Below are positions 1-54,477 of a stretch of 54,477 nt of DNA, in pieces (within the stretch, counting starts at the first letter, position 1; each line of letters starts with the position of its first letter). Below the pieces are notes generated by a model. It was not told the DNA's origin. It ran no database searches and was given only the letters and a program-made list of their open reading frames with translations. The DNA lies in contig CAMNHY010000007.1 in assembly GCA_946540005.1 (NCBI GenBank), positions 1-54,477 of the forward strand, written 5' to 3'. This stretch comes from an uncultured Clostridium sp. Lineage in GTDB: Bacteria; Bacillota_I; Bacilli_A; Acholeplasmatales; Anaeroplasmataceae. Made by a program: the position numbers and the translations under genes.

Positions 1-763
1 GACCCATACGAGTAATTTTAAATGCAGTTTTTTTAATAATATCAGCAATTTCAGACAAAGATGCATCTTTAGGGGCTGACTTTATTGCGCTTCTAACAAC
101 ACCAGGACCTGAAACACCAACATTTATTACAGTATCAGCCTCTCCAATCCCGTGGAAAGCTCCAGCCATAAATGGATTATCTTCAACAGCATTACAAAAT
201 ACAACCAATTTACCAGCACCAATACAATTATTTTCTTTTGTTTCTTCTGCAGTCTTTTTAATAATTTGTCCCATTAATTTGACCGCGTCCATATTTATAC
301 CAGCTTTTGTAGAACCAACATTTATTGATGAACACAATTTAGATGTAGCTTTTAATGCTTCAGGTATAGAATTAATTAATTCTAAATCTCCAGCACTAAA
401 ACCTTTTTGAACCATAGCCGAATATCCACCTATAAAATCAATACCAATATCATTTGCTACTTTATCTAAAGTTTTAGCATATTTTACAGGATTACCACCA
501 GATGCACCACAAAGTAATGATATAGGTGTAACTGAAACTCTTTTATTTACTATAGGAATTCCATATGTTTTCTCTAAAAGATTTCCAACTTTTACTAAAT
601 CCTTGGCTTTATTATAAATTTTATTATATACTTTTTCACAAGACTTATCGATATCACTATCCATGCAATCAATTAAAGAAATACCCATTGTTATAGTTCT
701 AATATCTAGGTTTTCTTTTTTAATCATATTAATTGTTTCAAATATTTCTTCATTACTTAACAT
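1..763 (-). CDS. DUF711 / UPF0210 (PFL) family protein, C-terminus beyond window
   Basis: Reading the minus strand from the ATG at 761-763 gives an uninterrupted frame of 254 residues that runs off the left edge, so the 3' end is missing. The translation begins [20 protein letters not shown] and contains [20 protein letters not shown] and a glycine-rich stretch [20 protein letters not shown], which I recognise as the DUF711/UPF0210 family. The family is related in fold to glycyl-radical (pyruvate formate-lyase like) proteins by annotation, but its biochemical role is not established. An AGAGGT ribosome binding site overlaps the TAG stop of the ACT-domain gene just upstream, so the two are translated as a pair; this pairing is common in bacteria. 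Family assignment is confident; function is unknown. Confidence 0.85.
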
Positions 764-771
764 AATTACCT

Positions 772-1041
772 CTAAATTTTATGCATTGCATTAAAAATAT
801 CTTCATGCATAATATGTATTTCTACATTCTTTTCTTTCTTAACATTTTCAAAAGAATCAATAAATTCAGTAAATTCGCACTTTAAATTTAAAATATCAAC
901 AACCATAATCATTGCAAAATAATTATTTAAAATTGTTTGAGAAACCTCAATAATATTAGCATTCTTCTTCATACAAACATCTGATACTTTAGCTAAAATT
1001 CCAACTGAATCTTTACCTATAACAGCAATAACTGCATTCAT
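772..1041 (-). CDS. ACT domain-containing protein (UPF0237)
   Basis: An 89-residue stand-alone ACT domain. It starts [20 protein letters not shown], with the GKDSVGIL loop (residues 9-16) that binds small ligands, often amino acids, in ACT domains. The length matches the UPF0237 family, which is a single ACT domain with no catalytic part. A strong GGAGGATAT site precedes the ATG. It is the first gene of a two-gene unit with the DUF711 protein, whose Shine-Dalgarno overlaps this gene's TAG stop. By inference it senses a metabolite for, or regulates, its DUF711 partner; no direct evidence of the ligand is visible. Confidence 0.85.
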
Positions 1042-1070
1042 AATATATCCTCCTTTTTATCTTAATTACT

Positions 1071-1099
1071 ATTATAACTTTACAAATAAAAATTAACAA
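1071..1099 (-). promoter_or_regulatory. Promoter of the ACT/DUF711 pair
   Basis: Minus-strand TTGTTA (1094-1099), 17-base spacer, TATAAT (1071-1076), about 30 bases before the ACT gene. An imperfect inverted repeat (AACATTTCAAAA at 1098-1109 against TTTTGAAAATGTT at 1120-1132, one bulged base) begins at the -35 box and could be an operator. Confidence 0.6.
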
Positions 1100-1180
1100 C
1101 ATTTCAAAAATAATTAAAATTTTGAAAATGTTTCCATATGTTTTTTTATATCATTTTAATAAATTTCAACTATTTAAATA

Positions 1181-1212
1181 AAAAAACATATTAGACGAAA
1201 AGCCTAATATGT
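1181..1212 (-). terminator. Intrinsic terminator after the thioredoxin-like gene
   Basis: Perfect 9-bp stem ACATATTAG/CTAATATGT (1204-1212 with 1186-1194), 9-base loop, then a run of T on the minus strand (1181-1186). It ends the long glyQS-to-thioredoxin-like cluster. Confidence 0.85.
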
Positions 1213-1225
1213 CCATAAATTAAAT

Positions 1226-1537
1226 TTAATTTTTCAATTCATTAATTTTATTAATAACTTCATTAAAATCAAATGTTCCAAGATTCTTATAAACTTGTTC
1301 ACCTTTATAATAAATAAGTACACATGGAGAAGCATAAATATTTTTACTTCTTACAAGTTTCATATTATCTTTAACATCAACATAATATACTAAAAGATTA
1401 TTGTTCTTTAAGTAATTTTCTATATTTATTTCAAGTGTTTTACATCTTGTACAATTTTCTTGTCCAAAATCAAATAAAACTAATTCATTTTCATTAATTA
1501 TTTTATTAAAATCTAAATCTTTACTAAAATTTAACAT
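1226..1537 (-). CDS. Thioredoxin-like protein with CTRC motif
   Basis: 103 residues with a thioredoxin fold pattern: a beta strand ELVLFDFGQEN leading to a CTRC redox motif at residues 29-32, and a cis-proline signature YASPCVLIYY with Pro at about 71. The usual tryptophan and WCGPC of thioredoxin are replaced by ENCTRC, so this is a divergent thiol-disulfide family member rather than the main thioredoxin; the canonical trxA is present separately at 53680-53985. It has no signal peptide, so it should be cytoplasmic. It is the last gene before a strong terminator and starts 1 base after the esterase stop codon. Its partner reductase and substrate cannot be inferred. Confidence 0.75.
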   Translation of the reverse strand: MLNFSKDLDFNKIINENELVLFDFGQENCTRCKTLEINIENYLKNNNLLVYYVDVKDNMKLVRSKNIYASPCVLIYYKGEQVYKNLGTFDFNEVINKINELKN

Positions 1538-1538
1538 A

Positions 1539-2303
1539 TTAAATCCAATTTTTTAGAATTAACCATTTTTTTAAGTTTACTGTCCATTGATTGATGTAAG
1601 AATCTTTATGATTTTTACCTCCATCAACCATTGAATCATCAGCTAAACTCATTCCATGACTTCCTTTAGGATATAAATGATATTCACAATTAATTCCATT
1701 AAGTTTAAATTGTTCTAGAAGTCTAATAGAATTAAGACAATTAACAGATTCATCTGTAATAGTATGCCACATAAATACATCAGGTAATTCTTTAGATACA
1801 TGTTTTTCAAGAGATAATTTATCTAACAATTCTTCAGAATATTTATCTTTTAATAAGTATTCAAATGATGATTTATGCATAATATCTTTATCACTTGATA
1901 CAACAGGATAACATAAAACTAATCCATCAGAAAGAGAATTTTTGCCATATTCATTATGATAAATAGCTTGAGATAAAACTAAATGAGCACCCGCACTAAA
2001 TCCAATGTTTAAGATTTTACCATTTAGATTATATTTTTTAATATTATTTCTAAAATAATCTATTACATATGCTAATTCTTCTTGAGGATTAGGATATGAA
2101 TTCAATTCTTCACGATAATTTAAAACACAAGCATGAAATCCAAGATTCATAAAAAAATCTGCTACATTTTTAGCTTCTCTTTTTGATGTATGATCATATC
2201 CTCCACCAGGTACTATTACAACAAGTGGTTTAATATTTGAATCTAAACTATAAAAAGTAAAATAATTTTTTGAATTTTCAAAAAATATCTTTTCTTCTAT
2301 CAT
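1539..2303 (-). CDS. Alpha/beta hydrolase (BD-FAE / acetyl-esterase-like)
   Basis: 254 residues. The oxyanion loop PGGGY (32-36) follows the strand PLVVIV, and the nucleophile elbow is GFSAG with Ser103. A candidate acid lies in TITDES and the catalytic His in KGSHGMSLAD near the C-terminus, so the triad looks complete. This arrangement matches the BD-FAE/HSL-like carboxylesterases that deacetylate xylan or small esters. No signal peptide is present, so it acts in the cytoplasm. Its ATG overlaps the TGA stop of trmK as ATGA, giving translational coupling, but the functional link with trmK is probably only positional. Substrate unknown. Confidence 0.8.
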   Translation of the reverse strand: MIEEKIFFENSKNYFTFYSLDSNIKPLVVIVPGGGYDHTSKREAKNVADFFMNLGFHACVLNYREELNSYPNPQEELAYVIDYFRNNIKKYNLNGKILNIGFSAGAHLVLSQAIYHNEYGKNSLSDGLVLCYPVVSSDKDIMHKSSFEYLLKDKYSEELLDKLSLEKHVSKELPDVFMWHTITDESVNCLNSIRLLEQFKLNGINCEYHLYPKGSHGMSLADDSMVDGGKNHKDSYINQWTVNLKKWLILKNWI

Positions 2304-2956
2304 TTTAAAATCTCCTCATACATAGCTTTTTCCATTTTTAACTTAGAAATAGCTATTGGATCCTTTGCCATTTTAAGAGCGTTTTTAGTTTTTTCTAAAG
2401 CTTCAGAATATTTTTTAATAAATAATTCAGGTTTCTTTTCTCTTAAAACAGGTCCAAACATCATATCGAAATAATCATATTTTCTAGATAACTTTTTATT
2501 AGATACAACTAATATTTCATAAATATGTTTATTATCTTCAATCATGAATTCATCATCAATACTAAACAAATTATTAATTAAAAAGAATCTTAATTTTGGA
2601 GTATCATTATGAGCTGATAAAATAAGTTTCTTACAATTTTTAACATAATCAATATCATAACTTAAAATATCAACTATGTTCATTCCACCCATACCAGAAA
2701 TAACTATTCCATCTACAGGCTTATCAAATTGCATAAAACCATTTGATTTAATAATTTCAATTTTATCTTCTAAAGATGCATCACTAACATTTCTTTTAGC
2801 AGCTTCAATTGGTCCATCAACTACATCAAGACCATAACCTTTATTAACGCCATATTTAGTAATGGCGTTAATAAGTGTATATGCATGATCACATCCAACA
2901 TCAACAATAGTATCTAAACCTTTTGTTAGTGAAGCTATAAAATCAAGTCTATCCAT
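2300..2956 (-). CDS. trmK: tRNA (adenine(22)-N1)-methyltransferase
   Basis: 218 residues. The N-terminus carries the SAM-binding motif I as TIVDVGCDHAYTLI (about 16-29), and ISGMGGMNI follows at the expected motif IV place; this is the signature of the TrmK family (COG2384), which makes m1A22 in tRNA-Ser and some other tRNAs of Gram-positive bacteria. The position directly after the primary sigma factor gene (1-base gap) is the usual context of trmK in Firmicutes and supports the call. The stop is a TGA, one of only two in the window, and overlaps the start of the next gene. Confidence 0.9.
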   Translation of the reverse strand: MDRLDFIASLTKGLDTIVDVGCDHAYTLINAITKYGVNKGYGLDVVDGPIEAAKRNVSDASLEDKIEIIKSNGFMQFDKPVDGIVISGMGGMNIVDILSYDIDYVKNCKKLILSAHNDTPKLRFFLINNLFSIDDEFMIEDNKHIYEILVVSNKKLSRKYDYFDMMFGPVLREKKPELFIKKYSEALEKTKNALKMAKDPIAISKLKMEKAMYEEILK

Positions 2957-2957
2957 A

Positions 2958-4169
2958 TTATCTAGTTAAGAAATCCTTTAATTTGTTGCTTCTAGATGGA
3001 TGTCTTAATTTTCTTAAAGCTTTAGCTTCAATTTGACGAATACGTTCACGAGTTACATTGAAATCCTTACCTACTTCTTCAAGAGTCTTAGGACGGTTAT
3101 CATCTAGACCAAATCTTAAACGAATAACTCTCTCTTCACGATCTGTTAATGTAGATAAAGCATTATTTAATTCTTCTCTTAATTTAGTTTGTTGAGTATA
3201 TTCATATGGATCTTGAGCAGATGTATCAGGAACGAAATCACCAAGTGATGAATCTTCTTCTTCACCTACTGGCTTTTCTAGAGAAATTGGTTCTTGAGCT
3301 ATCTTTAAGATATTTTGAACTTTCTCAACAGAAATACCCATTCTTTGTGCAATTTCTTCGTGACTTGGTTCACGAGATAATTCTTGAACAAGTTGTCTTT
3401 GAACTTTCATAAGCTTATTAATAGTTTCAACCATATGAACAGGAATACGAATTGTTCTTGCTTGGTCAGCTACAGCACGAGTAATTGCTTGTCTAATCCA
3501 CCAAGTTGCATATGTAGAAAATTTAAATCCTTTATCAACTTCGAATTTATCTACAGCCTTTAAAAGACCCATATTACCTTCTTGAATAAGATCAAGGAAA
3601 GCTAATCCACGATTAGAATATTTTTTAGCGATATTAACAACAAGTCTTAAGTTTGCTTCAGATAATTTGTTACGTGCATCTTCACCTAAAGCTTCTGTAT
3701 CTAGTAATTGTTGATATTCTTCATCATTAAATAAATCTGGATTTTCATCAGCTTTAGCTAATTTTTCTGTAGCAATTTTTCCATTAGCTACACGTTCAGC
3801 ATATAAAACTTCTTCATCATGAGTCAAAAGTCTAATATTACCGATTTCCTTTAGATACATTCTAACTGGATCATTAATTTTAGCAGTAGGTGCAACAGTA
3901 GCAGCTAATTGTTCAAGTGATTCATTTGTAATATCTTCAACATCTTCCTCATCGTCCATATTAGCTAATGCAGCCATATCTGGTTCTTCACTACCATCTG
4001 CATCTAAATCTTCATTAACTTTAATTCCTTCATTATCAAGAGCTGTAACAATCTTATCATATTCTTCGCTATCAAGCTTGCAATATTTTACAACATCAGC
4101 ACTAGAAAGCTTATTGTTATTATTTTTGGCTTGTTCAATTAATATTGTTTTAATTTCTTCAAAAGTCAT
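2958..4169 (-). CDS. rpoD: RNA polymerase primary sigma factor (SigA/RpoD)
   Basis: 403 residues. A short region 1.1 (1-60) and an acidic linker (55-82) are followed by region 1.2 from [10 protein letters not shown] (101), region 2 with [35 protein letters not shown] and the promoter-melting [15 protein letters not shown] (171-240), region 3 with [10 protein letters not shown], and region 4 with the helix-turn-helix [20 protein letters not shown] near the C-terminus. This is the full housekeeping sigma-70 architecture, and it fits the near-consensus -35/-10 promoters seen through the window. It lies 11 bases downstream of dnaG with an AGGAGAATAATT site, forming the classic dnaG-sigA macromolecular-synthesis pair. 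Confidence 0.97.
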
Positions 4170-4180
4170 AATTATTCTCC

Positions 4181-6025
4181 TTATCTACTTTTTAAATCTT
4201 TTCTCTTCTTATTCAACCTTTTTAATTGATTTAATCTTTCATTCAAATCATTTAACTGATCATCAAAGTTTAAACTATTAAATTTAGGATTTTCTGTAGG
4301 AATATCCTTACTCATAAATATCATATCAACACATAAATTCATATCAGAAGAATTATAATTTTCTGTTTCTTTTAAATTGAATAATGTTTTTTTATCACTA
4401 ACTACACAATTATAATATTTTTGATCAGATAATAATTGTAAAAATTTACCCTCATTATATGAATCATAAATTCCATAATATGTGTTAATTAATTCATCCC
4501 ATAATGCTTTATGTATATCATCAAAGCACTGATATAATGGAATATTTCTTTCGCATTTACTATCAAGTTCTAATGCAATTTTTTTACTAATTTTTGCATA
4601 ATTAAATAATCTTAGTTCACATCTCAATCTGAACATAAGATTATTCCATTCTTCGTTAGAATAACCTTGAGGTAAAATAGCTTGAGATTTTAGTACAATT
4701 GAATTATTATCAATATTCTCAACTACATTAGTTCCTTTTACAAAACTATTATAATCAAGGAACAACGAAGCTTGAGAAACACCAGAATCTTGTGAAAATT
4801 TATTTAAATATGATTCAACTAAAACACGTGAATTTAATGTTTTCAAGAAATTAAATAGATCTATTTTAACTTTATCAACTATAGATAGATCATTTAAATT
4901 CTTATTTCTAACATAATAATCATATATAAAATCATTTGGACTTTCTATATGAGATTCAAAATATTCAACATATTTTTCACTACCATATTTTAATACATAT
5001 TCATCTGGGTCCATCCCATCAGGTAATCTTACTAAATTTGTTGTAATATCAGGTTCATTCTTTAAAAGTTTAATAGCTTTAATCATTGCATTGATACCAG
5101 CACTATCACCATCATAACAGACAACAATATTGTTAGTAAAACTTTTTAACAATCTTATTTGATTAATTGTTAAAGCTGTACCCATTGAGCATACTGCTTC
5201 ACCAAGTCCTGATTTAGTAGACGCAATAACATCCATTTGTCCTTCATGAAGAATAACTCTTTTTTTCTTTAAAATATGTGGTTGAGCTAAATCAATATGA
5301 TAAATTGATTGATTTTTTTTAAATATAATTGTTTCAGGTGAATTAATATATTTTGCAGTATCTTCTTCACCATTATAAATTCTACCGGAGAAAGCAATAA
5401 TATTAGAATTTCTATCACATACAGGGAACATTATACGTTTTCTAAACAAATCGTAAAAAGAATCACTTTTTTCACTAGCCTTTATAAGTCCGCAATCTAT
5501 CATATCTATTTCATTAAATTTTAAATCTCTTAATGTAAGATATAATGCATCAGATTTATCAGGAGCTAATCCAATATTGAATTCATCAATAATTTCCTTA
5601 GTAATGCCTCTTTTTTCTAAATACTTAATAGCTTCTTGTCCGCTCTTTGTTGAAATAAGATTATAATGATAAAACTTTGCAGCTTCGCTCATTATCTTAT
5701 AATATTTTGACAAATCTGGACCGGTATTTTTCTTTTTAATATTAAGTTCTACATTAGCTTTTTGCGCTAATATAATACAAGCTTCTTCAAAACTAATATT
5801 TTTAATTTTCATTAAAAATGATATAGGATTTCCGCCAGCACCACAGCCCATACATTTAGCTATTTTTTTTGACGGAGATACCATAAAGGAAGGTGTCTTT
5901 TCCTGATGGAAAGGACATATTCCTTTATAATCTGAACCAGCTTTTGTAAGAGAAATATATTCGCTAACTAAAGCTACTATATCTGTTTTATCTATAATTT
6001 CTTTAATTTTAGCATCTTCAATCAT
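4181..6025 (-). CDS. dnaG: DNA primase
   Basis: 614 residues, normal length for bacterial DnaG. The N-terminal CHC2 zinc-binding domain shows Cys37, His40, Cys58 and Cys61 around [11 protein letters not shown] and [11 protein letters not shown]. The TOPRIM catalytic core is seen as [10 protein letters not shown] followed by [10 protein letters not shown], which hold the acidic metal ligands. The C-terminal part (about 430-614) is divergent and would be the helicase-binding domain. It synthesises RNA primers for replication. The gene follows glyQS by 25 bases with AAAGGAG before the ATG and precedes rpoD, the conserved order in Bacillota. Confidence 0.97.
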
Positions 6026-6050
6026 ATACTTCTCCTTTTCTTATAATTTA

Positions 6051-7430
6051 TTAGAATTTAATTTTGTTATTAACGTATTCTGCAACTTCTTCAATCTTTA
6101 AAGTAACTTGTTGCATAGTATCTCTGTCACGTAAAGTAACTGTACCTTCATTTAATGTATTATCATCAACAGTTAAACAGAATGGAGTACCAATTGAATC
6201 TTGTCTTCTATATCTCTTACCAATAGCAGCAGATTCATCATAAGTAACAGGGAATTCTTTAGCTAATTGTGCAAATATTTCATTTGCCTTATCAGCATGT
6301 ACTTTCTTAATTAGAGGTAAAACACATACCTTATATGGTGCTAAATGGTATTTTAATCTTAATACTTCACGTGTATCACCATTTTCAAGTGTCTCATTAT
6401 CATATGCTGAGAATAAAATAGCTAATAATAATCTACCAACACCAACAGATGGTTCAACAACATAAGGAATATATTTTGTATTAGTATCACTATCTAAATA
6501 TTCTAGATTTTCTTTAGAGTGTTCCATATGACGCTTTAAATCATAATCAGTTCTTGATGCTATACCCCAAAGTTCACCAAATCCCCATGGGAAATTATAC
6601 TCAATGTCTGTTGTAGCTTTTGAATAGAATGCTAATTCCTTTGGATCATGATCTCTATATCTTACTTCTTCTTCTTTAAGACCCATAGAGATTAAGAAAT
6701 CATGACAATATTGACGCCAATATGTGAACCATTCATCTTCTGTACCTGGTTTGCAGAAGAATTCTAATTCCATTTGTTCAAACTCACGTGTTCTGAATAT
6801 GAAATTACCTGGAGTAATTTCATTTCTAAATGATTTACCAATTTGACCAATACCAAATGGTAATTTCTTACGCATAGAACGTTGAACGTTCTTAAAGTTA
6901 ACGAAAATACCTTGTGCAGTTTCAGGACGTAAATATACAGTATTCTTACTGTCTTCAGTTACACCTTGGAAAGTCTTAAACATTAAGTTAAATTGTCTAA
7001 TGTCTGTGAAATCATGTGCTCCACAGTTTGGACATGGAATAGAATTAGCCTTAATGAAATTCATTAATTCTTCGTTACTCATTCCATCGCCTGTAACCTT
7101 ACCATTTGTAAAGTCTTCGATAATCTTATCGGCTCTAAAACGGCTCTTACATGCTTTGCAGTCGCAAAGTGGATCAGAGAATCCACCAACGTGTCCTGTT
7201 GCAACCCAAGTTTCAGGATTCATGATAATTGCACTATCTAATCCTACATTATATGGAGATTCTTGAATAAATTTCTTCTTCCAAGAATTCTTAATATTAT
7301 CTTCAAGCATTTGACCTAGAGGACCATAGTCCCATGAATTTGCTAATCCACCATATATTTCACTACCTTGAAATACAAATCCTTTTTCTTTTAAGAATTT
7401 GACCAATTGGTCCAAATTTATTTTACTCAT
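6051..7430 (-). CDS. glyQS: Glycine--tRNA ligase (homodimeric class II)
   Basis: 459 residues from the chosen start at 7428-7430 ([17 protein letters not shown]), preceded by GGAGGAATGTATT; an in-frame upstream start at 7472 lacks a site and would add 14 unlikely residues. Class II motifs are visible: the motif 2 region [26 protein letters not shown] and motif 3 [15 protein letters not shown] zinc-binding cysteine cluster [10 protein letters not shown] and CPNCGAHDF sits in the insertion typical of the alpha2 GlyRS. It charges tRNA-Gly, including presumably the tandem tRNA-Gly genes at 54220-54477. It heads the cluster with dnaG and rpoD. No T-box fits in its short upstream gap. Confidence 0.95.
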
Positions 7431-7511
7431 AATACATTCCTCCGAAAATTCATACAATATAAAAATAGTCAATTTTTAAATATTGTAAACACACAAAATC
7501 AATTTTTTTTA

Positions 7512-8096
7512 TTATTCTACATATTCATCAAATATTTCAAGAATTTTATCTAATCCTTCTCTAGTTTCACTAGATGTAGGATAAATTTGATTAAATGAAT
7601 CTAATTCTAATTTATCTTTTATTAATTTCTTTTGATGATCATATTGACTTTTCTTTACTTTATCCATCTTTGTAGCTATGACAATAGTTTTAATATTATA
7701 ATACTTCAAGAAATCATACATAGTTTTATCATCTTCAGTTGGTTCATGACGGAAATCAACTAATAAGAAAGCACATTTTAATTCTTTACGTGTTGTAATA
7801 TATTCTTCAATCATCTTACCAAATTGTTCAATTTGAGATTTGCTTCTAACTGCATATCCATAACCAGGAACATCTACTAATACTAATAAATCATTAATAT
7901 TAAACATATTTAATGTAATTGTTTTCCCAGGTTTTGATGAAGTTTTTGCTAAATTTTTTCTATTGCATAACGCATTAATAAATGAAGATTTACCAACATT
8001 AGATCTGCCACAAAACATAAATTCAGGTTTACCGCCATCTAACATATGGCTCTTATTTGTTCCGCTCTTAATAAATTCAGCTTTTGTAATTCTCAT
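7512..8096 (-). CDS. engB: Ribosome biogenesis GTP-binding protein EngB/YsxC
   Basis: 194 residues. The TRAFAC GTPase motifs are in order: G1 GRSNVGKSS (30-38), a G2 threonine in KPGKTITLN, G3 DVPGYGYA, G4 TKMDK and G5 SSETREG. FCGRSNVGKSSFINAL and the length are diagnostic for EngB/YsxC, an essential factor for 50S subunit maturation in Bacillus. The ATG overlaps the PHP phosphoesterase stop as TAATG, so the two are translated together. The following gap to glyQS (81 bases) shows no clear terminator hairpin. Confidence 0.95.
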   Translation of the reverse strand: MRITKAEFIKSGTNKSHMLDGGKPEFMFCGRSNVGKSSFINALCNRKNLAKTSSKPGKTITLNMFNINDLLVLVDVPGYGYAVRSKSQIEQFGKMIEEYITTRKELKCAFLLVDFRHEPTEDDKTMYDFLKYYNIKTIVIATKMDKVKKSQYDHQKKLIKDKLELDSFNQIYPTSSETREGLDKILEIFDEYVE

Positions 8097-8908
8097 TATT
8101 TAACCTCAATATTTAATCTATTCAAAATAATATTGAATTCATCATCCTCTAAATAAGAAACACCAATCTCACCATGCTTCTTATCACCATGGAAATCAGA
8201 ACCAGCACTAACAAATAAACCTTTCTCTTTTGCTAATTTTCTAAATTTAGATTCTTCATTTTCTTTATTTCTAGGATATCTAGCTTCTATACCATCAATC
8301 CCCATATCACATACTTTTAATACATTTTCATAATCCATTAAAGTTGGGTGAGCTAAAATAACAATAGCACCCATATCATGCATCATTTTAATTCCTTCTT
8401 CAGGAGTCATTTTAGATGCAGGAATATATGCTTTAGAATCATTAGATACACATAAATTAGCTAAATTAGGATCTATGTCTGGATTATTCTCAAGAATATT
8501 CTTATACATATTTCCTCTAGTAATAATTGTTCCAGACAATAATGTATCTAGATTCATTTTAACATGATAATATTCTTGAATAAGATTAGCCATTTTTATT
8601 GCACGTTCTCTTCTCTTATCAATAATATCTTGGCTAAATTTATACATTTCTTGTGGTACAACGTTATTAGGCCAGTAACATACTAAGTGGCAATTATCAT
8701 TTCCAATTTTAGTTGATAATTCGCAGCCCTTAAGAACGAATACTCCAATTTTTTTACCATATTCGAATGCTTCATCAACACCAAATACACTATCATGATC
8801 AGTAAGACCTAAAATGTTAAGGTTATGTTCTTTAGCTCTTTCAACCACTTCACTTACTTTATACCAACCATCTGAATAATTAGAATGTGAATGTAAATCA
8901 GCTCTCAT
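8096..8908 (-). CDS. PHP domain phosphoesterase (TrpH/RNase AM-like)
   Basis: 270 residues, a single PHP domain. Metal ligands are seen as DLHSHSNYSDGW (His6, His8), GLTDHDS (about 35-41), the internal AHPTLMDY and the C-terminal SAGSDFHGDKKHGEIG. This matches the YciV/TrpH group, whose E. coli member is a 5'-3' exoribonuclease acting on RNA 5' ends and on 3',5'-bisphosphonucleotides. Here the exact substrate is inferred only from the family. The start has a strong AAAGGAGG site, directly after a hairpin terminator that closes phoH. It is coupled to engB. Confidence 0.85.
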   Translation of the reverse strand: MRADLHSHSNYSDGWYKVSEVVERAKEHNLNILGLTDHDSVFGVDEAFEYGKKIGVFVLKGCELSTKIGNDNCHLVCYWPNNVVPQEMYKFSQDIIDKRRERAIKMANLIQEYYHVKMNLDTLLSGTIITRGNMYKNILENNPDIDPNLANLCVSNDSKAYIPASKMTPEEGIKMMHDMGAIVILAHPTLMDYENVLKVCDMGIDGIEARYPRNKENEESKFRKLAKEKGLFVSAGSDFHGDKKHGEIGVSYLEDDEFNIILNRLNIEVK

Positions 8909-8929
8909 ATGAGTCCTCCTTTAAACGAG

Positions 8930-8955
8930 AAAAAGTTAGTCAATTACTTGACTAA
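8930..8955 (-). terminator. Terminator hairpin overlapping the phoH stop codon
   Basis: Perfect 8-bp stem TTAGTCAA/TTGACTAA with loop GTAA (8936-8955), then CTTTTT on the minus strand. The first arm includes the last codons and TAA stop of phoH. The T run ends about 15 bases before the AAAGGAGG of the PHP gene, leaving no room for a separate promoter. Confidence 0.65.
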
Positions 8956-9906
8956 TTTTTCACTTTTTTCATAGGCATCGATTACTTTTTGAACTAACGG
9001 ATGTCTTACAACGTCCTCTTTTTCAAATTTAGTAATTCCGATTCCTTCAATATTTTTAAGTAAATGACACGCATTTACTAAACCACTTTTTTTACCATTA
9101 GGTAAATCTATTTGTGATACATCACCAGTAATAACCATTTTAGAATTAAATCCCATTCTGGTTAAAAACATCTTCATTTGAAGTTCAGTTGTATTTTGAG
9201 CTTCATCTAAAATGCAAAAACAATTCTCTAATGTTCTTCCTCTCATATATGCTAAAGGTGCAATTTCTATAATTCCGTTTTCAATATAATTTTCAACAGC
9301 TTTAACACCTAACATATCGTATAAAGCATCATATAGAGGACGAAGATATGGATCTATTTTTTCTTTTAAATCACCAGGTAAAAAACCTAGGGATTCTCCA
9401 GCTTCTATAGCAGGTCTTGTTAATAATATTCTTTTAATAGTTCCTTTTTTTAAAAGTGAAACGGCATAGACAACAGCTAAATAAGTTTTACCAGTACCTG
9501 CAGGTCCTACACCAAAACTTATATCATTAACATTTAAGCTTCTTAGATATTCTATTTGTTTCAAAGTTTTAGGGAAAATAGGTTTTCCTAAAAAATTTCT
9601 ATCTATCATCTCTTTCTTTTTATAGATAATAAATAGAGAATTATAATTTTTTTCTAAATTATTATAAATGTAAATTAAATCCCTTTCAGTTACCTGAAAA
9701 TCGTTTAATGTCATGAAAGTTAATACTTCAAACATTTTTTTAAGATTTTCAATTTTATTTTCATCTACATCATCAAATGAAACTTCATTAAGATTAACAT
9801 TAATATTAAATCCAAATAATTTTTCAATTATTTTAAGATTTGAATTATTAACTCCACAAATATTTTGACAATCTTTCATTGAAGAAATACTAGTCAAAAA
9901 GAACAT
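8944..9906 (-). CDS. phoH: PhoH family ATPase (PhoH-like, YbeZ type)
   Basis: 320 residues. The N-terminal part (1-115) is a small KH-like region, followed by a RecA/SF1-like ATPase core with Walker A GPAGTGKT (134-141), the PhoH-specific GESLGFLPGDLKEKIDPYLRP, Walker B CFCILDEAQNTT and a downstream TGDVSQIDLPNG. PhoH/YbeZ partners the YbeY endoribonuclease in ribosome quality control in many bacteria; ybeY is usually adjacent but is not seen here. It starts 10 bases after mgtE with AGGGGTGG before the ATG. Its C-terminal codons form a terminator stem. Confidence 0.92.
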   Translation of the reverse strand: MFFLTSISSMKDCQNICGVNNSNLKIIEKLFGFNINVNLNEVSFDDVDENKIENLKKMFEVLTFMTLNDFQVTERDLIYIYNNLEKNYNSLFIIYKKKEMIDRNFLGKPIFPKTLKQIEYLRSLNVNDISFGVGPAGTGKTYLAVVYAVSLLKKGTIKRILLTRPAIEAGESLGFLPGDLKEKIDPYLRPLYDALYDMLGVKAVENYIENGIIEIAPLAYMRGRTLENCFCILDEAQNTTELQMKMFLTRMGFNSKMVITGDVSQIDLPNGKKSGLVNACHLLKNIEGIGITKFEKEDVVRHPLVQKVIDAYEKSEKLVK

Positions 9907-9916
9907 TAAACCACCC

Positions 9917-11308
9917 CTAAATTGCTATAAATAATAAATATGTTAGACCATAGTAAATGATTATTGCAAGTAAATCATTTAATGTAGTAATGAATGGTCC
10001 TGATGCAACAGCTGGATCGATTTTCATCTTTGTAAGCATTATAGGTAAGAATGAACCTGTAAATGCTGATACAGACATAGCAATAAATAATGCAATACCA
10101 ACAATTCCACCACTCTTAAATGCATTTAAGAAAACTGGCATAAATTCAGTTGCGCCACCAAATACAAAGGCCTTTATAATTAAATAAGATGTAATAAATA
10201 TTAAGCCAATGATACCAAGAATAATACCATTCATAACACCAATTTTGATTTCATGAAGAATAATCTTTTTACTCTTTTTCTTATTCTCATCATCATCAGA
10301 TATGTAACGAATAGTTACAGCAAGTGATTGAGTACCAACATTACCTGCCATATCAAGTACCATAGATTGGAATGCTACCATTGTAGGAACAGCTGCAATT
10401 ACACCTTCAAATGTTGTAGTGATACTTGATACAATTAATCCAAGGAACATGAGAATAATTAGCCAAGGCAATCTTTTCTTTAAAGATTTACCTAATGATT
10501 CTCCTTCTTCCTCTTCACTTGATAAACCGGCTAACTTAGCATAGTCTTCAGAAATTTCATCGTCTACAGCTTCAGTAATATCTGATGAAGTAATAACACC
10601 GACTAATCTATTCATTTCGTCAACTACAGGTACAACATCCATATCATATTCACGAACATCATTAATTACTTCACTAACAATATCAGTATCTCTTACACAT
10701 GGAGTATTTTTTAATATTATATCATCTATATTAGAATCTTTTCTAGCACAAATTAAATCTTTTAGTTCAATCATACCATATAATACATCATCATCTTTTA
10801 ACACGAATAATGTATTAATATTATCATTTTCAGCAGCTTGTTTAACAAGTTCCTTCATTGTTTGTTTAACATCATAACCATATGGTATAGAAATGAAATT
10901 AGTAGTCATTTTGCTACCGATTTCATCTTCCTCATAAGAATTAATTAATTTAACATCTTCTGCTGATTCACCATCCATACGACTAATGATTTGTTCAGCG
11001 TCTTCATCTTCAAGTTCGTCTAATACGTCAACCGCATCATCAGCATCCATCTTTTCAATGATATCAGCAGCTTGTTCATAATCTAGTTCGTCAATGAATT
11101 CATTAACATCATCTAAGAATGAGAAGACTTCACTTGTTCTATCAAGTCCAATAATTTTATATAACTTCAATCTTTCAATCTTTGATAAGTGTTCAACAAC
11201 ATTTGCAATGTCATTTGCATGATAGTTGTCTAATTTTTCTCTTTTAGTTTCATCAGGTTCATTACTATAAAGAATGAATCTAATTTGCTTATAATAGTCT
11301 TTAGCCAA
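9917..11308 (-). CDS. mgtE: Magnesium transporter MgtE
   Basis: 463 residues from the TTG at 11306-11308 (MAKDYYKQIR), chosen because AGGAAG lies eight bases before it; a GTG three codons upstream sits directly on that site. Domains in order: N-terminal superhelical domain with the repeated acidic MDADDAVDVLDELEDEDAEQ (about 85-110), two CBS domains (about 130-255) and five membrane helices (about 280-463), including the conserved pore region around PTMVAFQSMVLDMAGNVGTQS. In the family, the N and CBS domains bind Mg2+ and close the channel when magnesium is plentiful. I could not find an M-box riboswitch upstream. Confidence 0.95.
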   Translation of the reverse strand: MAKDYYKQIRFILYSNEPDETKREKLDNYHANDIANVVEHLSKIERLKLYKIIGLDRTSEVFSFLDDVNEFIDELDYEQAADIIEKMDADDAVDVLDELEDEDAEQIISRMDGESAEDVKLINSYEEDEIGSKMTTNFISIPYGYDVKQTMKELVKQAAENDNINTLFVLKDDDVLYGMIELKDLICARKDSNIDDIILKNTPCVRDTDIVSEVINDVREYDMDVVPVVDEMNRLVGVITSSDITEAVDDEISEDYAKLAGLSSEEEEGESLGKSLKKRLPWLIILMFLGLIVSSITTTFEGVIAAVPTMVAFQSMVLDMAGNVGTQSLAVTIRYISDDDENKKKSKKIILHEIKIGVMNGIILGIIGLIFITSYLIIKAFVFGGATEFMPVFLNAFKSGGIVGIALFIAMSVSAFTGSFLPIMLTKMKIDPAVASGPFITTLNDLLAIIIYYGLTYLLFIAI

Positions 11309-11450
11309 TATAATCACTTCCTAACACTAATTATAGAATTAAATACTTATTAATATAACCCATTTTAATCAAATACAGAAAAACGATCTTTGAAATAAAA
11401 TCCCATAATCCTACATTATAATTTTACCACCTTTTTTATGAATTAACTAG
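11309..11450 (-). other. mgtE upstream region: candidate -10 boxes, no recognised riboswitch
   Basis: Between the deoD terminator and mgtE. TATAAT occurs on the minus strand at 11415-11420 and again at 11330-11335, both with poor -35 matches. A leader of about 100 or 15 bases would result. I see no M-box core motifs and no terminator hairpin next to mgtE. Confidence 0.4.
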
Positions 11451-11487
11451 AAAAATAAAAAGAATACGAAATATTTTCGTATTCTTT
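11451..11487 (-). terminator. Intrinsic terminator after deoD
   Basis: Perfect 13-bp stem AAAGAATACGAAA/TTTCGTATTCTTT with a 3-base loop (11459-11487), followed on the minus strand by TTTTATTTTT. It closes the ileS-surE-deoC-deoD unit. Confidence 0.9.
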
Positions 11488-11506
11488 AAATTCTAAAAAG
11501 TTCTAA

Positions 11507-12244
11507 TTACTTATTGCTAGCTAAAGAAAGAGCAATTTTCATCATATTTGTAAATGAGCTTTGTCTTTGTTCAGCTGTAGTATTAGATGCTGGATTAGTA
11601 AATGAATCAGAAATAGTTAATAAGCAAGTAGCTTTTTTCTTTAAAGCTTTTGCAGTTGCAAATAATGCAAATGATTCCATTTCTACTGCTTGGCAACCCT
11701 TATCATCTCTAATTGATTCCCACTTAAATTTAGGATTGAAATCATGATAGAATACATCTGATGAATGTGTTCTAATATCAGTTAGTGGAATACCTAACTT
11801 TTCTGCAGCTTTATGAAGCTTATTATTTAAACCCTTATTTGACTTCATAATATGAGATCCCATGTCAAATGCTACTTTAGCAAATGAAGATTCAGAATAT
11901 GCTTCAGTAACTAATACTGTATCAAATACCTTTAAATCTGGTGTATAAGCACCTGCTGAACCAATTCTAACAATTTGTTCTACTCCATAGAATTGATATA
12001 ATTCATATACATAGATTCCTAATGATGGTTGTCCCATACCAGAACCCATAACAGAAATCTTCTTTCCATTATATTTACCAGTAAAACCATACATTCCACG
12101 AACTGTGTTAAATTGAACAACATCAGTTAAGAATGTGTCAGCAATAAACTTAGCTCTTAATGGGTCTCCTGGTAATAGAACTGTCTTTGCAATTAAATTT
12201 GGGTCTTCACAATTAATATGTGGTGTTGGAAATGCATTTGCCAT
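11507..12244 (-). CDS. deoD: Purine nucleoside phosphorylase, DeoD type
   Basis: 245 residues from the ATG at 12242-12244 (MANAFPTPHINCED), which aligns with the N-terminus of known DeoD proteins; an upstream in-frame ATG would consist of the ribosome binding site itself. Family signatures are LLPGDPLRAKFIA near the N-terminus, RIGSAGAY (phosphate/ribose site), and VEMESFALFA with the ribose-binding Met-Glu. It cleaves purine (deoxy)ribonucleosides with phosphate. The stop of deoC lies 2 bases upstream and the GGAGG lies within the end of deoC, so the two are coupled: DeoD releases (deoxy)ribose-1-phosphate and DeoC degrades deoxyribose-5-phosphate. The phosphopentomutase that links them is not in the window. 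Confidence 0.95.
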   Translation of the reverse strand: MANAFPTPHINCEDPNLIAKTVLLPGDPLRAKFIADTFLTDVVQFNTVRGMYGFTGKYNGKKISVMGSGMGQPSLGIYVYELYQFYGVEQIVRIGSAGAYTPDLKVFDTVLVTEAYSESSFAKVAFDMGSHIMKSNKGLNNKLHKAAEKLGIPLTDIRTHSSDVFYHDFNPKFKWESIRDDKGCQAVEMESFALFATAKALKKKATCLLTISDSFTNPASNTTAEQRQSSFTNMMKIALSLASNK

Positions 12245-12246
12245 AA

Positions 12247-12897
12247 TTACTTGTCTTCCTCCATACATTGAACTGAAGCTGAACAACCAATTCTAGTTGC
12301 ACCAACTTTAACTAAAGCATCAACTTCTGCCTTGTGGTGAACTCCACCTGATGCCTTAACACCCATTTCAGGTCCTACAGTTTTACGCATTAATGCGATG
12401 TCTTCAACAGTAGCACCGCCAGTACCAAATCCTGTAGATGTCTTTACGAATGTTGCTCCAGCACGCTTAGCAGCTAAGCAAGCTTCTTTCTTTTCTTCAT
12501 CTGTTAAATAGCAAGTTTCAATGATAACCTTAGTTACAACATTCTTACCTGCAGCTTCAACGAAAGCCTTTAATTCTTTTTCAATATAATCGAAGTTACC
12601 AGCCTTAGCTTCTCCGATATTAATTACGATGTCGCATTCGTCTGCACCTTTTGCAACAGCGTCTTTAGTTTCAAATACTTTTGTTTCAATAGTATTTGCA
12701 CCTAGAGGGAATCCAATAACTGTACATACTAATACATCGCTTCCCTTTAATTCTTCTTTTGCAACTGGAATCCAATATGGATTTACACATACAGATTTAA
12801 AATTGTATTTCTTTGCTTCAGCGCAAAGCTTTACAATATCCTCCTTAGTAGCAAAAGCTTTTAATAATGTGTGATCGAATAATTTTGAATCAAGCAT
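12247..12897 (-). CDS. deoC: Deoxyribose-phosphate aldolase
   Basis: 216 residues. The class I aldolase Schiff-base lysine is Lys152 in [11 protein letters not shown], with the proton-relay Lys181 in GVKASGGV and Asp89 in the ADECDIVIN strand, matching the E. coli Asp102/Lys167/Lys201 trio. It splits 2-deoxyribose-5-phosphate to acetaldehyde and glyceraldehyde-3-phosphate. Codon and base composition are slightly richer in GC than neighbouring hypothetical genes, as expected for an expressed gene. It is directly followed by deoD. Confidence 0.96.
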
Positions 12898-12921
12898 TTT
12901 TTATATATCCTTCTTTCTATT

Positions 12922-13773
12922 TTACAAATCCAAAACTTTCTCAAAGTCAACATTCTTTAATTGAACCATGACTCTATTAAATTTTGTTTTTGTTAAAATC
13001 TTATTAATTTTTCTAATGTACTTATTTTTAATCTTAAGTACATTAAATGGTAGACCGCAATTAAGTGCTTCACAAAATTTACCAATTTTCTTATATACTT
13101 CTTCAAAAGAAGTGAAATAAACATTGTCATCTAATGATATTTTCACTAATTTACAGCCTGGTGGAATGATAGTACCATTGCTTAAATCAAGATCTAGACA
13201 TACATATGAATTTCTAGTTCCAGATTCTCCAACAAATAAATAATCAAGAGATTTATCTTCATAATTTTGTTCAATTTGTTCTTTATTTTCTAAATAAGCA
13301 TAGACTTTTTCTAAAGAATCAGAAGATATTCTCGGAATATTAACAAAATCATCATCAAATTTTTTCTTATAAGCATTCTTACAAATATTGAAGCAATTTA
13401 TTAATAATGATCTGTCAAACTTTGAAACATCCTCAAAATAAGGATTATAAACTACAAAGTCAAATTTCTCACAAAGTTCCTTAATAATATCAACGAGTCT
13501 ATTAACCTTATATGTATTTGATAATAATTCAAATTCAACATATAAATTAGTATCTAAGTATTTAGGATTTAATCTTTCAATTCTATCAATAACTGAATGA
13601 TTGCCCATAACAAAAACAGCATCAAAATCCAAAACTGAATCATGATAATATGCCTTCTTAACTTGGCCTTCTCCTTCAAACTTAATATACTTTTGTGCAC
13701 TCATATATGTTACAAATTCCGCACGATCATATACTCTTGTACCCTCTTTTAGAAAGTAATATTGAAACTTCAT
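12922..13773 (-). CDS. Hypothetical protein, unknown family
   Basis: 283 residues, not recognised. The sequence is soluble in character, with no membrane helix or signal peptide. It is rich in Lys, Asp, Tyr and Phe. Notable segments are FDAVFVMGNHSVIDRIERLNPKYL (a possible Rossmann-like strand-helix), FDFVVYNPYFEDVSKFDRSLL, and YLFVGESGTRNSYVCLDLDL. The alternation of strands and helices could fit a nuclease or NTPase-like alpha/beta fold, but no motif is convincing. It lies between surE and deoC in the ileS unit with gaps of 44 and 24 bases. An intact long frame in line with its neighbours makes it a real gene. Confidence 0.75.
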   Translation of the reverse strand: MKFQYYFLKEGTRVYDRAEFVTYMSAQKYIKFEGEGQVKKAYYHDSVLDFDAVFVMGNHSVIDRIERLNPKYLDTNLYVEFELLSNTYKVNRLVDIIKELCEKFDFVVYNPYFEDVSKFDRSLLINCFNICKNAYKKKFDDDFVNIPRISSDSLEKVYAYLENKEQIEQNYEDKSLDYLFVGESGTRNSYVCLDLDLSNGTIIPPGCKLVKISLDDNVYFTSFEEVYKKIGKFCEALNCGLPFNVLKIKNKYIRKINKILTKTKFNRVMVQLKNVDFEKVLDL

Positions 13774-13817
13774 TTAAAATCACTTCCACTCTTATTTCAA
13801 TTTTATCAATTTTAACA

Positions 13818-14549
13818 CTATTTGTCAAAAAAATTAGCGATTTTTGACATATTTTTATAGTCTGTTCTATCAACTACGATAGGTGTAACAGTTATAATTC
13901 CTTTATATAAAAAGTATAAATCAGTATTTTTACCAATATTATTGTGGTAATATTGCTTATCAATATGATTAAATTTTGACAAAAATTCATATTTAGGTTC
14001 ATCTATATCTATCCCACTATTTAATGGTGCTACTACTATCTTGTCATAATTTATTACATGTGGGATATTAAAAGAATAAATAAAATCTTTAGAATATAAT
14101 TGATGTTTAAAAACTTTATCAAAAATAATATCTAATCCTTTATTTACAACCTCTTCGTCATAATCAACCTCACTAGATATAGCAATAGCAGGTATATTCA
14201 TATTAATAGCTTCACTTGCAGCACCAATTGTTCCACTATATTGAACATCTACACCTGCATTTAATCCATTATTAATACCTGAAATTACTAAATCTGGTAA
14301 TTTATTAAATTCTTTTAAATAATAATTAATTCCATCAGCAGGTGTACCTGGATGACTATACATAAATTCAGATACTTTAGTTAAGTGATTATCCTCATAT
14401 TCCCAATATCTTATTGCCTGGGAAATGCATGAATTATTCTTATCAGGAGCACAAACGATTACATTATGTCCTAATTTAGTAAGCTTATTAAAAAGTAATA
14501 GGATTAGCTTAGAGCTAATCCCATCATCATTAGTTATTAGAATTTCCAT
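13818..14549 (-). CDS. surE: 5'/3'-nucleotidase SurE
   Basis: 243 residues. The metal-binding N-terminus MEILITNDDGI (Asp8, Asp9), the HPGTPADGINYYL stretch, the SGINNGLNAG loop and YSGTIGAASEA are the defining SurE signatures. SurE dephosphorylates nucleoside monophosphates and is linked to stationary survival in E. coli. Its start lies 20 bases inside the 3' end of ileS, in another frame, so translation is probably coupled. Together with the downstream deoC and deoD it makes a small nucleotide/nucleoside breakdown group behind the isoleucine T-box. Confidence 0.94.
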   Translation of the reverse strand: MEILITNDDGISSKLILLLFNKLTKLGHNVIVCAPDKNNSCISQAIRYWEYEDNHLTKVSEFMYSHPGTPADGINYYLKEFNKLPDLVISGINNGLNAGVDVQYSGTIGAASEAINMNIPAIAISSEVDYDEEVVNKGLDIIFDKVFKHQLYSKDFIYSFNIPHVINYDKIVVAPLNSGIDIDEPKYEFLSKFNHIDKQYYHNNIGKNTDLYFLYKGIITVTPIVVDRTDYKNMSKIANFFDK

Positions 14550-17259
14550 AAATCTTATCTACAATCTTTTGACAACGAGGGCATAGACCATTTACAGTAA
14601 CAAAAGGTACAGTTGCACGACATCTTTCACAAACAACACCTTCTGCAGCACTAACTACAATGTCAAATTTATCTCCATCATTAAATTCAGTTTGAGATAC
14701 AATTAACATTTGTCCAATATTTGAATTTAATTTTTCGAATAATTCTTTTGCTTCTTTATCTAAAGTAAATGTAAGTTTAGCAGCAAATGATTTACCAATA
14801 ACCTTATTGCTTCTAGCTTCTTCTAATGCTTTTAATACTTGAGGACGATATTCATTCATGAATTTATCGAATGACTCTTCAATATCCTTGTAAGCACTAT
14901 AATCTTTTATACTTGGGAAATTCTCTAAATATACATCTTCTTCAGTATGGAATGGTAAGAAACTATATGCTTCACTTGCAGTATGTGGTACAAGTGGAGA
15001 AATAACAATAATTAAAGTCTTTACGATTTCATAGAATACAGTTTGAACTGAACGTCTAGCTGGATCGTTTGCTTCTTCAATATATAAGATATCCTTTGTG
15101 AAATCTAGATAGAAACTAGATAGATCGTTTACAACAAATGTATTGATTAATTTACAAACTTCATTAAATTGGAATTCATCATAAGCATTCTTTAAATCAC
15201 TTACAAATTTATTTAATTTAATAAGCATATATTTATCAACATTTGCTAAATTATCAAATGATACAGCATCTTTTTTAGGATCAAATCCATCAATATTAGC
15301 TAATAAGAATTTAATTGTGTTACGAATTTTTCTATATGAATCTGAAACTTGTTTTAATAGATCATCTGACATAACCATATCTGATCTAAAATCTACATTT
15401 GCAACCCATAAACGTAAAATATCAGCACCTTGAGTATTTGATACTTTAATTGGATCAACTGTATTACCTAATGACTTACTCATTTTTTGGCCTTTACCAT
15501 CAAGTGTAAATCCATGAGATAATACCTTCTTATATGGAGCAGTACCAAAATTAGCTACTGAAGTAATAATTGATGAATTAAACCAACCTCTATATTGGTC
15601 AGAACCTTCAAGATATAAATCAGCAGGGAATTTTAAACCTCTTCTTAAAAGAGTCATGTATGAAGAACCTGAATCAAACCATACATCCATGATATCAGTT
15701 TCTTTACGGAATTTACCATTTGGAGAATGTGAATTTGTATATCCTTCTGGTAATAAGTCTTTTGCATCTCTTCTATACCATTCAGTAGAACCATATTGTT
15801 CAAAAATCTTTGCAACATGTTCAATAACTTTTAAATCAAGAACTGGTTCACCATCTTCGCAGTAGAATACAGGAAGAGGAACACCCCAAGCTCTTTGACG
15901 AGAAATACACCAATCATGTCTTTCTTTAATCATATTACCAAGTCTAACTTCACCCCATACTGGGTCCCATTTAACACCATTATGAATTGCGTCTAAAATT
16001 TCATCCTTAATTGGGTCAATTGAAGCAAACCATTGTGCTGTAGCACGGAAAATAACTGGTTTCTTAGTTCTCCAGTCATGAGGATAGCTGTGAGTAATAG
16101 GGTCAAGTAATAATAATGAACCATTCTCTTTTAAATCTTCAATAATTGGATCTTCACTCTTTTCATAGAATAATCCAGCATATTTACCACTTTCTTTACC
16201 TTGTACACCATGGTCATCTACATAAACTAATACAGGTAAATTGTATTTCTTAGCAGCAACATAGTCATCTTCACCATAACCTGGTGCAATATGTACAAAA
16301 CCAGTACCATCACTGTCAGTAACATAATCAGCATTAATTACTAAAGATTCTCTATCATATAATGGGTGCTTAACATGTAAATACTCTAATTCATTACCTT
16401 GAATAGTTGCTAATTCAGTAACATCTTCTAAGCCTAATTTTGAAACTAATTTTTCAAGTAATGACTTAGCACAAACCATCTTACCTTTATTTGAATTAAA
16501 TACAACATATTCTAAATCTGGGTGTGCAGCTACCGCAACATTACATGGTAATGTCCATGGAGTAGTTGTCCAAACCATAATCTTAGCATTCTCAAGTACA
16601 CCCTTACCATCAAGTAAATTAAATGTAAAGAAAATAGCCTTTGAAGTAATATCTTTATATTCAATTTCAGCTTCAGCTAAAGCTGATTCTGATGATGGAG
16701 ACCAATAAACAGGCTTTAATCCTTTATAAATTAAACCTTTTTCAACCATCTTACCAAATACTCTAACTTGGTCTCTTTCAAATTCATGTTGTAAAGAAAT
16801 ATATGGATGTTCCCAATCAGCTTCAACTCCAAGTCTCTTGAAACCTTCCATTTGTTTTGCTACTTGTTCATGTGCATATTTATCGCACATATCTCTAAAG
16901 TCAGAAATAGCAACCTCTTTACGATTTACACCTTTCTTTTGAATAGCATTTTCAATTGGTAAACCATGTGTATCCCAACCTGGAATATATAATGAATAGA
17001 AACCATTCATATTCTTATATCTTACGATAAAATCTTTTAAAATTTTATTTAATGCGTGTCCTAAATGGATTGGTCCATTTGCATATGGTGGACCATCATG
17101 AATAGTATATTGTTCACACTTTTCATTTTTTTCTAATCTTTTAGCATAAATATTGTTCTTAGCCCATTGTTCTTGAATCTTTGGCTCTTTATTTGCTAAA
17201 TTAGCTCTCATTTCAAAGTCAGTATGACCAAGATTAACAGTATCTTTAAATTCAGACAT
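14530..17259 (-). CDS. ileS: Isoleucine--tRNA ligase
   Basis: 909 residues, typical of bacterial IleRS. The class I HIGH motif is HLGH (65-68) in NGPIHLGHALNK, and KMSKS appears as GQKMSKSLGN. The editing (CP1) domain shows VWTTTPWTLPCNVAVAAHPDLEY. The C-terminal zinc site is present: Cys877, Cys880, Cys893 and Cys896, as in the mupirocin-sensitive type found in most Gram-positives. It is preceded by AGGAGG and by an Ile-specific T-box leader (17273-17505), so expression should rise when tRNA-Ile is uncharged. Confidence 0.98.
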   Translation of the reverse strand: MSEFKDTVNLGHTDFEMRANLANKEPKIQEQWAKNNIYAKRLEKNEKCEQYTIHDGPPYANGPIHLGHALNKILKDFIVRYKNMNGFYSLYIPGWDTHGLPIENAIQKKGVNRKEVAISDFRDMCDKYAHEQVAKQMEGFKRLGVEADWEHPYISLQHEFERDQVRVFGKMVEKGLIYKGLKPVYWSPSSESALAEAEIEYKDITSKAIFFTFNLLDGKGVLENAKIMVWTTTPWTLPCNVAVAAHPDLEYVVFNSNKGKMVCAKSLLEKLVSKLGLEDVTELATIQGNELEYLHVKHPLYDRESLVINADYVTDSDGTGFVHIAPGYGEDDYVAAKKYNLPVLVYVDDHGVQGKESGKYAGLFYEKSEDPIIEDLKENGSLLLLDPITHSYPHDWRTKKPVIFRATAQWFASIDPIKDEILDAIHNGVKWDPVWGEVRLGNMIKERHDWCISRQRAWGVPLPVFYCEDGEPVLDLKVIEHVAKIFEQYGSTEWYRRDAKDLLPEGYTNSHSPNGKFRKETDIMDVWFDSGSSYMTLLRRGLKFPADLYLEGSDQYRGWFNSSIITSVANFGTAPYKKVLSHGFTLDGKGQKMSKSLGNTVDPIKVSNTQGADILRLWVANVDFRSDMVMSDDLLKQVSDSYRKIRNTIKFLLANIDGFDPKKDAVSFDNLANVDKYMLIKLNKFVSDLKNAYDEFQFNEVCKLINTFVVNDLSSFYLDFTKDILYIEEANDPARRSVQTVFYEIVKTLIIVISPLVPHTASEAYSFLPFHTEEDVYLENFPSIKDYSAYKDIEESFDKFMNEYRPQVLKALEEARSNKVIGKSFAAKLTFTLDKEAKELFEKLNSNIGQMLIVSQTEFNDGDKFDIVVSAAEGVVCERCRATVPFVTVNGLCPRCQKIVDKIYGNSNN

Positions 17260-17272
17260 AAATTCCTCCTAA

Positions 17273-17505
17273 TAAAAAAAGCGCCCTTTAAATAAAGGAC
17301 GCATAAAATCGTGTTACCACCTTTGTTCAATATTAAATAATATTGCACTCATTATCGTTAACGCCTGATTACGGACTATACTCTTCGTATAATCATCTCC
17401 ACAGTGATCTAAATATTAATTCATTCTAGCCTTTCACCATACGCTAGTCGCTTTTTTAACTACCTTAATATTCCGTCTGTTTCATAGATATTAAATACGT
17501 TTAAA
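17273..17505 (-). promoter_or_regulatory. T-box riboswitch leader of ileS, specifier AUC (Ile)
   Basis: The minus strand carries the T-box core AGGTGGTAACACG (17310-17322), followed by a terminator stem GCGTCCTTTA/TAAAGGGCGC (17281-17302) and a T run (17273-17280). Farther upstream, ACAG/CTGT and AATATTAA/TTAATATT pair to form a Stem I with an internal loop whose 3' side reads TAGATCA; the triplet ATC (17406-17408) followed by a purine is the expected isoleucine specifier. Uncharged tRNA-Ile binding here and at the T-box bulge would favour the antiterminator. Stem I is deduced by eye and may be refined. Confidence 0.92.
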
Positions 17506-17534
17506 ATTATATACTATTTTATTAAAATAAACAA
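17506..17534 (-). promoter_or_regulatory. Promoter of the ileS T-box leader
   Basis: Minus-strand TTGTTT (17529-17534), 17-base spacer, TATAAT (17506-17511). The start would be near 17499, just before Stem I of the T-box. The -35 lies 3 bases from the sepF start-side stop codon region, so the promoter begins right behind sepF. Confidence 0.75.
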
Positions 17535-17537
17535 TAC

Positions 17538-17855
17538 CTAAATTTGTTGTAAGAAATCATTTAATGAACCATCTTCAAAATCACAATTTCTTGCAAACAA
17601 ATATGTTAATTCCTTAATTTTAATAGTCTTACCATTAATGGCGTAACAAGCTCCTGTAAAGAAAGCTAGGAATTTGTTACAAGCCATTAAATCTAATTTT
17701 GCAAAATTTAATACTAATGGATTACCATTTTTTAATTTATCAATTAAATTTGCAGCATATTGATCATTATCAACTAATTGTTCCATAATAATTCTATCTT
17801 TTGCTAGAACATAATTAGTTTCTTTTTCTTTATCTTCTTTATGAAATAGAGCCAT
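17538..17855 (-). CDS. sepF: Cell division protein SepF
   Basis: 105 residues from the ATG at 17853-17855 (MALFHKEDKEKETNY), favoured over an ATG at 17870 because GGAG lies eight bases before it, inside the jetC 3' end. The core NGNPLVLNFAKLD, then ACNKFLAFFTGACYAING, is the SepF dimerisation/FtsZ-binding fold. The usual N-terminal membrane-targeting amphipathic helix and long linker are reduced to about 30 residues, making this a short SepF (about 150 residues in Bacillus). In Bacillus, sepF and ileS lie in one cluster with ylmG, ylmH and divIVA between them; here those are absent. Starts 1 base after the jetC stop. Confidence 0.9.
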   Translation of the reverse strand: MALFHKEDKEKETNYVLAKDRIIMEQLVDNDQYAANLIDKLKNGNPLVLNFAKLDLMACNKFLAFFTGACYAINGKTIKIKELTYLFARNCDFEDGSLNDFLQQI

Positions 17856-17856
17856 A

Positions 17857-20800
17857 TTACATCTCCTCATTTACAAATTCAGATTGAGCTTTAGCATCTT
17901 CAATTTCATCTTTTGTAGTCATAGGAAGAGCTTGAGTCTTATTTCCACGACGGAATACAACAATAGTTGTATCTGTATAAGAACCTAAAATATTCATTCT
18001 TTGAGGTGGGCAAGCTAGGATAAATTGAAGTGGCATTTCTGTCATAAACTCCATCATAGATCTCATACGATTAGTATCCATCTTATCGAATACTTCATCT
18101 AACATAATAATTCCAATTGATGAACCATTTACATTTTGTGTATAGATACGAACAAATGAAGCTATCATTGCTACATAGAATGGAACTTGTGTTTCTCCAC
18201 CTGATTTTTCTCTAAATACTTTTGAATATAACATAGATTCACCATATTGGTTAGAAATCTTAATATCATAATCCATGTAAGTTCTATAATCTGTAAATTT
18301 ATTAAATGTTGTATTATCATCTAATGAATCACTTGCGATTGCAGTAAATAATTCATCTAATTGTTGAGTATATGTCTTTTCAAAACTTGTAGTAAATATA
18401 GATTGACCATCAACTACATCGTTAGATTTAAACATATCATAGAATCCACCATATTCCTTTGATTTAGGGAAAATAAATTCATAAGTATCATTACCAAATG
18501 GAATTTTAGATAATGTTTCATTTATCTTTGAAATCTCTGCTTCGGCAGTTGAAATATTGTTACGAAGTTTTGAAATAAAGTCTTCTTTAAAGATAATTTC
18601 AGCTGTTTCTCTTGCTTGACGTACTTTTGCCTCATATTTAACAAGTTCAGATTTTTGTAATTTATCAAGTTCATCTAAATAGTTTTGAATTTGATCTACA
18701 CCAACTGACAAGTTAGAATTGAACTCTTGAATATATTCACTTTCTTTATTTAAGATACCTGAACATAGATTTTCATATGTTTGTTCAGTTGATCTTAATC
18801 TAGCTTCACAAGATTTATAAGCACTCTCAATTGACATCTCTTCAATCATAGAATCATATTCTTTACGACAATCATTATCTAATGATAAATTATCATTTGC
18901 TAAATTAGCTAATACATTAGAAATATCTTCTAATTGTTTATCTAAATCAACAATAGATTGTCTTAAACTATCAATTCTTGTTGTTTGAGAACCAATTTGT
19001 TGAGAAATAGCAATTTTCTTTGCATCACAATCAGCGATTTGTTGCTTAACTTTATTATATTCATCTTGAGTTTCAGTAGTAGATAATTTCTTAGACTTAC
19101 TCTTTTCAAGAGTTAATTTTGAAATTCTATCACTTAATGAATAATAATTATTCAATGAATCAATTTCATTTATAAATTTATCTAATGATAAACTTTGAAT
19201 CTTTTGATTTTCATTTCTATAAGCTTCAATTTGATTAACTATCTCATAATATTGTGAAGATAGTTCACTAGCTTTTTCATCCCATTGAGCCTTTTGCTCA
19301 TCAACTGCACCAGAACCTATAAATCTTTGAACATTTAAGTTCATTGATCTTACAACATAACCTCTGTATAATAAACCATCATTTGTGATAGCGATTTGAT
19401 AATTCTTTAATTCTCCTTCGCTTTCACACATAATTACATTACCACATGTGAAGTTGATATAGTTTTGAGCATCTTTATTTTCACTTGACATAATTGATGC
19501 TAAGCTATTTGGCATATATTGATTATATTTTTGAATAGCTTCAGTATTTACAATACCAAATCCATGTGAATATTTATTTTTAATACGCGCAAAGATTTGT
19601 AATGCTGAATCATAATATCTAGGTTCAACAATTAAAATAAATTTTTGATTACCTAAGAATGATTCAATTGTTTTTGCCCAATTCTTATCTTTTATTTCGA
19701 TTAATTCGCAAAAAATATGAACAGAAACATCTTTATTATATAATCTCTTAAGATTTTCACTAATTTCAGTTCTTAATTCATTTAATCCTGCAGGATAATG
19801 TAATCTATTACTGTCAAGATTTTGTCTAGCTTCCTTAACAGTCTTCATTTCATCAATTACATCAGATTTTTGGCTATTTAAAGAACCAATTTCCTCAAGA
19901 TTACTATCAATAATTCTCTTAAATACTTGTTGATAATTAACAACTTTTAATTTAATGTCTTGTAACATTCTAACATCAGTATTATTAAGAGGAATATTAT
20001 AGAATTCATTATATTCTCTAATATCAGATTCTTGACGTAATGAATTAATTGTTTCTTTAATTTTAGAAGCATGTTGCAAATAAATATTTTCAGCATCTCC
20101 TAATGTTTCAATATCTCTTTGGCATTTTTCAATTTGTCTAGATAAATATTCACTATTTTTAAATCCTTCATCGTTTGATAGAGCGTCATATAGATTTTGA
20201 CTCTTTTCTTGTAATTCAGAAGTTAAATCATTTTGATGTTGAAGTTCCTCTTTAATAGCTTCTAATTTAGCTATTTCAATTTCAATTTGGTCAGAAATAT
20301 TTTGTTTATTTCCTTCAATCTTCTTTACATCAAATAATTTCATTAAATAATTAAGATAATTTTTCTTATCAATAATATCTTTAGCATTATCAACTAAAGC
20401 ACTTAATTCAGTTAATCTATCAATCTTTAATTGAATAACTTTAAGAGTTGATTCTAAGTCTTTAAATGATCTAATAGCATCTCTAATATTAGTTACATCA
20501 ATTTCTTTTTCTTCAAGTATATTTTGATAAATAAATTCCTTAACATCTGAAATAGGTTTAAATGCTAAAGCTTTAGTAATCATCTTGAAGAAATCTTCAT
20601 TAATTGAACCATATAAAGTTCTAAATGCTCTCTTAGCTTCTCTCTTAGTTGAATAATATGATAAGTCTCTATTCACTTTTCTAAATTCAACAGTAGAATA
20701 AACCTTACCGCTTAAATCAAAGAACATATTGTCTTCAATTCTTGTATTTTCAGCTGAATAGAATAAGAATTTAACTGGTGCTAATTCACCAAATGCATCT

Positions 20801-21129
20801 AATACTACACCAATGATAAAATATTGTTGAATTTTTTCATCATAGAATTCTAGTGCTATATCACCAGATACATCACCATCTCTTAAATATTCCTTATCTT
20901 CTATACCAAGTTTACACTTAATATAACCTCTAAGATCACGCTTACCTTTTTCGTTTGCAGCAAGGTTAAATGTTGTTTCACCTGCAGTTAATACATAAGT
21001 TAAAGCGTCAAGAATTGTTGATTTACCAGAAGCATTTGCACCTGTTAATAAAACATTATTTTTAATTTCGATTGTTTCATTAGAGATGTAGTGCCAGTTT
21101 ACAAGTCTAATTTTAGTTAGCTTTTTCAT
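17857..21129 (-). CDS. jetC: SMC-like ATPase, JetC/MksB-type subunit
   Basis: 1090 residues. The N-terminal ABC half has Walker A GANASGKST (30-38). Long coiled-coil arms (about 230-430 and 640-870, rich in Glu, Lys, Gln and Leu) flank a hinge-like centre around IKDKNWAKTIESFLGNQKF. The C-terminal half has the ABC signature KSGGETQ (976 onward) and Walker B IIMLDE (1007-1012) with a D-loop. This is the COG4913-type SMC-like ATPase of Wadjet (JetC) and MksB complexes, which load and extrude DNA loops. It overlaps jetB by 17 bases. The partner nuclease JetD is not seen on either side, so a role in chromosome organisation is at least as likely as plasmid defence. Confidence 0.88.
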   Translation of the reverse strand: MKKLTKIRLVNWHYISNETIEIKNNVLLTGANASGKSTILDALTYVLTAGETTFNLAANEKGKRDLRGYIKCKLGIEDKEYLRDGDVSGDIALEFYDEKIQQYFIIGVVLDAFGELAPVKFLFYSAENTRIEDNMFFDLSGKVYSTVEFRKVNRDLSYYSTKREAKRAFRTLYGSINEDFFKMITKALAFKPISDVKEFIYQNILEEKEIDVTNIRDAIRSFKDLESTLKVIQLKIDRLTELSALVDNAKDIIDKKNYLNYLMKLFDVKKIEGNKQNISDQIEIEIAKLEAIKEELQHQNDLTSELQEKSQNLYDALSNDEGFKNSEYLSRQIEKCQRDIETLGDAENIYLQHASKIKETINSLRQESDIREYNEFYNIPLNNTDVRMLQDIKLKVVNYQQVFKRIIDSNLEEIGSLNSQKSDVIDEMKTVKEARQNLDSNRLHYPAGLNELRTEISENLKRLYNKDVSVHIFCELIEIKDKNWAKTIESFLGNQKFILIVEPRYYDSALQIFARIKNKYSHGFGIVNTEAIQKYNQYMPNSLASIMSSENKDAQNYINFTCGNVIMCESEGELKNYQIAITNDGLLYRGYVVRSMNLNVQRFIGSGAVDEQKAQWDEKASELSSQYYEIVNQIEAYRNENQKIQSLSLDKFINEIDSLNNYYSLSDRISKLTLEKSKSKKLSTTETQDEYNKVKQQIADCDAKKIAISQQIGSQTTRIDSLRQSIVDLDKQLEDISNVLANLANDNLSLDNDCRKEYDSMIEEMSIESAYKSCEARLRSTEQTYENLCSGILNKESEYIQEFNSNLSVGVDQIQNYLDELDKLQKSELVKYEAKVRQARETAEIIFKEDFISKLRNNISTAEAEISKINETLSKIPFGNDTYEFIFPKSKEYGGFYDMFKSNDVVDGQSIFTTSFEKTYTQQLDELFTAIASDSLDDNTTFNKFTDYRTYMDYDIKISNQYGESMLYSKVFREKSGGETQVPFYVAMIASFVRIYTQNVNGSSIGIIMLDEVFDKMDTNRMRSMMEFMTEMPLQFILACPPQRMNILGSYTDTTIVVFRRGNKTQALPMTTKDEIEDAKAQSEFVNEEM

Positions 21130-21712
21130 GTTCTACCTCCCCAATAATATTTGAAATTGCTGCATCAACTTCATTAATATCAGAAACCTTAATAGCTTGA
21201 AGAATTGTAGGCATTAAGACAACTTTTGTATTTGCAACTAATGCATCCTTTAATCCTATTACTTCAATAAGATTATATTTTCTAAATGTTCTTAAAGCTT
21301 TAACTAAATCTGTTTTATTAATTCTTTGCTTAATTTCTAAATAATTATATTTATTTTGAATATCTTCAACATTAATAACAATATTACTATTTAAAGTTGT
21401 TTCTTTTAATCTTTCACTATATAAAAGTCTTAAAATTAATAATACAACAGTATTATCTCTATTTAATTTTAGTACATTAGAATTATTATCACTAGATAAC
21501 ATAATAGTTCCTAATGCTTGATCTATTTCTATTTCATAGCCTAAAATTGAAAAGAATTCTTCAAATAAGCTTTGAAATGATACAACAAAATAATAGTCTT
21601 CTTTATTATCTTCTTTATCACGAGCTAAAAATGTATATGAAATTAATTTATTAGCACATTCTCTAAATGTATTCTTTTGACTAACATTTAATGATTGATA
21701 ACCATCTAACAT
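21113..21712 (-). CDS. jetB: DUF4194 protein, JetB/MksE-type winged-helix subunit
   Basis: 199 residues. The layout is a small helical start, a central strand-turn region, and a C-terminal winged-helix-like part with QRINKTDLVKALRTFRKYNLIEVI. This corresponds to the KITE subunit (MksE, JetB; DUF4194) of condensin-like complexes, which binds the kleisin between the two ATPase heads. The assignment rests on the sequence pattern and strongly on its place between jetA and jetC, where spacing is 1 base before and a 17-base overlap after. No catalytic motif is expected or seen. Confidence 0.82.
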   Translation of the reverse strand: MLDGYQSLNVSQKNTFRECANKLISYTFLARDKEDNKEDYYFVVSFQSLFEEFFSILGYEIEIDQALGTIMLSSDNNSNVLKLNRDNTVVLLILRLLYSERLKETTLNSNIVINVEDIQNKYNYLEIKQRINKTDLVKALRTFRKYNLIEVIGLKDALVANTKVVLMPTILQAIKVSDINEVDAAISNIIGEVEHEKAN

Positions 21713-21713
21713 A

Positions 21714-23156
21714 TTACTTTTCCTCCTTTAGCAAGAAATCATGCATTGAGAATTTTTCATGATTAATTTTATTCTCAAGCTTAACAAGTTCAAAGTTATT
21801 TTCACTGCCATATACTAATGCATATAAACACATAACAACAACATCTACACTTGTATCATAATGGATTACATCACTAGCTCTAAATTCTCCTTCAATCATA
21901 TGCGAATATAAGAAATCTTTGATTGCATCATCATTAAATGGATTCTCATATGTTTTTAAGAATTCTTCAGTTTCACTAGTTAAATCAAATCTTGATAAAT
22001 CAACATATTGTCCTTGTACTCTTTCGTATTTACCACGAGGAGTATATAATGATTTTTCAGATCTAAACATCTTATTTTCTCTAAGTTTAAATAAATCATT
22101 AACTTTATTAATTGCTTTATCAATATGATTGTTTTTATTTTCAACTTTAATATATTTTAAAATATTGTTTAATTTACCAACAATATTTTCATCTTCAGAT
22201 AATAAGAATTTAATCTTACCAATTGTAGAATCAATATATTTGCTGTTCTTTTTATCAATTTCTGTAACAAATGCATCTAATTCATTAAATACATCAATCA
22301 TTTCATCAATATCCTTATAAGCTCTCTTATATGCTACTTCCATTTTAGGATATCTCTTTAAATAATTATCAACAACTTTATACATTATAGCTTCATTAGA
22401 CTCGATGTTTTCTAAATTAGTAACAATGCTTAATCTATATTTATTAATGTTATCTCCAGTTTTTAATTGCTTGTATCCATTATCAACAAGTTCAACTTTA
22501 TAATTCATTAATCTTTCAATTAAATTATGAACATCTGTATTATTAACAACGGATTCAATATAATCCTTCATTCTACTGTCAAGTTTTCTTAAAGCTCTAA
22601 TTAATAATTTAGTATTTCTATATACTTCAGTTATAGTTAGACCATAATCTAAGCTGTCAGAATTTAATAATGTATAAATTGTATAAATGTAACCATTATA
22701 TTCATTTGAATTAATTTCTATAAATGAATCATCCCATTCATCAGGATTAAATTCAAATGATTCATTTGCCCATGGGGTCAAATTCATAATGGCTTCTACC
22801 ATTGTAATACCTACATCAGTAAAATTTAAAATTTCTTCATAATCACTTGTAACATCTATATAAATCCATCCTGTTTGTTCAAAACGACGCAAAATAAAAT
22901 AAGCTAAACTTCTTTTAGATTCTTTAGCTTCTTGTTCATCCTCGTCTTCATTAACATCTTCTTCATCAGTAAATGATAAATCAGAATGTTCAAGATAATC
23001 TGTTAATTCATCTACAACAACTTTCTTATCAATTCCAAGAATTGATCCCATCTCATAGATTTTAAAAGATTTAATTAAACAAGCAAGATAGAGACGTTTG
23101 TTCTTACCACTAAGTAAAGAGAAAAAGTTCTCAGGTATAATATCAAACAAATCCAT
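21714..23156 (-). CDS. jetA: JetA/MksF-type kleisin subunit (DUF5716-like)
   Basis: 480 residues. It begins MDLFDIIPENFFSLLSGKNK, the typical start of the JetA group annotated as DUF5716. An acidic insert at about 62-80 (DEEDVNEDEDEQE) is followed by the helical FILRRFEQTGWIYIDV and a mainly helical middle. A C-terminal winged-helix-like end follows EEFLKTYENPFNDDAIKDFL. Kleisins bridge the SMC heads and hold the KITE dimer. It leads the jetABC-sepF unit with its own promoter at 23186-23214. Sequence divergence in this family is high, so the name is by family pattern and gene order. Confidence 0.82.
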   Translation of the reverse strand: MDLFDIIPENFFSLLSGKNKRLYLACLIKSFKIYEMGSILGIDKKVVVDELTDYLEHSDLSFTDEEDVNEDEDEQEAKESKRSLAYFILRRFEQTGWIYIDVTSDYEEILNFTDVGITMVEAIMNLTPWANESFEFNPDEWDDSFIEINSNEYNGYIYTIYTLLNSDSLDYGLTITEVYRNTKLLIRALRKLDSRMKDYIESVVNNTDVHNLIERLMNYKVELVDNGYKQLKTGDNINKYRLSIVTNLENIESNEAIMYKVVDNYLKRYPKMEVAYKRAYKDIDEMIDVFNELDAFVTEIDKKNSKYIDSTIGKIKFLLSEDENIVGKLNNILKYIKVENKNNHIDKAINKVNDLFKLRENKMFRSEKSLYTPRGKYERVQGQYVDLSRFDLTSETEEFLKTYENPFNDDAIKDFLYSHMIEGEFRASDVIHYDTSVDVVVMCLYALVYGSENNFELVKLENKINHEKFSMHDFLLKEEK

Positions 23157-23185
23157 CTTATAACAACACTCCTTTACTTACTTCA

Positions 23186-23214
23186 ATAATAGCAAAAAAC
23201 GACATTTTTTTCAA
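23186..23214 (-). promoter_or_regulatory. Promoter of jetABC-sepF
   Basis: Minus-strand TTGAAA (23209-23214), 17-base spacer, TATTAT (23186-23191), about 30 bases ahead of the jetA ATG, which has AAAGGAG. Confidence 0.75.
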
Positions 23215-23235
23215 TAAAATCAAAACATTTTTGTT

Positions 23236-23328
23236 AAAAAAACTGGCTTAAAACAAATTAAATCTACAAAAATCATTTCAATCATTAAAATCAAAATTCA
23301 CTTTGCAAATTTGCACGTTTTAAACCAG
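23236..23328 (-). terminator. Large-loop terminator-like element between ychF and jetA
   Basis: On the minus strand CTGGTTTAAAAC (23317-23328) pairs over all 12 positions (one U-G wobble) with GTTTTAAGCCAG (23243-23254), followed at once by seven T (23236-23242). The 62-base loop holds a 12-bp perfect palindrome TGCAAATTTGCA (23304-23315). The first arm starts 12 bases after the ychF stop. It probably ends ychF transcription, or is the end of a small RNA. Confidence 0.6.
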
Positions 23329-23340
23329 ATATTTTAAACA

Positions 23341-24441
23341 CTAAACATTAAACTTGAATAACATTATATCTCCATCTTGGACGATATAATCTTTACCTTC
23401 TTGTCTAACCTTACCAGCTTCTTTAACCTTTTGCATATTACCATATTCTTCTAAATCTTTAAATGCACAAGTTTCAGCTCTAATAAATCCTCTTTCAAAG
23501 TCAGTGTGAATAATACCAGCACATTGAGGAGCTGTCATTCCTCTACGGAATGTCCAAGCCTTAACCTCTTTTTCACCTGCTGTGAAATAAGTAGCATAAC
23601 CTAATAAAGAATAAGTTTCTCTAATTAAAACATTTAATCCAGCTTCAGGAATACCCATTTCATTTAGGAAGGCATCTCTCTCTTCATCTGATAATTGAGC
23701 ACATTCAGATTCAATTTCAGCAGAAATAGGAACAACTTTAGCTCCTTCTTTTGTAGCATATTCTACTAATTGATTATAATAAGAAACGCTAGTAGGATCT
23801 GCTATATCAGAATCTGCTAAATTAGCTACATACATAATAGGTTTTTGAGTTAATAAAGCATAACGCTTTATATAAGGCATTTCAATTTCTTCAAATGATA
23901 ATGCTCTAACAGGTTTACCCTCTTCAAGATGCTTCTTTATTTTTGTTAATAAAGCATACTCAAGAGGTGCATCATCAACTTTAGATTGAGCCTTCTTTTC
24001 AATCTTAGGAATACGTGTATTAATGACATCTAAATCTGATAATATTAATTCCATATTTATAGTTTCAACATCTCTTACAGGATCAACTGAACCTTCAACA
24101 TGAATAATATTTGCATCATCAAAGCAACGTACTACTTCAATAATTGCATCACAATTTCTTATATTTGCAAGGAATTGGTTACCAAGACCTTCTCCTTTTG
24201 AAGCTCCTTTAACTAAACCAGCAATATCTGTAAATTCGCATACTGCAGGAACTAAACTCTTTGGATGATATATTTCATTTAATTTTTCTAATCTCTTATC
24301 AGGCACTTCTACAACACCAACATTTGGGTCAATAGTTGCAAATGGATAATTTGCTGCAAGTACTCCTGATTTAGTAATTGCGTTAAAAAGTGTTGACTTA
24401 CCAACATTAGGAAGTCCAACAATACCAGCTGTTAAAGCCAT
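23341..24441 (-). CDS. ychF: Redox-regulated ATPase YchF (OLA1 family)
   Basis: 366 residues, exact family length. Walker A is GLPNVGKST (9-17), followed by the G3 [20 protein letters not shown] and NLADSD in place of the G4 NKxD, which is the reason YchF/OLA1 prefers ATP. The C-terminal TGS-like domain reads [29 protein letters not shown]. It binds ribosomes and is conserved in all domains; its role is linked to translation and stress response. AAGGAGGAATG precedes the ATG. A promoter with an extended -10 is at 24471-24499. Confidence 0.97.
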
Positions 24442-24470
24442 TTGACATTCCTCCTTGTCATACTTAATGT

Positions 24471-24499
24471 ATTATATCAAATATATTAAAAAAATTAAA
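24471..24499 (-). promoter_or_regulatory. Promoter of ychF (extended -10)
   Basis: Minus-strand TGATATAAT with TATAAT at 24471-24476 and a weak TTTAAT -35 (24494-24499) at a 17-base spacing. Confidence 0.55.
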
Positions 24500-24542
24500 G
24501 GTTTAAAAAAATAAAGTATCTATTTAAATATAATTTTTTTGC

Positions 24543-25199
24543 TTATTTTCTTCTTAAACTTTTTAAATACTCTTTATCTGATGTATCTACTCTAAAACTA
24601 TCACATATTTTTGAAATACTTTTATTAAAAATGAATTTATTTACTTTTAATTCCTTAAATTTATTCATTGTGTAATCTCTATATTTAATAAAACATTCTG
24701 CTATTAACCAAGAAGCAGCCATATTAGAATAATAAGAGTCTATTTTTATATTGTTAATTGTTTCAAAAATGAGATCTAAATAATTACTATCCATATAATG
24801 CGACAATAACATAATCAAAGAAAATCTTACTTCAAATTCTTTTTCACTAAATCTATATTTATAAATAAGTGGTAAAAAATAATCTCTATTTTTGCTAATC
24901 ATTTTAATATTTAAAAGAGAATCGACCTGTGCCCAATTTATAAATTTGGGTACAATATTATCTAGTTCTTTATATATAATACTTATATCTTTTATATATG
25001 ATAACATATACATATAAATCATTATTTCTTCATGATAAATAAAGTCTTTATTGAAATAATCAATATTATTTTTAACATTATATTTAGCAATTGATTTTAA
25101 GTCATTACTTCTAATTCCTAAAATTTTTGAATTAGGAATCAATTTTTCAGAAAATTTTTTATAATTAATATCAATATATTTTTTTAAATCTAATTCCAT
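24543..25199 (-). CDS. DNA alkylation repair protein (AlkD-like HEAT repeats)
   Basis: 218 residues, all helical. The motif line of the AlkD/AlkC superfamily is visible: ILGIRSNDLKSIAK near the start, FINWAQVDSL in the middle (usual NWA-x-CDSL), FEVRFSLIMLLSHY and YYSNMAASWLIAEC. The family flips or removes alkylated purines such as 3-methyladenine; short AlkD-like proteins in Bacillota are common and mostly untested. The gene starts right behind the ppa terminator (T run to RBS about 2 bases), so its expression may depend on readthrough. It is more AT-rich than its neighbours. Confidence 0.82.
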   Translation of the reverse strand: MELDLKKYIDINYKKFSEKLIPNSKILGIRSNDLKSIAKYNVKNNIDYFNKDFIYHEEIMIYMYMLSYIKDISIIYKELDNIVPKFINWAQVDSLLNIKMISKNRDYFLPLIYKYRFSEKEFEVRFSLIMLLSHYMDSNYLDLIFETINNIKIDSYYSNMAASWLIAECFIKYRDYTMNKFKELKVNKFIFNKSISKICDSFRVDTSDKEYLKSLRRK

Positions 25200-25210
25200 A
25201 ATTACTCCAT

Positions 25211-25234
25211 AAAAAAAGTAGGCAACTAGCCTAC
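25211..25234 (-). terminator. Intrinsic terminator after ppa
   Basis: 6-bp stem GTAGGC/GCCTAC (25218-25223 with 25229-25234), 5-base loop, then seven T on the minus strand (25211-25217). The T run leads straight into GGAGTAATT and the start of the AlkD-like gene. Confidence 0.85.
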
Positions 25235-25239
25235 CCTTT

Positions 25240-25788
25240 TTAACAACGCTTTTTTAGTTTAGGTGTTATTTCTTCATCAAACAATTTAAGTGAATCTCTA
25301 ATAGATTTTTTAGCCTCTTCAGGTCCAAGCATATCTTGGACAACAACTGATTTGTTTTCAAGAGTCTTATAAACTGTAAAGAAGTGTTTTATTTCATCAG
25401 TAACATGTTGAGGTAAATCAAATATTGACTTATACATATTGTAATTAGGATCACCAAATGGTACTGCGATGACTTTCTCATCTGTTTCATCTTGGTCAAT
25501 CATTTTCATTACTCCTATAGGATAACATCTTACTTCGGTACCTGGTAGAATTGCTTCGCTACATAATACTAAAACATCAAGTGGGTCATGGTCTCCACAA
25601 TATGTATGAGGAATAAAACCATAATTTTGAGGATAGTGTGTAGATGTATAAAGTATTCTATCTAGAATTAAACGTCCTGTTTGTTTATCTAGTTCATACT
25701 TATTTTTCATTCCTTTACCGATTTCAATGAATGCAACAAAATCATCTTCGGTAATTCTACTTGGGTCCATATCTGTCCATATATTCAT
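25240..25788 (-). CDS. ppa: Inorganic pyrophosphatase, family I
   Basis: 182 residues, normal for soluble family I PPases. It has the substrate-binding KYELDKQTGRLILDR, YPQNYGFIPHTY, and the metal-binding DHDPLDVLVLC. The later RCYPIGVMKMIDQDETDEKVIAVP holds the remaining aspartates. It hydrolyses pyrophosphate from biosynthetic reactions such as tRNA charging and PyrE. It is transcribed from an extended -10 promoter near 25817 and ended by a terminator directly after the TAA. Confidence 0.97.
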   Translation of the reverse strand: MNIWTDMDPSRITEDDFVAFIEIGKGMKNKYELDKQTGRLILDRILYTSTHYPQNYGFIPHTYCGDHDPLDVLVLCSEAILPGTEVRCYPIGVMKMIDQDETDEKVIAVPFGDPNYNMYKSIFDLPQHVTDEIKHFFTVYKTLENKSVVVQDMLGPEEAKKSIRDSLKLFDEEITPKLKKRC

Positions 25789-25816
25789 AAACTAATCCAC
25801 TCCTTCCTATGCGACT

Positions 25817-25822
25817 ATTATA
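25817..25822 (-). promoter_or_regulatory. Candidate -10 element of ppa
   Basis: Minus-strand TGATATAAT (TATAAT at 25817-25822) with no good -35 at 16-18 bases; an extended -10 type. Confidence 0.45.
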
Positions 25823-25907
25823 TCACAATGAATTCATGAAAGAAAGTGCTTACATTAAGATATTTTGTTAAAATTTTGCCAATAAATAATTTTAAAATTT
25901 AAATAAC

Positions 25908-25938
25908 AAAAAAGTCTATAAGGTTTTTCCTTATAGAC
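25908..25938 (-). terminator. Intrinsic terminator after the phosphohexomutase gene
   Basis: Perfect 10-bp stem GTCTATAAGG/CCTTATAGAC, loop of five, then six T (25908-25913) on the minus strand. Confidence 0.92.
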
Positions 25939-25944
25939 ATTAAA

Positions 25945-27633
25945 TTACTTAGTTAATGGTACAACTATATTCTTAACTTCTTCTTGAAGTTTATCCATTA
26001 AACTATTAGCTTGATTCATATCTTTAGCAACAATTTGATAATAAACCTTTAATTTAGGTTCAGTACCTGATGGTCTTAATACAAACCATGATCCACCTTC
26101 AAGATTATACATAACAACATTTGATTTAGGTAAATCTATTTGTGTTTCCATACCTGTTAAGATGTTTTTGCTAACTGATTTTGCAATATTAACCTTATTA
26201 ATTATTTTAAATGAAGGAAGAGTAATATCATTTTCCTTAAAATAATCCATAGTAGAATTTATTTTAGCTTTACCTTCTTCACCCTTTAATACGATATTAG
26301 TGATACCATCTTTATAATAACCATATTCTTTATAGATATCTTCTAATGCATCAACCATATCTTTACCTTGTTCATAGTAATAAGCAGCCATTTCACAAAG
26401 CATAATACAAGCTTGAAGCGAATCTTTATCTCTTACAGAATCTTTAATTAAACAACCATATGATTCTTCAAATCCGAAGAAATAATTATATTTACCTTCA
26501 ATTTTCTTTGCATTATCACCAACATATTTAAATCCTGTTAAGGATAATTTGTATTTCATATTATTCTTACGAGCAATATCAACAGGTAATGAAGAAGAAA
26601 CAATAGTTGAGAATAAATAAGAATTAGATAAATCTTCTTTATTCTTCTTAGCCATTTTAATTAAATAATCAAAAATCAATGTAGCAGATTGGTTTCCTGA
26701 TAATAGAACCCATTTGCCATTGTGTAAGCATCCAACTCCAAGTCTATCAGCATCAGGGTCAGTTGCAAGAACTACTTTAGCACCAATTTCATTAGCTAAT
26801 TTAATAGAACCATCAAATGAATCTTTTTGTTCAGGATTTGAACTTGTAACAGCACTAAAATCAGGATCATTTACCATTTCAGCTGCTACAGGTGTAACAT
26901 CATAGCCAAGTGATTGTAATACATTAGGAATAAATACTGAACCAGTTCCATGAAGTGGTGTATAAGTAATCTTAAAATCCTTTTTATAATTAGCATTTCT
27001 AACAATTGATTTAATATTTGAAATATATAAATCATCCATTTCTTTTCCCATCATGGTAATACCATAATCATCTTCAGAAAGTGGAATATTAAATATATCC
27101 TTTATTTCATTTATTTCATGGATAACTTTATTAGCATCCTCAGGTAATAATTGACATCCATCTTCATTATAAATCTTATAACCATTGTATTCCTTTGGAT
27201 TATGAGATGCGGTAATCATAATACCGCCAATCGCATGATTAGCTCTTACTGAAAATGATAATTCAGGAGTAGGACGTAAATTTTCAAACAAATAAACATG
27301 ATAACCCATTTTTGTAAGAACATGAGCACTATCTAATGCAAATTGTCTTGATTGGTGTCTATTATCATGTGAAATACATACTCCTCTTTGGAATGCATTT
27401 TCAAATTGAGCAAGGTATCTACCAAAACCTAAAGTTGCCTTTCTAACTATATAAATATTCATTCTATTAGTACCTGCACCAAGAACTCCTCTTAATCCAC
27501 CAGTACCAAATTCTAAATCAGATGTGAATGCATCTTTTAATTCTGCATCAGACATCTTTTCTAATTCTTCTTTCAAATTTGAATCTAAATTTTTACAATC
27601 TTTCCAAATTTGAGCTTTCTCTAAATAATTCAT
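25945..27633 (-). CDS. pgcA: Phospho-sugar mutase (phosphoglucomutase/phosphomannomutase)
   Basis: 562 residues, the longer alpha-phosphohexomutase form of Firmicutes (PgcA/PMM2-like). The phosphoserine loop is MITASHNPKEYNGYK with Ser143. The metal loop is ATDPDADRLGVG, the sugar-binding loop is FGFEESYGC, and the phosphate-binding loop is VLRPSGTEPKLK at the C-terminus. It interconverts glucose-6- and glucose-1-phosphate (and possibly the mannose forms), feeding cell-envelope glycans. It has its own promoter (27658-27686) and terminator, so it is a single-gene unit. Confidence 0.95.
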   Translation of the reverse strand: MNYLEKAQIWKDCKNLDSNLKEELEKMSDAELKDAFTSDLEFGTGGLRGVLGAGTNRMNIYIVRKATLGFGRYLAQFENAFQRGVCISHDNRHQSRQFALDSAHVLTKMGYHVYLFENLRPTPELSFSVRANHAIGGIMITASHNPKEYNGYKIYNEDGCQLLPEDANKVIHEINEIKDIFNIPLSEDDYGITMMGKEMDDLYISNIKSIVRNANYKKDFKITYTPLHGTGSVFIPNVLQSLGYDVTPVAAEMVNDPDFSAVTSSNPEQKDSFDGSIKLANEIGAKVVLATDPDADRLGVGCLHNGKWVLLSGNQSATLIFDYLIKMAKKNKEDLSNSYLFSTIVSSSLPVDIARKNNMKYKLSLTGFKYVGDNAKKIEGKYNYFFGFEESYGCLIKDSVRDKDSLQACIMLCEMAAYYYEQGKDMVDALEDIYKEYGYYKDGITNIVLKGEEGKAKINSTMDYFKENDITLPSFKIINKVNIAKSVSKNILTGMETQIDLPKSNVVMYNLEGGSWFVLRPSGTEPKLKVYYQIVAKDMNQANSLMDKLQEEVKNIVVPLTK

Positions 27634-27657
27634 AAAATTATCTCCTCACTTGCTACT

Positions 27658-27686
27658 ATTATACTTTCATTAAATATTTTATTCAA
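27658..27686 (-). promoter_or_regulatory. Promoter of the phosphohexomutase gene
   Basis: Minus-strand TTGAAT (27681-27686), 17-base spacer, TATAAT (27658-27663), 25 bases ahead of the ATG. Confidence 0.75.
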
Positions 27687-27688
27687 GT

Positions 27689-27713
27689 AAAAAAAGGCTT
27701 CTTTACAGAAGCC
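27689..27713 (-). terminator. Intrinsic terminator after coaX
   Basis: 6-bp stem GGCTTC/GAAGCC, 6-base loop, then seven T (27689-27695) on the minus strand. Confidence 0.88.
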
Positions 27714-27718
27714 ATAAT

Positions 27719-28468
27719 TTATTTACAATTTCTCAAATAGATATCTAACAATCCCTTTAATGTTAAATCGGGATCTATCTCAATCTTATTCTTACATAGT
27801 GGAATAATTAAACTTGCTAAACCACCAGTAGCAATAATTTTTAAATCTGGTTTATTAATTTCTTCTTTTATTCTATCTATCATAGAATCAACTTGGCATA
27901 CTGCACCATAAATTACACCAGATTGCATACAATTAATTGTATTATTGCATAAAATTGACTTTGGAATTTGTAATTCAATTTCAGGAAGTAATGCGGCTTT
28001 TGATGTTAAAGCCTTCATTGAAATAGATACACCAGGTGCAATAGATAAACCCATAAATGTACTATTTTTATGATAAATATATTTAGTTGCAGTACCTAAA
28101 TCAATTATTAAAGATTCATTACAATAAGTCTGTGCTCCTGCAACATCACATATTAAATCAGATCCAACTTCTCTTGGATTATCAGCTTTAATTTGAATTC
28201 CAGTTTTAATTCCAGGACCTAAAATTCTTACATCTTTATGGTAATGATTCTTAAACATTTTTACAAGTGCACTTGTAATAACAGGTACTACTGATGAAAT
28301 TATTACATCATCAAATGATTGATTTGAAATAAATGAATTAAACATTAAATAATATTCATCGCTAGATCTATCTAGCATAGTTTTCATTCGGAAAGTTTTT
28401 ATAAGTGTTTTACCTTCAACAAATCCATAACAAATATTACTGTTACCAACATCTATCAATAAATACAT
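27719..28468 (-). CDS. coaX: Type III pantothenate kinase
   Basis: 249 residues. The ASKHA-fold phosphate motif is MYLLIDVGNSNICYG (Asp6), the pantothenate-binding GPGIKTGIQIKADNPREVGSDLICDVAGA follows, with the second phosphate motif LIIDLGTATKYI and adenosine motif IATGGLASLI. It makes 4'-phosphopantothenate in CoA synthesis. The ATG overlaps the TAA of the upstream hydrolase as TAATG. An ECF transporter S component lies two genes upstream, which could supply the vitamin; that link is inference. Confidence 0.95.
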   Translation of the reverse strand: MYLLIDVGNSNICYGFVEGKTLIKTFRMKTMLDRSSDEYYLMFNSFISNQSFDDVIISSVVPVITSALVKMFKNHYHKDVRILGPGIKTGIQIKADNPREVGSDLICDVAGAQTYCNESLIIDLGTATKYIYHKNSTFMGLSIAPGVSISMKALTSKAALLPEIELQIPKSILCNNTINCMQSGVIYGAVCQVDSMIDRIKEEINKPDLKIIATGGLASLIIPLCKNKIEIDPDLTLKGLLDIYLRNCK

Positions 28469-29439
28469 TATTCATAACCTCCTAAAAAATCAAAAATTTT
28501 TGAGAATACATCTTTGTCTTGTTGAGATGCCCTATCAAAATCAACATTTGAAAAATATAATTGTTTATCTTCAAACGTTGTCAATTTATTATCTTTAACT
28601 AATTTTTCAAATTCATTTAATACAAAGGCTAAATACTGACTTGCATCCTTTGTATAATTTGGATTATGCAATCTATTATTTACTTCAAGAAAATAATGAT
28701 TATTTAATGAATTAGTTTTCTTTAATTTTAAGAAATTTTTCTTAAAACTAACAATAGGGTCATCATTAGATGCGACTACTAATATATCTGCGTCGCTCTT
28801 CATTGCATCAAAAGCATTAAAAGTTGCTACTTCTCCAAATTTTTCTTTCTCATATTTTAAAATTTCAGGAATAGCAATATATTTCTTAAAGCCTTTAATT
28901 TGTTCTTCAAGAATAGTTTTTAAAGATGCAATAGGAGCTAATGCAACTACCTTTTTTATATCAAAATCTTTATAATTTAAAGCATTCAACGAAACAAAGC
29001 CACCCCATGAATGACCAAATAAATATAAATCTAAATTTTTTAATTTAGGTTCTGATTTAATGTATTCATAGGCATACTTAAAATCAATTAGTGGTTGTGA
29101 AAAACCATTCAATGAATCACCTTCACTTGAAAAAGTTCCAGTATAATCATATGTGAATACTAAATATCCTCCTTTTACAAGAGTATATATTTCCTTCATA
29201 TATGATAAATATCCACCACCAGCACCATGTAGAAGAACTATTAAATTACTATATTCGTTTAAAGATTTATTATAAAATATATAACCATTTAAAATTTGTC
29301 CTTTATCTGATGCAAACCTAACCGCTTTATGATTCATATCTTTGAAATCATTTGGCATAAAATATTTTAATAAATGATTATTATCTTCTCTTTTTAAATA
29401 CTTACTATCATATTCTTTTATAATTTTATCTTTAAACAT
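28468..29439 (-). CDS. Alpha/beta hydrolase (serine aminopeptidase / lysophospholipase-like)
   Basis: 323 residues. The oxyanion HGAGGG (71-76), nucleophile elbow GHSWGG with Ser144, an Asp candidate in VASNDDPIV and a late His in VNNRLHNPNYT give a complete-looking triad. This resembles the Hydrolase_4 family (monoglyceride lipase or peptidase-like esterases). No signal peptide is present. The start has CAGGAGGG. It is coupled to coaX by a 1-base overlap, without obvious biochemical connection. Substrate unknown. Confidence 0.8.
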   Translation of the reverse strand: MFKDKIIKEYDSKYLKREDNNHLLKYFMPNDFKDMNHKAVRFASDKGQILNGYIFYNKSLNEYSNLIVLLHGAGGGYLSYMKEIYTLVKGGYLVFTYDYTGTFSSEGDSLNGFSQPLIDFKYAYEYIKSEPKLKNLDLYLFGHSWGGFVSLNALNYKDFDIKKVVALAPIASLKTILEEQIKGFKKYIAIPEILKYEKEKFGEVATFNAFDAMKSDADILVVASNDDPIVSFKKNFLKLKKTNSLNNHYFLEVNNRLHNPNYTKDASQYLAFVLNEFEKLVKDNKLTTFEDKQLYFSNVDFDRASQQDKDVFSKIFDFLGGYE

Positions 29440-29573
29440 AATAAATACCCTCCTGAAATCTTTTCTTAATCAAAGTATAGCTTAAATTATTTATCATTTT
29501 CGAATTTGAAGTAGGCTTATGTTTCAATTATTTATTTATATGACAATAATTTAGACCAATTTATATTTAAATC

Positions 29574-30209
29574 TTATTTTTCTAATTCTGAATAAACTTT
29601 ATCAGTGCTTAAATTTTCTTCTTCAACCTTTGGTTTTTCTTCAAGATGAAGAATATATTTTGAAGCATTTACTATTCTTACAATTACAGGAGCCATTATA
29701 AATGAAATAATTGTTGAAATTAATAAATTAACTGTAAAGAATGAACCAAGAATTTTATCCATTCCAATAAGGTCTCTAAATATTGTTAATTCACATAAAA
29801 AGAAAATTAAATTATTTATAAATGGTAATAGTAATGCAGGAATGAATATAGCTAAATAACTTCCATATTTAAATTTGAAAATTTTCTTGAATAATACAGC
29901 TAATAAACCTGTAATAAATCCATCTAAAAATCCTCTGCCAATTACTGCCATAATAGTTCCTGGAACTGAATAAGACATAAATGCTTGGCATGAAGTATCT
30001 GCAAAAAAGATAAATAAACCCCAACCTGTACCTAATATAGAACCAACTAATGGACCATACATAATAGCACCGGCTGCGATTACAACTAAAGATAAAGGTA
30101 ATGAATATGTACCAATTCTAAAAGTTGTTGCATATGCTTGAAGTACAATTGTTAATGCTAATAATATAGCTGTAACTACCATCTTCTGTATATTTTCATT
30201 GTTTTTCAT
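29574..30209 (-). CDS. ECF transporter S component (vitamin uptake)
   Basis: 211 residues from the ATG at 30207-30209 (MKNNENIQKMVVTAI), with AAGGA before it; a longer frame to 30296 lacks a site and would run across the promoter. Six hydrophobic helices are visible. The first, KMVVTAILLALTIVLQAY, is followed by the IGTYSLPLSLVVIAAGAIMYGPLVGSILG pattern typical of ECF substrate-binding subunits, which pair with the shared EcfAA'T energising module (not in the window). The tail (residues 188-211) is charged. Nearby coaX suggests pantothenate as the vitamin, but position beside pyrE is equally compatible with another substrate; specificity cannot be read here. Confidence 0.85.
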   Translation of the reverse strand: MKNNENIQKMVVTAILLALTIVLQAYATTFRIGTYSLPLSLVVIAAGAIMYGPLVGSILGTGWGLFIFFADTSCQAFMSYSVPGTIMAVIGRGFLDGFITGLLAVLFKKIFKFKYGSYLAIFIPALLLPFINNLIFFLCELTIFRDLIGMDKILGSFFTVNLLISTIISFIMAPVIVRIVNASKYILHLEEKPKVEEENLSTDKVYSELEK

Positions 30210-30267
30210 ATTAATTTTTTTCCTTCTTTCTAGTCTCACGTATAGTGAGTACCATAAGCCCAGGAAT

Positions 30268-30296
30268 ATTATATAACTATAAAATAAAAAAACCAA
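30268..30296 (-). promoter_or_regulatory. Promoter of the ECF S-component gene, overlapping the pyrE terminator
   Basis: Minus-strand TTGGTT (30291-30296), 17-base spacer, TATAAT (30268-30273). The -35 is the second arm and T run of the pyrE terminator. A 5-bp hairpin CTCAC/GTGAG follows in the leader before the RBS, without a T run. Confidence 0.65.
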
Positions 30297-30312
30297 GTAT
30301 AAAACTTGATTT
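30285..30312 (-). terminator. Intrinsic terminator after pyrE
   Basis: 8-bp stem AAATCAAG/CTTGGTTT (one U-G pair) with a 7-base loop, then further T on the minus strand. The stem begins within the pyrE stop codon. Confidence 0.65.
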
Positions 30313-30961
30313 AATTATTTTTTTGCCAATTTGAATTAGGGTCCTTTTGAAATGCCTTAAGCTTTTCTAAGTCAGATTTTTCAATATAATTTTCAGCTAA
30401 TGCTTGTTCAATTAATGCGCTAAAATTAGATAATGAATAATTTATGACATTCGCATTAGCCAAATTTTCAATACCTTTTTGTAATTGATATGTAAATATA
30501 GACGCAATACCTAATACATTAGCTCCATTTTCTTTTAAAATGTTGCATACATCAATCGCAGAACCTGCAGTTGAAATTAAATCTTCAATAACTACAACAT
30601 TCTTACCTACAGGTACTACCCCTTCAATTTGATTTTTTCTTCCATGATCTTTTGCACCACTTCTAACATAACCCATTGGTAAATTTAAAATCTCAGAAAC
30701 ATATGCAGCATGCGCAATACCTGCTGTAGATGTTCCCATTACAACTTCACATGTAGGATAATATGTTTTGATTATTTTAGCTAAACCTTCTTCTATAATT
30801 TTACGAACACTAGGATATGATAATGTTAATCTATTATCACAATAAATTGGTGATTTAATACCACTTGCCCAAGTAAATGGGTCGTTTGGCTTCAAAAATA
30901 CAGCCTTTATATCTAATAAGCATGATGCTACTTTTTTTTCTAAATTTTCCATATTAATCAT
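30311..30961 (-). CDS. pyrE: Orotate phosphoribosyltransferase
   Basis: 216 residues. The PRPP-binding motif is VVVIEDLISTAGSAIDV, and the substrate region PFTWASGIKSPIYCDNR is diagnostic for PyrE. It joins orotate to PRPP giving orotidine-5'-phosphate. The gene is last in the pyr operon and overlaps pyrF by 8 bases; an in-frame ATG at 30952 is an alternative start with a more usual distance from AAAGGAG. A terminator follows immediately. Confidence 0.96.
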   Translation of the reverse strand: MINMENLEKKVASCLLDIKAVFLKPNDPFTWASGIKSPIYCDNRLTLSYPSVRKIIEEGLAKIIKTYYPTCEVVMGTSTAGIAHAAYVSEILNLPMGYVRSGAKDHGRKNQIEGVVPVGKNVVVIEDLISTAGSAIDVCNILKENGANVLGIASIFTYQLQKGIENLANANVINYSLSNFSALIEQALAENYIEKSDLEKLKAFQKDPNSNWQKNN

Positions 30962-31649
30962 TAAACTCCTTTAAACATTTATTATAAGCTTCAACAGGAT
31001 TTTCTGCCTTTGTAATACTTCTACCAACAACTATATAAGTAGCTTTATTTTCTTTTGCTAATTTAGGTGTGGCAACTCTTTTTTGATCATTTGAAGAATC
31101 TCCTTCCATTCTTATTCCAGGACAAACTGAAATAAGTCCTAAATCAGACATAATAGGAGCTTCATAAGCTGAACAAACAACACCATCAAGACCTGCTATT
31201 TTGGCATTATTTGCATAATTTTTTGCGACATCACTTAATCTATATTTAGAATCAATTAATAATTCATTATGTATCATATCTTCATCAAGTGAAGTTAGGA
31301 CTGTTACTGCAATAAGTTTAGTCTTTTTTCCTAATTCAGACATATCTAAACCTTCGCGAGCAGCTTTCATCATTTGAATACCACCTTCAGCATGAACATT
31401 AGTAATATCTACACCAAGTTCACCGAGTTGTTTCATCGCACTTTTTACTGTATTAGGAATATCATGAAGTTTTAAATCTAAAAAGATTTTAAATCCTTTT
31501 TCTTTTAATTCTCTTACAAGACTTGGTCCTTCTTTATAATACATTTCCATACCAATCTTTATATAAGGATTTAAACTTTTAAATGGTTTTAAAAAATCAT
31601 ATAATTTTTCTTTTGAATCAAAATCACATGCAATAATTACATTATTCAT
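30954..31649 (-). CDS. pyrF: Orotidine 5'-phosphate decarboxylase
   Basis: 231 residues, TIM-barrel type. The catalytic Asp-Lys-Asp array is in IFLDLKLHDIPNTV, and the phosphate-binding end reads YIVVGRSITKAENP. It makes UMP, the last step of the pathway. It overlaps pyrD by 8 bases and pyrE by 8 bases, indicating tight translational coupling. Confidence 0.97.
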   Translation of the reverse strand: MNNVIIACDFDSKEKLYDFLKPFKSLNPYIKIGMEMYYKEGPSLVRELKEKGFKIFLDLKLHDIPNTVKSAMKQLGELGVDITNVHAEGGIQMMKAAREGLDMSELGKKTKLIAVTVLTSLDEDMIHNELLIDSKYRLSDVAKNYANNAKIAGLDGVVCSAYEAPIMSDLGLISVCPGIRMEGDSSNDQKRVATPKLAKENKATYIVVGRSITKAENPVEAYNKCLKEFND

Positions 31650-32559
31650 AAATATGCGCCTTTCCGATAATACTTTCTAAATCATCAATATTCAATTCTT
31701 TCATTACTCTTGGTAAATCTTCTATTATTTCTTTACATACATAAGGATTAATTAAATTTTGAGAACCAATCATTACTAATCTAGCTCCTGCATACATCAT
31801 CTCTATTACATCATATGCAGATGAAATACCACCCATTCCTATAATAGGAATATGAACATTTTTATAAACTTCATAAACCATTCTAAGTGCTACAGGATAA
31901 ATCCCAGGGCCACTATATCCACCTTTTTTAACAGAAATAATAGGTTTTGCAGTTTTTAAATCAAAACGCATTCCTACTAAAGTATTTATTAACGAAATTG
32001 CATCAGCACCAGCTGATTCACAAGCTTTAGCCATTTCAACAATATTAGTAACATTTGGACTTAATTTTGCTATAAGAGGTTTTTTGCATTCTTTTTTTAT
32101 TTCTTTAATTAAATCATATGCAACTTTTGGATCAGTTCCAAAAGCCATTCCTCCACCCTTAACATTAGGACATGAAATATTTAATTCAATTGCAAACACT
32201 TTATCAACATTGTTGAACTTTTTACAAGTTTCAACATATTCATAAACAGAATGTCCACCAACATTTACTATAACCTTATCATTATAAACTTTATCTAATT
32301 TTACTAATTCTTCACTAATAACCTTATCTACACCTGGATTTTGTAAACCTATTGCGTTAATTAATCCACTTGGGCATTCTGCAATTCTTGGCAAAGGGTT
32401 TCCATATCTTGGTTCTAAAGTTGTACCTTTTAATGAAATTGAACCTAAAATGTTAATATCATAAAACTCATTAAATTCATATCCAAATCCAAATGTCCCA
32501 CTTGCTGGTATAATTGGATTTTTAAAATTTTTATTTAAAAATTCAATATTTAATTTCAT
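31642..32559 (-). CDS. pyrD: Dihydroorotate dehydrogenase, class 1B catalytic subunit
   Basis: 305 residues. NPIIPASGTFGFGYEF is the N-terminal FMN/substrate motif, and the active-site Cys lies in ELNISCPNVKGGG, which marks class 1 enzymes (class 2 uses Ser). The C-terminal GMGGISSAYDVIEMMYAGA binds FMN phosphate. Its partner PyrK, next to it, provides FAD and an Fe-S cluster, so the enzyme is the NAD-linked 1B heterotetramer. It overlaps pyrK by 4 bases (ATGA). Confidence 0.97.
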   Translation of the reverse strand: MKLNIEFLNKNFKNPIIPASGTFGFGYEFNEFYDINILGSISLKGTTLEPRYGNPLPRIAECPSGLINAIGLQNPGVDKVISEELVKLDKVYNDKVIVNVGGHSVYEYVETCKKFNNVDKVFAIELNISCPNVKGGGMAFGTDPKVAYDLIKEIKKECKKPLIAKLSPNVTNIVEMAKACESAGADAISLINTLVGMRFDLKTAKPIISVKKGGYSGPGIYPVALRMVYEVYKNVHIPIIGMGGISSAYDVIEMMYAGARLVMIGSQNLINPYVCKEIIEDLPRVMKELNIDDLESIIGKAHIYE

Positions 32560-33281
32560 AGATTTACCTCACTAGCTAAGAAGACAGGTCCTTCTTTACA
32601 TACTCTTTTTACTCCGACTTTAGTTTCAATTGAACAACCCATACATGCACCAAATCCACATCCCATACGAGCTTCAAGAGAAACATATCCGTTTTGATTA
32701 AATTGAGTTAGAAACTTTAACATAATAAGTGGTCCACATGCATAATATTTATCAAACATAACATTATTATTTTTTAGATATGTTAGCGGATTACCTTCAT
32801 ATCCATATGAACCATCATCTGTTGTAACAATAACATCTGCAACTTCGCTAAATTTATCTAATAATGATATTTCATTTATATTTTTATATCCTAATATTAA
32901 TGTAGGTTTAATACCATTATCATTAAATTTTTTTGCAAGATTATATAATGGAGCTACTCCAATACCTCCTCCAATTAATAAAGGATATTTACTATCTAGG
33001 TCAGTGAATCCATTTCCAAGACCTAGAATAGTATTTATGGTATCTCCTTCTTTATAATATGTTAAATCTCTTGTACCATGTCCTAAAACTTTATATAAAA
33101 ATTCAACTGTATTTTCATTATAATCATGAATAGATAGAGGTCGACGTAAATAATAATCATTTAATTTGAGTTCTGCAAATTCTCCAGAATTTTTTATAGA
33201 ACTTGTATCTCCGCTTAATGTTAATAAATATGTATCAAGTCCTACTTTTTCATTACTAACAACTTTTAAATCAACTACCAT
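32556..33281 (-). CDS. pyrK: Dihydroorotate dehydrogenase electron-transfer subunit
   Basis: 241 residues from the ATG at 33279-33281 (MVVDLKVVSNEKVG), with GAGGAAT six bases before it and the carB stop 1 base upstream; a longer frame to 33311 lies inside carB and is unlikely. An FAD-binding RRPLSIHDYN, a NAD-binding PLLIGGGIGVAPLY, and a [2Fe-2S] site MGCGFGACMGCSIET plus a fourth Cys in RVCKEGPVF are visible. It passes electrons from dihydroorotate oxidation in PyrD to NAD. The TGA stop overlaps pyrD. Confidence 0.95.
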   Translation of the reverse strand: MVVDLKVVSNEKVGLDTYLLTLSGDTSSIKNSGEFAELKLNDYYLRRPLSIHDYNENTVEFLYKVLGHGTRDLTYYKEGDTINTILGLGNGFTDLDSKYPLLIGGGIGVAPLYNLAKKFNDNGIKPTLILGYKNINEISLLDKFSEVADVIVTTDDGSYGYEGNPLTYLKNNNVMFDKYYACGPLIMLKFLTQFNQNGYVSLEARMGCGFGACMGCSIETKVGVKRVCKEGPVFLASEVNL

Positions 33282-33282
33282 A

Positions 33283-36200
33283 TTATTCCTCACTATCAAT
33301 TGTAGATACATTCATTGTTATACCTTCTAAAACATTTAGTAAAGCGTCAACTGTATCTAAACATGTAAATACAGGAATATTATTATCAATTGCACATCTT
33401 CTAATCTTTACACCATCATGTGCAGTTGAGATAGATTCATCAGTCATTGTATTTACAACATAAGATACATAACCTTTTCTAAGAGAATCAAGAATTTCTT
33501 CACTTCCCTGACTAATCTTTTCACGAATTCTAGTTCGAATACCATTTTCTTTTAAGAATTTTGCAGTACCTTTTGTAGCTTCAATGTTAAATCCTAATTC
33601 ATAGAAACGTTTTATTAAAGGTAATGCTTGAGCCTTATCAATATCAGCAATAGTTACAAAGACAGTACCGTAATTTACAAGTCTTTGACCACTAGCTTTT
33701 AGCGATTTATATAAAGCTCTATTTAAATCTTTATCGTAACCGATAGCTTCACCTGTAGACTTCATTTCAGGTGATAGAACAACATCCATACCTTCAATTT
33801 TAGTAAAACTAAATGTAGGAGTCTTTACATACCATCTCTTCTTATCTATACCTTTGCCAACATAACCAAGATCTTTTAATTTATGTCCAAGCATTACTTT
33901 ACTTGCAATATCAGCAATAGGATAACCAGTAGATTTTGCAAGGAAAGGAACTGTTCTACTACTTCTAGGATTAACCTCAATAATAGAAACTTCTTTCTTA
34001 TCTTTTACAATAAATTGGATATTAAAAAGTCCAATCATATTTAGTGCTAAACCAATTTTCTTAGTATAATCAATAATTGTGTTTTTTACTTCCTCACTTA
34101 AAGAATATGGCGGATAAACACTCATTGAATCTCCAGAGTGCACACCAGTACGTTCAATTAACTGCATAATGCCAGGAATAAATACATTTTCACCATCACA
34201 AATTGCATCTACTTCGCATTCAATTCCATAAATATATTTATCAATAAGTACTGGGTGATGAGAATCAAATTCCATTACTTCTTTCATAAATGATGTTAAT
34301 TGATTTTTATCATGAATAATTTTCATCATTCTTCCACCAAGAACAAATGAAGGACGAACTAAAACAGGATAACCAATATTTTCGGCAGCTTTAATTCCTT
34401 CTTCTAGTCCAAATACACCATATCCTTTAGGTAGTGGAATATTTATTTTTTCCATTTCAATTTCAAATAATTTTCTATCTTCAGCTTTATTTATTGAATC
34501 AATTGAAGAACCAATTATATTAACACCAAGTTTAACTAAATCATTAGCTAAATTAATTGGAGTTTGTCCACCTAGAGAAACAACAACACCTATTGGTTTT
34601 TCAAAATCTATAACATTCATTACATCTTCTAAAGAAAGAGGTTCAAAATATAATTTATCTGATAATGTATAATCTGTAGATACTGTTTCAGGATTATTGT
34701 TAATTACAATCGCTTCATAACCTTCTTTTTGAATTGTCCAAATAGCATGAGTTGTTGAATAATCAAACTCAACACCTTGTCCAATTCTAATAGGACCACT
34801 ACCAAGTACAATAATCTTTTTCTTATCACTTCTAATTGATTCATTTTCAGATTCATAAGTAGAATAGAAATAAGGAATATATGATTTAAATTCGCTTGCA
34901 CAAGTATCTATCATCTTATATACAGGTCTAATATTATTTTCTTTTCTATATTCATAAATTTTAAACTTATCAGTTTTATAAAGTTTGGCAATATATTCAT
35001 CTGAAAAGCCATACTTTTTAGCTTTTTTAAATATTTCAATATTATATGGATTATCTTTAACTTCATTTTCAAGTAATACAATATTATTATATTTTTCAAG
35101 AAAGAATCTATCTATTTTTGTTAATTCATAGATTTCATCTATAGATGCACCCTTTCTTAATGCTTCACAAATAGCATATATTCTTTCATCTGTATGTTGC
35201 TTGATAATATCATATAATTCTTCTACACTTAAATTTTTAAATTTATCAAGTTCAAGATGACATGTCTTATTTTCAAGACTACGTATAGCTTTTAAGATTG
35301 ATTCTTCAATAGTTCTGCCTAGTGCCATTACTTCACCAGTAGCCTTCATTTGAGTTGATAAATTACGTTTAGCATCATTAAATTTATCAAATGGAAAACG
35401 TGGGACTTTTGTAACTATATAATCTAGTGTAGGTTCAAATGAAGCTACAGTATTTGCAATTCTAATTTCGTCTAAAGTTAAACCTACAGCAATTTTTGCA
35501 GAAACTCTAGCAATTGGATAACCTGAAGCTTTACTTGCAAGCGCACTAGAACGAGATACACGAGGATTTACTTCAATTAGATAATATTGGAATGAATATG
35601 GGTCAAGAGCAAATTGAACATTACAACCACCTTCAATTTTTAACGCTCTAATAATTTTTAAAGCACTATTTCTTAACATTTGATATTCTTTATTAGTCAA
35701 AGTTTGACTTGGTGCAACAACAATTGAATCACCAGTATGAATTCCTACTGGATCTACATTTTCCATATTACATACAACAATAGCGGTGTCATTTTTATCT
35801 CTTAATACTTCATATTCAATTTCTTTATAACCTTTAATAGACTTTTCTACTAAGACTTCACCAACAGGTGATAATTTCAATGCGTTTTTAGCTATAGTGA
35901 TTAATTCTTCTAAATTATCAGCAAATCCTCCTCCAGTACCACCTAGTGTAAATGCAGGACGTAAGATAACAGGGAATCCTATTTCTTTAGCAGCTTCAAT
36001 AGCTTCATCAAGTGATTTACAATTTTCACTTGGTAAAACTGGTTCACCTAATTCTTGACATAATTCTTTAAACAATAATCTATCTTCGGCTTTATTGATG
36101 GCTTCATAACTTGTACCAAGTAATTCTGTTTGACATTCTTCAAGAATACCATTTATAGCTAGCTTCATACCAAGATTTAATCCAGTTTGACCACCTATTG

Positions 36201-36462
36201 AACAAATAATTCCATCAGGGCGTTCTTTTCTTATAATCTTTGCAACATTTTCAAGATCTAACGCTTCCATATAAACCTTATCAGCAATCTTAGTATCAGT
36301 CATTATTGTAGCTGGATTAGAATTAACAAGTACAACTTCATATCCTTCTTCCTTTAAAGCTAGACAAGCTTGAGTACCTGCATAATCAAATTCAGCACCT
36401 TGTCCAATTTTAATAGGACCACTACCAATAATTAAAATTTTTTTCAAATCTAATCTTTTCAT
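33283..36462 (-). CDS. carB: Carbamoyl-phosphate synthase large subunit
   Basis: 1059 residues, full length. Two homologous ATP-grasp halves are seen. The first starts [23 protein letters not shown] and has [22 protein letters not shown]. The second starts [22 protein letters not shown] and has [22 protein letters not shown]. The C-terminal MGS-like domain (about 930-1059) is the usual site for UMP and PRPP control. It makes carbamoyl phosphate from bicarbonate and the ammonia delivered by CarA. It follows carA by 1 base. Confidence 0.98.
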   Translation of the reverse strand: [1059 protein letters not shown]

Positions 36463-36463
36463 A

Positions 36464-37549
36464 TTACTTACCTTCTTTAAATAAATCCATATTTTCTAAA
36501 AACTTTTGAAAGATATATCTACTATCTTCAGGTCCGGCCGCACTTTCAGGGTGGTATTGAACAGATATAACTTTATTTTCTTTATCCATCATACCTTCGG
36601 CTTCATTATCAAGTAAATTGATATGAGTTAATTCTAAGCCAGTATTAGCTAAAGATGATTTATCTATAGCGTAAGAATGATTTTGACTTGTAATTTCAAT
36701 TTTTGAAGTTATTAAATTTTTAACAGGATGATTAGCACCACGATGACCAAACTTCATCTTATAAGTTTTAGCTCCATATGCTAAACCTATCATTTGATGA
36801 CCTAAACAAATCCCAAGCATTGGAAGTTTACCTTTTAAAGTCTTAATAGTATCAATTACTGGAGTTACATCAATTGGATCACCTGGCCCATTTGAAATAA
36901 ATAATCCATCAGGCTTATACGATAAAATCTTTTCTGAAGGTGTATCAAAAGGTACGACTACAACATTACATTTAAAGTAATTTAACATTCTAATAATATT
37001 AAGCTTGCAACCACAATCTATAGCTACAACTGTATATTTATAATTTTGGCATCTTGAATACCATACCTTTTTAGTAGAAACTCTACTAACTTGATCATGT
37101 CTATAATTAAAAGAAGCTAGTTCTTCTAAACATTTCTCAAGAGGATAAGACGCATCACAAATCATCGCCTTCATAGATCCACAGTCACGAATAATACGAG
37201 TTATTTCTCTAGTATCTACATCAGAAATACCTACCGCATGACTTTCTTTCATTTTATCACCTAAAGTTTCTGTGAATCTAAAATTTGAAGGAAGATCATT
37301 ATATTCATGCACAATAAATCCTGACATATAAACGCCATTAGATTCATAATCTTCACTAGTTAGACCATAATTTCCAATTAATGGATAAGTCATAACTACA
37401 AATTGATCACAGTAACTAGGATCTGACATTATCTCTTGATATCCAACCATTGATGTGTTGAATACAATCTCAGCAATCTTTTTTTCATTTGACCCAAAAC
37501 CTTGGCCATAGAAAACCTTGCCATTTTCAAGAACTAGCTTTTTATTCAT
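36464..37549 (-). CDS. carA: Carbamoyl-phosphate synthase small (glutaminase) subunit
   Basis: 361 residues from the ATG at 37547-37549 (MNKKLVLENGKVFYG), with AAAAGGAG before it; the longer frame to 37618 lies within pyrC. The class I amidotransferase nucleophile Cys is in LGICLGHQMIGLAYG and the His-Glu pair in SVQYHPESAAGPED. The N-terminal CPS domain carries the usual VFNTSMVGYQEIMSDPSY. It produces ammonia from glutamine for CarB. Only one carAB copy is present in the window, so arginine synthesis, if any, would share it. Confidence 0.97.
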   Translation of the reverse strand: MNKKLVLENGKVFYGQGFGSNEKKIAEIVFNTSMVGYQEIMSDPSYCDQFVVMTYPLIGNYGLTSEDYESNGVYMSGFIVHEYNDLPSNFRFTETLGDKMKESHAVGISDVDTREITRIIRDCGSMKAMICDASYPLEKCLEELASFNYRHDQVSRVSTKKVWYSRCQNYKYTVVAIDCGCKLNIIRMLNYFKCNVVVVPFDTPSEKILSYKPDGLFISNGPGDPIDVTPVIDTIKTLKGKLPMLGICLGHQMIGLAYGAKTYKMKFGHRGANHPVKNLITSKIEITSQNHSYAIDKSSLANTGLELTHINLLDNEAEGMMDKENKVISVQYHPESAAGPEDSRYIFQKFLENMDLFKEGK

Positions 37550-37550
37550 A

Positions 37551-38756
37551 TTAAATTTCTCCTTTTTGTTTCTGATATACAACTTTACCATTACATATAG
37601 TAAGTGTATTAAAACCATACATACTCATGTTTATATATGGACAATTGTGTCCTTTTGATTCAATTTCAGTTTCTTTGTATGTATGTATATTGTCTATATC
37701 TAAGACACATAAATTAGCAATTGCACCAACTTCTATCTTATTTAATTTTAAACCTGCTAACCTTCTTGGATTGTTAGATAACCAATCCTCAAAATCCTTA
37801 AATGAAGCTTTTTTAGTTTTTATCAAATATGTATAAACTAAAGGTGCACATGTTTCTAAACCAATTATTCCATTTGCTGCCTTATCATATTCTTTAGCTT
37901 TATCTTCAAAACTATGTGGTGCATGATCAGTTGCGATAACACTTGCAACTCCAGATAGTAGCGCATTTATTGTTTCTAATCTATTTTCTTCGCTTCGTAA
38001 AGGTGGATTCATTTTCCAATTACTATCTTTAATCATCTCATTGTTTAAAAATAAATGATGAGGTGTAACTTCACAACTTATTTTATATCCTTTGTTTTGT
38101 GCATCTTTGATTGCCTCAAAACTTTCTTTACAAGACATATGACAGAAATGATATTTAACATTATATTTTTTAGCTTCTTCAATTTCTCTTCTTACTGCTA
38201 AATATTCACCTTTTGGATCTTGCTTATATATATTATCTTCTGCATGTGAAGCTATAAATAAATCATATTTCTTTATTTTTTCTAAAGCTTCATCTAATAA
38301 TTTGATATTATTTATTCCAACACCATCATCTGAAAAATATCTAGTTTTTGACTTTAAATTATCAATATCAGATAATTTTTCACCTTTTTCACCTACAGAT
38401 ACGCTTGCATAAGGAATACATTCAATTACTGCATCTTTCTTTATAATATCTTCTTCAACTTTTAAATTATCTAAATTATCTGGACAAGGATTTAGGTTTG
38501 GCATTAAGAATACAGTAGTAAAACCTCCTTTAGCAGCTGCCTTTGAACCAGTTAAAATTGTTTCTTTATACTCAAAACCTGGTTCTCTAAAATGAACATG
38601 TAAATCAGTTAATCCTGGACAAACATATCCATTATTTAAATCAATTCCTTCGCCTTCTATATAATCTTCAATTTTAATAATTTTATTTCCTTCGATTAGA
38701 ATATCTTTTTTAACTAATTCTGTTCCTATTCTAATTCTTCCATTTTTTAATAACAT
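37551..38756 (-). CDS. pyrC: Dihydroorotase (class I)
   Basis: 401 residues. The metal-binding DLHVHFREPGFEYKE motif near residue 50, further His ligands (including FCHMSCKES and EVTPHHLFLN) and the catalytic Asp in IATDHAPHSFEDK mark the class I dihydroorotase of Bacillus type. It closes carbamoyl-aspartate to dihydroorotate. It lies 2 bases downstream of pyrB in the Bacillus gene order. Confidence 0.96.
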   Translation of the reverse strand: MLLKNGRIRIGTELVKKDILIEGNKIIKIEDYIEGEGIDLNNGYVCPGLTDLHVHFREPGFEYKETILTGSKAAAKGGFTTVFLMPNLNPCPDNLDNLKVEEDIIKKDAVIECIPYASVSVGEKGEKLSDIDNLKSKTRYFSDDGVGINNIKLLDEALEKIKKYDLFIASHAEDNIYKQDPKGEYLAVRREIEEAKKYNVKYHFCHMSCKESFEAIKDAQNKGYKISCEVTPHHLFLNNEMIKDSNWKMNPPLRSEENRLETINALLSGVASVIATDHAPHSFEDKAKEYDKAANGIIGLETCAPLVYTYLIKTKKASFKDFEDWLSNNPRRLAGLKLNKIEVGAIANLCVLDIDNIHTYKETEIESKGHNCPYINMSMYGFNTLTICNGKVVYQKQKGEI

Positions 38757-38758
38757 TT

Positions 38759-39628
38759 TTATAAATTTCCTTCTAATACTTCTTTTATAACGGCCATTCT
38801 TACATAAACGCCATTAGTCATTTGTTTAAAAATTCTACTTTTTTCACATTCAACAACATCATCAGCAATTTCTATACCTCTATTAACAGGTGCAGGATGC
38901 ATGATAATTGCATTTTCTTTCATATTATTTACTCTATCCATATTAAGACCATATTTTTTATGGTATTCTTCCTTTGACATGTTCAAAGTAGCATTTCTTT
39001 CAAATTGAACTCTTAATAACATTATTACATCACATGTCTTAATAGCTTCATCTAGGTCAATTACTTCTGCTGTATCATCTAAGAAATCTTTAGGACCTGC
39101 AATATATACTTTCATTCCTAATCTTTTCATTATTTCAGCATTTGTATGCGCAACTCTTGAATGAACTATATCACCTACAATACAACATTTTAAGCCTTCA
39201 AACTTTGAAAATTCTTCTTTAATTGTCATTAAATCTAATAAACTTTGTGTAGGATGTGAACCACTTCCATCACCAGCATTAATAATTGGCATATTTACAT
39301 TCTCAAGTTCTTTATAATATTCATTTTGACTATGTCTAATAATTACAGCATCAAAACCTAACGCTTCTAAGGTTTTAACCGTATCATATAAAGTCTCTCC
39401 TTTATTTACAGAACTTTGCGAAACATTAATATCATCAAACTTTATTCCAAGCTTTAACATTGCCATCACGAAACTGTTATGAGTACGTGTTGAATTCTCA
39501 AAAAAAAGAGTGGCAATTCTCTTATCTGGATAAGAAAGAGAAAAACCACTCTTTAATTGGAATGCTAAAGAAAGAATTTGATTAATTTGTTGCAAAGTTA
39601 AACTTTTCAAATTAAATAATCCTTTCAT
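38759..39628 (-). CDS. pyrB: Aspartate carbamoyltransferase catalytic subunit
   Basis: 289 residues from the ATG at 39626-39628, which has AGAGGTGG six bases before it; an upstream GTG at 39637 overlaps that site. Carbamoyl-phosphate binding ENSTRTHNSFVMAM, the aspartate-side HPAPVNRG, and GDGSGSHPTQSLLDL are the family signatures. No regulatory pyrI follows, as in Bacillus, so control should be at the leader upstream. It is the first gene of pyrBC-carAB-pyrKDFE. Confidence 0.96.
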   Translation of the reverse strand: MKGLFNLKSLTLQQINQILSLAFQLKSGFSLSYPDKRIATLFFENSTRTHNSFVMAMLKLGIKFDDINVSQSSVNKGETLYDTVKTLEALGFDAVIIRHSQNEYYKELENVNMPIINAGDGSGSHPTQSLLDLMTIKEEFSKFEGLKCCIVGDIVHSRVAHTNAEIMKRLGMKVYIAGPKDFLDDTAEVIDLDEAIKTCDVIMLLRVQFERNATLNMSKEEYHKKYGLNMDRVNNMKENAIIMHPAPVNRGIEIADDVVECEKSRIFKQMTNGVYVRMAVIKEVLEGNL

Positions 39629-39645
39629 ACAATCCACCTCTTTAT

Positions 39646-39703
39646 AAAAAAAGATTCTTAGCCTAGACTAAGAATCAATTGCCTTGATTAATTAAAATCT
39701 AGG
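39646..39703 (-). promoter_or_regulatory. pyr operon attenuator: terminator with competing antiterminator
   Basis: On the minus strand a perfect 9-bp stem GATTCTTAG/CTAAGAATC with loop TCTAGG is followed by seven T (39646-39676). The loop TCTAGG is exactly complementary to CCTAGA (39698-39703) upstream; together with AATCAA/TTGATT this forms a longer alternative hairpin that takes up the first terminator arm. The two folds exclude one another, a transcription-attenuation design. I see no PyrR-binding consensus (the GNGAGG loop), so the sensing factor is open. Confidence 0.75.
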
Positions 39704-39724
39704 TTCTTTATTTTTTCTATTTAA

Positions 39725-39753
39725 ATTTTAGCACATAGATTTTTTAAAATCTA
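39725..39753 (-). promoter_or_regulatory. Candidate pyrB promoter with overlapping palindrome
   Basis: Minus-strand TAAAAT (39725-39730) with a weak TAGATT -35 at 17 bases (39748-39753). The -35 and spacer are covered by TAGATTTT-N2-AAAATCTA, 8-bp arms (39736-39753), which could be an operator or a minor terminator of the GGDEF gene. Confidence 0.4.
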
Positions 39754-39787
39754 GTATGAATTTTAATATATTTTCTGAAATCGTTTT

Positions 39788-41269
39788 CTATTTATAAAAT
39801 CTATAATATTCTTCTTTTAAATTCTTAACATCGTATAGAATTTTATCAGCTCTCTCTTCAGCACTTTGTATTGTAATACCTGTATCATTAATAACAATAC
39901 CTGCACTAAATTTATCTATATCATCAGTATTAAATAGACGTAATCTAAATAATTTTTCTAATTTTTTAATAATATCGTCTTTTTTATAATCATTACTGAT
40001 TAGAATGAATTCGTCTCCACCAATTCTATATAAAGAATCATTTGGCATAGCTTTTTCAATATTATGTACAAATTTAATTAAATATTTATCACCAAATTTA
40101 TGACCGAACGTATCATTAATAACCTTTAATTTATTAACATCAAAATAAATTAATGAACCAAAATTCTTACTCTTTCTAATTGAATCGTATTTTGCACGTG
40201 AAAAACATTTTGTTAAAGCATCATGAGAATAATCATTCTTTAATTTATTAAATTCAAAATTAATATCATCAGCATCTTGAGCTTTTTCATAATAATATTG
40301 AGAATGCTTCTTAGTTAATCTGTTTTTATATTCTAGAAGAGATGAATACTTTTCTAAGGCTGAAATATATTCAACTAAATTATATTCTTTACTAATACTT
40401 TCAACATATAATTTGTACAAATCTATATTCATTAAAGTACTTTGTCTAGAATTAATATATATTTTACAAACTTTATATACATCATCTAATCTATTTCTTT
40501 CATATAAATTAGATAAAATAGCCACATGAAGATCAATATAAGAATAAAATAAATTACTCTTAGAATCCTGAAATGCATGTTCAACATAATCATCTACAGT
40601 TTTATTAATTACTTCATCATCATAACAATCATTTCCAAAAGATAAGACTCTAAATGTATCTATATAATAAATTAAATCTTCAGTTTTATCATATAAAGAT
40701 TTATTATTTTTATTTAATAAATCGATAACTAGATTTTTGAATTTAGTAGAATTATCAAAATCATTTAAATAAGTATAAATAATTACAAAATTTAATAATA
40801 TTGAAACCTTTTTTTCATCAGTTACACAATTATAAATATTATCATATATATATAAGTTTTCATTTAAAGCTTCACTATAAAGATTTTCTTCATATAAAGC
40901 ACTAACTAAAAAACATTCAGTATAATATAAAAAAGTTTTATCTAAACCATCTATCTTTTTAGCTTCAAGTGAGAACTCTATGGCTCTACTTCTATCACCT
41001 AAAATTAAATATATCAAAGATTGGCCATAATAATAATAGCCTAAATTTTGTGGTGTTTTTTCTAACTTGTTTTTAAAATTTTCTAATAATATAACTAAAT
41101 ATTTATATGCTTCCTCAGAATAAAAAATATCAAACAAACCAACAAGAATCATAAGAGAATAGTAATTTTCTTCTTTTTCCTCTCCAAGAAAAGAATGAAT
41201 AGCTGGCAAATATGTATTTTTATCTATATTATGATTAATAATTAAATTTTTTGCTTCATCAATAGTCAT
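39788..41269 (-). CDS. Diguanylate cyclase-like protein with TPR-type N-terminus
   Basis: 493 residues. The N-terminal 320 residues are a chain of helical pairs with repeated Tyr/Leu patterns, such as YYYYGQSLIYLILGDRSRAIEFSLEAKKI, resembling tetratricopeptide repeats. The C-terminal GGDEF domain starts near HDALTKCFSRAKYDSI and has an intact active site YRIGGDEF (GGDEF at 417-421). The inhibitory I-site RxxD is not kept: the aligned residues 408-411 are MPND. No membrane helix is seen, so it is a soluble sensor. It probably makes cyclic di-GMP, but EAL/HD-GYP partners are not in the window. It has its own strong promoter. Confidence 0.85.
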   Translation of the reverse strand: MTIDEAKNLIINHNIDKNTYLPAIHSFLGEEKEENYYSLMILVGLFDIFYSEEAYKYLVILLENFKNKLEKTPQNLGYYYYGQSLIYLILGDRSRAIEFSLEAKKIDGLDKTFLYYTECFLVSALYEENLYSEALNENLYIYDNIYNCVTDEKKVSILLNFVIIYTYLNDFDNSTKFKNLVIDLLNKNNKSLYDKTEDLIYYIDTFRVLSFGNDCYDDEVINKTVDDYVEHAFQDSKSNLFYSYIDLHVAILSNLYERNRLDDVYKVCKIYINSRQSTLMNIDLYKLYVESISKEYNLVEYISALEKYSSLLEYKNRLTKKHSQYYYEKAQDADDINFEFNKLKNDYSHDALTKCFSRAKYDSIRKSKNFGSLIYFDVNKLKVINDTFGHKFGDKYLIKFVHNIEKAMPNDSLYRIGGDEFILISNDYKKDDIIKKLEKLFRLRLFNTDDIDKFSAGIVINDTGITIQSAEERADKILYDVKNLKEEYYRFYK

Positions 41270-41295
41270 ATTTTTCCCTCTTTTTTCCTTGTCTT

Positions 41296-41324
41296 ATTGT
41301 ATCATATATATATTTGGATGTCAA
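41296..41324 (-). promoter_or_regulatory. Promoter of the GGDEF gene
   Basis: Minus-strand TTGACA (41319-41324), 17-base spacer ending in TGA, TACAAT (41296-41301). Perfect -35 and extended -10. Confidence 0.8.
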
Positions 41325-41357
41325 AAATTTGTATATTTTTTTTAAAATATAAAAAGC

Positions 41358-41391
41358 AAAAAATGGTTATAATATTGTTATTATAACCATT
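41358..41391 (-). terminator. Intrinsic terminator after kduD
   Basis: Perfect 13-bp stem AATGGTTATAATA/TATTATAACCATT with loop ACAA, then T run on the minus strand (41358-41363). Confidence 0.9.
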
Positions 41392-41397
41392 AAAAGA

Positions 41398-42201
41398 TTA
41401 TTTAGGTTGTTTACCGATATAAGCTAAGATACCACCATCTACGTATAAGATATGACCATTTACGAAGTTAGATGCATCTGAAGCTAAGAATACTGCAGGA
41501 CCTTGAAGGTCTTCTGGATTACCCCAACGTGCAGCTGGAGTCTTAGCAATAATAAATTGATCAAATGGATGGCGACTACCATCTGGTTGAATCTCACGAA
41601 GTGGAGCAGTTTGTGGAGTAGCAATGTATCCAGGTCCAATACCATTACATTGAATATTGAATTCACCATATTCTGATGCGATGTTCTTTGTTAACATCTT
41701 TAATCCACCCTTAGCAGCTGCATAAGCAGAAACTGTTTCACGACCTAATTCTGACATCATTGAACAAATGTTAATGATCTTACCATGACCTTTCTTAATC
41801 ATGCTTGGAATTACAGCCTTAGCCATAATAAATGGTCCATTTAAATCAATATCAATAACCTTACGGAAATCAGCAGCGCTCATTTCAGTCATAGGAATAC
41901 GCTTAATAATACCTGCATTATTAACTAAAATGTCAATTGTACCTAATTCTTTTTCGATACTTTCAATCATTTTAGAAACTTCTTCTTCCTTAGTTACATC
42001 ACAAATATAACCTTTAGCTTCTATTCCAATTTTCTTATAATTAGCAATACCTTCTGCTAATTTTTCTTCATTTCTATCATTGAATGCAATTTTAGCACCA
42101 GCTTTAGCAAGAGCAGATGCAATAGCAAATCCGATACCATAAGTACCACCTGTAACTAGTGCTACTTTACCTTCTAAAGAAAACATTTCTTGTGAAAACA
42201 T
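41398..42201 (-). CDS. kduD: 2-dehydro-3-deoxy-D-gluconate 5-dehydrogenase
   Basis: 267 residues, classical SDR. The NAD-binding TGGTYGIGFAIA (about 17-28), the NNAG motif at LVNNAGII and the catalytic Ser/Tyr/Lys with SAYAAAKGG are present. The family (KduD, IdnO-like) interconverts 2-dehydro-3-deoxygluconate and 3-deoxy-D-glycero-2,5-hexodiulosonate. Directly next to kduI, kdgK and eda, the assignment as KduD is supported by context. It starts 21 bases downstream of kduI with AAGGGG. Confidence 0.93.
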   Translation of the reverse strand: MFSQEMFSLEGKVALVTGGTYGIGFAIASALAKAGAKIAFNDRNEEKLAEGIANYKKIGIEAKGYICDVTKEEEVSKMIESIEKELGTIDILVNNAGIIKRIPMTEMSAADFRKVIDIDLNGPFIMAKAVIPSMIKKGHGKIINICSMMSELGRETVSAYAAAKGGLKMLTKNIASEYGEFNIQCNGIGPGYIATPQTAPLREIQPDGSRHPFDQFIIAKTPAARWGNPEDLQGPAVFLASDASNFVNGHILYVDGGILAYIGKQPK

Positions 42202-42222
42202 ATATAGAACCCCTTAATTATA

Positions 42223-43101
42223 TTATTTTAAATCTTTAGTTTCTAACCAGTCTTGGTCATCGTAATCTTGGTTTTCTCCACACATTGCCCAAATAAATGT
42301 ATAATTATTTGTTGCAGATGCTGCATGGATTGACCATGCTGGTGAAATAACAGCTTGATCTGGTCCCATTACAATGTGACGAGTTTCATCAGGACGACCC
42401 ATTAAATGGAATACTCTATCTTCTTCTGCGAAATCAAAATAATAATATACTTCCATTCTACGTTCATGTAAATGGCATGGCATTGTATTCCAGCATGAAC
42501 CAGTAGCAAGTGCAGTCATACCCATAGCTAATTGACATGAATCAATGATTGCAGTATTAACATATTGGTTAATAACACGCTTATTCATATGAGCTTCATC
42601 ACCAAGGTGCTTATGAATACATTCAACAGCTTTAATATCACCCTTGAATGAATCTAAATTTTCTTTTGTATATGCAATATATACAGTTGGGTATGTCTTA
42701 TGAGCTGGGCTTGAAGACATATAGAATTTAGCAGGATTCTTTGAATCTACTGATTCAAACTTAATCTCTTTAACACCCATACCAATATACATACCATCAC
42801 GTGGTTTAATATCATATGTAGCACCATCAAGAGTAACTTTACCTGCACCACCAACATTAATAAATGCCATTTCACGACGCTCTAAGAAGAATTTGCAACG
42901 CATTGCATCATTACCTTCTAATTGAAGAGTTTTTGTTACTGGTTTAATACCACCAACAATAATTCTATCTTGATGAGAATAAGTTAAAACAACATCGTCA
43001 TCAGCAAATACTTCTTCAATAAGATAATTCTTTCTTAACTTTTCAGTATCGTAAAATTTTGAATCTTCTGGATTATTAGCATATCTAACATCAAATTTCA
43101 T
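42223..43101 (-). CDS. kduI: 5-dehydro-4-deoxy-D-glucuronate isomerase
   Basis: 292 residues, close to the 278 of E. coli KduI. The cupin metal site is visible as MPCHLHERRMEVYYYFDF (two His and a Glu) and a later His in AWSIHAAS. N-terminal RYANNPEDSKFYDTEKLR is the family start. It converts the unsaturated-uronate product 4-deoxy-L-threo-5-hexosulose uronate to the KduD substrate. It lies behind a strong terminator hairpin (43115-43148) whose T run touches its RBS, so its expression may be set by readthrough. Confidence 0.95.
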   Translation of the reverse strand: MKFDVRYANNPEDSKFYDTEKLRKNYLIEEVFADDDVVLTYSHQDRIIVGGIKPVTKTLQLEGNDAMRCKFFLERREMAFINVGGAGKVTLDGATYDIKPRDGMYIGMGVKEIKFESVDSKNPAKFYMSSSPAHKTYPTVYIAYTKENLDSFKGDIKAVECIHKHLGDEAHMNKRVINQYVNTAIIDSCQLAMGMTALATGSCWNTMPCHLHERRMEVYYYFDFAEEDRVFHLMGRPDETRHIVMGPDQAVISPAWSIHAASATNNYTFIWAMCGENQDYDDQDWLETKDLK

Positions 43102-43114
43102 AAAAATTCTCCTT

Positions 43115-43148
43115 TTTTAAAAAGAAAGAGGTGCTAGAGTAGCACCTC
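43115..43148 (-). terminator. Terminator-like hairpin between kdgK and kduI
   Basis: Perfect 9-bp stem GAGGTGCTA/TAGCACCTC, loop CTC, then TTTCTTTTT on the minus strand. The kduI AAAGGAG begins within about 10 bases, so there is no room for a promoter between them. It acts either as a partial terminator or an attenuator. Confidence 0.8.
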
Positions 43149-43204
43149 ATATTAAATTATTTTTTAATTTATATAGCTTACTCAAATAATTATTTATTTA
43201 ATAA

Positions 43205-44248
43205 TTAACGTTGAACTCTACCTGAAGCGTCTCCACCAGCAAGCTTTTCAACTTCCTTAACTGTAACTAGGTTGTAGTCACCGTTAATAGTATGCTTTAA
43301 TGCTGAAGCAGCAACAGCAAATTCTAGAGCTTCACCTTGAGTCTTCTTAGTTAATAAACCGTAAATTAAACCACCAGCGAATGAATCTCCACCACCAACA
43401 CGGTCGATGATTGGGTCGATGTCATAACGCTTAGATTGATAGAACTCTTCACCATCATAGATAAGAGCCTTCCAACCATTGTGAGTAGCTGAGAATGATT
43501 CTCTTAATGTTGAAACAACATACTTGAATCCGAATTCCTTCTTCATTTGCTTGAAGATTTCATAGTATCCATCAGCATCAGTCTTACCACCAGTTACGTC
43601 AGCATCTGGTTTGAATCCTAAGCATAATTGAGCATCTTCTTCATTACCAATACATACGTCAACATATTTCATTAATGGCTTCATAACTGAAATAGCCTTT
43701 TCAGATGTCCATAACTTAGCACGGAAGTTTAAGTCAACTGAAACGATAACACCATGCTTCTTAGCAGCCTTTAAAGCAGCTTCAAGAACTTTTGCAGAAG
43801 CATCAGAAATAGCAGGAGTAATACCTGACCAGTGGAACCAACCAGCACCTTCGAAAATCTTATCGAAATCGAAATCTTCAACTTTTGCTTCAGCAATTGC
43901 AGAATGAGCTCTGTCATAAACTACTGAAGAAGCACGCATTGAAGCACCAGTTTCAGAATAGTAAATACCAATTCTTTCACCACCACGAGCGATATTAGAT
44001 GTATCAACACCATATCTTCTTAATGAATTTAAAGCAGCTTGACCAATTGGATTGTCAGGTAACTTTGTAATAAATGCAGCATCAAGTCCATAGTTAGCGC
44101 ATGATACAGCAACGTTAGCCTCACCACCACCGAAAATGATATCGAATTGATTAGCTTGAACAAAACGAGTATTCATTGGTGTAGATAAACGTAACATGAT
44201 TTCACCCATTGTTACGACTTTTTTTGAATTTGGTTGTAAATTCTTCAT
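43205..44248 (-). CDS. kdgK: 2-dehydro-3-deoxygluconokinase (PfkB family), copy 1
   Basis: 347 residues. The PfkB N-terminal glycine motif is FGGGEANVAVSCANYG, and the ATP/anion-hole signature is DRVGGGDSFAGGLIYGLL with the catalytic Asp. MGEIMLRLSTP is typical of KdgK. It phosphorylates 2-keto-3-deoxygluconate to KDPG, which Eda then cleaves. A second kinase of the same family (44762-45793) lies two genes upstream. Both end in similar short tails (GRVQR, AEVQR), showing common origin. Confidence 0.88.
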   Translation of the reverse strand: MKNLQPNSKKVVTMGEIMLRLSTPMNTRFVQANQFDIIFGGGEANVAVSCANYGLDAAFITKLPDNPIGQAALNSLRRYGVDTSNIARGGERIGIYYSETGASMRASSVVYDRAHSAIAEAKVEDFDFDKIFEGAGWFHWSGITPAISDASAKVLEAALKAAKKHGVIVSVDLNFRAKLWTSEKAISVMKPLMKYVDVCIGNEEDAQLCLGFKPDADVTGGKTDADGYYEIFKQMKKEFGFKYVVSTLRESFSATHNGWKALIYDGEEFYQSKRYDIDPIIDRVGGGDSFAGGLIYGLLTKKTQGEALEFAVAASALKHTINGDYNLVTVKEVEKLAGGDASGRVQR

Positions 44249-44272
44249 AACTTAAAAATCTCCTTAATATAA

Positions 44273-44758
44273 TTACTTTTCAATTTTAATTTTAAATACT
44301 GCCTTCTCAACAGTACCACCATCAACATCACATTTAGCAAGATGTACATCTTCTGTATATACAAGAGCAAATCCTTCATTTAAAACGAACCATTGACTAT
44401 CTTTAACAGCATCAACGTCACCTTGATTATATTTTGTAACATCCTTTTCAGGATTGTATGGTGTTGTAACCTTTAAATCTGGGTTTGAAATATCTGTATA
44501 AGCGAAATATTCATTACCCTTTAATACAACTTGTAAATCCATGTAGTTTTCATGGTTTTCAAAGAAAGTATCTTTTTTGTCTTTAGCAACATATGTATTA
44601 CGATTTACGTAAACATTCTTACCATCGATTTCAGTTTTACCTTCTGGTAAAGCTAATAATCCTTCAAGACCCTTTTCTTCAATGAAATTAATACAAGTAT
44701 CTATATTTTTTGAAATACCTTTATAACGATATAAATATTTTAATTTTCCTACTATCAT
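44273..44758 (-). CDS. YhcH/YjgK/YiaL family protein (DUF386 cupin-like)
   Basis: 161 residues. VGKLKYLYRYKGISKNIDTCI, NYMDLQVVLKGNEYFAYTDIS and FALVYTEDVHLAKCDVDG follow the DUF386 pattern (also called beta-galactosidase beta subunit or TabA family), small cupin-fold proteins with conserved His/Glu. Members commonly lie with sialic acid or uronate breakdown genes and may act on sugar anomers or epimers; the exact reaction is not settled. Here it lies between two kdgK-type kinases (3-base gap to the upstream one), which points to a role on a keto-deoxy sugar acid. Confidence 0.83.
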   Translation of the reverse strand: MIVGKLKYLYRYKGISKNIDTCINFIEEKGLEGLLALPEGKTEIDGKNVYVNRNTYVAKDKKDTFFENHENYMDLQVVLKGNEYFAYTDISNPDLKVTTPYNPEKDVTKYNQGDVDAVKDSQWFVLNEGFALVYTEDVHLAKCDVDGGTVEKAVFKIKIEK

Positions 44759-44761
44759 ATA

Positions 44762-45793
44762 CTACCTCTGTACTTCTGCATGGCCATTTGTTTTCATAAA
44801 ATCTTCAATATCTTCACAGCTTAATAAACAAGCATCACCATAAATAGTATGCTTCAATACTGAAGTATTTAATCCCCAATTTACAGCAAAATCAGGATCA
44901 TTGAAGTTCTTTAATAAACCATGTATTACACCACTAGCAAAAGCATCTCCACCACCAATTCTATCAAAAATCATAAATTTGATAGGATCAGTAAGTTTAC
45001 ATGTTGTTTGAGTGTAATAATAACCTGCTAAAGAGTTTTCAGTTGCACTATAAACAACTCTATCTGTACCAAAGACATATGTTACACCATACTTCTTCAT
45101 CATCTTAGGACATACATTTTGTCTTTTTTCATGCATAGATGCATTTTCAAGACCTTCATCTAGTGGAATATCTAGAAGTGTATTGCAATCCCAGAAAGAA
45201 CAGAATGCAACATCAACATATTTAATAATACGTTGATACCATGGTTTTGCTTCCTCCATTGTCCATAATTTTGCACGATAATTGAAGTCGAATGAAACTT
45301 TAATATTATGCTCATGACAATATTTACAACATTCTAACGCAACTTCAGCAACACGTTCATTTAATGCTAAAGAAATACCTGATACATGGAACCAAGTAGC
45401 TCCTTCAAAAACATCAGCTAAATCAAATTCATCAAGTGAAATACGTGTAATCGCAGAGTGCTTTCTGTTATAAATAACCTTTGATGGTCTACCACCGAAT
45501 CCTGATTCAAGGAAATAAATACCTAAAGTAGTTGATCCTCTAACAATATAATCAGTGTTAACACCATTAGCCTTTAAATGGCTAATGGCACCATCACCAA
45601 GTTGGTTTGGTGGAAGTTTAGACATAAAATAAGTATTATGTCCCATATGTGATAAAGCAACCGCAACATTTGCTTCTCCTCCACCATAATTTGCAATGTA
45701 TGAATGAGTTTGATTTATAGTTTGATGATCTGGAGTAGATAATCTTAACATTATTTCGCCAAATGTAATAATTTTTTCTTTGTTTCTAACCAT
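44762..45793 (-). CDS. PfkB family sugar kinase, probable second 2-dehydro-3-deoxygluconokinase
   Basis: 343 residues. The layout matches the copy 1 kinase: TFGEIMLRLSTP, NYGGGEANVAVALSHMG, FDFNYRAKLW and the active site DRIGGGDAFASGVIHGLL with the catalytic Asp. It differs clearly elsewhere, for example in SFWDCNTLLDIPLDEG, so the two may prefer different epimers (keto-deoxy-gluconate versus keto-deoxy-galactonate) or one may act on another sugar. It is second in the eda-led operon, 29 bases after eda, with GGAGGAAATG. Confidence 0.85.
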   Translation of the reverse strand: MVRNKEKIITFGEIMLRLSTPDHQTINQTHSYIANYGGGEANVAVALSHMGHNTYFMSKLPPNQLGDGAISHLKANGVNTDYIVRGSTTLGIYFLESGFGGRPSKVIYNRKHSAITRISLDEFDLADVFEGATWFHVSGISLALNERVAEVALECCKYCHEHNIKVSFDFNYRAKLWTMEEAKPWYQRIIKYVDVAFCSFWDCNTLLDIPLDEGLENASMHEKRQNVCPKMMKKYGVTYVFGTDRVVYSATENSLAGYYYTQTTCKLTDPIKFMIFDRIGGGDAFASGVIHGLLKNFNDPDFAVNWGLNTSVLKHTIYGDACLLSCEDIEDFMKTNGHAEVQR

Positions 45794-45822
45794 TTGACAT
45801 TTCCTCCAAGAATCTTTATAAA

Positions 45823-46482
45823 CTACTTACCAGCAGCCATTTCAGCACGAGCAGCACGAACAGCTTCAACGTATTGTTTAGCTCTTTCAGTTGTTTCTTT
45901 TAAATCACCTTTTGCAGCTGGAGCTGTTAAGTGAGAACCTGAAGAAATGCATACAGCACCCTTCTTAATCCATTCACCAGCATTTTCAAGATTTACTCCA
46001 CCTGATGGCATTAAGTTAGCATAAGGAAGTGGTCCCTTTACGTCCTTAATGAAGTTAGGTCCAAGCATATCTCCTGGGAATACCTTAATTACATCTGAAC
46101 CATATTCCATAGCTGTAACAATTTCCTTAATTGTTTGAGTACCTGGAATATATGGTACTTGATATCTATTGCAAAGTAATGCAACTTCCTTATTAAAAGA
46201 TGGAGCAACGATAAACTCAGCTCCTGCAAGGATAGCTGCTCTTGCAGTTTCTGGGTCAAGAACTGAACCAGCACCACAAATTAACTTGTCAGCAGAAATT
46301 TCTTTCTTTAATGCTGAAATAACCTTATCAGCACCTGGAACTGTAAAAGTAACTTCAATACCTTTTACTCCACCTTCTGTACAAGCTTTACCAATATTAA
46401 CTGCTTCTTCTGGAGTCTTAGCACGAACAACGGCTACAACACCACATTCAGATAAACGATTTAATACATCAAATTTCTTCAT
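45823..46482 (-). CDS. eda: 2-dehydro-3-deoxy-phosphogluconate (KDPG/KHG) aldolase
   Basis: 219 residues. GVVAVVRAKTPEEAVNIGKA, the catalytic Glu in GIEVTFTVPG, the phosphate-binding LICGAGSVLDPETARAAILAGAEFIVAPSF and the Schiff-base Lys in SDVIKVFPGDMLGPNFIK are class I KDPG aldolase signatures. It splits KDPG to pyruvate and glyceraldehyde-3-phosphate. First gene of the uronate operon, behind a near-consensus promoter (46549-46578) and an inverted repeat in the leader (46514-46537). Confidence 0.95.
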   Translation of the reverse strand: MKKFDVLNRLSECGVVAVVRAKTPEEAVNIGKACTEGGVKGIEVTFTVPGADKVISALKKEISADKLICGAGSVLDPETARAAILAGAEFIVAPSFNKEVALLCNRYQVPYIPGTQTIKEIVTAMEYGSDVIKVFPGDMLGPNFIKDVKGPLPYANLMPSGGVNLENAGEWIKKGAVCISSGSHLTAPAAKGDLKETTERAKQYVEAVRAARAEMAAGK

Positions 46483-46513
46483 AATTAAATTCCTCTCTTT
46501 GTGTACTATTTCA

Positions 46514-46537
46514 AGTATAACAACCTCTCGTTATACT
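46514..46537 (-). promoter_or_regulatory. Inverted repeat downstream of the eda promoter (operator or leader hairpin)
   Basis: AGTATAAC, eight bases, GTTATACT: perfect 8-bp arms at about +5 to +28 from the expected start. The place suits a repressor operator for a uronate regulator; no such regulator gene is in the window. Confidence 0.55.
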
Positions 46538-46548
46538 ATACCTTAAAT

Positions 46549-46578
46549 ATTATATAATTTTTAACTTGCGATTGTCAA
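46549..46578 (-). promoter_or_regulatory. Promoter of the eda-kdgK-yhcH-kdu operon
   Basis: Minus-strand TTGACA (46573-46578), 18-base spacer, TATAAT (46549-46554). Both hexamers are perfect. Confidence 0.85.
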
Positions 46579-46580
46579 TT

Positions 46581-46626
46581 AAAAAAGAAGGTCTAAAATG
46601 AGATTACGTATACATTTAAAACCTTC
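46581..46626 (-). terminator. Intrinsic terminator after the alcohol-dehydrogenase-like gene
   Basis: 14-bp stem (one mismatch and one U-G pair) between 46613-46626 and 46587-46600, 12-base loop, then six T on the minus strand (46581-46586). It ends 3 bases before the eda -35. Confidence 0.8.
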
Positions 46627-46642
46627 ATATTTTATTTTATTG

Positions 46643-47746
46643 TTATTGATTAAAACCACTCTTAAAAATATTAATAACTTCTTCTTTGCTAAATGGATCA
46701 CAGGCTTTGCAAAATTCATTTAAAATATCATCAGATGGACATTTTCCAAATTTTAAATAATTTTTAGGCATACCATATTTATCATATATGAAATATAACA
46801 TTTTGAATCCATCTTCAATATTTTTCGTTTTAAATAAATCATTAAAATATTCAAGCACAAGATCTTTATTATTATTATATAATCCTTTCAAAAATAAAGG
46901 AAAATATACTATTAATGCGTCTCTATAGCTCATATTAAGAAGTGATTCACCTATTCCTTCTAAACTATAAATAGAATAGCCTATTTCGCTTCCACCATTT
47001 GACATAAGACCTGATACATTAATGCTAGAATTAATTAATAAATTAGTTCTAGCTTCTAAATTATTTAAATCTTTTAATAATATATCTCCAGAATACATTA
47101 AATTCTTAATTACAGATCTAGCAATTCTTCTTCCTATTCCAACACTTCCAAGCATTGAACAAGAGGCCTGAACAAATTGTTCCATTATACAATATGAGGT
47201 TTGTTTGATGTCAAGTGAATACGTTAAATAAGGACACAAAATTGCTACATCTGGATATATACCATAAAGAGAGCCGTGTCTGTTATTTTCAAAATCATCA
47301 ATTTCAGCTGCACTATCTGTTTCAGATCCACCGGCAGGATATGTTGGAATTTCAACTGTAAATAAATGATCTAATCCTGTTGGGTCTTCTTTATGAGATA
47401 AATAGTCCCATAAATTATCATTCAACGCACCAAAAGAAACAATCTTTGCCATGTCCATGACAGTTGAACCACCAACGCCAATCACAGCTTCTATTTCTTC
47501 TTTTTTGCATATTTCAATTGCTCCTAAAACCTTTTTATAATCCGGTTTATCTATTCCACCAAAATCAATAAATTCAATTTCATAAAGATTTAAATAAGTA
47601 ACTATCTTATCATAATTACCACTAGACTTTAGTGAGTTTTTACCATACATTAACAAAACTTTTTTATATTTTAAAATATTAAGATTAGTTAAAGAATTAT
47701 TTCCGCAATAAACTTTAACAGGAAACATAAATGAAAAGTCTTCCAT
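46643..47746 (-). CDS. Iron-containing alcohol dehydrogenase homologue with degenerate metal site
   Basis: 367 residues from the ATG at 47744-47746 (MEDFSFMFPVKVYCGNN), with GGAG five bases before it; a GTG six bases upstream covers that site. The N-terminal dinucleotide-binding part is typical: LMYGKNSLKSSG, VIGVGGSTVMDMAKI and PTYPAGGSETDSAAEI. In active enzymes the metal is held by one Asp and three His in the C-terminal domain. Here the aligned stretches read SYCIMEQFVQASC and SEIGYSIYSLEGIGESLLNMSYRDAL, and the whole C-terminal half from about residue 170 has no histidine. It may therefore be inactive as a classical Fe-ADH or use another chemistry. It is coupled to the membrane protein gene upstream. 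Confidence 0.82.
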   Translation of the reverse strand: MEDFSFMFPVKVYCGNNSLTNLNILKYKKVLLMYGKNSLKSSGNYDKIVTYLNLYEIEFIDFGGIDKPDYKKVLGAIEICKKEEIEAVIGVGGSTVMDMAKIVSFGALNDNLWDYLSHKEDPTGLDHLFTVEIPTYPAGGSETDSAAEIDDFENNRHGSLYGIYPDVAILCPYLTYSLDIKQTSYCIMEQFVQASCSMLGSVGIGRRIARSVIKNLMYSGDILLKDLNNLEARTNLLINSSINVSGLMSNGGSEIGYSIYSLEGIGESLLNMSYRDALIVYFPLFLKGLYNNNKDLVLEYFNDLFKTKNIEDGFKMLYFIYDKYGMPKNYLKFGKCPSDDILNEFCKACDPFSKEEVINIFKSGFNQ

Positions 47747-47759
47747 ACACACTCCTAAG

Positions 47760-48602
47760 TTACCATGTAATTAATGAAATCATACCAATAAAATATGTTA
47801 TTAAACAAATTAATAATGTATATAGCCAAATATATTTTTTACTTTCAACTAATTCTTTTCTTGCTTCATTATTAGAATTATCATCTACAACTTTACATTT
47901 CATAGTACAATATTGACTAAATGTAATTTGTTCTATCGCAAATATTAATAATTCTACTCCAAATAATATAGCACAACCAATAGCCTTTGATTTTGCTGTT
48001 AAGCCAAAATTATAGGTTTGAATATTTAAATATAAGTTTGCAAAAAATTGAAGAATTGTATTTGTCGCAAAAATAACATAATGACTTTTTTTATTAAACT
48101 TAAAAATATATGCAAGTGATATTTGTACAATTATTATTAAGGCCATTCTTAGTATAAACATTCCTACTGCTAATCCATAATTAAAATTTTTAACAAAATT
48201 TAATCCTTCATTAAAGTTGCACGCAAAATAACTTGTAGCTCCATAACAAGTTAATTCTTTACTTTGAAATACATCACCTGTAATCTCATCACTAATCACT
48301 ACAATAAAATTTCTAGAAATAGGTCCATAATAATCAAAACGAACAGATGTTCCTGTAAAATCTTTATACGCACTAGAAAAATAGTAATCATCAGGCAAGC
48401 CTTTTTTATATATAACAGATTCATCCTTATAATCTGATTGACCAGGACCAAGGGTAGCTAACATAACCCTATGCCTTGAATCAGTTAAATTATTAAGCGT
48501 AATTGATACTGAATAAGACATATCAATATTACTAGCTTTTATAGGTATTGTAATAAATAAACTCATTAATAATAAAGTTATAAAAATATAAATCTTCTTC
48601 AT
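47760..48602 (-). CDS. Hypothetical membrane protein with signal peptide
   Basis: 280 residues, not recognised. An N-terminal signal (MKKIYIFITLLLMSLFITIPIKAS, likely cut near residue 23) leads to an extracellular domain of about 110 residues with beta-type sequence (YSVSITLNNLTDSRHRVMLAT) and two cysteines. Four to five membrane helices follow (about 145-165, 172-192, 205-222, 255-278), with the region between 225 and 255 charged and probably cytoplasmic. It resembles small sensor-like or transporter-accessory proteins, but no family is certain. Followed 13 bases later by the alcohol-dehydrogenase homologue, with a joint promoter at 48638-48667. Confidence 0.72.
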   Translation of the reverse strand: MKKIYIFITLLLMSLFITIPIKASNIDMSYSVSITLNNLTDSRHRVMLATLGPGQSDYKDESVIYKKGLPDDYYFSSAYKDFTGTSVRFDYYGPISRNFIVVISDEITGDVFQSKELTCYGATSYFACNFNEGLNFVKNFNYGLAVGMFILRMALIIIVQISLAYIFKFNKKSHYVIFATNTILQFFANLYLNIQTYNFGLTAKSKAIGCAILFGVELLIFAIEQITFSQYCTMKCKVVDDNSNNEARKELVESKKYIWLYTLLICLITYFIGMISLITW

Positions 48603-48637
48603 GGTTTATCTCTCCTTTTTTACTTTCCTTACACTTA

Positions 48638-48667
48638 ATTATATAACAAAATTCGACTTAAATTCAA
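48638..48667 (-). promoter_or_regulatory. Promoter of the membrane protein/ADH-like pair
   Basis: Minus-strand TTGAAT (48662-48667), 18-base spacer, TATAAT (48638-48643), about 35 bases before the ATG. Confidence 0.7.
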
Positions 48668-48691
48668 CAAAAGTAGCAAAAACCGAGGTAT

Positions 48692-48726
48692 AAAAAAACT
48701 CTAAAATATGAAAAACATTTTAGAGT
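48692..48726 (-). terminator. Intrinsic terminator after obgE
   Basis: 10-bp stem ACTCTAAAAT/ATTTTAGAGT, loop of nine, then a T run on the minus strand (48692-48698). Confidence 0.9.
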
Positions 48727-48735
48727 AAATTTATA

Positions 48736-50016
48736 TTAGTCAGCGAAATCAAATTCAAAGCCTAAAACGTCAATAGTATCTCCGTCTTTAGCTCCGGCTT
48801 TTCTTAATTGTTCATCTAAGCCCCAGCTTCTTAATCTTCTTAAGAATTTTTCAACTGCTTGATCTTGTGCAAAGTTAGTCATAGCCATTGGCTTTTCTAA
48901 GAATTTTCCTTCTACATACCAATAATTATCAGTTGGATGAGTTATAACAAATTCTTTTTCTTGTTCAGTAAACTCATAAGTTACAACATCTTTTTCATCG
49001 TCTTCTACTAAATCAAAACGAGGAGTTGCTTGAATTAAATTATAAATTTTATATTTTAATTCATCTAAATTCATATGATTTAAAGCAGATATTTCAATAA
49101 CTTCTACACCAGGAACTTTTTCTTTAAATCTTTGAAGATTTTCTTTAGCTCCTTCCATTTCCATTTTATTAGCTACAATAATTTGAGGACGCTTTGATAA
49201 GTTCATCTTGTAAGTTTTTAATTCATTATTGATAATACAATAGTCTTCATAAGGATCTCTACCTTCAGTAGAAGCCATATCGATTACGTGTACAATAACA
49301 CGGCAACGTTCAATATGTCTTAAAAACTCAAAACCAAGACCTGCACCTTGGCTAGCACCTTCAATTAAACCTGGTAAGTCAGCCATAACAAATGATCTAT
49401 CTTCATCAACACGAACCATTCCAAGATTTGGAGTAAGAGTTGTAAAATGATAACTTGCTATACGAGGTTTACAATTTGACATACTAGAAATTAAAGTAGA
49501 TTTACCTACAGATGGGAATCCAACAAGACCACAATCAGCTAAAACCTTTAATTCACAACGAATATATCTATGTTCACCTGGTTCACCTTTTTCAGCATAA
49601 TCAGGACATTTTAAAGTTCTAGTAGCAAGTGCCATATTACCACGACCACCTCTACCACCTTTAGCAATTACTTCTTCTTGGCCATCTTGAGTAATATCAG
49701 CAATAACTTTTTGTGTATCATCATTATAAATAGTTGTACCAAGAGGAACATGTATATATGTATTTTCGGCGCCACGACCATAAGCACCTTTTTTCATTCC
49801 ACGTTCTCCTTCTTTAGCTAATATAACTTTTTTATAACGAAGTTCAAGTAAGGTGTTAAGATTCTTATCTCCAACAAAGATAATAGAACCACCTCTACCA
49901 CCATTACCTCCATAAGGACCACCGTATTCAATTTTTAGTTCTCTACGATAAGAAACGATTCCGTCTCCACCTTTTCCAGCTCTTAGTTCAACTTTGACTT
50001 CATCTAAGAATTCCAT
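48736..50016 (-). CDS. obgE: GTPase ObgE/CgtA
   Basis: 426 residues, the Firmicutes form with three domains. The glycine-rich Obg fold (1-158) has GGNGGRGGSI and GGRGGRGNMALA, and the G domain has GFPSVGKST, DLPGLIEGASQGAGLGFEFL, NKMEM and a SAL G5. The C-terminal OCT domain (about 345-426) shows YEFTEQEKEFVITHP and ends RKAGAKDGDTIDVLGFEFDF. It works in late 50S assembly and stress signalling through (p)ppGpp binding. The rplU-prp-rpmA-obgE order is the conserved one. A terminator hairpin separates it from rpmA. Confidence 0.97.
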   Translation of the reverse strand: MEFLDEVKVELRAGKGGDGIVSYRRELKIEYGGPYGGNGGRGGSIIFVGDKNLNTLLELRYKKVILAKEGERGMKKGAYGRGAENTYIHVPLGTTIYNDDTQKVIADITQDGQEEVIAKGGRGGRGNMALATRTLKCPDYAEKGEPGEHRYIRCELKVLADCGLVGFPSVGKSTLISSMSNCKPRIASYHFTTLTPNLGMVRVDEDRSFVMADLPGLIEGASQGAGLGFEFLRHIERCRVIVHVIDMASTEGRDPYEDYCIINNELKTYKMNLSKRPQIIVANKMEMEGAKENLQRFKEKVPGVEVIEISALNHMNLDELKYKIYNLIQATPRFDLVEDDEKDVVTYEFTEQEKEFVITHPTDNYWYVEGKFLEKPMAMTNFAQDQAVEKFLRRLRSWGLDEQLRKAGAKDGDTIDVLGFEFDFAD

Positions 50017-50046
50017 ATGGTTTTACCTCCATAATTCATTTTTTTC

Positions 50047-50074
50047 AAAAAAAGACACCCATAGAGTGGGTGTC
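50047..50074 (-). terminator. Intrinsic terminator between rpmA and obgE
   Basis: Perfect 8-bp stem GACACCCA/TGGGTGTC, 5-base loop, seven T (50047-50053) on the minus strand. The obgE GGAGG lies some 20 bases further, without a clear promoter. Confidence 0.88.
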
Positions 50075-50081
50075 AAAATTA

Positions 50082-50369
50082 CTACTCAGCGATTGGATAA
50101 ACTGAAATTTGCTTCTTACCTGAACGACCTAATGTCTCGTATTTAACAGTTCCAGTTACCTTTGCAAATAAAGTGTCATCTCCGCCGATACCAACGTTCT
50201 TACCAGCATTAAACTTAGTACCACGTTGTCTATAAAGGATAGAACCAGCAGTTGCGAATTCACCGTCGCTCTTCTTAGCACCTAAACGCTTAGATTCAGA
50301 ATCACGACCGTTCTTAGTAGAACTTACACCCTTCTTAGAAGCGAATAATTGTAAATCTAAAAATAACAT
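50082..50369 (-). CDS. rpmA: 50S ribosomal protein L27 (with N-terminal extension)
   Basis: 95 residues. The core starts [21 protein letters not shown] and has [17 protein letters not shown], the L27 fold at the peptidyl-transferase centre. In front is the nine-residue MLFLDLQLF, the Firmicutes extension that must be cut between Phe9 and Ala10 by the protease Prp, whose gene lies 16 bases upstream. The uncut form would block the tRNA site with its N-terminus. Confidence 0.97.
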
Positions 50370-50385
50370 GTAATTAACCTCCTAT

Positions 50386-50691
50386 TTAAGATTTTTTAAC
50401 ATTTTTTGGATATTGTTTAGATACAGTTTCTAAGTAATCGACTAAATTATCCATCACTTTAACAACTATATTTTCTTTAATATCTGTTTCAATAATAAAC
50501 TTGCCTTCTTCGTGAACTAATGTTCTGATGTTGCAACTAAAACCAAGTTTATCAATTAAATTTGCTGTCAATGCAACAGCTGTAGAAATTGAAGAACAAA
50601 CTATATCAAAACCATAAGTTCCTGCCATAGCATGTCCTATAACTTCTATTCTATAAAAGTCATCGCCTTTAGCGATAGTATACTTAGTCAT
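50386..50691 (-). CDS. prp: Ribosomal-processing cysteine protease Prp (YsxB)
   Basis: 101 residues. The catalytic dyad is in VIGHAMAGTYGFDIVCSSIS (His19 or so, Cys32 or so), the single diagnostic motif of Prp/YsxB. It removes the N-terminal extension of L27 (MLFLDLQLF before ASKK), encoded right downstream. Position between rplU and rpmA, and a 2-base gap to rplU, match the Firmicutes order. Confidence 0.95.
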   Translation of the reverse strand: MTKYTIAKGDDFYRIEVIGHAMAGTYGFDIVCSSISTAVALTANLIDKLGFSCNIRTLVHEEGKFIIETDIKENIVVKVMDNLVDYLETVSKQYPKNVKKS

Positions 50692-50693
50692 TA

Positions 50694-51002
50694 TTAAGCA
50701 TTAATGCTTGTAATAGTTAATTTAGTATAAGATTGACGGTGTCCATGCTTTCTTCTTGAGTTTGTCTTGTCAACATACTTGAAGATAGTGATTTTTGGAC
50801 CACGACCATTCTTTTCAACCTTAGCAGTTACAGTAGCACCCTTAACGTATGGAGCACCAATAACTGTCTTGTCTCCACCTAAGAATAATACCTTATCAAA
50901 TGTGTAAGTTTCACCAGCTTCAACGTTTAACTTTTCAACGAAGATAACTGAATCCTTTTCTACTTTAACTTGCTTTCCACCAGTTTCAATAATTGCGTAC
51001 AT
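50694..51002 (-). CDS. rplU: 50S ribosomal protein L21
   Basis: 102 residues from the ATG at 51000-51002 ([16 protein letters not shown]), with AGGAGGTG before it; the longer frame to 51038 is out of character for L21. [27 protein letters not shown] and the basic [13 protein letters not shown] tail are the L21 pattern. It leads rplU-prp-rpmA, transcribed from a perfect-consensus promoter with a structured leader. Confidence 0.97.
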
Positions 51003-51099
51003 GTCGCTACACCTCCTATAAAATTTTTTAAGACTCACTATTAAGGTAAGTAAATTTAATTACTTTTTATAACCTTTTCTAAGTGGTGCATGTTACAAC
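51003..51099 (-). promoter_or_regulatory. Structured rplU leader, probable L21 leader motif
   Basis: The 97-base leader between promoter and RBS folds into nested pairs on the minus strand: CACT with AGTG, AAGG with CCTT, and AAGTAA with TTTACTT around a short loop. Firmicutes rplU genes are known to carry an L21-binding leader for autogenous control; this leader has the right place and nesting, but I cannot score it against the Rfam model. Confidence 0.6.
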
Positions 51100-51105
51100 A
51101 GCATA

Positions 51106-51134
51106 ATTATATATAATCTTTTTGCATTTGTCAA
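51106..51134 (-). promoter_or_regulatory. Promoter of rplU-prp-rpmA
   Basis: Minus-strand TTGACA (51129-51134), 17-base spacer, TATAAT (51106-51111): perfect consensus. Confidence 0.92.
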
Positions 51135-51221
51135 TATTATTAATCAATAATTTCTTTTAAATGTTATTTGACTTTTTAAGAGAAAAAATTTGAGTATTAC
51201 TCTTATTAAAATCGACCAAAT

Positions 51222-51263
51222 AAAAAATGATTAACCCTTTGGTAAGTATAAAAGGATTAATCA
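51222..51263 (-). terminator. Intrinsic terminator after the DUF697 gene
   Basis: 13-bp stem TGATTAATCCTTT/AAAGGGTTAATCA (one U-G pair), 10-base loop, then a T run on the minus strand (51222-51228). Confidence 0.85.
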
Positions 51264-51284
51264 TCATTTAAAAACTTATAAAAT

Positions 51285-52232
51285 TTAAACATTTTGTTCT
51301 ATTAAATTAGAATTATTTGTGTTTTCTTTATCTTTTTTTCTTGTGAATAAATTAACTATTTTTTTAGGAACGAATGTCAAAGTACCTGCTATAACTTGAG
51401 GATATAATATAAGTGCATCCTTAAAGGCTTGTCTTCTTATATCTTCTCTTGTAATACAATTACCATCTTTAAATAAATATTTTCTTGCAACACAACCAAT
51501 TCTTAAAGTTAATAAGGCATTTGCTAAACCTTGTGTAACAGAAGATAAAACAGTTTTTGCAAATGGTATTTCAGAAAGAGCTGTTGTAGCTGAATTAGGT
51601 AAAATATCATCCATCGAAATAGATTGTAATCCTTCAGCAATTAATGCTGTACCAAAGATTTTAACTAATAATTTAGATAAATTTCTCATATTAGGTCTAA
51701 AGCCACATTTTACAACTAGTTCTTTAACCATGTTAATATCAACACTAAATACAGTTATCATATCTACTCTTGCATTTTGGCAAATAGCAGTTGAAATTAA
51801 AACAGTTTTTGCTTTTCTAATTATAATTTTATTTAATTTGTTTCTTATTTCTTTTTCAAATACAAGTTGTAGATTTAATTGCAATTCATCATATGATTTA
51901 TAATTAGTAAGTAATTTAACATTTTCTTCTTCTAAATCATTAGCCTTAATGATGTTTTTAGCAACTAAACGATAAGCTTTTCTTTGTTTACGATTTGCAT
52001 TATCATTAATTTCTGAATTGAAAGTAGGACTAGTCACTATTATTCTTATAGGATTTATAATTCCAAAGAAAACTAATATTACAACTAAGCCATAGAAAAC
52101 ATATTCAACAATTTGATTAATTTTTCTTAATTTTTCACCAATATCCATTACACATGCAACTAAAATTATTACAAATAAAATCAGGCAACAGATTGCAATA
52201 AGATACCATAATTTTTTAGCTTTTTTATTCAT
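51285..52232 (-). CDS. DUF697 (YcjF-like) membrane protein
   Basis: 315 residues from the ATG at 52230-52232 (MNKKAKKLWYLIAIC), with AAGGA before it; an ATG four codons earlier touches that site. Two membrane helices lie near the N-terminus (about 9-30 and 42-64). The DUF697 core is KTVLISTAICQNARVDMITVFSVDINMVKELVVKCGF then KIFGTALIAEGLQSI, with hydrophobic stretches that may also insert. Family members often accompany dynamin-like or Era-like GTPases, none of which is nearby. Overlaps the stop of the preceding membrane gene. Function unknown. Confidence 0.78.
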   Translation of the reverse strand: MNKKAKKLWYLIAICCLILFVIILVACVMDIGEKLRKINQIVEYVFYGLVVILVFFGIINPIRIIVTSPTFNSEINDNANRKQRKAYRLVAKNIIKANDLEEENVKLLTNYKSYDELQLNLQLVFEKEIRNKLNKIIIRKAKTVLISTAICQNARVDMITVFSVDINMVKELVVKCGFRPNMRNLSKLLVKIFGTALIAEGLQSISMDDILPNSATTALSEIPFAKTVLSSVTQGLANALLTLRIGCVARKYLFKDGNCITREDIRRQAFKDALILYPQVIAGTLTFVPKKIVNLFTRKKDKENTNNSNLIEQNV

Positions 52233-52755
52233 AAAATATTCCATCCTTTCTAGATTGATGTAGATGTATTATTTTTGTAATAAAGATAGATAAAGCTACC
52301 ATAAAGAAAACTCCACCTATAATAAACTTAATCCACCAAATATAATTAGCATTACTTGCAATAAGTACAAATCCAGCTAAAAATTTAAATGAATCAATAA
52401 AGATTTGATTTATTTTTATTTTAGCTAAAAATATTCTAATAACCGGAACAATTAAATAAACAATACCTAAAAATACTGATAATAAAATATATTCTTGTCC
52501 AAAATTAATCGCAATAACTCCGACAAAAACGTTAATTAAAGCTTCTGTTAAATTTAATATATAATCTTGTTTACTATCTACTCTAATATTTAACATAGTA
52601 AATTTAAAGATTGCAATACCTAATATTACACCACACATTATATAATAAGTGAATGGTAGCGAATATTTTGCAGGAGCTATAAAATAAATCAATGATAAAG
52701 TTGTAAATAACATTAAGAATATAAATGATACTCTTTTAAAGAAATGATATTCCAT
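52225..52755 (-). CDS. Hypothetical multi-pass membrane protein
   Basis: 176 residues from the ATG at 52753-52755 (MEYHFFKRVSFIFLM), with GGGG nine bases before it; earlier ATGs at 52764 and 52809 have poor spacing. About six membrane helices occupy nearly the whole sequence, with short charged loops. The size and pattern recall DUF308/HdeD-like small membrane proteins, but no motif is decisive. It overlaps the DUF697 gene at its stop codon, so the two may act together at the membrane. A TATAAT lies between it and the trxB terminator. Confidence 0.68.
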   Translation of the reverse strand: MEYHFFKRVSFIFLMLFTTLSLIYFIAPAKYSLPFTYYIMCGVILGIAIFKFTMLNIRVDSKQDYILNLTEALINVFVGVIAINFGQEYILLSVFLGIVYLIVPVIRIFLAKIKINQIFIDSFKFLAGFVLIASNANYIWWIKFIIGGVFFMVALSIFITKIIHLHQSRKDGIFYE

Positions 52756-52795
52756 TCTGCTCATCCCCTTTAATATAATTATACAAAAAGGAAAT

Positions 52796-52821
52796 AAAAA
52801 AAGCCACATTTTAAAGTGGCT
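52796..52821 (-). terminator. Intrinsic terminator at the end of trxB
   Basis: 6-bp stem AGCCAC/GTGGCT, 8-base loop, then seven T on the minus strand (52796-52802). The first arm includes the trxB TAG stop. Confidence 0.85.
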
Positions 52822-53674
52822 ATTTAGAACTTGTTAAATATTTTTTAATTTCGACGGCTGCACATGCACCATCACCGACTGATTTTGCAACTTGAGGTAA
52901 TCCTCCAATTACATCTCCTCCTGCAAAAATACCAGGAATATTAGTTTGGAAATCTTTAACTACAATATTTTGTTGATCATCCATAACTAAACCTAAATGT
53001 TTTGCAAATGAGAATGCATTTGCTGAACCAATCGCAATAAACACACCGTCTAAATCATAATGATTATTTTCTGTATCAATACCTGTAAGATGATTTGAAT
53101 CACCTACAAATGATACAATCTTATCTTTAACAACAGGTAAATCATTTACATTAGTATCTAATCCATTTGTAAAAATAGTTATATCCTTTGTAAACTTTCT
53201 TAATGTGTCTAATTCATTTTCCATAAAGTGTGAATTACCAACAATTCCTAATTTCTTACCTCTATAGAAAAATCCATCACATATTGCACAATATGAAATT
53301 CCTTTTCCTTCATATTCCTTTAAATTTTTAGCAATTACTCTAGCACGAGCTTTACCTGTAGCTAAAAATATTGTTTTTCCCTCATATGTGTTATTTAGTG
53401 CTTTAACACTAAATCCACCATTTTCACCATATTCAATAGAAATAACTTCATCAGTTACTACATCAATTCCAAATTCTTTAGCTTGATCTATGCCTTTTTG
53501 AATAAGTTCAGAACCTTTAATATGTGGTACAGCATAGTAGTTATCAATATAACCGCTATTTTCAAGTGCACCTAAATCCTTACCTATAACTAAAGGATTA
53601 TAGTTAAATCTTTTAAGATAAATTGCTGCTGTAATTCCTGCAGGACCATTACCAATTACAATTGTATCGTACAT
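52820..53674 (-). CDS. trxB: Thioredoxin reductase-like flavoprotein lacking NADPH motifs
   Basis: 284 residues, about 25-30 shorter than NADPH-type TrxB. The FAD site is VIGNGPAGITAA (6-17), the redox motif CAIC (129-132) lies in ISYCAICDGFFYRG, and the FAD-ribityl motif is IFAGGDVIGGLPQVAKSVGDGA. The NADPH domain is altered: the usual GGGxSA reads GNSHFME (146-152), and the HRR motif that holds the 2'-phosphate is replaced by FTNGLDTN. This resembles the flavin/ferredoxin-linked thioredoxin reductases of clostridia (FFTR group). It is 5 bases from trxA and surely its partner. Confidence 0.88.
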   Translation of the reverse strand: MYDTIVIGNGPAGITAAIYLKRFNYNPLVIGKDLGALENSGYIDNYYAVPHIKGSELIQKGIDQAKEFGIDVVTDEVISIEYGENGGFSVKALNNTYEGKTIFLATGKARARVIAKNLKEYEGKGISYCAICDGFFYRGKKLGIVGNSHFMENELDTLRKFTKDITIFTNGLDTNVNDLPVVKDKIVSFVGDSNHLTGIDTENNHYDLDGVFIAIGSANAFSFAKHLGLVMDDQQNIVVKDFQTNIPGIFAGGDVIGGLPQVAKSVGDGACAAVEIKKYLTSSK

Positions 53675-53679
53675 TATAA

Positions 53680-53985
53680 TTAATCCTTATTAAAGAAGTC
53701 CTCTACAAAGGCTTCATCACGAAGTCCTAAGAATGTATCTACTAATTGTCCATTCTTAAATTTAGCAACAAAAGGAATTGAAGTAATATTGAACTTCGCG
53801 CAAAGTTCAGGATTTTCATCTACATCAACCTTCGCAAAGAATACATTATTATTTCTATCTGCTACTCTCTCAACAATTGGACCTAATGCTCTACAAGGTC
53901 CACACCATGTAGCCCAAAAGTCTACAATTACTGTCTCATTATTTTTTAAAGCTTCCTCAAATGTTTTATCTGTTAATACTGTCAT
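53680..53985 (-). CDS. trxA: Thioredoxin
   Basis: 101 residues. FWATWCGPCRALGP holds the active site WCGPC, with the cis-Pro in NITSIPFVAKFKNG. It is the general cytoplasmic thiol reductant. First gene of trxA-trxB, transcribed from a promoter at 54016-54044, divergent from the tRNA-Gly array on the other strand. Confidence 0.97.
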   Translation of the reverse strand: MTVLTDKTFEEALKNNETVIVDFWATWCGPCRALGPIVERVADRNNNVFFAKVDVDENPELCAKFNITSIPFVAKFKNGQLVDTFLGLRDEAFVEDFFNKD

Positions 53986-54015
53986 ATTAATTACCTCTTT
54001 TCATATTACAACTTC

Positions 54016-54044
54016 ATAATACTATATATTTAAATTGTATGCAA
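54016..54044 (-). promoter_or_regulatory. Promoter of trxA-trxB
   Basis: Minus-strand TTGCAT (54039-54044), 17-base spacer, TATTAT (54016-54021), about 30 bases before the ATG. A further TATAAT lies near 54060 with a weaker -35. Confidence 0.6.
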
Positions 54045-54169
54045 TTAATTTGCTTAACCTATTATATTTAAACTGATTCAAATGTTAACACTCTTATATA
54101 TAAATAAATACTTCTATTTAAATTTAGTTTACAATACGAAAAAAAATTCGATTATTTTCAAAAAACTTA

Positions 54170-54197
54170 TTGACTATAGCGTTATTTTTGATATAAT
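54170..54197 (+). promoter_or_regulatory. Promoter of the tRNA-Gly array
   Basis: Plus-strand TTGACT (54170-54175), 16-base spacer ending TGA, TATAAT (54192-54197): strong -35 and extended -10. Start near 54204, 16 bases before the first tRNA. The only clear plus-strand promoter in the window. Confidence 0.88.
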
Positions 54198-54219
54198 AAA
54201 TGAGCAATTAAAAATAAAT

Positions 54220-54295
54220 GCAGCAGTAGTATAATGGCTTATTACTCCGCACTACCAATGCGGGGATACGGGTTCGATTCCCGTCTGTTGCTCCA
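54220..54295 (+). tRNA. tRNA-Gly, anticodon ACC, copy 1
   Basis: 76 bases including encoded CCA. Acceptor GCAGCAG/CTGTTGC, D-arm GTAT...TTAC with GG in the loop, anticodon stem CCGCA/TGCGG with 7-base loop CTACCAA (U33, A34 C35 C36), T-arm ACGGG/CCCGT with loop TTCGATT, and discriminator T73, all as in bacterial tRNA-Gly. The body resembles E. coli glyT (GTATAATGGCTATTAC region), which has UCC. A at the wobble position of tRNA-Gly is very unusual. Confidence 0.93.
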
Positions 54296-54311
54296 ATATT
54301 TAATCTGCTAT

Positions 54312-54387
54312 GCAGCAGTAGTATAATGGCTTATTACTCCGCACTACCAATGCGGGGATACGGGTTCGATTCCCGTCTGTTGCTCCA
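54312..54387 (+). tRNA. tRNA-Gly, anticodon ACC, copy 2
   Basis: Identical in all 76 bases to copy 1 and 92 bases downstream. The spacer (16 bases, ATATTTAATCTGCTAT) holds no promoter, so it is processed from the same transcript. Confidence 0.93.
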
Positions 54388-54403
54388 ATATTTAATCTGC
54401 TAT

Positions 54404-54477
54404 GCAGCAGTAGTATAATGGCTTATTACTCCGCACTACCAATGCGGGGATACGGGTTCGATTCCCGTCTGTTGCTC
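54404..54477 (+). tRNA. tRNA-Gly, anticodon ACC, copy 3 (cut by window edge)
   Basis: Identical to copies 1 and 2 over the visible 74 bases; the last two bases of CCA lie beyond the end. The spacer in front is identical to the first one. Confidence 0.92.

What the first reader, a model, noticed from the sequence alone, without database searches (positions are those of the whole stretch)
17857..23156. JetABC-type condensin set without JetD in a cell-division neighbourhood
The three genes match kleisin, KITE and SMC-like subunits of Wadjet/Mks systems. In Wadjet defence loci jetD encodes the topoisomerase-VI-like nuclease that cuts plasmids, and it normally lies next to jetC. Here the next gene is sepF, then ileS, and upstream lies ychF. 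In Bacillus the sepF-ileS stretch belongs to the division cluster (ylmD-ylmE-sepF-ylmG-ylmH-divIVA-ileS). So the complex seems fixed in a core locus and may work as a chromosomal condensin instead of, or besides, plasmid defence.
Basis: partly seen in the sequence, partly recalled or inferred. Interest (0 to 1): 0.7.

Follow-up and report, generated by a model that had tools for sequence, protein, structure and literature searches.

The report
Nuclease-less Wadjet complex replacing bacterial SMC
In the wall-less bacteria Anaeroplasma, Acholeplasma and several related families, the normal chromosome-folding machine (Smc-ScpAB) is missing, and a plasmid-defence machine that has lost its DNA-cutting part sits as a fixed, intact core operon, most likely having taken over chromosome folding.

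Summary
Confirmed: 17857-23156 (minus strand) encodes JetA, JetB and JetC of type I Wadjet, followed one base later by sepF, with no jetD. The host is an Anaeroplasmataceae metagenome genome. The operon is family-wide (35 of 36 genomes). jetC abuts sepF in every locus long enough to show it, and jetABC is under strong purifying selection. Genuine Wadjet loci with jetD occur in some of the same genomes, but as separate, patchy, divergent copies. None of 60 genomes of the order has Smc. Among 257 class genomes, 57 of the 60 with JetABC but no JetD also lack Smc and ScpB. An RpoB tree shows two Smc-less clades, both containing JetD-less JetABC. A single origin of the JetD-less JetC set is rejected (AU p = 5e-9), so disarming appears repeated. 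The cultured Acholeplasma laidlawii PG-8A shows the pattern: JetABC, no JetD, Smc or ScpB. Best explanation: a disarmed Wadjet serving as the resident chromosomal condensin. Function is inferred, not shown. Caveat: 73 class genomes have no recognisable condensin, so JetABC is not an obligatory replacement. Nearest precedent: Pseudomonas MksBEF, which coexists with Smc.

The parts
21714..23156 (-). jetA, kleisin subunit (480 aa)
   Evidence: PF18982 243 bits; PADLOC JetA1 378 bits; AlphaFold model matches MukF 9gm7_C and E. coli JetA 8q72_E
21113..21712 (-). jetB, KITE subunit (199 aa)
   Evidence: PF13835 89 bits; PADLOC JetB1 189 bits; AlphaFold model matches JetB 8as8_C (E 1.5e-8) and MukE
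17857..21129 (-). jetC, SMC-like ATPase (1090 aa) with intact Walker A, SGGE signature and Walker B
   Evidence: PADLOC JetC1 1004 bits; profile matches solved E. coli JetC 8as8 over its full length, 4e-47; G30 N32 G35 K36 S37 T38, S976-E979, D1011 E1012 invariant in the alignment
17538..17855 (-). sepF, probably translationally coupled fourth gene of the operon (start at 17855; ORF caller start 17870)
   Evidence: PF04472 40.5 bits; sequence of the junction; adjacency in every family locus long enough to show it
23186..23214 (-). candidate promoter, TTGAAA-17-TATTAT with TG before the second hexamer, 30 bases before the jetA start, followed by an AAAGGAG ribosome-binding site
   Evidence: consensus scan, whose matches in the region are no more frequent than in shuffles; sequence. 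Position is suggestive only
17281..17302 (-). candidate intrinsic terminator between sepF and ileS
   Evidence: 9-pair stem with 5 G-C pairs and a T run
14530..17259 (-). ileS, conserved downstream neighbour
23341..24441 (-). ychF, conserved upstream neighbour

Best explanation
jetABC-sepF is a core operon that encodes a disarmed Wadjet complex (SMC-like ATPase, kleisin and KITE without the JetD nuclease). It most likely works as the cell's chromosomal condensin, extruding DNA loops on the chromosome to compact and separate sister chromosomes in cells that have lost Smc-ScpAB; coupling to sepF would co-express it with the division machinery. Shown here: gene content, absence of jetD, Smc and ScpB in the lineage, family-wide fixation, purifying selection, intact ATPase motifs, separate ancestry from the JetD-linked copies. 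Inferred: loop extrusion (known for type I Wadjet), action on the chromosome, and any functional link to SepF beyond co-expression.
For: No Smc over the model cut-off in 60 of 60 genomes of the order, while 10 of 14 control genomes have it. In 257 class genomes, JetABC without JetD occurs in 60, of which only 3 have Smc or ScpB; overall 123 of 257 have Smc or ScpB. ScpB follows Smc. A. laidlawii PG-8A (G054, one contig of 1,496,992 bases, the published size) has JetABC and no JetD, Smc or ScpB. Operon fixed in 35 of 36 family genomes, with jetC-sepF adjacency throughout. dN/dS 0.01-0.17 for jetABC in close pairs of the window's own family and 0.02-0.04 in Acholeplasma. ATPase motif patterns intact in 93 of 94 long JetC. 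JetC of the JetD-less set follows families. JetD-less loci sit among housekeeping genes (dnaJ, rsmE, groEL, ptsI, glgC); a JetD-linked one sits beside a type III restriction system. Type I JetABC is modelled as a loop extruder, and MksBEF of P. [quoted passage not shown]
Against: 73 of the 257 class genomes have neither Smc/ScpB nor JetABC, and two further models found no protein of the right kind in them, so loss of Smc does not force retention of JetABC. Three genomes with Smc carry a JetD-less JetABC and no JetD (G066, G103, G152), and two more (G095, G111) carry one besides a jetABCD copy. The association rests on only about two independent Smc losses. No experiment exists. A JetD too diverged for the model, encoded elsewhere, is not excluded.
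Confidence: 0.74

Rival explanations
1. JetABC still does plasmid defence, using a nuclease encoded elsewhere or a JetD too diverged to detect.
For: All three proteins are type I Wadjet by family models. JetD occurs in a few genomes of the family.
Against: JetD is absent from complete and near-complete genomes that have JetABC, though the same model found JetD in the loci where it follows jetC. Flanking genes differ between families and are ordinary housekeeping genes, so there is no shared candidate effector.
Confidence: 0.09
2. JetABC without JetD is a nuclease-free defence system that binds, extrudes and silences or missegregates small circular DNA.
For: In published models JetABC alone senses circle size by extrusion (PMC10586767).
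Against: Family-wide fixation, vertical descent and housekeeping contexts are unlike defence genes. The same family keeps separate JetD-linked copies, and a related second copy is decaying in Anaeroplasma bactoclasticum (L083). It does not explain the absence of Smc.
Confidence: 0.07
3. An accessory role: JetABC works in DNA repair or in coordinating division with SepF, and bulk chromosome folding needs no condensin in these small genomes.
For: 73 class genomes live without any recognised condensin. Tight coupling to sepF in this family.
Against: The sepF link is confined to this family; JetD-less JetABC in other families has other neighbours, so SepF cannot be the general partner.
Confidence: 0.08
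4. Smc and ScpAB are present but missed, because the genomes are incomplete or the genes divergent, and JetABC is an extra.
For: The window's own genome is 75.7% complete.
Against: 0 of 60 in the order, 44 of them at least 90% complete; the same models find Smc and ScpB in 120 and 121 of 257 class genomes, including fast-evolving mycoplasmas. A. laidlawii is a single complete contig.
Confidence: 0.02

Closest known systems
Wadjet type I (JetABCD; E. coli GF4-3, P. aeruginosa PA14)
   Same: JetA, JetB and JetC families, gene order, full-length match of JetC to the solved proteins
   Different: jetD is missing; fixed in a housekeeping locus; not patchy
MksBEF of Pseudomonas aeruginosa (no MksG)
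   Same: An SMC-like complex of this superfamily without its nuclease that acts on the chromosome; [quoted passage not shown]
   Different: Coexists with Smc-ScpAB in P. aeruginosa; here JetABC is the only SMC complex detected. JetB matches the MksE model only below its cut-off (23.4 of 27 bits)
MukBEF of enterobacteria
   Same: An SMC-like kleisin-KITE complex that replaced Smc-ScpAB in a whole lineage (PMC10586767); JetA and JetB folds match MukF and MukE
   Different: MukB is 1482 aa and aligns only in its C-terminal head; different sequence family
MksBEFG of Corynebacterium glutamicum
   Same: Same superfamily
   Different: Has the nuclease MksG, acts on plasmids and not on the chromosome, which Smc-ScpAB organises (PMC7083940)
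Smc-ScpAB of Bacillus
   Same: Expected function
   Different: Smc not found in 60 genomes of the order; ScpB not found in the class genomes that belong to it

Membership tests
Wadjet type I defence system | JetA, JetB and JetC of type I in one operon | tested here: met
Wadjet type I defence system | jetD nuclease gene next to jetC | tested here: not met
   jetC and sepF are one base apart; JetD not found in the genome
Wadjet type I defence system | Patchy, mobile distribution | tested here: not met
   35 of 36 family genomes, conserved neighbours, family-structured tree
Wadjet type I defence system | Restricts small circular plasmids | not testable with these tools
   needs an experiment
Chromosomal condensin (functional class) | SMC ATPase, kleisin and KITE subunits with intact ATPase motifs | tested here: met
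Chromosomal condensin (functional class) | Fixed and conserved in the lineage, sole SMC complex | tested here: met
   for the family and for Acholeplasma. Families f5, f9, f16 and f19 lack it
Chromosomal condensin (functional class) | Needed for chromosome folding or segregation | not testable with these tools
   needs deletion and Hi-C
MksBEF | MksB, MksE and MksF sequence families | tested here: inconclusive
   MksE model PF21980 hit below its cut-off; MksB and MksF not tested apart from the PADLOC Jet models
MukBEF | MukB-type SMC of about 1480 aa | tested here: not met
   JetC 1090 aa; MukB aligns only in the C-terminal head
Smc-ScpAB | Smc over the TIGR02168 cut-off | tested here: not met
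   44.7 bits against a cut-off of 567

The most novel reading that the evidence does not exclude
Wadjet has been disarmed (JetD lost) and taken over as the chromosomal condensin more than once, in at least two lineages of Bacilli and Mollicutes that independently lost Smc-ScpAB: living examples of the defence-to-chromosome route that has been proposed for the origin of MukBEF and MksBEF.
Probability: 0.5. Interest if true: 0.82.

Novelty: new variant of a known kind. Interest (0 to 1): 0.7.

Why it matters
It has been speculated that defence SMC complexes gave rise to chromosome-organising ones such as MukBEF (PMC10586767), but MukBEF and MksBEF are too diverged to show the step. Here the step can be read: type I JetABC without JetD, in lineages with no Smc, beside relatives that still keep a JetD-linked copy. 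Because the cultured Acholeplasma laidlawii has it as its only detectable SMC complex, the question of whether a Wadjet motor can run a chromosome becomes directly testable. It also warns that defence-gene callers may report these core genes as incomplete Wadjet, and it exposes several bacterial families with no recognisable condensin.

Tried and rejected
A JetD-contact motif (IFDR at the JetB N-terminus, PMC10586767) as a marker of disarming: absent from JetD-linked JetB here too, so uninformative. A remnant of jetD between jetC and sepF: no room. SepF as general partner: adjacency holds only in this family. A single origin of all JetD-less JetC: rejected by the AU test, p = 5e-9, and joining Acholeplasmataceae JetC to the window's clade rejected, p = 2e-6 (simple LG+G4 model, long branches present). 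Other SMC-like proteins in the genomes with neither system: PF02463 hits were RecF, RecN and ABC-transporter sized, PF13558 hits mostly RecF-sized or SbcC-sized; G265 gave no hits at all, as if masked or faulty. PDB sequence searches with JetA and JetB profiles gave nothing, so folds were predicted instead. The first RpoB tree was wrong because minus-strand loci were not turned; redone. The promoter scan finds no more sites than shuffles. Literature searches for Acholeplasma with SMC, condensin, MukB or Wadjet found no report of this.

Full report
What is there. The three genes are as described, at the stated coordinates. JetA, JetB and JetC are type I Wadjet proteins by curated and PADLOC models. 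The JetC profile aligns over its whole length with solved JetC of E. coli GF4-3 (4e-47) and P. aeruginosa PA14, and with MukB only in the C-terminal head. Profiles of JetA and JetB found no solved relative by sequence, but their predicted folds (mean pLDDT 75 and 87) match kleisins (MukF, JetA) and KITE proteins (JetB, MukE). JetA TM-scores are low, as expected for a flexible multi-domain kleisin; the ranking is the evidence, not the superposition.

The operon. jetA and jetB are one base apart, jetB and jetC overlap by 17 bases, and jetC ends one base before a sepF ATG whose ribosome-binding site lies inside jetC. Across the family the jetC-sepF gap is -26 to +10 bases in 36 of 37 loci (computed from the first possible sepF start; some loci are the same genome fetched twice). 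A promoter-like site sits just before jetA and a terminator-like stem after sepF; these are consensus matches only. No ORF of 80 aa or more lies between sepF and ileS, so ylmG, ylmH and divIVA of the Bacillus cluster are not there.

The organism. Named close relatives of the locus are Anaeroplasmataceae or rumen 'Acholeplasmatales' genomes, including the type strain Anaeroplasma bactoclasticum ATCC 27112. The window's genome is an incomplete assembly (926 kb, 34 contigs, 75.7% complete), so absences in it alone mean little; the argument rests on relatives.

Distribution in the order. In 60 relatives, JetA occurs in 50, JetD in 6, Smc above its cut-off in none. In the window's family 35 of 36 genomes have JetA. 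Wherever the contig is long enough, jetABC is followed by sepF. Five genomes hold a jetABCD locus: in four (G005, G022, G025, G028) it is a second, divergent copy, in one (G045, family f5) the only one. In a sixth genome (G013) JetD stands on another contig with no jetABC beside it. Where JetD is found together with jetC it directly follows jetC. A. bactoclasticum keeps a broken second copy (jetC cut to 214 aa, L083) besides its intact core copy.

Distribution in the class. The same 257 genomes (at least 90% complete, plus the window's own) were searched with five models and tallied. Smc or ScpB in 123; JetA or JetC in 71; neither in 73. Of 60 genomes with JetABC and no JetD, 3 have Smc or ScpB. 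Of 10 with both JetABC and Smc/ScpB, 7 have JetD; of 61 with JetABC and no Smc/ScpB, 4 have JetD. The Fisher p values (2.5e-5 and 4e-16) ignore shared ancestry and should not be read as independent evidence; the RpoB tree gives about two Smc losses. I count JetD at E below 1e-15; weaker JetD_C hits in other genomes were not counted.

Trees. In the JetC tree (75 rows) the window's family joins families f2, f4, f23 and f24 in a fully JetD-less clade of 32 rows (support 100), while JetD-linked copies of the same family fall elsewhere. Acholeplasmataceae form another JetD-less clade, f21 with part of f11 another, f7 another. One common JetD-less clade for the Smc-less lineages is rejected (p = 5e-9). 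The model is simple and some branches are long, so the number of origins is less certain than that there is more than one; regain of JetD in some branches is an alternative to repeated loss.

Species tree. RpoB from 28 genomes puts the Smc-less families in two clades: f1, f3, f4, f5, f7, f9, f16, f19, f23 and f24 (support 99), sister to Smc-bearing f12 and f15; and f21 with f11 (support 100), next to Smc-bearing f17 and f22. This is one gene and one representative of most families; f2 and f14 gave no usable row.

Selection and motifs. For close pairs in the window's family dN/dS of jetA, jetB and jetC is 0.01-0.17, and 0.02-0.04 for two Acholeplasma genomes. The pair with the window itself is more diverged (0.19-0.31 at dS near 1) and less reliable. 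Walker A, signature and Walker B patterns are present in 93 of 94 long JetC; the exception, L168 (G152), is a very divergent relative of doubtful membership.

Context. JetD-less loci lie beside dnaK-dnaJ and rsmE (f24), groEL (f4), a DEAD-box helicase and ptsI (Acholeplasma), glgC (f11); a JetD-linked locus in f5 lies beside a type III restriction system. No gene is shared by the JetD-less loci inspected that could be a substitute effector.

Mechanism. Type I JetABC is modelled as a loop-extruding motor whose two halves, on meeting around a circle, trigger JetD (PMC10586767). Without JetD the motor should extrude and reorganise DNA harmlessly. In a cell without Smc the chromosome is the main substrate. 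The step from 'can extrude' to 'organises this chromosome' is inference. P. aeruginosa MksBEF supports it by analogy; C. glutamicum MksBEFG, with its nuclease and beside Smc, does not act on the chromosome (PMC7083940).

Limits. 73 class genomes have no condensin by any model used, among them single-contig ones (G049, G070), the genus g23 of Acholeplasmataceae (0.7-0.9 Mb, phytoplasma by size and position, my inference), and families f5, f9, f16 and f19. Either they use something unrecognised or small genomes can do without. This lowers the force of 'JetABC had to replace Smc' but not of 'JetABC is the only SMC complex detected in this family and in Acholeplasma'. Genomes G103, G066 and G095 (f12) carry a JetD-less JetABC beside Smc (G095 also has a jetABCD), 16-24 kb from the smc gene (coordinates), perhaps the state before loss.

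Novelty. The parts are known; loss of the nuclease and takeover of chromosome duty is known or suspected for MksBEF. What appears new is a type I Wadjet core that is the only detectable SMC complex of a whole family and of Acholeplasma. No paper in the held library reports it; subscription journals are mostly not held, so a published report may exist.

Noticed in passing
window 54220-54477: Three identical tandem tRNA-Gly genes with anticodon ACC, 92 bases apart, running off the end of the contig; ACC is an unusual glycine anticodon in bacteria (from memory) and the contig may end in a collapsed repeat.
   Followed up: partly
window 12922-13773: A 283-aa protein without Pfam or NCBIfam match, conserved in relatives near ileS and deoC (L041, L058, L092, L104).
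   Followed up: partly
class genomes G039, G042, G047, G049, G063, G070 and 67 others: 73 genomes of the class, many nearly complete, have no Smc, ScpB, JetA or JetC; families f5, f9, f16, f19, much of f11 and the small-genome genus g23. How they fold and segregate chromosomes is open.
   Followed up: partly
G103:C1, G066:C18, G095:C5 (L164, L165, L166): Smc-bearing f12 genomes carry a JetD-less jetABC 16-24 kb from smc, with similar neighbours in G103 and G095.
   Followed up: partly
L083 3170-5790: Anaeroplasma bactoclasticum holds a second, broken jetABC copy with jetC cut to 214 aa and no jetD found.
   Followed up: no
L084 947-2209: A JetD homologue on its own contig in G013 with no jetABC beside it; the gene upstream has no PADLOC match.
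   Followed up: no
L168 9097-12357: A very divergent JetC relative in f17 (G152) lacking the usual ATPase motif patterns.
   Followed up: no
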